A DNA stretch of 20,379 nucleotides, taken from the IMG/VR virus record IMGVR_UViG_3300010392_000215, positions 1 through 20,379 of that record; one strand, given 5' to 3'. Both the position numbers and the translations under genes were made by a program. The DNA is from a virus. Shown one piece after another: positions 1 through 20,379 of this stretch (position 1 is the first letter of the stretch; every line of letters begins with the position of its first letter). A model generated the notes under the pieces. It was not told where the DNA came from and searched no databases. It worked only from the letters and a program-made list of their open reading frames with translations.

Positions 1-3000
1 GAACCTGCTCACTTGAATACGGTTTGCCTATCTTCTTAACATCCATATAAACAAGGTTAGACTCTCCTTCAAAGGGAGATGTACCAGGCCTGCCCGGAGT
101 AAGCTCTTTACTTTTTATCTCAACAGCATCCAAATCCAGATGAGAGGCCTTCATACTTGATACGCCGCTACGTTCCAGATTTTCCATGTATTCAAGATAT
201 TCAGACTCAAATAAACGGTAAAAATCTTCCTGTTCTTTTACCGGCAAAGCAGGAATGCGCCCGGTAACCTTTCTGGCCCCACCAATTATATCTTTAGCCC
301 CGAAACTTTTTAAAGGTTCGCCCAGTTTGCGGTGTAGATCCAAATTTTCCGAAAGCAGTTCAGCTACAATTTTATCACCGTGCTCATTCATAAAATCCAG
401 AGTGTCATTAGACGACACAGCAGAATCACTATCAGCCGTGGTGCTGGCATTAAGCGAAGCCATTTTCTTTTGCAGTACGGCGGCAGGTCTTTTCTCTGCG
501 GGAATATCTGCATTGAGAAGTGTGAAACCCGGCAGTTCCACCTGCCCGGTACGATGAATACGACCAAGGGTCTGCATAAAAGTATCAATATTCTTTTCTG
601 CCTGAGCAATCAGCATCCTACGCGGACGCTGATCCTTAAATTTCTCACTTGCATGCAGAGACAACCCCGTTGAACCGGCGCAATTGATGATAACAGCATC
701 AATAGAACCACCGTTGAATCCATCAATTACTGTGCGCGGAGCAGTTTTCTTTCTTTTATAATAAGTTGGTGCGTTCTTATCGCTATAGTCGATTGAGTGT
801 TCCCGACCTGTGATTTCATCAACCACATACCCGGAATTAGTAAGTTCCTGACGTATGAAATCGATAGGACTCATGGGAAGACCAGACAAATCAATATTAC
901 GAATATCGCGCTTGATTGAATTGAAATGACGCACTGCAACAGGACCGAGTTCAGAATCCGTGAGTCTTTTCTTTTGTTTCACTCCAAAAGGATCACCGAT
1001 CACTATTTCACGAGATCTCTCCAGATAGCGTTCAAGCAGATCCCCAAAATGAATATCAATGATTTGACCGGGAGCAATGTCGTTGTCTTTAGCATAGCTT
1101 TCAACCATAGAACCCATGGTGTTTGCTAAAGCAATAACGGGTTTCTCACCACGCTCAAGATGATTCCGTGCCATTTCAACCGTGGCTTCAGCCTTCAGAC
1201 ACAAAAGCATCTGATCAATCACGTTGTGCATCAGACTGGTGAAGTTCGTACTGGCTGCGCCAGCCTCACCGACAGAACCATCTGGAAGGATATTATTGCC
1301 GGCAGAAGAAAGCTCAGTGTCGATCGAGGCAAGAGCACCGGCTTTCAGATCGTCAAATACAATTATATCCTGCATGACCCTGCCGACCGCATCGGCAAGT
1401 TTCTTTGAGGCGGGGACCGTCTTGGTATCGAATGTCACCCCTTCGAACGATCGCTCCCTACGGACATACTGACCGGATTCGGTCAACATAGTGGCAACCA
1501 CCTGCTGCATCGGCACACCGCCGCTGGAAATAGCCTCACCAAGCTGGGAAACATCATCTACAGCCTTAACCATGTCCGTTTTAAAATAGAGATCCATAAC
1601 ATCCGGGCGCTTGGCAAAAGTCGCACTGGAATAAAAAGCACCGTATGGGCTTTCCTGAAGGATCTCGCGAACAAATTGAGAACGGGGCATCTTGCCCTTA
1701 GCAGGAGTGACGGAACTGCCGCCAGCGTTATGACTTTCATCAAGAATAAACATTGCACGGGAAGCAATGCCCCTTATGAATTGCTGACGAGGATTTTTCT
1801 TTTTACCTAAGGATTGGAGCTGATTATAGGTTGTGAAAACAACATCGTATTTATCGGTACGTTCAGCAGCAATATCCAGCATCAGCTTTTGTTTCTTAAC
1901 CGGGGAATGCTTTTCGGTTAAACTGCCATCACCCTTTTTAAATACGCTGTCTTTTTTCTCTATATTGGTGATAAAAATCCCTTCCTGCGATTCACCTATA
2001 TCATCCATATCACGGATCATATCACCATACAGGTTGGGTTTTTCAGTAAGAAAAACAGGGATCACCCCGTTACGCCGGGCGTAGCGAATTATAGCAGCAT
2101 TGACGCGACCTTTACCGATACCGGTCTGGTCTCCAATGATGAAACCTTTGCGTTCTTTGAGATTAGAGATGGCAAGACCTACAGCGTCCACCTGTTCGGC
2201 GGCAAGAACCTTGCCCAGCTCCTGTACGCTATAGCCCAGTTCGGAAGCTACAAAGCTATCAACATTGCCATATTTTGAATCAAGAAGGGATAGCGCGTTC
2301 TCTGTCGCATGCGCCATGTTTCGAGGAGTGAGAACTTCCATGGAAGTCCCCGACGAAGAGGGAGTATATCCGACTTGAAAATCTGTCTCTACCTCTCCAT
2401 TCCGTACCCTGCGATGGTTCTGGCCCACTCTTCCGCGCTCAGATCTTCTTGAAGCGGATCCGGATCGTCCTGCCGTCTCAGAACTCCTTTCAGCGGAAAC
2501 TCGTCCAGACTTGGAATCAGAGCTAGATTTTCTTTCATCTGCAATTTCAATGTCTCGTTTTGATCGACCAGAATCAGTCCTAAAATGTTCCGATTCTTCT
2601 CGCTCAGATCCCCGACCGTATCCCCGAACCTTTCGAATAGAATCATTTCCACTTCCTGCGCTACTTCCACCGGATTCTCTTCGCGCTCCAGCATCAGCTG
2701 CACTCTCAGAGACAGAAGAGTCCAATAATAGTCCCTTGTCTCCACTTCTGTTTTTCCTTCTGGAAGCCAGACTCTTGTTATCATCTGTGCTGCTGGATTC
2801 TCCTCCAGTTCCTTGGGAACTACGTAATACTTCCCTATCTTGGGTATATACGGATTGTTCATTGAATTCATCAAACTTTGTCTCCAGCTCCTCAAATGAT
2901 TCGTAAACACGGGGCAACTCAGCAGCAGGTTGCGGACGGGAGGATTTTCCGCGACCGTTAATCACGATAATATCAATCGGATATGCAGCCCCTTGTCTGC

Positions 3001-5863
3001 TGTACATTTTACCATCAAGGGTAAAATGGTCAACGACATTATATTCATTAAATAATGTGGAGTAAAAAGCTCTCTGTGTTTGAGCTCGATACTTTTTCTG
3101 TCTAGTCTCAGTATTACCCTTTTTACCGCCTATAATGATGACAGCTTTCCCGTCATCCTTCATGGCATGCAGGGCATGCAACGCAATCGCATGATCCAAT
3201 TCCTTAGTACGATATTGATTATTTATTTTCCATATCTTCGGCTTGCCATTTTCACGAAGCCGGCCAAAAGGAGGATTCATTACAACGGCATCAAATTTAC
3301 CTTCCGGCAGAAAGACCGTTGCATCATTATTATGGACAGTTTTAAATTTATGAAATTTTTTAAGATTAGAAACTCTGTCTTTACTAAGCTCATTAACTAA
3401 AACTTTGCCTTCCGCCGCAGCGAGAACAAGCATACCATTTCCGGCTGTAGGCTCATAAACCTTGCTCTGTTCAGAGATACCAGCAAGCTCGGAAGCCAGA
3501 AACGCAATCGGAGCCGGAGTACTGTAAGCCTGATTGTTAACAGAAGAACTAGAACGCACGCCAAGAACAGGCTGTTGCTCATAAAGGGCAACCATATCTT
3601 TAAATATTTCCTGACTGGAACGGCCCTGCTTACGTAACTCTCGTACACGCCCTTTTGCCGCAAGAACAGTCGCTACTTCGAAATCCTCATCAAAGGCCTT
3701 GGCTTCTTCAGAGCCAGGAAGAACTTCACGATCTATCCCTTTCTCGCCCAGATCATGCTTAATGAATTTTCGAGCTTCGGTAATTGATTTAAAATTACGC
3801 CCTGAAGCCAATTCGTTCACAACAGAATCCACTGTCATGTGCTGCACATCTTCTGATGCCTGACGCTTTGACGTCATGACGTCTTGACGTTGTGACGGTT
3901 CAGCTATTTCCATTTCGAAAACAGTTGGTCCAACTTCAATTGGCTCCAAAGATGAACCACCTTGCACAGGCACTGCCGGCAGATCCACAGCAACAGGATC
4001 TTGAGGTGCTGTAGCAGATCTTGTTTCGAGTTCCTGAACTGCCACATCCCAAGCATCTTTAAGAGACTGATCCCATTCACGGTTAAACTGCCCGGCATCA
4101 GCTGCATCCTGATCATAATCAGGATGAGCCACAACTTCAGAATCTACAGGACGGAATTGACCAACTCCATCAAAAGAAGCAGGAGCTACTGGATGCTCTA
4201 CAGGAAGAGCTTCAGGACTACGCGTTGGTTTACGAATCCCTTCACGCATCTGCCAAAGTTGATCCAGATCAGCTTCAGCAGGTTTACCGGCCACAACTTC
4301 CGGAGTGGCCATACCGAACATACCGGAAGCTTTACGAAACCTGTTTTCTCGATACTGGTCACTGAAACCGGTCATTCCACCGACTTTGCCTGAAACCACC
4401 TGAGGCGGGTTCTGCAACAACAGATCTATCGGTTCAAACGGAGCTGGAACTTGCGGATCTCCGGACACAGACAGCGACTCAGCACCAGCAAATTCAGCAG
4501 GCCTCCATCCGTCACGTATAGCCATTTCACGTTTGATGCGCTGCTCAAGATCAGGCTCAGGCCTGTGACGATAACGCTCCTGAATCCCTGCCTTCAAATC
4601 AGACATTCCAGCCGGGGACTCAAACTGCGAATCAATCACCTGCTGCATGCCAAAGCCGGATTGTTCAGTTCCCTGCTCTTTTTCCTGCTGGGAATAAAAT
4701 TCACTCATGCGCTGCAAAGGAGACCTTATATCCGGCTCTTTCCGCGCTTCCATGTTCTGACGGCTTGACGTCATGCCGTCATGACGTTCTAAAGCTTCGG
4801 CGTCACCTTCAAGCAGATCCACGGTTGCGCCGGCTTTGATCTGCTCAATCTGCTCGATGAAACTCTGATTGGAACTTTCTTCCTCTCCGGACAGACCAGC
4901 AGGGCCGGACATCACAGAACCACCAACACCAGTTAGTGCAGCAGGACCGATTACGTTCACGCCTTCTTTAGCTGCTTGTTTAACTCGCTTCCAGACACCG
5001 GGCTTCATTTCCCCGGTTTCAATATAATGTGCCAGATCCTTTGAGATAGACTCTGCCGGTTCTTCAGCCCATTCACTGATTCCTTCTACAGCACCGGAAC
5101 CAACATGTTTGGCTGTCTTAGCTGCAATCCCCTGCCCGGCCTTGGAAAACATTTTACCAAAGGAAAGAGCGTTCAGCCCGGCACTGGCCAAAGCCATGAG
5201 CTCGCCGGCACGAGCTGCTTCCTTTTCTGAACCACCGGCTTCCAAAACTTCCCGGTATGTGCTGGTCCCTTCCATTGCACCACCGCCTGCACCAGCTCCC
5301 AGAGCCTGCCCGATACGCGCAGCGCGTTCAAGAACCTTTGGAGTAAGCTGCAAAGCCTTCCCGCCAACCTGAACAACCTTACCAACAGCAGCTCCCGGAA
5401 TCATAGCCGCCCCCAGGGAAGGAGCTAAGTTACCAACCTGATACGACCACCAGTCACCGCGCTTCAATAGTGCTGGATTATCCACCACATTACCCTGCAA
5501 CTCCTTGGCAGGGGCATGGTATTCACGCAACGGCTTGTAGTAATCTGCGATCGCTTCCCCGGCTTCAGTCACAGACCCACTGTCCACCCGGTTACCCAGC
5601 CACTGTAGCCCAGCACCAAAAGATTCCCCCAGCCCGGCAGATCCGGCGGCAAGTCCATGATACATCCCCTCAGCGGAATCAATGGCTGAATCTACGAAAG
5701 GCATTCCAAAGCCGGATCGCTCCGGAACAGCGGTATCAGTATGCGCCTTAGCTCCAGACAAAAAGACCGGGCCTCCCTGATCAGGAGAACCCGGTGCATT
5801 CTGTGTGTTATGTTCAATTTCCAGTTCCCTGACAGCCTGGTCAAACAAGGCATTCATATCCAT
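1..5863 (-). CDS. Giant DarB-like polyvalent virion protein: N6-adenine methylase plus strawberry-notch helicase (3'-truncated by window edge)
   Basis: One frame is open from ATG 5863 (GGAGGG upstream, 2 bases after the previous stop) to the window edge, 1954 codons. Residues about 60-280 are Gly/Ala-rich with hydrophobic runs near 145-165, as in ejected internal virion proteins. Residues about 770-960 are a Rossmann N6-adenine methylase: SAM motif EPTAGNGML at 804-812 and catalytic NPPFGR at 863-868. Residues about 985-1160 are a Ser/Arg/Gly-rich linker. An SF2 helicase of the strawberry-notch type follows: GDQTGIGKGR with K1251, DESH at 1375-1378, GSTGLSLH at 1730-1737 and arginine-finger motif GRIHRTGQ at 1767-1774. 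P1 DarB, a virion protein protecting incoming DNA from type I restriction, and the 'polyvalent proteins' share this architecture. Position at the end of the ejection-protein block fits injection with the genome. Domain calls are firm; the anti-restriction role is inferred. No stop or frameshift was found at the motif positions checked, which are all in one frame. Confidence 0.88.
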   Translation of the reverse strand, partial: MDMNALFDQAVRELEIEHNTQNAPGSPDQGGPVFLSGAKAHTDTAVPERSGFGMPFVDSAIDSAEGMYHGLAAGSAGLGESFGAGLQWLGNRVDSGSVTEAGEAIADYYKPLREYHAPAKELQGNVVDNPALLKRGDWWSYQVGNLAPSLGAAMIPGAAVGKVVQVGGKALQLTPKVLERAARIGQALGAGAGGGAMEGTSTYREVLEAGGSEKEAARAGELMALASAGLNALSFGKMFSKAGQGIAAKTAKHVGSGAVEGISEWAEEPAESISKDLAHYIETGEMKPGVWKRVKQAAKEGVNVIGPAALTGVGGSVMSGPAGLSGEEESSNQSFIEQIEQIKAGATVDLLEGDAEALERHDGMTSSRQNMEARKEPDIRSPLQRMSEFYSQQEKEQGTEQSGFGMQQVIDSQFESPAGMSDLKAGIQERYRHRPEPDLEQRIKREMAIRDGWRPAEFAGAESLSVSGDPQVPAPFEPIDLLLQNPPQVVSGKVGGMTGFSDQYRENRFRKASGMFGMATPEVVAGKPAEADLDQLWQMREGIRKPTRSPEALPVEHPVAPASFDGVGQFRPVDSEVVAHPDYDQDAADAGQFNREWDQSLKDAWDVAVQELETRSATAPQDPVAVDLPAVPVQGGSSLEPIEVGPTVFEMEIAEPSQRQDVMTSKRQASEDVQHMTVDSVVNELASGRNFKSITEARKFIKHDLGEKGIDREVLPGSEEAKAFDEDFEVATVLAAKGRVRELRKQGRSSQEIFKDMVALYEQQPVLGVRSSSSVNNQAYSTPAPIAFLASELAGISEQSKVYEPTAGNGMLVLAAAEGKVLVNELSKDRVSNLKKFHKFKTVHNNDATVFLPEGKFDAVVMNPPFGRLRENGKPKIWKINNQYRTKELDHAIALHALHAMKDDGKAVIIIGGKKGNTETRQKKYRAQTQRAFYSTLFNEYNVVDHFTLDGKMYSRQGAAYPIDIIVINGRGKSSRPQPAAELPRVYESFEELETKFDEFNEQSVYTQDREVLRSSQGTGGESSSTDDNKSLASRRKNRSGDKGLLLDSSVSESAADAGARRESGGSSAGSGNDSIRKVRGYGRGSEREESEHFRTDSGRSKRDIEIADERKSSSDSKSGRVSAERSSETAGRSGSASRRSERGRVGQNHRRVRNGEVETDFQVGYTPSSSGTSMEVLTPRNMAHATENALSLLDSKYGNVDSFVASELGYSVQELGKVLAAEQVDAVGLAISNLKERKGFIIGDQTGIGKGRVNAAIIRYARRNGVIPVFLTEKPNLYGDMIRDMDDIGESQEGIFITNIEKKDSVFKKGDGSLTEKHSPVKKQKLMLDIAAERTDKYDVVFTTYNQLQSLGKKKNPRQQFIRGIASRAMFILDESHNAGGSSVTPAKGKMPRSQFVREILQESPYGAFYSSATFAKRPDVMDLYFKTDMVKAVDDVSQLGEAISSGGVPMQQVVATMLTESGQYVRRERSFEGVTFDTKTVPASKKLADAVGRVMQDIIVFDDLKAGALASIDTELSSAGNNILPDGSVGEAGAASTNFTSLMHNVIDQMLLCLKAEATVEMARNHLERGEKPVIALANTMGSMVESYAKDNDIAPGQIIDIHFGDLLERYLERSREIVIGDPFGVKQKKRLTDSELGPVAVRHFNSIKRDIRNIDLSGLPMSPIDFIRQELTNSGYVVDEITGREHSIDYSDKNAPTYYKRKKTAPRTVIDGFNGGSIDAVIINCAGSTGLSLHASEKFKDQRPRRMLIAQAEKNIDTFMQTLGRIHRTGQVELPGFTLLNADIPAEKRPAAVLQKKMASLNASTTADSDSAVSSNDTLDFMNEHGDKIVAELLSENLDLHRKLGEPLKSFGAKDIIGGARKVTGRIPALPVKEQEDFYRLFESEYLEYMENLERSGVSSMKASHLDLDAVEIKSKELTPGRPGTSPFEGESNLVYMDVKKIGKPYSSEQV
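2389..2871 (-). CDS. Overprinted small gene inside the giant protein's linker (unknown function)
   Basis: A 160-residue ORF in the +1 frame relative to the giant gene, lying wholly inside its methylase-helicase linker. ATG 2871 was chosen because GGAG lies 10 bases upstream and GAGGAG just before that; ATG 2910 would add 13 residues and ATG 2862 is a third option. The product is protein-like: 21 Leu (13 as CTG), Pro mostly CCG or CCA, alternating charged and hydrophobic positions predicting helices (residues about 48-80 and 95-120), no Cys and three Trp. The main frame over the same bases is low-complexity, with about 19 of 25 Arg codons being AGA, AGG or CGA. This contrast suggests that selection acts mainly on the +1 frame here. 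I recognise no family. Alternatives are a chance open frame or a product of +1 frameshifting from the methylase. Expression is unproven. Confidence 0.62.
   Translation of the reverse strand: MNSMNNPYIPKIGKYYVVPKELEENPAAQMITRVWLPEGKTEVETRDYYWTLLSLRVQLMLEREENPVEVAQEVEMILFERFGDTVGDLSEKNRNILGLILVDQNETLKLQMKENLALIPSLDEFPLKGVLRRQDDPDPLQEDLSAEEWARTIAGYGMER
2882..2893 (-). promoter_or_regulatory. Ribosome binding site candidate for the overprinted gene
   Basis: On the minus strand, GAGGAG (2893-2888) and GGAG (2885-2882) precede ATG 2871; the nearer one is spaced 10 bases from it. Both lie within codons of the giant gene encoding a Glu-Glu-Leu-Glu stretch, so they could be incidental. They nevertheless make 2871 the best-supported start of the embedded ORF. 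Confidence 0.45.
3861..3900. repeat. Five tandem 8-bp TGACGNNN repeats inside the giant gene
   Basis: On the plus strand five consecutive octamers begin with TGACG at 3861, 3869, 3877, 3885 and 3893; their last three bases are CTT, TCA, TCT, TTG and GTT. The second unit is the perfect palindrome TGACGTCA. The array lies just upstream of the methylase domain and is translated on the minus strand as RQDVMTSKRQ and flanking residues, at about residues 655-668. Because 8 is not a multiple of 3, gain or loss of one unit would shift the frame of the giant gene. Confidence 0.85.
4758..4789. repeat. Second TGACGNNN octamer cluster (four units)
   Basis: Four consecutive octamers at 4758, 4766, 4774 and 4782 read TGACGGCT, TGACGTCA, TGCCGTCA and TGACGTTC, so one unit has an A-to-C change. 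The second unit is again the palindrome TGACGTCA. The minus-strand translation is RHDGMTSSRQ at about residues 359-368, similar to the peptide of the other cluster about 890 bp away. The two clusters appear related by sequence, not only by period. Confidence 0.8.
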
Positions 5864-5865
5864 AA

Positions 5866-7413
5866 TTACCCTCCATACCTGCTTGAGCTTACTCCGGGTC
5901 TGGTCGGCACTGTCCGGATATCTTTCTGTTTATTCAAAATTCGTTTCGCACCTTCAACACCATATTGCTGGATGAGAGTCTTGATCTCATCCACCTGCTT
6001 ACGCTGGTCCGGATTTTCAGCCGGAATATGGCCGGAGCCCCGCTGAAGGATCTGCTGATAAATTCCAACCGCCTGCCCGGCAGCCTGTAATCTGGTTTTA
6101 TCGGCCTCGGTTTCAGGTTTCCACTGTCCCGAATTATAGCTTTCGACCAGCTTGGAGGCATCGTTAAAAGCATTGTTACCTTCATCTGTGAGTTCACCGG
6201 TAGTAAAATCAATCAAGGTTTTGCCTTTCTGATGGAACGGCTTGAGTGCATCACCAAGGGACTTGCGCATCTGAACCAATTGTTCAGCAGCCTGTTTATC
6301 CGGTATGTTTGCGGTTTCAGCCTGAATCTTTTCAGTCTCGGATTGAATCTTCCCGGTCGAGGCACGGGACTTGTCGGCATCAGCATATGTCTTTCCGGTC
6401 TGCGCTTTGGTATGGGCTATATCTGCCTGACCTTTAATAAGCCCCTGCTTTCTCTCACGCAGATCCATAGTGGTACGAACATACCCCGGTAGCCGATCCA
6501 AAGAATCAACCATCATTGTCTGACCGTTATCCTCATCCAGCACCATGAAATGCGTACCTTGAGAATAATCAAGACTGTTCTGGGGGACGGCCTGAATCAT
6601 ATGTCCGTCTTTATTCACCAGCGAGATCCACTTGGAAGGATCTTTTAGATTTTGAGCATTACCTAGTCTCGTAGCTTCCATATACCGGTCAGCAGCTCCA
6701 GCAAAAACAGGATTATATGTCCTGCCGCCCTGCATAGTCTTTTCCCCGGCTAGAAACTGTTGAATGACATTTCCGGTCTGCTCAATAGTCAGCCTGCGTC
6801 CTGTAGGAGCCCAGCCACCTTCTTTGTCGGATCGAAATTCTATGCCGTAAGTTTTGGAGCGCGGATCAAAGTCTGTGAGTCTATAAGGCATGGGAGCAAG
6901 TTCAGAAGCTCTTTTCATATCAATGACAGCCGCATCAAAATTGCCTTGGGAAATCTCATTTAACGCGCTACCACCTACCTTCCTAAATTCCTTATAGGTC
7001 TGATCAATCTTATGCATTCTGCGTTGCTTAAGGGCTTCTTTCCCGGCTTCAAACTTTGTAGCCAAGTCAGCAGCATGACCAAACGCAGAAATACCTACCA
7101 ATGTCTTAGGAGGCTCAATGGCATCAAAGTCCCAATCATTCTGTCTAAGTTTGCCCAGCAATCTTTCTGTTTCTTTTTGGACAGCACTATTAAAACGGAG
7201 CTGTTCTGCCTGCTGGAATTGACCGTATCGAGTGTATGCCTTCTGCTGGTTGCGCGAGCTAATTCCATCGGGCATTCCCTGACCAGAAGCCAAATTATTA
7301 TATGCGCGATCCACCTGCTGACCATCAGAATAGGCATTCATAGCATCAGTCAAACCGCCCATAGCACCCACAATCTGACCAGCTGTCTCATCTCCTAAAA
7401 AACCGAATCCCAT
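5866..7413 (-). CDS. Long helical internal virion (DNA ejection) protein candidate
   Basis: A 515-residue protein starting at ATG 7413 after a GGGGGG tract. It opens with a Gly-rich hydrophobic stretch (residues 1-25), then is mainly helical and charged. Residues about 330-375 form a short-period repeat of Thr-Gly-Lys and Ala/Glu-Thr units (AQTGKTYADADKS, STGKIQSETEK), a pattern seen in long coiled coils of phage internal proteins. No enzyme motif was found. It sits directly upstream of the giant enzyme (2 bases between stop and ATG) and downstream of two other low-complexity proteins, the place where P22-type phages encode ejection proteins. The ejection role is inferred from position and composition. 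Confidence 0.6.
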   Translation of the reverse strand: MGFGFLGDETAGQIVGAMGGLTDAMNAYSDGQQVDRAYNNLASGQGMPDGISSRNQQKAYTRYGQFQQAEQLRFNSAVQKETERLLGKLRQNDWDFDAIEPPKTLVGISAFGHAADLATKFEAGKEALKQRRMHKIDQTYKEFRKVGGSALNEISQGNFDAAVIDMKRASELAPMPYRLTDFDPRSKTYGIEFRSDKEGGWAPTGRRLTIEQTGNVIQQFLAGEKTMQGGRTYNPVFAGAADRYMEATRLGNAQNLKDPSKWISLVNKDGHMIQAVPQNSLDYSQGTHFMVLDEDNGQTMMVDSLDRLPGYVRTTMDLRERKQGLIKGQADIAHTKAQTGKTYADADKSRASTGKIQSETEKIQAETANIPDKQAAEQLVQMRKSLGDALKPFHQKGKTLIDFTTGELTDEGNNAFNDASKLVESYNSGQWKPETEADKTRLQAAGQAVGIYQQILQRGSGHIPAENPDQRKQVDEIKTLIQQYGVEGAKRILNKQKDIRTVPTRPGVSSSRYGG

Positions 7414-7422
7414 ACAGCCCCC

Positions 7423-7926
7423 CTACGACATTAAATATATTCCAAGACCAATGGCAGCACCCACAGCTGCACCGATGGGTCCAGCAGAAGAACCTGCGGC
7501 GGCTCCACCGGCGACAGTTCCACCGGCAGCAGCTCCACCGGCAGCCGCTCCACCGGCGGCAGCTCCACCAGCAGCAGCTCCACCGGCGGCAGCTCCACCG
7601 GCAGCAGCTCCACCTGCGGCAGCTCCACCGGCAGCAACTCCAGCAGCAGCTCCACCGGCAACAGCTCCACCGGCGGCAACTCCAGCAGTGGTTCCAGTTG
7701 TCAGTGCAGTGCCACCGATTATGCCTGCCTCAGTCATAGCTGTTGATGCAGACATCCCCATCATACCGCCCTGAAATCCTGAAACAGCAGCTCCTGTAGC
7801 AGACTTCCCCGGCTTCTTTTGAGTTGGGGTTTTCCGGCTCATCATTGAAGCAGTATTGGAAGCAGCCGCCATACCGGACAGGGCTTTATCACCAGGGTTC
7901 TCAACTTCAAACATTCCTAAAGGCAT
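7423..7926 (-). CDS. Glycine-zipper repeat protein, candidate membrane-active ejection protein
   Basis: A 167-residue protein with a strong GGAGGG site before ATG 7926. The N-terminus (1-50) holds a basic stretch (RKTPTQKKPGK). Residues about 84-142 are a tandem array of the pentapeptide Ala-Ala-Gly-Gly-Ala, giving overlapping GGAAAG and GxxxG patterns. The C-terminus (about 145-167) is hydrophobic and small-residue rich, with GAAVGAAIGLGIYLM. Glycine zippers pack helices in membranes and occur in some pore-forming and phage ejection proteins. The neighbours are other candidate ejection proteins. Pore function is inferred; an alternative is an unstructured spacer produced by repeat expansion. 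The proline- and leucine-rich ORFs in the other frames of this stretch are repeat shadows. Confidence 0.65.
   Translation of the reverse strand: MPLGMFEVENPGDKALSGMAAASNTASMMSRKTPTQKKPGKSATGAAVSGFQGGMMGMSASTAMTEAGIIGGTALTTGTTAGVAAGGAVAGGAAAGVAAGGAAAGGAAAGGAAAGGAAAGGAAAGGAAAGGAAAGGTVAGGAAAGSSAGPIGAAVGAAIGLGIYLMS
7502..7678. repeat. 15-bp tandem repeat array (glycine-zipper coding)
   Basis: On the plus strand the unit GCTCCACCGGCRGCA repeats with few substitutions: nine consecutive 15-bp units at 7502-7636, one shortened 12-bp unit at 7637-7648, and two further units at 7649-7678. Length changes keep the frame, so copy number can vary without destroying the protein. Variation between units is mostly synonymous, pointing to selection for the encoded Ala/Gly pattern. 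Confidence 0.88.
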
Positions 7927-7935
7927 AAATCCCTC

Positions 7936-8679
7936 CTAAGCCATCCCGATGGATGATGCCGCGCCAAGACGTCTAAAATTTTCTTCCTCAGCATTCCTTC
8001 GCGCCTTCGTCCTTGCCCCCGCAGCACTCTGCGCCTGGGAAAGAGTTAAATCCTTCTGCATGGCCGCAAACCTTCCGGAATTTGTATTAAGACCGGCACG
8101 AGAAAAATTACGCTGCGCCTTTGCTCCGGCCATTCCGTATCCATGGCTTACATCCGCCTCGGCCTGAGAGACACGACTATCAACATCAACTCCCTTAAGG
8201 GCCTGATCCATAAGCTCCTGCCTGACTCCATACTGCTTCTTCTTTGCTTCGGTCTGGAGAGGCAACAACTCGCGCTTTGATGCAATTTGCTCTTTGGATA
8301 GTCCAGTTTCTAGGGGTATGAGTTCACGCCTGGCTCCAATCTGTTCTTTGGATAAATCAGTCTGAAGAGGAAGAAGTTCACTCTGTGCGGCTATCTGCTG
8401 TTTCATCAAATCGGCTTGATAAGGAATAAGCTCACTGTTTGCGGCAATCTGTTTCCGCTCCATGGGCTGATAGTCTGATTTCCAGAAATCAAAATACTCT
8501 TCAGCCATTCCCTGCTGGGATTCGTAAATTGTAGCCATACGAGCGTTGTATTCTTCATCAACCGCATCACCGCCTCCGCCACCTTTACAAAGAGCTACAG
8601 GGCCATCATAATCATAAGATTCTTCATGCTCGATCTCGCCGGACGCGATATCAATAACGAGCTTAGTGTAAACTTTCAT
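7936..8679 (-). CDS. Repeat-containing virion protein with a recurrent phage N-terminal motif
   Basis: A 247-residue protein whose ATG 8679 lies 17 bases inside the preceding gene, with GGGAG 9 bases upstream. Residues 1-33 (MKVYTKLVIDIASGE then SYDYDGPVALCKG) match a short N-terminal signature that I recall from several unrelated-looking phage structural proteins. A Gly5 linker follows. Residues about 76-155 hold four to five 18-residue repeats around QIAxxxELLPLQTDLSK, predicted amphipathic helices. The C-terminal third is rich in Ala, Ser and Arg (NFSRAGLNTNSGR). It occupies the position of the P22 ejection proteins gp7 or gp20, but no homology to them is visible. A structural or ejection role is inferred from context; biochemical function is unknown. 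Confidence 0.62.
   Translation of the reverse strand: MKVYTKLVIDIASGEIEHEESYDYDGPVALCKGGGGGDAVDEEYNARMATIYESQQGMAEEYFDFWKSDYQPMERKQIAANSELIPYQADLMKQQIAAQSELLPLQTDLSKEQIGARRELIPLETGLSKEQIASKRELLPLQTEAKKKQYGVRQELMDQALKGVDVDSRVSQAEADVSHGYGMAGAKAQRNFSRAGLNTNSGRFAAMQKDLTLSQAQSAAGARTKARRNAEEENFRRLGAASSIGMA
8215..8454 (-). repeat. 18-residue (54-bp) helical repeat array
   Basis: Residues 76-155 of the 247-residue protein contain repeat units starting at Lys76, Lys93, Lys111, Lys129 and Lys147, spaced 17, 18, 18 and 18 residues. The consensus is K-Q/E-Q-I-A/G-x3-E-L-L/I-P-L-Q/E-T-D/G-L-S. The repeats are clear in protein but diverged in DNA, suggesting old duplication followed by selection on the helix pattern. 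Confidence 0.8.
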
Positions 8680-9202
8680 ACAACAACTCCCTCGTAAGGC
8701 TGATCAGAGCTACGTTTTCGCTTTTCCCTTCACGGGCAATCCATGCACCGTTAGGGACTTCACCACAGATTTTACCACCGCATTTTTTTACGAACTTGAT
8801 CGCAACTTTATTCCGGACAGGAATGAAACCAAGTAACATGTCATAAACATAGTTCCCGGCCTTATCCTTCATGTGCAGGATGCAATTGTTGACAAAAAGG
8901 CCCATTTCAAAAATTTGTTTTCTTGGACAAGCATCAAACACAACCCAGTGCATACGGGCAAAGCGACCTTCCTGCCTGTTCAACCAGACAAGAGCAACGG
9001 CCACATCATCCTTTAAAACAACCCAGCAGACAGACTTCTTAAGCGCGGCTACAAACTCAGCGGCATTACGCACCGTCCCTTCATAAAAAACGATCTCGGC
9101 ATGGCCTTCGTCAACGCACTGTTGATAAAGACCTGCCATGTACCGATCCGGATATGTCCGAACCCCATCCCATTCCATGTATGGCCACATTTCAAAACTC
9201 AT
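8663..9202 (-). CDS. GNAT-like protein of the tail/ejection block (P22 gp14-position protein)
   Basis: A 179-residue protein starting in an ATGA overlap with the preceding 62-residue ORF. The pattern resembles phage GNAT-fold proteins: an N-terminal helix with DRYMAGLYQQCVDEG, a strand plus VALVWLNRQ, then RMHWVVFDACPRKQIFEMG, where an acetyl-CoA pyrophosphate loop would lie, and a C-terminal GFIPVRNKVAIKF segment as in the last GNAT strand. I cannot confirm the canonical Q/R-x-x-G-x-G/A loop, so catalytic activity is doubtful. P22-type phages place a protein of similar size and unclear role (gp14) before their ejection genes. GNAT-like fold: moderate. Enzymatic role in modifying host or virion proteins: speculative. 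Confidence 0.55.
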   Translation of the reverse strand: MSFEMWPYMEWDGVRTYPDRYMAGLYQQCVDEGHAEIVFYEGTVRNAAEFVAALKKSVCWVVLKDDVAVALVWLNRQEGRFARMHWVVFDACPRKQIFEMGLFVNNCILHMKDKAGNYVYDMLLGFIPVRNKVAIKFVKKCGGKICGEVPNGAWIAREGKSENVALISLTRELLYESLH

Positions 9203-9387
9203 CGTTTCACCGCCTGCTTTCGGGCTTTGTCCTCGCTGACGAGCCCCAGTTCAACAAGATCATTGAAGGTCACACCACGGTTCATGGGATTTGGTATGCC
9301 GTAGACAAAACTCCGTATAATCGTGCTCAGCTGACGCAAAAAGTGAAGCACATTACCTTCGCGTACTTCAGGAAGCATCGGTTTCAT
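9199..9387 (-). CDS. Small 62-residue phage protein, unknown
   Basis: A short ORF translationally coupled on both sides by ATGA overlaps (9384-9387 with the tail hub gene, 9199-9202 with the GNAT-like gene). The product is basic, with a helical segment FLRQLSTIIRSFVYG, the motif NPMNRGVTFNDLVELGLV and a Lys/Arg-rich tail. There is no Cys and no convincing membrane segment. The tight coupling supports a real gene; it may be a small tail-assembly factor, but I recognise no family. Confidence 0.6.
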   Translation of the reverse strand: MKPMLPEVREGNVLHFLRQLSTIIRSFVYGIPNPMNRGVTFNDLVELGLVSEDKARKQAVKR

Positions 9388-11090
9388 AAAAGATCCCCCA
9401 GACCGGTAGCCATTGCCACGCGCGAAACAGGAATATCGGTTGTTATTTCCATCTGGAAACGGGTAGCCAGATATCCGGAAGGCAGGATAAATGGCTCTGG
9501 TCCAGTCACCTTTTTGAAATAGACCTCTCGCCCATCAGCCTTGAGAACAAAATGAACCTCGCCCTTAGGCAGGTTCCGGTAAATGCTTTGGGAATCCCCG
9601 CCAAGGCAGACAGAGCCAGCCCCCTCAGAGCCCAAACAAGAATATTGAAGTTCTTCTTTAAGAAACGGATATTCAGGCGCGGAATCATAATCCGCAACCA
9701 GCACGGCGGCTTCCATGTTTATCGGCTCACGTACACGCATTTCACCGGACACCCACTGACTACGCAGTGTGAATTCCGATCCGTCCCACAAACAAATCGC
9801 GGTCTTGTTCACAACAGGATAAGCCACGTGCAAAAGCCGCCCTTCCGGCTCAACAGCCAGAGCTTTGCAATGAAAACCAAGGTTCGACAGCAACAAGGTG
9901 GAAGGATTGAATACAAATCCATTTGAGGGAGCATGAAAACAAATATACTGCCCGGCATACCAGACAGCATTAAAAGTCTCCGGCTGAAGCTTGCGCCAAT
10001 CTTTTTCCGTAAATACACCGGAGGTCAGTCTGCGCGGAGCAGCACCTGGTTCAACAAGATAAAGACCGTCCAGACTCGGAAAGATTACTCCCAAAGGAGA
10101 AGCGGCAACGCCGGCAGCGGACGTACAGGGCAGATACCCATCAAGCTTGGAAGGAACCGCAAGAGCGGGATCATCAACTGTAATTGTATGGACGTTGGCT
10201 TCTGTAAGGACCACCAAGGTATTCCCGGCTGCTTCCATAGCAATGATCCTGTGCGGAACTGACATGGAATATCCATCCGGCCATGCATGAGGGTAACCCG
10301 GCTCTGAAAGGAATATTTCGTTGCCCTTGAATCCGGCAAACATGTTACCGGGTAAGGCAGTCAAACCGCTCAGAGCTTCAGGAGCTGGAATCCAGTAGCG
10401 GGACGGCAGCACCTCAGCCAGATCAGAATCAGCCTTAGTATCGGTGTAAGAAGTCTCTTCTGCCTGCACTTCAGACACAAACTGGAACTCGGTTGTTTCC
10501 GTCCCGGTGACAGTCCGGTAGATACGCATCAAGCTCACGGGCCTGTAACCTGCTGCGGATGAATTCATACCTGAGATAGTGACTGTCTGCCCTTTCTGCA
10601 CCTCCACATTTTGTGATGGAGCTGATGGCGGTCCCTCTTCGCCCAGATCGGAAACAAGAGTGTAAACATAAACACGGGAAACAACTTCTGCGCCGTCTTC
10701 AGGAGTCCCACTAACTGCAACAGCAGGAGCTGCAATAGGAGCTGGTACGCCTAGAACATAACGATTTACCAAAGAGTTCGCGTCTGTTTCATCTTCTGAA
10801 CAGAAGATAAACGCTCCCTGTGCGTCAGTTCCATAAATCCGTTTCTTTAAATCCCCGGCTATCGGGCCTTCACGCAGGGTCACTCGCTCCGGCCAGGTCA
10901 ACCATTCATCACGATAACGAAAAATAGTGGTAGCCTTCCCCGGCACAGAGCCAACCAACCCCGGCCCTCCAAGAGGACGGATCTCGCCGGACTCCAGCAA
11001 ACAATTTACGGCTTTCTCAGCCTGCCCCTGCTCCAGCAAATGAAGAGCAAGAGCTGGTTTCATGCCGGAAAAAACATTAAGCTCAAACAT
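9384..11090 (-). CDS. Tail hub / nozzle-like beta-rich structural protein
   Basis: A 568-residue protein starting at ATG 11090. It opens with LNVFSGMKPALALHLL and a segment listing acquired boundary residues (AVNCLLESGEIRPL), then alternates short beta strands with repeated W-W or Y-Y landmarks such as IFRYRDEWLTWP, FAGFKGNEIFLSEPG, LVVLTEANVHTI, GVIFPSLDGLYLVEPG and YAGQYICFHAPSN. These look like blades of a beta-propeller. A central Ig/fibronectin-like portion (residues about 115-215, VYVYTLVSDLGEEGPPSAPS) is inserted. The architecture fits podovirus tail nozzle or gp10-type tail hub proteins that cap the head-tail channel. Sequence similarity to P22 gp10 is not visible, so the exact orthology is open. 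Confidence 0.65.
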   Translation of the reverse strand: MFELNVFSGMKPALALHLLEQGQAEKAVNCLLESGEIRPLGGPGLVGSVPGKATTIFRYRDEWLTWPERVTLREGPIAGDLKKRIYGTDAQGAFIFCSEDETDANSLVNRYVLGVPAPIAAPAVAVSGTPEDGAEVVSRVYVYTLVSDLGEEGPPSAPSQNVEVQKGQTVTISGMNSSAAGYRPVSLMRIYRTVTGTETTEFQFVSEVQAEETSYTDTKADSDLAEVLPSRYWIPAPEALSGLTALPGNMFAGFKGNEIFLSEPGYPHAWPDGYSMSVPHRIIAMEAAGNTLVVLTEANVHTITVDDPALAVPSKLDGYLPCTSAAGVAASPLGVIFPSLDGLYLVEPGAAPRRLTSGVFTEKDWRKLQPETFNAVWYAGQYICFHAPSNGFVFNPSTLLLSNLGFHCKALAVEPEGRLLHVAYPVVNKTAICLWDGSEFTLRSQWVSGEMRVREPINMEAAVLVADYDSAPEYPFLKEELQYSCLGSEGAGSVCLGGDSQSIYRNLPKGEVHFVLKADGREVYFKKVTGPEPFILPSGYLATRFQMEITTDIPVSRVAMATGLGDLL

Positions 11091-11099
11091 GACAAACCA

Positions 11100-11570
11100 T
11101 CAGGATGATACAGGCCAGCCGTCCCAGCCTTCAATATTCAGTATGGAAAGAGCATCCCGGTCCATGGACTTGATCTCGGCTTCCAGAACGTTACTTGCAT
11201 CACGCACGGCCTTGACCTTTGCGGTAATCTCCGGGTCAGGATCGGCAATGGCGTTAATCTGCTTCCAGATAGGCGCAATGGCGAGAATACGCTTTTCTGC
11301 TTCCTGTTTGGATTCGGCAACCATGTTCTGCCGCACGGTTTCCGTTGGAATCTCAACCACCGAATAATTATAATCCACCCGGTCAGCCCTGACGATGGTG
11401 CTGTACTGCCCGTGCATCTGCATCCGGGGATTGATAGGCGGCTTATTGATCTTAGCCGCTACGATTTTACCGCCGGTGCGTTCCGCCTCGCGTTTCATTT
11501 CCTCAGTGGGCAGTCCATCTATCTCGGATGCACCACAAACCGCTACGCCGTCTTTAACAATTGTATACAT
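11100..11570 (-). CDS. Tail fibre assembly/chaperone-like protein
   Basis: A 156-residue acidic protein directly after the fibre-like gene (3-base gap). The C-terminal half reads AEKRILAIAPIWKQINAI, then a loop with DPDPEITAK, then AVRDASNVLEAEIKS. This helix-loop-helix with IWxQxNA and IRxAS signatures is common in small proteins that follow phage tail fibre genes. The N-terminal half (residues 1-75) has strands and no catalytic motif. Chaperone role is inferred from size, helix pattern and position. A minor structural role is also possible. Confidence 0.5.
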   Translation of the reverse strand: MYTIVKDGVAVCGASEIDGLPTEEMKREAERTGGKIVAAKINKPPINPRMQMHGQYSTIVRADRVDYNYSVVEIPTETVRQNMVAESKQEAEKRILAIAPIWKQINAIADPDPEITAKVKAVRDASNVLEAEIKSMDRDALSILNIEGWDGWPVSS

Positions 11571-11573
11571 GGT

Positions 11574-13919
11574 CTACCCCGCTATAATCTTTTTAAAGTT
11601 ACCCGCCGCCGGAGAGAGGTTCTTTGTAAAAAAGAATGCTAAGCTATTCTGATTATCTACGCGCATAGCCTTCTGCCCGGTATTGGAATCAAAAACTGTC
11701 ACCGGATCGCCGGTCCACCAATCTGTGCCGTCATAAACCATGACCTCTGCCTGAGCATTGGAAATTCCGTAAACGATAACAACGGTTTCCTCATTGGGCG
11801 AAGCCAGAACAGGACGCACGGCATTGTTGCCCGCTTTGGTCAGGAACTCATTTCCAGCAGTCCAAGCACCACCCACGCGGTTAAAGACCTTCCCGCGAAC
11901 CCGGTCGTCAGATAAATCCCCTTCGTAATAGGAGAGCACAAAACGGTCGGCGGACATTTTAATCAGCTCCAGATACTGTGCTGACTGTGCAAGGGATTCA
12001 TAGCTGGTGATCAGCTGGGCATCGCCCCATGCAGAAGAGCTGTCCGCCCTTGAAAGGGAATAAAGCTTCACGTTGAACGGGGGACCGCCGTAGGAGTACG
12101 CGAAAATGATTTCATTCTCGGACATGCCCACGATTGCGGTTTCGCTGCCGTTATTCTCAGTGCCGACAAAAAGTTCCTTCTTGGTCAGCACGTTGGAAGT
12201 ATTGGACGGTCTGGTGATATCCGAAACGACCGTGCGGTAAGTGTTTGCGGAACGTTCTTCCCTATAAATACAAGGCGTGCCCAGTTCGTTACCTTCAGCA
12301 GCTTTGACACTTCCGAGGTAGCCGTAACTGGAAAGAGGAATCCCCGAACCGGACACAGCCCAATCAGCCTCGGTTGCGCCTTTGGCTAAGAGCCTACAAG
12401 CTACCGCTGCGTCAAGGTTAGGGTCAGGATCGAAAAAAGCCAAAACAGAGTTAAGTCCCATCGGAACAAGAGCAGAAAGACCGTTGTTATTCACATCAAC
12501 CGGGCTGACATCAAAAGGAGTTGCGGCGGAGAAATCAGCAGCTTCCGCACTGCCACGGGTGAGGGCCGCACACTTAAGGGTAAGCCCGGAACCCAGACGA
12601 AAAGCGGTCAAAAAGCAGGTATCCGAAACCTTGCACAGGGACAGGTTGTAAGGAAGATCCGCAAGGAAGGAATTAATCTGACTGTCCAGCGCGGCGGTGT
12701 AATCTTTCCAGACGTTGAAGGCTTCCGCGCTGGTGAAGGAAATCATGGAACTGGCAATGTCGTAGACCAGCGCGCCATTACTCATCCTGACTTCTCGCCA
12801 AAGTTTGTAAACGGTATTTACGGCCATACCCTTTGGAATTTTCCAACTATTCTTATTCACTATGTCATCGATGCTGGATACAACAGCGTGGGCTTTGGTT
12901 CCGTCTGGAGAAACGAACCAACTGGTGCTGACATGGTTGAATGCCGCATCACTGGCAGTTGCAGTACCGGCCGTAACCGTAGGAGTCTCTTTTACCCCCA
13001 CTGCTCCATCAGCAAGACTGGTTATCTCAAGACCGTCAATGGTGAACGGACAATCTGTGACCAGCACCGAATGAATTGCCGGCTCAGATACAAACTCACC
13101 AAGTCTGCGTCTTGAAATCCGTATTTCATGATTTTCATCAGCTTCAACTGTTCCCATAGTCCAAACAACAGTACTGCCGGAGACTTCAGCGGAACCAAAT
13201 CCGCGCACATCCAATTCATATTCATTCAGGAGTTCTTCAGAATGATCATCGATTGTCAGGGTAATAACTGACCTTTCAACAGCGGTATCCGGTCCGCTAA
13301 GCAGCGGAGACGGAGTTTTATATCCCTGCAACTCTGAATTGGTCAGCGACCGTTTAGCGAGGGCATTCGGATCAAGGCCGGCTTCAACCAGCTTAAGTGC
13401 TTCAGGAACAACAGCCTCTTTCACATGGACGGTTGTAACTTCATCATCAACGGATACGTAATCAACAAAACCGATATCAGTACCAGAGTTAAACCTGAGA
13501 GCCCTGTTTTCCGTAAAGAAGCCTGTGAAATCACCGGTAAGGGTAAAGCTTGTTGCTGTTGCATACGTGGAAAGAACCAGCTCACCAGCGACATCTTTCG
13601 GACGCATCCAGCATTCCCCGGCCATCTCTTCCCACGTTCCGGCAGTCATACGCAGATCAATGCTGGCTCCGACAGGGAAAGCCAGAGCTGTAAATCCTTC
13701 CACACCCCGGACGACAGTAAGCTTGTTACCGTTAACAGCTGTCACCCTGACCAACTCTGTTGCTCTGGTAGCCCGGTTGACCACGGCACAAACGAAACCA
13801 TCCCCTTCCAGCAGATTCGGAAATACTCCGGCATGCTCAGCAGGAATAGTAAGCTCTGTGGCCACATCATCAATTTCAGCTGTCAGATAACTTTCAGCTA
13901 AGCTCTTCAATGTTATCAT
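11574..13919 (-). CDS. Large tail fibre / adhesin-like protein
   Basis: A 781-residue protein starting at ATG 13919. Residues about 15-110 match a common virion-attachment domain: ELTIPAEHAGVFPNLL, then FVCAVVNRATRATELVRVT, then KLTVVRGVEGFTALAFPVGA. Residues about 115-200 hold a further beta module. The middle (about 205-390) has Ig-like portions with ITLTIDD, WTMGTVEAD and TSWFVSPDGT. The C-terminal half (about 420-781) shows propeller-like repeats, e.g. FLTAFRLGSG, IIFAYSYGGPPF and RFVLSYYEGD, each roughly 50-70 residues apart, as in sugar-binding adhesins. It is the best receptor-binding candidate in the window, followed by an assembly-like gene. No glycoside hydrolase or lyase motif was seen. 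Confidence 0.6.
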   Translation of the reverse strand: MITLKSLAESYLTAEIDDVATELTIPAEHAGVFPNLLEGDGFVCAVVNRATRATELVRVTAVNGNKLTVVRGVEGFTALAFPVGASIDLRMTAGTWEEMAGECWMRPKDVAGELVLSTYATATSFTLTGDFTGFFTENRALRFNSGTDIGFVDYVSVDDEVTTVHVKEAVVPEALKLVEAGLDPNALAKRSLTNSELQGYKTPSPLLSGPDTAVERSVITLTIDDHSEELLNEYELDVRGFGSAEVSGSTVVWTMGTVEADENHEIRISRRRLGEFVSEPAIHSVLVTDCPFTIDGLEITSLADGAVGVKETPTVTAGTATASDAAFNHVSTSWFVSPDGTKAHAVVSSIDDIVNKNSWKIPKGMAVNTVYKLWREVRMSNGALVYDIASSMISFTSAEAFNVWKDYTAALDSQINSFLADLPYNLSLCKVSDTCFLTAFRLGSGLTLKCAALTRGSAEAADFSAATPFDVSPVDVNNNGLSALVPMGLNSVLAFFDPDPNLDAAVACRLLAKGATEADWAVSGSGIPLSSYGYLGSVKAAEGNELGTPCIYREERSANTYRTVVSDITRPSNTSNVLTKKELFVGTENNGSETAIVGMSENEIIFAYSYGGPPFNVKLYSLSRADSSSAWGDAQLITSYESLAQSAQYLELIKMSADRFVLSYYEGDLSDDRVRGKVFNRVGGAWTAGNEFLTKAGNNAVRPVLASPNEETVVIVYGISNAQAEVMVYDGTDWWTGDPVTVFDSNTGQKAMRVDNQNSLAFFFTKNLSPAAGNFKKIIAG

Positions 13920-13921
13920 CG

Positions 13922-14215
13922 TTACCCCTTAAATGTGATCGCCGGGCCTATGCCCTGACGCTTGACCAGTGAGTCCGCTATGGCAGAACTGGTGGATGTA
14001 ACCGTGGCCAGGATGTGCATCATATGAAACGGTTCCGCGAAGATGTCAGACCGACTCACGCAATCGCCAAGGTCATACGAATCAAGATTTCCCGTCGCAG
14101 ACACGGCGGACCCACTTTGCAGCAACGCAGCTCCTTCGACTTCTAAGTGACAGAACCCTCCCCCAAGAGAGAACTCTGAAACTCCGCACCCGCCAACGCA
14201 GCCTGAAACAACCAC
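13922..14215 (-). CDS. Small GTG-start protein with Cys/Gly-rich N-terminus, unknown
   Basis: A 97-residue ORF with GTG at 14215 and GAGG 10 bases upstream, placed 2 bases after one stop and 2 bases before the next ATG. The N-terminus is Cys/Gly-rich (SGCVGGCGVSEF), with Cys at 6, 10, 22 and 53. The second half is hydrophobic and Ser/Thr-rich (HILATVTSTSSAIAD). It sits between a small tail protein and the fibre gene, so a small tail or fibre-adaptor role is possible. Without the packing evidence it would be hard to defend. No family recognised. Confidence 0.5.
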   Translation of the reverse strand: MVVSGCVGGCGVSEFSLGGGFCHLEVEGAALLQSGSAVSATGNLDSYDLGDCVSRSDIFAEPFHMMHILATVTSTSSAIADSLVKRQGIGPAITFKG

Positions 14216-14217
14216 AA

Positions 14218-14679
14218 CTAACCGTCCTCAACGCCCAGAGTTTCCAACCGGATATGAAAAGTATCGCCCATGTAAACCATGCGCCCCAGATTGAATGCAC
14301 CGAAGTAAAGGACATTGCCGTTTGTCTGGGCATCAAACAGGGCAAAATGAGTGACCAGCCCTACATCGGCTGTGAATTGCGGGAAATTGATTTCGCTGGT
14401 GTTTTTGACGAGCCCATTCACCGGAGCTGTTCCGAAAGTCGCTCTTTGACGGACGTAGTTGGAAGACTCCGGAAGCTCTTTCGCAGCAGGAAGATCCCCG
14501 GTCCTGAGAGCAGTCATCACCGCTGCGTTCTTTTGCTCTTTAACTTCAGCAGAATCAGTTTCAATTATTCCGGAGCAACACAGCCCCAGCCAGATGGTAG
14601 CCGGAGAAACAAAAGGGATATTGCGCAAGACATGGTCTGCCAGCTTGTTTTTAAGATATTCAGATTTGCAGGTATTCAT
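14218..14679 (-). CDS. Small tail protein, resembling the gp80-like minor tail family
   Basis: A 153-residue protein with AAGGAG 5 bases before ATG 14679; this site overlaps the preceding stop. The pattern SEYLKNKLADHVLRN, then IWLGLC near residue 32, then YVRQRATFG, then FPQFTADVGLVTHFALFDA and NVLYFGAFN is typical of phage gp80-type tail or minor structural proteins that form jelly-roll-like units. It is close to the usual length. Placed between the head-tail adaptors and the fibre gene, it is likely part of the tail or fibre junction. The family match rests on recalled motifs, so orthology is moderate. Confidence 0.55.
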   Translation of the reverse strand: MNTCKSEYLKNKLADHVLRNIPFVSPATIWLGLCCSGIIETDSAEVKEQKNAAVMTALRTGDLPAAKELPESSNYVRQRATFGTAPVNGLVKNTSEINFPQFTADVGLVTHFALFDAQTNGNVLYFGAFNLGRMVYMGDTFHIRLETLGVEDG

Positions 14680-14688
14680 AAAAACTCC

Positions 14689-15318
14689 TTAAAAGAATGA
14701 AGGGCTGTTGATTTCCTGTTTACATTCAGTCCCGCCACGCATCTCCCTGATCCGGATCTCAGCCTTGCCGGCATTAAATTCAGCCTGCTCAAGCCGGGCT
14801 CTTGCCGGATCGGACCACGGCTTGTCCGGGACCATCATGAGCTTGGCCTTGGCTCCTGAAGCGATTATCTCACCATGGTAATCAAGCAGAAATTTCGGGC
14901 AGACATCGGCGGTCACGTAAGGCGCGAGAATATTCACGGTCTGGAGCACCGCTTCTTCATCCTCGCGAGGACAGGGGACAAGCCGCACAACACCGGGTTC
15001 TTCAACCTTGAAACTATCGGGAACTCCCGGTTCGTCGCGCACAACCCGGTCATCAAGGGGAATCAGAATTTCACCCCGGAAGTAAACTTCAAGAGTGCTG
15101 ACTACGGTAGTTTTAGGAGGGGGTTCGAACACGTAACGCCATTCACCCTTGTAGACGTCCATGAGATCGGAAGAGTGTCGCCAGACACGGGAATCCTTGC
15201 AGAACCGGATGGCTGCACTGCGCAGTTCCGTAATAATCTGCGGAACCGGGCAGCGCGGCAGGGAGTTCCCCACCAAAGGAAGAAACGCACGCCAGCCGAC
15301 AGTAAGTTGATTAACCAT
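14689..15318 (-). CDS. Head-tail or tail adaptor protein
   Basis: A 209-residue protein whose ATG 15318 lies 8 bases inside the preceding gene. Landmarks are ELRSAAIRFCKDSRVW (residues about 31-46), a beta middle containing VVSTLEVYFRG and VPDSFKVEEPGVVRLVPCP, then a C-terminal helix pair: FLLDYHGEIIASGAKAKLMM, then PWSDPARARLEQAEFNAG. This arrangement is characteristic of adaptor or tail-tube proteins between portal and nozzle in short-tailed phages, where the C-terminal helices pack against the ring. Together with the following DUF6682-like gene it would complete the connector. Role inferred from pattern and position. Confidence 0.6.
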   Translation of the reverse strand: MVNQLTVGWRAFLPLVGNSLPRCPVPQIITELRSAAIRFCKDSRVWRHSSDLMDVYKGEWRYVFEPPPKTTVVSTLEVYFRGEILIPLDDRVVRDEPGVPDSFKVEEPGVVRLVPCPREDEEAVLQTVNILAPYVTADVCPKFLLDYHGEIIASGAKAKLMMVPDKPWSDPARARLEQAEFNAGKAEIRIREMRGGTECKQEINSPSFF

Positions 15319-15958
15319 TCTTCACCTCACTGTTAGGACTGATCAACAGACGGGCCTTAGCTTCTTCCCCGATAGCGACATACATCTGGCGCAGGCATTC
15401 CATGCCCTTCTGCCAGCTGCTTGAGGAAGAATTGCTACGGGCCCAGCAACGATAAAGCACGTAATCTTCCAGCGGATCAGCAAAGATATCCGGCACAATC
15501 AGCTTCTGCTCCAGAGATTCAAGCTTCGGAGGCCTGCGCGAGAACTCCAGTTCCACTCGCACTCCGGCTGCGGGAGCAGGAGAAACCCAGAATACGGTAG
15601 GAACCTTTTCCTCAAATGCGTAGTTATCAATGACTTCGGAAGGAGGCTCCCCGTGCCAGGCCAGATTGATCTCATCGAGGGAAACACGATCAACCGGGGT
15701 AATGGCCATTCCCGGAGAACCATCGGCATTGATGTTCCTGACCAGACCGATAAAACGGCCCTGATCAGGAACATCCTGCCGAGTAGAACCGGAGGTAAGT
15801 TCAACCCGCTCCACCACAGAACTTGCGTCCGGCCGGAGCATGACCAGGTGACGCTGCGCCTTGGTGATAAGACCAAGTAAAGTCTTATCAGCCCAGCGCA
15901 CACCATCAGGGTCATGCAGGGCCTTACGCAGATCGGTGATGATTTCCGAAGCGATCAT
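15311..15958 (-). CDS. DUF6682-like phage adaptor protein
   Basis: A 215-residue protein starting at ATG 15958 in a TGATG overlap with the preceding stop. No strong Shine-Dalgarno site is present, so it probably depends on coupled re-initiation. The order of landmarks matches my recollection of the DUF6682 phage adaptor group: LRKALHDPDGVRWADKTLL, then LVMLRPDASS, RFIGLVRNI, VDRVSLDEINLAWHGEPPS, VPTVFWVSPAP, VELEFSRRPP and a terminal helical region DPLEDYVLYRCWARS. The family is linked to head completion or the head-tail joint. A run of five Ser at about residue 180 is unusual. The family name is from memory, not a search. Confidence 0.6.
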   Translation of the reverse strand: MIASEIITDLRKALHDPDGVRWADKTLLGLITKAQRHLVMLRPDASSVVERVELTSGSTRQDVPDQGRFIGLVRNINADGSPGMAITPVDRVSLDEINLAWHGEPPSEVIDNYAFEEKVPTVFWVSPAPAAGVRVELEFSRRPPKLESLEQKLIVPDIFADPLEDYVLYRCWARSNSSSSSWQKGMECLRQMYVAIGEEAKARLLISPNSEVKNG

Positions 15959-16455
15959 CAGTCGACTACCCGGATGTTGTATCTGGGAACCTGACGCTCC
16001 CGGTAGTTAACGCCGTTGCCATCACCACCATCAGCGATTTCAAGTGCAGTGTATGACGCATCCCTGAGAACCTTGTAGATCGACATGGGAACGGACACAT
16101 CAACACCGCGCTTAATCTGGAAGGGGACAGCATTTACGGATGCAAAAACATCATCCTTATCGTCATCACCTTCGCCCTCGGCAATGTTAATGGTGACTTT
16201 CTCTTCATTCTGGAGCCGCTTAAGTTCAGACTTTTCAACCTGTGCCGCATGCTTATCAAGCTTGCGGTTTTCGGCCTCAAGTTTTTCACGGGCAGACTTT
16301 TCAAGGCTCAACTCACTTGAGAGCAGGACATTTTCACCTTTAGCCTGCTGGAGAGCTTCATCCTTTTCTGCAAGCTGTTTGCGAAGATCTGCGACTTCTT
16401 CAGGACTCAAGGTTTCAATCTTGCCCTGATCTTTGGATTCTTCCTTTTTACTCAT
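15958..16455 (-). CDS. Coiled-coil head-associated protein
   Basis: A 165-residue protein following the capsid gene by 13 bases, with AGGGGTGA upstream of ATG 16455. Residues 15-88 form a heptad-rich, highly charged coiled coil (VADLRKQLAEKDEALQQ and onward). An acidic spacer follows (EGEGDDDKDD, about 94-103). The C-terminal part (about 104-165) holds VFASVNAVPFQIKRGVDVSVP, then SIYKVLRDAS and finally QVPRYNIRVVD. A similar C-terminal module appears next to capsid genes in many phages, without the coiled coil. It may be a capsid-associated or head-completion protein. Function not established. Confidence 0.6.
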   Translation of the reverse strand: MSKKEESKDQGKIETLSPEEVADLRKQLAEKDEALQQAKGENVLLSSELSLEKSAREKLEAENRKLDKHAAQVEKSELKRLQNEEKVTINIAEGEGDDDKDDVFASVNAVPFQIKRGVDVSVPMSIYKVLRDASYTALEIADGGDGNGVNYRERQVPRYNIRVVD

Positions 16456-16468
16456 TTCAAATCACCCC

Positions 16469-17482
16469 TTATGCTTCCGGAGGAATTTCAGTAACCGCAA
16501 CTTCAAGGCGGACAAGCCATGCGTCATTAAGAATGGCACTGGCATAGTAAGTTATCCAACCGACACTACCCCGCTGACCGAGTTTGTCGCTTTTACTGGG
16601 GGTCTCGGGGTTCACAACCTTGGGAACAACGGATTCCTTACCCTTGAGAGCCACATCACCGTAAGCATCGGCTCCGAAAATGTAGATAGGGTAAACATCG
16701 GCGTTGGTTCCGGACTCGGAAAGCATCTCAGTTCCAGAAGCAGCTTTTGCACCACCGGCATCGACAAGAGGCTCAATGGAAGTTGAAACCACGTAACGGA
16801 CGTCTTCAACCTTACCGATCTCATTCTCATAAGGAGTAAGCTGTCCGTATTCTTCCACCGGAACAAAACCGGGCATTTCACGAATATCAGATTCACAATC
16901 GGAATGAGTGATTCCAATAAAGGAAGCGGCAACAGCTTTTGTTCCGTACTTGACGCTGGAAGACATGACCTTGGTTACTTTGCGGGCCTTCTGCCGCTTA
17001 AGAGCACGGGTTGCCAGCCTCTGCACACTCTTGGTGATGGGCTTAACAACCGTTCCACGGGATGTGCCGCCGGAATAAATGACGTTAGTCCCGGCACCTA
17101 CAGTTCCTCCCAGAACCATATCGAGAGTCTGCCCGGCCTGTTCACCAAGAATGCTCATGGACTCCTGAAGAACGGGATCTTCGTGAGTATCCTGAATCAC
17201 ATCAGTCAGCTCGATGTAATCACCGTACTGCTTCAGGGTAGCGGTAACGTCAGTCTTGGTAAGCTTCTTACCGGCAGGTGTTACACCTTCAACCAACGGA
17301 ACAGTTGCCGGCGGAAGAGCGTTGTACCTGCGCCACTTAACAATCTGCCCTTTGTTCTTGGGCATCTTGAGAGACTGGGCAAATCTCCCGAAAATATTAT
17401 AATTGTCCGCCCTCTTAAGAAAACCGGGAACTGAATATCCGGCTGTTCTGGGGCTGATATCGCCATACATGGTAGTTGTCAT
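16469..17482 (-). CDS. Major capsid protein, N4-gp56 family
   Basis: A 337-residue protein. ATG 17482 has AGGAG at spacing 5, and this site overlaps the scaffold stop codon. The N-terminus DISPRTAGY, FLKRADNYNIFGRF, KGQIVKWRRYNALPPATVPLVEGVTP, then TLKQYGDYIELTDVIQDTHEDPVL and a helix with GEQAGQTLDMV are characteristic of the N4-gp56 (HK97-fold) capsid family. The later region shows FIGITHSDCESDIREM and FVPVEEYG, with C-terminal GSVGWITYYASAILNDAWLVRLEV. Length fits that family. The scaffold lies immediately upstream, as usual. No separate protease is visible here. Confidence 0.92.
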   Translation of the reverse strand: MTTTMYGDISPRTAGYSVPGFLKRADNYNIFGRFAQSLKMPKNKGQIVKWRRYNALPPATVPLVEGVTPAGKKLTKTDVTATLKQYGDYIELTDVIQDTHEDPVLQESMSILGEQAGQTLDMVLGGTVGAGTNVIYSGGTSRGTVVKPITKSVQRLATRALKRQKARKVTKVMSSSVKYGTKAVAASFIGITHSDCESDIREMPGFVPVEEYGQLTPYENEIGKVEDVRYVVSTSIEPLVDAGGAKAASGTEMLSESGTNADVYPIYIFGADAYGDVALKGKESVVPKVVNPETPSKSDKLGQRGSVGWITYYASAILNDAWLVRLEVAVTEIPPEA

Positions 17483-17487
17483 TTCAA

Positions 17488-17492
17488 CTCCT
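17488..17492 (-). promoter_or_regulatory. Shine-Dalgarno site of the capsid gene, overlapping the scaffold stop
   Basis: Minus-strand AGGAG lies 5 bases before ATG 17482 and shares two bases with the scaffold TAG (17493-17491). Termination of scaffold translation therefore delivers ribosomes directly onto the capsid start, which would couple the output of the two proteins. Confidence 0.75.
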
Positions 17493-18462
17493 ATTCTTCA
17501 GCCGCTGCGGCATCGAACGCACCTTCAAAATCATCCTGATCAGGTCCGCGATTACCGCTCACAGCCTTACGTTTTCCGGACGGTCCGATAAGATTTTTGG
17601 CCGCTTCTTTAGCGACCTTATCTTCTCTAGTCCCGGACGTTGCTTCTTTGTATCTGGTCAACAATTCGGACACCTGCGCAGCATTGCCGGAAGCCTGCAC
17701 CTGCTTGGCCTTGAGAGCTTCATTGTAAGGAAGTGTTTCGACCCAGTTGTTAAACCCGGCATTAAATTCTCCGAGCTTTTCAGGATTACCGCCCAGCTGC
17801 ACGTAATCGGGATGAGCCTTGCCGATCTCAGCATAATGTGCCTTGCGCTGATCCTGCTCATGTTGACTGATCACCGCATCCACACGGGGATTCACCTGCC
17901 GAAGCAAATGCGCTGATTCCAGAAGTCCCACCACGGCCTCAGGACCGAATTCAGTCAAGTTGGCCCGGTAACGCTGACCCTGCTCTGAATCCTCCAGCAG
18001 AATATCCCTGTATTGCGGATTAAGACTGAGAATTGCCTCAGCTTCGGCTTTGATGTCTTCAGGTATTTCTACCAACGCAGGGGAATCATCTTCAGACTGC
18101 TCCTGTCTGCCGAAGTACTGATCCAGAATATCCCGGCCTTCGGCCAGCGGGTCCACGTCTTCGCTTCCACGCAGTTCTGCGTCATCAGTGTCCGACGAAT
18201 CCGGATCTTCCCCGGACTCATCCTCTTCAGGTAAAATCTGGTCTGAAGCGGACCCGGCATCAGCCTCAAGGTCCTCATCTTCGGACAGGGGGTCACCCTC
18301 ACCCCCGTCTTCGGCTCCGAGATCCGAATCATCAGAGACTTCCAGTTCATCCTCATTCAAGGAATCATCGGTAAGCTCGTCACCTGACTCAGCTGCTTCA
18401 AAGCCGCGTTCAAAATCAGTCATTTCCTGCCCTTCAGTATGGAGATTGTCTTCAGCCATCAT
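17491..18462 (-). CDS. Acidic scaffold protein
   Basis: A protein of up to 323 residues upstream of the capsid gene. ATG ATG occurs at 18462 and 18459, with AGGAGG 2 and 5 bases before them. The second start has the better spacing and gives 322 residues. Residues about 1-125 are dominated by Asp, Glu and Ser (e.g. EDELEVSDDSDLGAED). The middle is helical, with ALVEIPEDIKAEAEAILSL and DAVISQHEQDQRKAHYAEIGKAHPDYVQ. A basic patch, GKRKAVSGNRG, lies near residue 300, followed by an acidic C-terminal end. Acidic-helical composition with a C-terminal charged hook is typical of scaffolds that bind coat protein and leave the prohead. No sequence-specific family is claimed. Confidence 0.75.
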   Translation of the reverse strand: MMAEDNLHTEGQEMTDFERGFEAAESGDELTDDSLNEDELEVSDDSDLGAEDGGEGDPLSEDEDLEADAGSASDQILPEEDESGEDPDSSDTDDAELRGSEDVDPLAEGRDILDQYFGRQEQSEDDSPALVEIPEDIKAEAEAILSLNPQYRDILLEDSEQGQRYRANLTEFGPEAVVGLLESAHLLRQVNPRVDAVISQHEQDQRKAHYAEIGKAHPDYVQLGGNPEKLGEFNAGFNNWVETLPYNEALKAKQVQASGNAAQVSELLTRYKEATSGTREDKVAKEAAKNLIGPSGKRKAVSGNRGPDQDDFEGAFDAAAAEE

Positions 18463-18468
18463 TTCCTC

Positions 18469-18699
18469 CTATGAATACGGATCCTGACTTTCCTGCTTTT
18501 TAGGAGCAGCAGTCAGATCCATTAAAATATCCTGATAAGCCTTGATTCTGCCCTGCAATTGCGGAACAGCATCCACATGGGCATTGACCAGATTTTCCGT
18601 TTCTTCCCGCATGCGCAGTTGAAGATATTCGCGGAGCAGACTTACGGCAGCCCCACCACCTTCAAGAATTGCTTTTGCTTTCATCTGGCTAGTCATCAT
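18469..18699 (-). CDS. Small helical head-region protein (76 residues)
   Basis: The frame is open from further upstream, but the likely start is ATG 18699 (ATG ATG, with 18696 as alternative). AAGGAG lies at 18711-18706, 6 bases upstream, and this start overlaps the preceding stop at 18691-18689. The resulting protein is almost fully helical: MKAKAILEGGGAAVSLL, then EYLQLRMREETENLVNAHVD and IKAYQDILMDL. It sits between the staple-like and scaffold genes, a spot often holding a small head-assembly protein. The longer reading from 18834 would overlap the staple gene by about 145 bases and has a Ser/Trp-rich implausible N-terminus, so I reject it. Function unknown. Confidence 0.6.
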   Translation of the reverse strand: MMTSQMKAKAILEGGGAAVSLLREYLQLRMREETENLVNAHVDAVPQLQGRIKAYQDILMDLTAAPKKQESQDPYS

Positions 18700-19012
18700 C
18701 TTCAGCTCCTTCGTTAAATCCGTCTTCAAAGCTTCCTGCGGTGTCGATACCCAGCTTGACCAGCTGCAACTCAATGTGCTTGTCCTTGCCGTCCGGTTGC
18801 GCTCTGGCTCCACAAACAAAAGCCCTGGCTTCAAGCTTCACTGTAGAACCGACCTTCAGCTCACTGGGCTTTAGCCCCAACTTGGAAACAACCTCATCAT
18901 CAAGACTGAGCCGCAAGCCCCACGGAAATTCTTCATGTTCCGACTCAACGACAGCTGGCGACCCCTTGCCCTTCTTCTTTTCCGGCTTATGCCGCATGTC
19001 CACGAGCTTCAT
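18689..19012 (-). CDS. Capsid staple-like / decoration protein
   Basis: A 107-residue protein whose ATG 19012 overlaps the portal stop region by 26 bases and is led by AAGGAGG at spacing 5. The N-terminus MKLVDM followed by a basic RHKPEKKKGKG stretch, then FPWGLRLSLDDEVVSKLGL, VGSTVKLEARAFVCGARA, HIELQLVKLGI and an acidic tail (residues about 92-107), matches the small protein beside N4-gp56-type capsid genes often annotated as a capsid staple protein. Such proteins bind the capsid surface and reinforce it. Family identification is from recall of this motif order; a role in stabilising the head is inferred from the capsid type downstream. Confidence 0.65.
   Translation of the reverse strand: MKLVDMRHKPEKKKGKGSPAVVESEHEEFPWGLRLSLDDEVVSKLGLKPSELKVGSTVKLEARAFVCGARAQPDGKDKHIELQLVKLGIDTAGSFEDGFNEGAEDDD
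18706..18711 (-). promoter_or_regulatory. Shine-Dalgarno site deciding the start of the 76-residue ORF
   Basis: Minus-strand AAGGAG is 6 bases before ATG 18699. It lies inside the end of the upstream acidic gene. This makes the shorter 76-residue product much more likely than a start at 18834. Confidence 0.65.
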
Positions 19013-20379
19013 GCGGACCTCCTTCCGGCATCAATGCACCGGCCTGTTGCTGGAGCATGGACAGCAAATGTTGCTGAACATCCACACCCTTATTTTTCAA
19101 TTCTTCAACCAATGCTTGAATATTTGCCCGTGCTGTTTCGGCCAGACGTTCACGTTCCCAGCTTTGCTTTTCTCGTGCTGAACGCAGCACACCGTCAGGC
19201 AAATCAAGGTTTTTACAGATTTCCTTGATCAGCTTTTCGTCATCGATCCAGCCTTCAAAACGGGGATTGTCGGTGATGGCCGCAATGGTCTGCATGCGTT
19301 CAAGCTGCACTTCCTTGGCCATGAGCACGGAAGTTCCGGTAGCAATGACTTCAAAGTCACCCTTGATGTCCTGCCGGGGATTGAACTGCATGTTCCAGAA
19401 ATACATTTTCTTGAAGAACGGACGGGTAATGTTCTCATCATGAGATTTGACCAGATCCTTGAGAATCTGGTGCGCTGCTCCAATGAGCATGGAAAGCCCA
19501 CGGGCAGTCTTACCGGCTCCGCGCATCTGGGAACCGTCACCGCCCATGAAGCGCGGCACGGACATATCGTCCACCATGTCGTTAAAGACCCGGACCAGAG
19601 CCATGAGCTCGTTGGTGTAGGAAGGGACAGAGAAAAATTTGAGAGCTTTGTTCATGTCTTCCACAGAACGGAAAGGCCAGAACTTGAAAGCATAGATGTC
19701 GCGCGGATCTTCATCCTGAGTAAACGCGCTCATGTTAGCCGCAACCTGCGGTCCGCATGAAACAGAGGCATTATCCAGCAGCATGCGCATAGCCGAGTTC
19801 AAAGCCTTCTGAGGATGACGCAGCAGCTTGGGCAGGCCATCCCCCCAGATTGAATCTTCATCTTCCACGAAGTAATCAAACTGATAAGGAATGGTCGCGC
19901 CCTCAAGGGGATTGATAACCGCCTTGATGACCTTATCGCCCAACATCCAGACATTAGCCGGGAAGATCTCGGAAAGATCTTCGTCTGGAATCTGGATGCC
20001 CACGGATGCAAGCTGATCTCCGGTCAAAGTTCCCCAGAACTCATAGACCCGGTAACGCTTATCCATCTTGCGGGTTTCACCGCTACCGATTTTCTGTTGC
20101 AGCTTCAGGGCCTTGTATGAGTCCAGATCGCCATCCTTATTATCCAGCAGGTAGGCACGGATAACGTCTTCCTTAAAACCGGGGAACTCCTTTAGATCCA
20201 AGACTTGCTGGCGGTTGTAGATATGGTCCTGAAAAATATATTCGCAATCCCCAAGGCGAGTCGCATTGGCGTCAGGGTATGCATTCCAAACTGAGACATC
20301 TTCATAAAATGGACGCAGCTCTGTGGATTCAGTTTTCTGCAACTTCCAGCTACCGTCTTCGGTAACGGCGTATGCCTCA
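18987..20379 (-). CDS. Portal protein (5' end beyond the window)
   Basis: The reading frame is open through the right edge, giving 463 C-terminal residues in the window; TTG at 20342 is internal, not a start. Visible landmarks include LRPFYEDVSVWNAYPDANATRLGDC, a helical segment VLDLKEFPGFKEDVIRAYLL, NPLEGATIPYQF, GLPKLLRHPQKALNSAMRMLLDNA, GGDGSQMRGAGKTARGLSML and FFKKMYFWNMQFNP. A glutamine-rich coiled coil and an EARGHAA tail close it. These match the wing, stem and crown layout of portals of short-tailed phages. The position just before the staple, scaffold and capsid genes agrees. A terminase would be expected outside the right edge. Confidence 0.85.
   Translation of the reverse strand, partial: EAYAVTEDGSWKLQKTESTELRPFYEDVSVWNAYPDANATRLGDCEYIFQDHIYNRQQVLDLKEFPGFKEDVIRAYLLDNKDGDLDSYKALKLQQKIGSGETRKMDKRYRVYEFWGTLTGDQLASVGIQIPDEDLSEIFPANVWMLGDKVIKAVINPLEGATIPYQFDYFVEDEDSIWGDGLPKLLRHPQKALNSAMRMLLDNASVSCGPQVAANMSAFTQDEDPRDIYAFKFWPFRSVEDMNKALKFFSVPSYTNELMALVRVFNDMVDDMSVPRFMGGDGSQMRGAGKTARGLSMLIGAAHQILKDLVKSHDENITRPFFKKMYFWNMQFNPRQDIKGDFEVIATGTSVLMAKEVQLERMQTIAAITDNPRFEGWIDDEKLIKEICKNLDLPDGVLRSAREKQSWERERLAETARANIQALVEELKNKGVDVQQHLLSMLQQQAGALMPEGGPHEARGHAA
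19018..19024 (-). promoter_or_regulatory. Strong Shine-Dalgarno site for the staple-like gene, inside the portal gene
   Basis: Minus-strand AAGGAGG is 5 bases before ATG 19012 and is itself part of codons near the portal C-terminus. It is the closest to the anti-Shine-Dalgarno consensus of the sites I examined here, consistent with a protein needed in many copies per head. Confidence 0.75.

Follow-up and report, generated by a model that had tools for sequence, protein, structure and literature searches.

A gene can be nested within another gene, as is Rz1 within Rz in phage lambda. A second overlap of this kind is that of p19 within p22 of the tombusviruses (PMC11044054). Among the large proteins of mobile elements, DarB of phage P1 protects DNA from type I restriction (PMC5512222), and the methylase-helicase polyvalent proteins of the Strawberry-notch type are found on phages, plasmids and conjugative elements (PMC5512222). 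The locus described here lies on the 20,379-base viral contig IMGVR_UViG_3300010392_000215, which was analysed over its full length and is called the window. Within it, a small gene would be nested, in frame +1, in the linker that joins the two enzymatic domains of a giant methylase-helicase, would be initiated internally, and would encode a partner of the enzyme. To this statement as a whole we assign a probability of about 0.5.

The giant gene and its second frame

The phage structural genes of the contig are encoded on the minus strand and include virion-type genes for a portal/head-tail adaptor, a major capsid protein and an internal virion protein; the giant gene is located downstream of these virion genes (Table 1). 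Its product consists, in this order, of an N-terminal region, an N6 adenine methylase with an NPPFG motif near position 3277, a linker, and a Strawberry-notch-type helicase with its Walker A motif (GDQTGIGKGR) near position 2134. A methylase and a Strawberry-notch helicase joined in one protein of a mobile element place it among the polyvalent proteins. Its closest annotated homologues are cyanobacterial plasmid proteins of about 45% identity, and no contig related to the window through the major capsid protein carries a clear copy of the giant gene; the contigs L002 and L003, whose major capsid proteins are 100% and 75% identical to that of the window, both end before it. Elsewhere in the window, flanked by virion-like genes, positions 7423-7926 (minus strand) encode a predicted protein in which an Ala/Gly repeat (AAAGG-like) recurs about ten times in tandem.

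Table 1. Features of the giant gene and of the gene nested in it.
Feature	Positions	Strand	Description
Giant main ORF	2..5863	-	1954 aa, cut by the contig end
N6-methylase domain	2984..3616 (borders approximate)	-	Pfam N6_Mtase, E = 2.4e-5; PHROG DNA methyltransferase
Strawberry-notch-type helicase (AAA_34 + Helicase_C_4)	341..2194	-	Pfam, E = 1.4e-25 and 6.1e-22
Main-frame linker within the overlap	2393..2872	-	Ser/Arg/Gly/Glu-rich, 12% hydrophobic
Nested gene	2389..2871	-	160 codons + stop; stop 2389-2391, ATG 2869-2871; +1 relative to the main frame
Shine-Dalgarno-like GGAG	2882..2885	-	10 nt before the nested ATG; AGGAG further up

In the linker, which by its composition is probably disordered, the first-pass annotation had proposed an overprinted gene, on the grounds of a 160-codon overlap open in both frames, a Shine-Dalgarno site before the ATG, the choice of AGA, AGG or CGA for about 19 of the 25 main-frame arginines, and the use of CTG for 13 of the 21 leucines of the +1 frame. 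The coordinates and the start signal were recovered as claimed, and the recounts were exact (AGA 7, AGG 5 and CGA 7 for arginine). The same three codons serve 72 of 234 arginines in the remainder of the giant gene and six other genes, and the arginine codon use of the overlap is atypical for these genes. From stop to stop the nested frame spans 190 codons, the longest +1 open stretch in the giant gene, followed by one of 91 codons. When the main protein was held fixed and its codons were redrawn synonymously from the gene's own usage, the +1 frame was open in 23% of trials, so that its openness is no evidence by itself here and was dropped as an argument for this window.

As no close relative of the linker was found, the case of the window is carried by distant homologues, to which its nested protein is 11-28% identical. 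Single-sequence searches with this protein in phages and viral contigs gave no match, because the family is too diverged for such searches. A leave-one-out HMM, built without the window, identified the nested ORF as the sole significant match among 240 window ORF segments (E = 1.8e-7), with a score of 29 compared with at most 14 in 1000 shuffles.

Conservation, start signal and selection

A homologous +1 ORF is present in the same linker at all 126 loci that have the two domains and whose nested product could be recognised, which come from phage contigs, cyanobacterial plasmids and genomes, Desulfovibrio and alphaproteobacteria, and at 45 of 45 loci with both domains in a further set. The expectation that a genuine gene should not be broken by stops in homologues that keep the linker is therefore borne out, the +1 ORF being uninterrupted throughout both sets. 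In both sets, as at all 31 loci from L211 to L241, it occupies the +1 frame of a single continuous main ORF. When viral sequences were searched specifically with the nested protein, 43 loci were returned; at each of the 42 with both domains the protein is encoded in frame +1 of the giant gene, and at the remaining one, a truncated contig, it likewise lies in +1 relative to the helicase. A helicase alignment was used in two scans, which yielded 80 viral and 80 genome loci; at most of these the +1 frame has an open stretch of 90-230 codons, usually ending 78-132 codons before Walker A, and the +2 frame is usually open for 20-100 codons. Long open +2 frames (132-238 codons) occur in the linkers of L202, L085, L150, L063 and L120, and could be due to composition, frameshifts or other nested genes.

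The nested family has 114 members, 79 of them non-redundant, with overlaps of 92-176 codons, and its products align as one family marked by a W-x-P start, a central L-x-x-R helix, N-x-x-L, F-P and a final L-x-x-W helix. Chroococcidiopsis plasmids and Picosynechococcus show the same nested arrangement, and in Gloeobacter the gene, lying mid-linker, was annotated by PGAP (WP_230844304.1, 149 aa). Cultured carriers include Picosynechococcus PCC 7117 and Leptolyngbya PCC 7375. On that Gloeobacter plasmid (L043:3429-8353) RefSeq starts the helicase gene after WP_230844304.1, although the open main frame extends from 2468 to 8353, and the methylase half is missing from the gene table. In Leptolyngbya sp. 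SIOISBB (L142:4203-11119) a frameshift follows the nested ORF, so that the ORF of the methylase stops there and the nested protein shares its frame with the helicase; its position as an N-terminal part of the helicase reflects either a natural frameshift or a sequencing error.

Over the 79 families no +1 stop was observed against 155 expected, and +2 stops showed no depletion (881 observed against 650 expected), in a count that is biased in that the loci were partly chosen for having the +1 ORF, although only few loci with long linkers had been left out. On the helicase tree the presence of the nested ORF is clustered (15 changes versus 21 in shuffles), several of the rows scored as absent being truncated contigs or below the HMM threshold. 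The nested arrangement is old; it is shared by phages, plasmids and bacterial genomes and is not particular to this phage.

The start signal is shared with the main frame. In the window the Shine-Dalgarno duplex has an energy of -6.4 kcal/mol, and its GGAG falls within the main-frame codons for FEELETKFDE; in relatives the equivalent place is taken by AAGGAG, within the conserved main-frame motif (Q/E)LKEKL, so that a single stretch of DNA serves both frames. When the first ATG within the length range of each family was taken without regard to its Shine-Dalgarno, the duplex energy was -7 or lower in 64% of 78 families, as against 3.5% of 3911 helicase-body ATGs. A +1 stop lies within 10 codons upstream of the nested ATG in 53 of the 79 families, and is often a TAA directly before it. 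These sequence features give the nested gene a ribosome-binding site and a start of its own. In some members (Gloeobacter, Desulfovibrio) the +1 frame extends upstream without a stop well into the methylase, as would be expected if programmed frameshifting, rather than internal initiation, produced a fusion of methylase and nested domain; the strong Shine-Dalgarno and the in-frame stops ahead of the ATG led us to reject such expression for most members, and as a general explanation it is very improbable.

Constraint on the +1 frame, which the first-pass annotation had put forward as a check, proved strong in 23 disjoint sequence pairs, four of which involve near-duplicates. Pooled dN/dS values were 0.31 (nested frame), 1.44 (main frame within the overlap) and 0.094 (helicase). 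Differences per site at main positions 1/2/3 were 0.199/0.098/0.087 in the overlap and 0.091/0.060/0.353 in the helicase, that is, main third positions change about four-fold less in the overlap than in the helicase (chi-square p ~1e-184). In the +1 geometry the third base of each main codon is the second base of a nested one, and the differences in the overlap pile up at the third position of the nested frame. The usual codon-position pattern is therefore reversed, which shows that the nested frame is the one under selection; in these pairs purifying selection acts on it and not on the overlapping main frame. Codon usage, more typical in the nested frame in 55 of 79 families (mean -0.16 versus -0.46), also favours the nested frame as the native one, except in AT-rich members.

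Two other readings of the overlap can be weighed against these data. A Ser/Arg/Gly-rich main frame and the GC content might by themselves make +1 stops rare, as the probability of an open frame, 0.23 for the window alone and up to 0.95 in GC-rich relatives, would allow; this reading is refuted by the codon-position test and is also opposed by the conserved +1 protein, the conserved Shine-Dalgarno, the confident fold and the free-standing copy described below, so that we regard it as very improbable. The strong conservation of main-frame third positions could also mark an RNA or DNA element, e.g. a recombination or packaging site, instead of a gene, but the concentration of differences at the nested third position and the low nested dN/dS form a coding signature, and a free-standing protein homologue exists, which makes such an element scarcely credible. 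With a conserved +1 protein family, its own start signal and purifying selection, the overprinted gene first called probable is upheld, and on the sequence evidence we consider it almost certainly real and translated.

Predicted fold and possible roles of the product

Modelling with family alignments by AlphaFold gave a pLDDT of 86.9 and a pTM of 0.84 for the nested protein of the window, and 95.2 and 0.88 for a viral relative, and predicts one compact alpha/beta domain without known relatives. Foldseek found no match for the product (best E = 0.48 in PDB and 1.1 among viral models), and sequence comparison placed it in no supported family of Pfam, NCBIfam, PHROG or PDB; one or two members gave weak hits in Pfam, NCBIfam and PHROG (E 0.003-0.01), which were taken as chance. 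The predicted fold would thus be one not seen before. No description of the nested gene was found in the literature, in a search that most subscription papers lay outside. The nested products are small and acidic, with a median pI of 4.5 and a median net charge of -10.

In 18 genomes and in samples of 386 cyanobacterial genomes, 398 genomes from the phylum of L166 (Pseudomonadota) and 297 from that of L131 (Thermodesulfobacteriota), the matches with examined surroundings all lie in the giant gene, save one. This free-standing homologue, in Coleofasciculus sp. LEGE 07092 (L178:798-1316, minus strand), has its other frames closed and is about 26% identical to the nested copies of the same genome, which indicates that the protein can exist without the overlap. 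It lies about 4 kb from a nested copy and has a Shine-Dalgarno-like GAGAGG before its ATG.

Since the nested gene occurs almost only inside the giant gene, its role is most likely tied to the methylase-helicase, and near-exclusive residence, a common transcript and an internal start speak in favour of a dedicated partner. Ribosomes would initiate internally on the mRNA of the giant gene, the small acidic protein would be made beside the methylase-helicase, and it might bind the enzyme and regulate or mature it, for example by keeping it inactive until delivery with the incoming DNA; by analogy with the DarB proteins, the giant protein may be carried in the virion and injected, of which the location of its gene downstream of virion genes is no more than suggestive. 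The co-occurrence behind this proposal would, however, arise from physical nesting anyway, and the free-standing copy counts against it in showing that the gene can live outside. The partner role is therefore a tentative reading of the sequence data, with a chance slightly below even.

The product could instead be an independent counter-defence or anti-host protein, such as a small acidic inhibitor of restriction or defence, produced together with the enzyme without binding it. The size and acidity of the nested products and the free-standing copy agree with this, as does a location on phages and plasmids in the gene of an anti-restriction-type enzyme (compare P1 DarB against type I restriction, PMC5512222). 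Such genes are usually mobile, and the nested gene is nearly always in the same gene; the product also has no fold match in PDB or among viral models. It is, moreover, far less charged than the classical DNA mimics Ocr and ArdA. We consider an independent role unlikely, although it is the chief rival to that of an enzyme partner.

Origin of the linker and comparison with known systems

Whether the linker was read over an already constrained gene or the reverse had been posed as a choice by the first-pass annotation; the first option is favoured, with the nested frame constrained and the linker as its passenger. The linker keeps little beyond its composition, and it is rich in Arg and Gly because nested GAA and GAG codons, read directly one base earlier, become AGA, CGA or GGA. 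The disordered Ser/Arg/Gly linker seems to be a side effect of the nested gene. The shortest distances from methylase to Walker A (241-268 residues; Vogesella, Pleionea, Fulvivirga and two Bacteroidota) go with absence of the nested ORF, most carriers have 313-420 residues, and the extra linker of carriers is about as long as the nested gene. These lengths fit two histories: a gene was inserted into the linker, or two enzymes were fused by read-through of an intervening gene. A possible, though rather doubtful, history is that an ancient small protein of new fold, perhaps once encoded on its own between a methylase gene and a helicase gene that were still separate, was trapped in their fusion, that the disordered linker exists only by read-through, and that the small protein serves as the dedicated regulator of the enzyme in phages and plasmids of several bacterial phyla.

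Few long nested genes are conserved between distant phages, plasmids and bacteria, and such genes are suppressed by annotation pipelines; this one is missed nearly always, and the pipeline that caught it in Gloeobacter shortened the helicase gene instead. With this family come an apparently new protein fold, a natural case in which to ask which of two frames is the older, and a candidate for the regulation of a widespread class of DNA-transfer enzymes. As it also warns, a disordered linker in a giant phage protein may be a second gene's shadow.

Like DarB of P1 and the DarB-like proteins of Bcep22/PBC5-like phages (PMC5512222, PMC6630229), the window protein unites an N6-adenine methylase and, after it, a helicase-like ATPase in one very large phage protein. 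The label DarB-like, given at first, holds only loosely: the methylase is shared (Pfam N6_Mtase in both), and the helicase is SNF2-type (SNF2-rel_dom) in P1 DarB and AAA_34/Helicase_C_4, of Strawberry-notch type, in the window; P1 DarB, functionally the best known of the relatives, has no significant match to the window-type helicase model and no nested homologue. The Strawberry-notch methylase-helicase dyads known from polyvalent proteins have the same domain pair (Iyer et al. 2017, PMC5512222); an overlap is nowhere mentioned in the text of that paper. As in Rz1/Rz and p19/p22, a complete gene lies inside another in a different frame with its own initiation signal; unlike in those pairs, the protein is an unrelated one, the host frame is a poorly conserved linker, the overlap runs to 92-176 codons, and the arrangement is found in several bacterial phyla as well as in their viruses.

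Follow-up and report, generated by a model that had tools for sequence, protein, structure and literature searches.

A giant methylase-helicase gene at the end of a late operon

The very large gene at the left edge of this virus record raises two questions: what kind of methylase-helicase protein it encodes, and whether that protein enters a new host together with the DNA. The window analysed here is the entire 20379-base virus record, itself part of a phage genome. The giant gene (2..5863, minus strand) begins with an ATG at 5863 and is stop-free up to the window edge; 1954 aa are present in this open frame, and the C-terminus lies past the left contig edge. Pfam analysis of the protein identified AAA_34 (1.4e-25), Helicase_C_4 (6e-22), ResIII (4e-9) and N6_Mtase (2e-5), with the Strawberry-notch ATPase (AAA_34, Helicase_C_4) located C-terminal to the methylase. 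The key motifs were found at residues 804 (EPTAGNG), 863 (NPPF), 1244 (GDQTGIGKG), 1375 (DESH) and 1768 (RIHRTGQ). An earlier note on this DNA had proposed an N6-adenine methylase and a Strawberry-notch helicase with intact motifs, and these Pfam matches and motif positions bear that proposal out: the giant is one frame joining the two enzymes.

Four regions could be delimited in the protein, all encoded on the minus strand. A Gly/Ala-rich N-terminal module (residues ~165-300; 4964..5371) is weakly common to other giants and has no clear transmembrane helix. The gamma-class N6-adenine methylase (residues ~780-985; 2909..3526) contains the TP motif (STP 781) in addition to EPTAGNG and NPPF, and is followed by a Ser/Arg/Glu/Gly-rich linker (residues ~986-1160; 2384..2908) and by the Strawberry-notch helicase (AAA_34 and Helicase_C_4, residues ~1220-1841; 341..2206) with its Walker A motif GDQTGIGKG, DESH and RIHRTGQ. 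A TP motif together with NPP(Y/F) is the expected mark of gamma-class N6 methylases (PMC5512222). Methylase residues S781, T782 and P783 and N863, P864, P865 and F866 are conserved in alignments with relatives, and the catalytic residues of both enzymes are invariant or almost invariant. Since frames ~36-53% identical occur in 48 viral contigs and the catalytic residues are conserved, the giant frame is not a chance one.

The N-terminal part had been described as membrane-prone, which the hydropathy profile contradicts: the best 19-aa window scored 1.39 at residue 146, below the transmembrane-like level. The N-terminal 700 aa as a whole have no relative in phages or in counterpart genes, and no recognisable counterpart in Burkholderia phage JC1; the Gly/Ala-rich module alone matched, weakly but significantly, the giant of one other contig (L051; E 3e-5, against 0.12 for the best of 20 shuffles), whose module in turn matches that of a further giant (L052) at 1.6e-12. 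No LPD36 domain was found before the methylase at E<=1, either in the window protein or in the archetype, P1 DarB.

The minus strand of the window is one late operon, with the portal gene (18987-20378, frame open at the contig end) first and the giant gene last. In operon order, the portal gene is followed by a scaffold-like gene, the major capsid protein gene (16469..17482, phrog_1357), genes for phrog_399 and phrog_437 structural proteins, and a fibre-like gene (11574-13919). A phrog_511 'internal virion protein' or head closure gene (9384..11090) is the counterpart of BcepIL02 gp63 and JC1 gp61. It is followed by a gene for a 179-aa protein (8663..9202) in the slot of the relatives' GNAT acetyltransferase, a likeness of position alone, and by a virion structural protein gene (7936..8679, phrog_8003) that is the counterpart of JC1 gp64. 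The next gene (7423..7926) encodes an Ala/Gly-repeat protein with a weak match to JC1 gp67 that is possibly due to low complexity; a 15-base tandem repeat of 12.4 copies (7502-7684) lies within this ORF and is the source of the Ala/Gly repeats. Directly upstream of the giant is a 515-aa gene (5866..7413) in the slot of JC1 gp68, which is virion-associated. The start codon of the giant lies 2 bases past the stop of this gene, and the giant gene therefore belongs to the late operon. The suggestion that other candidate ejection proteins precede the giant holds in part. The products of 9384-11090 and 7936-8679 are virion proteins by PHROG, but that of 5866-7413 has no detectable relative in PHROG, in phages or among counterpart genes including those of JC1.

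The motor is of the Strawberry-notch family and not that of DarB

The giant had been called DarB-like. By Pfam, the helicase of P1 DarB is of the SNF2 class and that of BcepIL02 gp70 gives weak SNF2/Helicase_C matches, whereas the window protein matches AAA_34 and Helicase_C_4 and no SNF2 domain. Comparison of helicase profiles with hhalign gave 5.5% over 37 residues for the Strawberry-notch set against P1 and 0.3% against the Bcep type; the depth of this negative is limited by the small profiles (P1 by itself; three sequences of the Bcep type), but under equal limits the positive control of Bcep type against P1 gave 99.8% over 638 residues. The methylase profiles of the Strawberry-notch set aligned with those of P1 (96%, E 3e-9) and the Bcep type (96.6%), and those of Bcep type and P1 with each other at 99.1%; as the comparison covered only these methylases of the gamma class, the match to P1 may reflect general similarity within it. 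On these profiles the predicted motor is of another family than that of P1 DarB, and only the methylase part shows a distant similarity. Kinship to DarB as a whole is not supported, and the label fits the window giant as an analogy, not as membership.

P1 DarB resembles the window giant in having a methylase followed by an SF2 motor, and it protects incoming DNA. However, it has an SNF2-type helicase, other neighbouring genes and only 2255 aa. Its methylase motif IV reads NVPF (L008:10469-17236, minus strand), while NPPF is found in the Strawberry-notch giants and in the three Bcep-type giants with a match. Since P1 DarB itself carries NVPF and not NPPF, its mechanism is not transferable to the window giant untried. 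BcepIL02 gp70 and JC1 gp69 are likewise giants with a methylase and a helicase at the equal place in gene order, but BcepIL02 has an SNF2-type helicase and an N-terminal transglycosylase (SLT), whereas the window giant is of the Strawberry-notch type with no SLT match.

The closest description is that of the polyvalent methylase-helicase dyad in its Strawberry-notch subtype, of which Iyer et al. (2017, PMC5512222) report no more than 'a few instances'. It comprises a TP/NPPF N6 methylase and a Strawberry-notch ATPase in huge proteins of mobile elements, with LPD and ART domains that occur here in relatives of the window giant. By its sequence the window giant is a protein of this subtype, a kind already described. 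Comparison with defence systems returned methylase matches only, the best being to mad2 (E 3e-14) over the methylase part alone, and no relative with a solved structure was found at E<=0.01.

Relatives in viruses and plasmids, and the missing C-terminus

A search with the whole protein found no viral relatives; with the helicase part as query, 48 viral contigs were matched. The matching frames comprise giants, of 2286-5855 aa where complete, and, in a clade of their own, Strawberry-notch helicases that stand alone and measure ~1011-1024 aa (L072-L095). NPPF, Walker A and DE(S/A)H were present in all 21 Strawberry-notch proteins compared, and R..R.GQ in 20. The only annotated phages matched were Bacteroides phage BS-TP4, through gp3, and one Acinetobacter phage (two records). 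BS-TP4 gp3 (5391 aa) is the best relative from a cultured phage, with the same dyad and 32% identity over residues 734-1954; it also carries LPD38, InPase and ddrB-ParB, but differs in its neighbours (it precedes the portal gene) and in its N-terminal domains. Several frames in phages and viral contigs are very long (L002:1511-17686, 5391 aa; L090:893-18457, 5855 aa; G011, 6825 aa) and exceed the 5007-aa protein that has been called the longest known phage protein (PMC8402733).

Among plasmids, the helicase was detected in 775 of 72,556 records, 337 of them predicted to be conjugative, and a matching methylase lay within the helicase protein in three of four inspected examples. The fused protein of pAQ6 (WP_049761781) is 49% identical to the window giant in the methylase and 47% in the helicase, but these plasmid proteins lack the giant N-terminal part and have no virion genes nearby.

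No LPD, ART or InPase domain was found by Pfam in the 1954 aa present, the C-terminus being absent from the contig. Among 12 aligned members (the window giant and 11 others), Pfam identified LPD38 in six and InPase in five. GGDEF, Zeta_toxin, FtsK_gamma, LPD37 and ART-PolyVal were each seen in one member. The chain continues past the helicase query for 1567-2393 aa in 10 of the 11 aligned giants, and for only 594 in the other, so the window giant is probably missing ~1500 aa. The expectation that its C-terminal part carries more polyvalent domains is a likely one, since relatives carry LPD37, LPD38, InPase, ART-PolyVal and others. One contig (L009) is 99.9% identical to the window over 10494 bases and continues the genome on the upstream side of the portal gene; extension by this route reached upstream genes only, and not the C-terminus of the giant.

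Gene order suggests packaging in the virion

The window follows the Bcep22-like virion order of major head protein, phrog_399, phrog_437, fibres and phrog_511 protein, with the giant last. The end of this order (phrog_511, small genes, a ~250-370-aa virion protein, a ~390-530-aa gene and the giant) is common to the window, to BcepIL02 and JC1, and to five viral records with Strawberry-notch giants (G021, G028, G030, G034 and G044). In JC1, gp61, gp64, gp67, gp68 and the giant gp69 were all detected in CsCl-purified virions by mass spectrometry (PMC9144972). Because the same slot in JC1 encodes a giant found in purified virions, the window giant is likely to be packaged too, as its location in the virion block had been taken to indicate; the parallel is one of position. 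In one other viral contig (L057), the gene adjoining the giant matches a 'DNA ejection protein' (E 3e-4). For P1 DarB, the first 30 residues suffice to target a reporter into the capsid (PMC9024508).

A possible exchangeable motor slot

We examined 12 viral records carrying related capsid genes (48-54% identical). None contained a Strawberry-notch domain, and eight had, within a very large frame, an SNF2 match that passed the curated cut-off. In two of the eight (G007 and G012), very large frames lie downstream of the phrog_511 gene. In the helicase tree, members bearing phrog_511 do not form one clade, implying at least two changes. That SNF2-type giants occupy the late region of the phages whose capsid genes are closest suggests that helicase types may have been swapped in one slot, though some of the records are fragments. 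We tentatively propose, at somewhat less than even odds, that the Bcep22-like virion module ends in an exchangeable cargo slot, where SNF2 and Strawberry-notch motors, each fused to an adenine methylase, take one another's place.

Proposed function and alternatives

The reading that we favour, by a little over an even chance, is that the giant of this phage, with its Bcep22-like (short-tailed) virion order, would be a late product that is loaded into the head and then ejected with the DNA into the new host. There the translocase would travel along the entering double-stranded DNA as the methylase modified its adenines, and this modification would protect the genome against restriction; other early functions may come from the C-terminal domains that are missing here. 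The proposed ejection, the methylation of the entering DNA and the antirestriction effect are extrapolated from known families (PMC5512222). Type I restriction had been named as the target, yet nothing in the analysis links the giant to type I enzymes specifically.

The giant could instead act inside the producing cell, being made late and methylating progeny DNA before packaging without itself being ejected. A methylase alone needs no packaging, and fusions of methylase and Strawberry-notch helicase are also carried by plasmids, which lack a virion; fusion to huge polyvalent scaffolds, the place after the virion genes and the presence of the JC1 counterpart in virions argue against this explanation, which we consider unlikely. 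Of similarly low probability is that the giant is ejected with its helicase serving mainly in DNA entry, as a motor for pulling or clearing the genome, and with methylation secondary. The use of either an SNF2 or a Strawberry-notch motor by head-related phages fits selection for a DNA translocase, and the Gly/Ala-rich N-terminal module also favours such a role, but the methylase motifs are kept throughout, down to NPPF in each of the 21 proteins checked. True orthology to DarB, with the giant acting on type I enzymes in the way of P1 DarB, is very improbable despite equal domain order and distant methylase similarity, as the helicase profiles do not match and tblastn found no P1 or Bcep22-like match to it.

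Packaging is directly testable in a cultured relative, Bacteroides phage BS-TP4. The Strawberry-notch family is better known from animals, where it is associated with Notch signalling. Recognition of a Strawberry-notch motor corrects the 'DarB-like' label across an entire set of phage giants. The presence of two motor families in the same slot offers a natural comparison for the role of the ejected motor. If the slot is indeed exchangeable, the selected function would be the ejection of some motor-methylase with the genome, and not any single enzyme.
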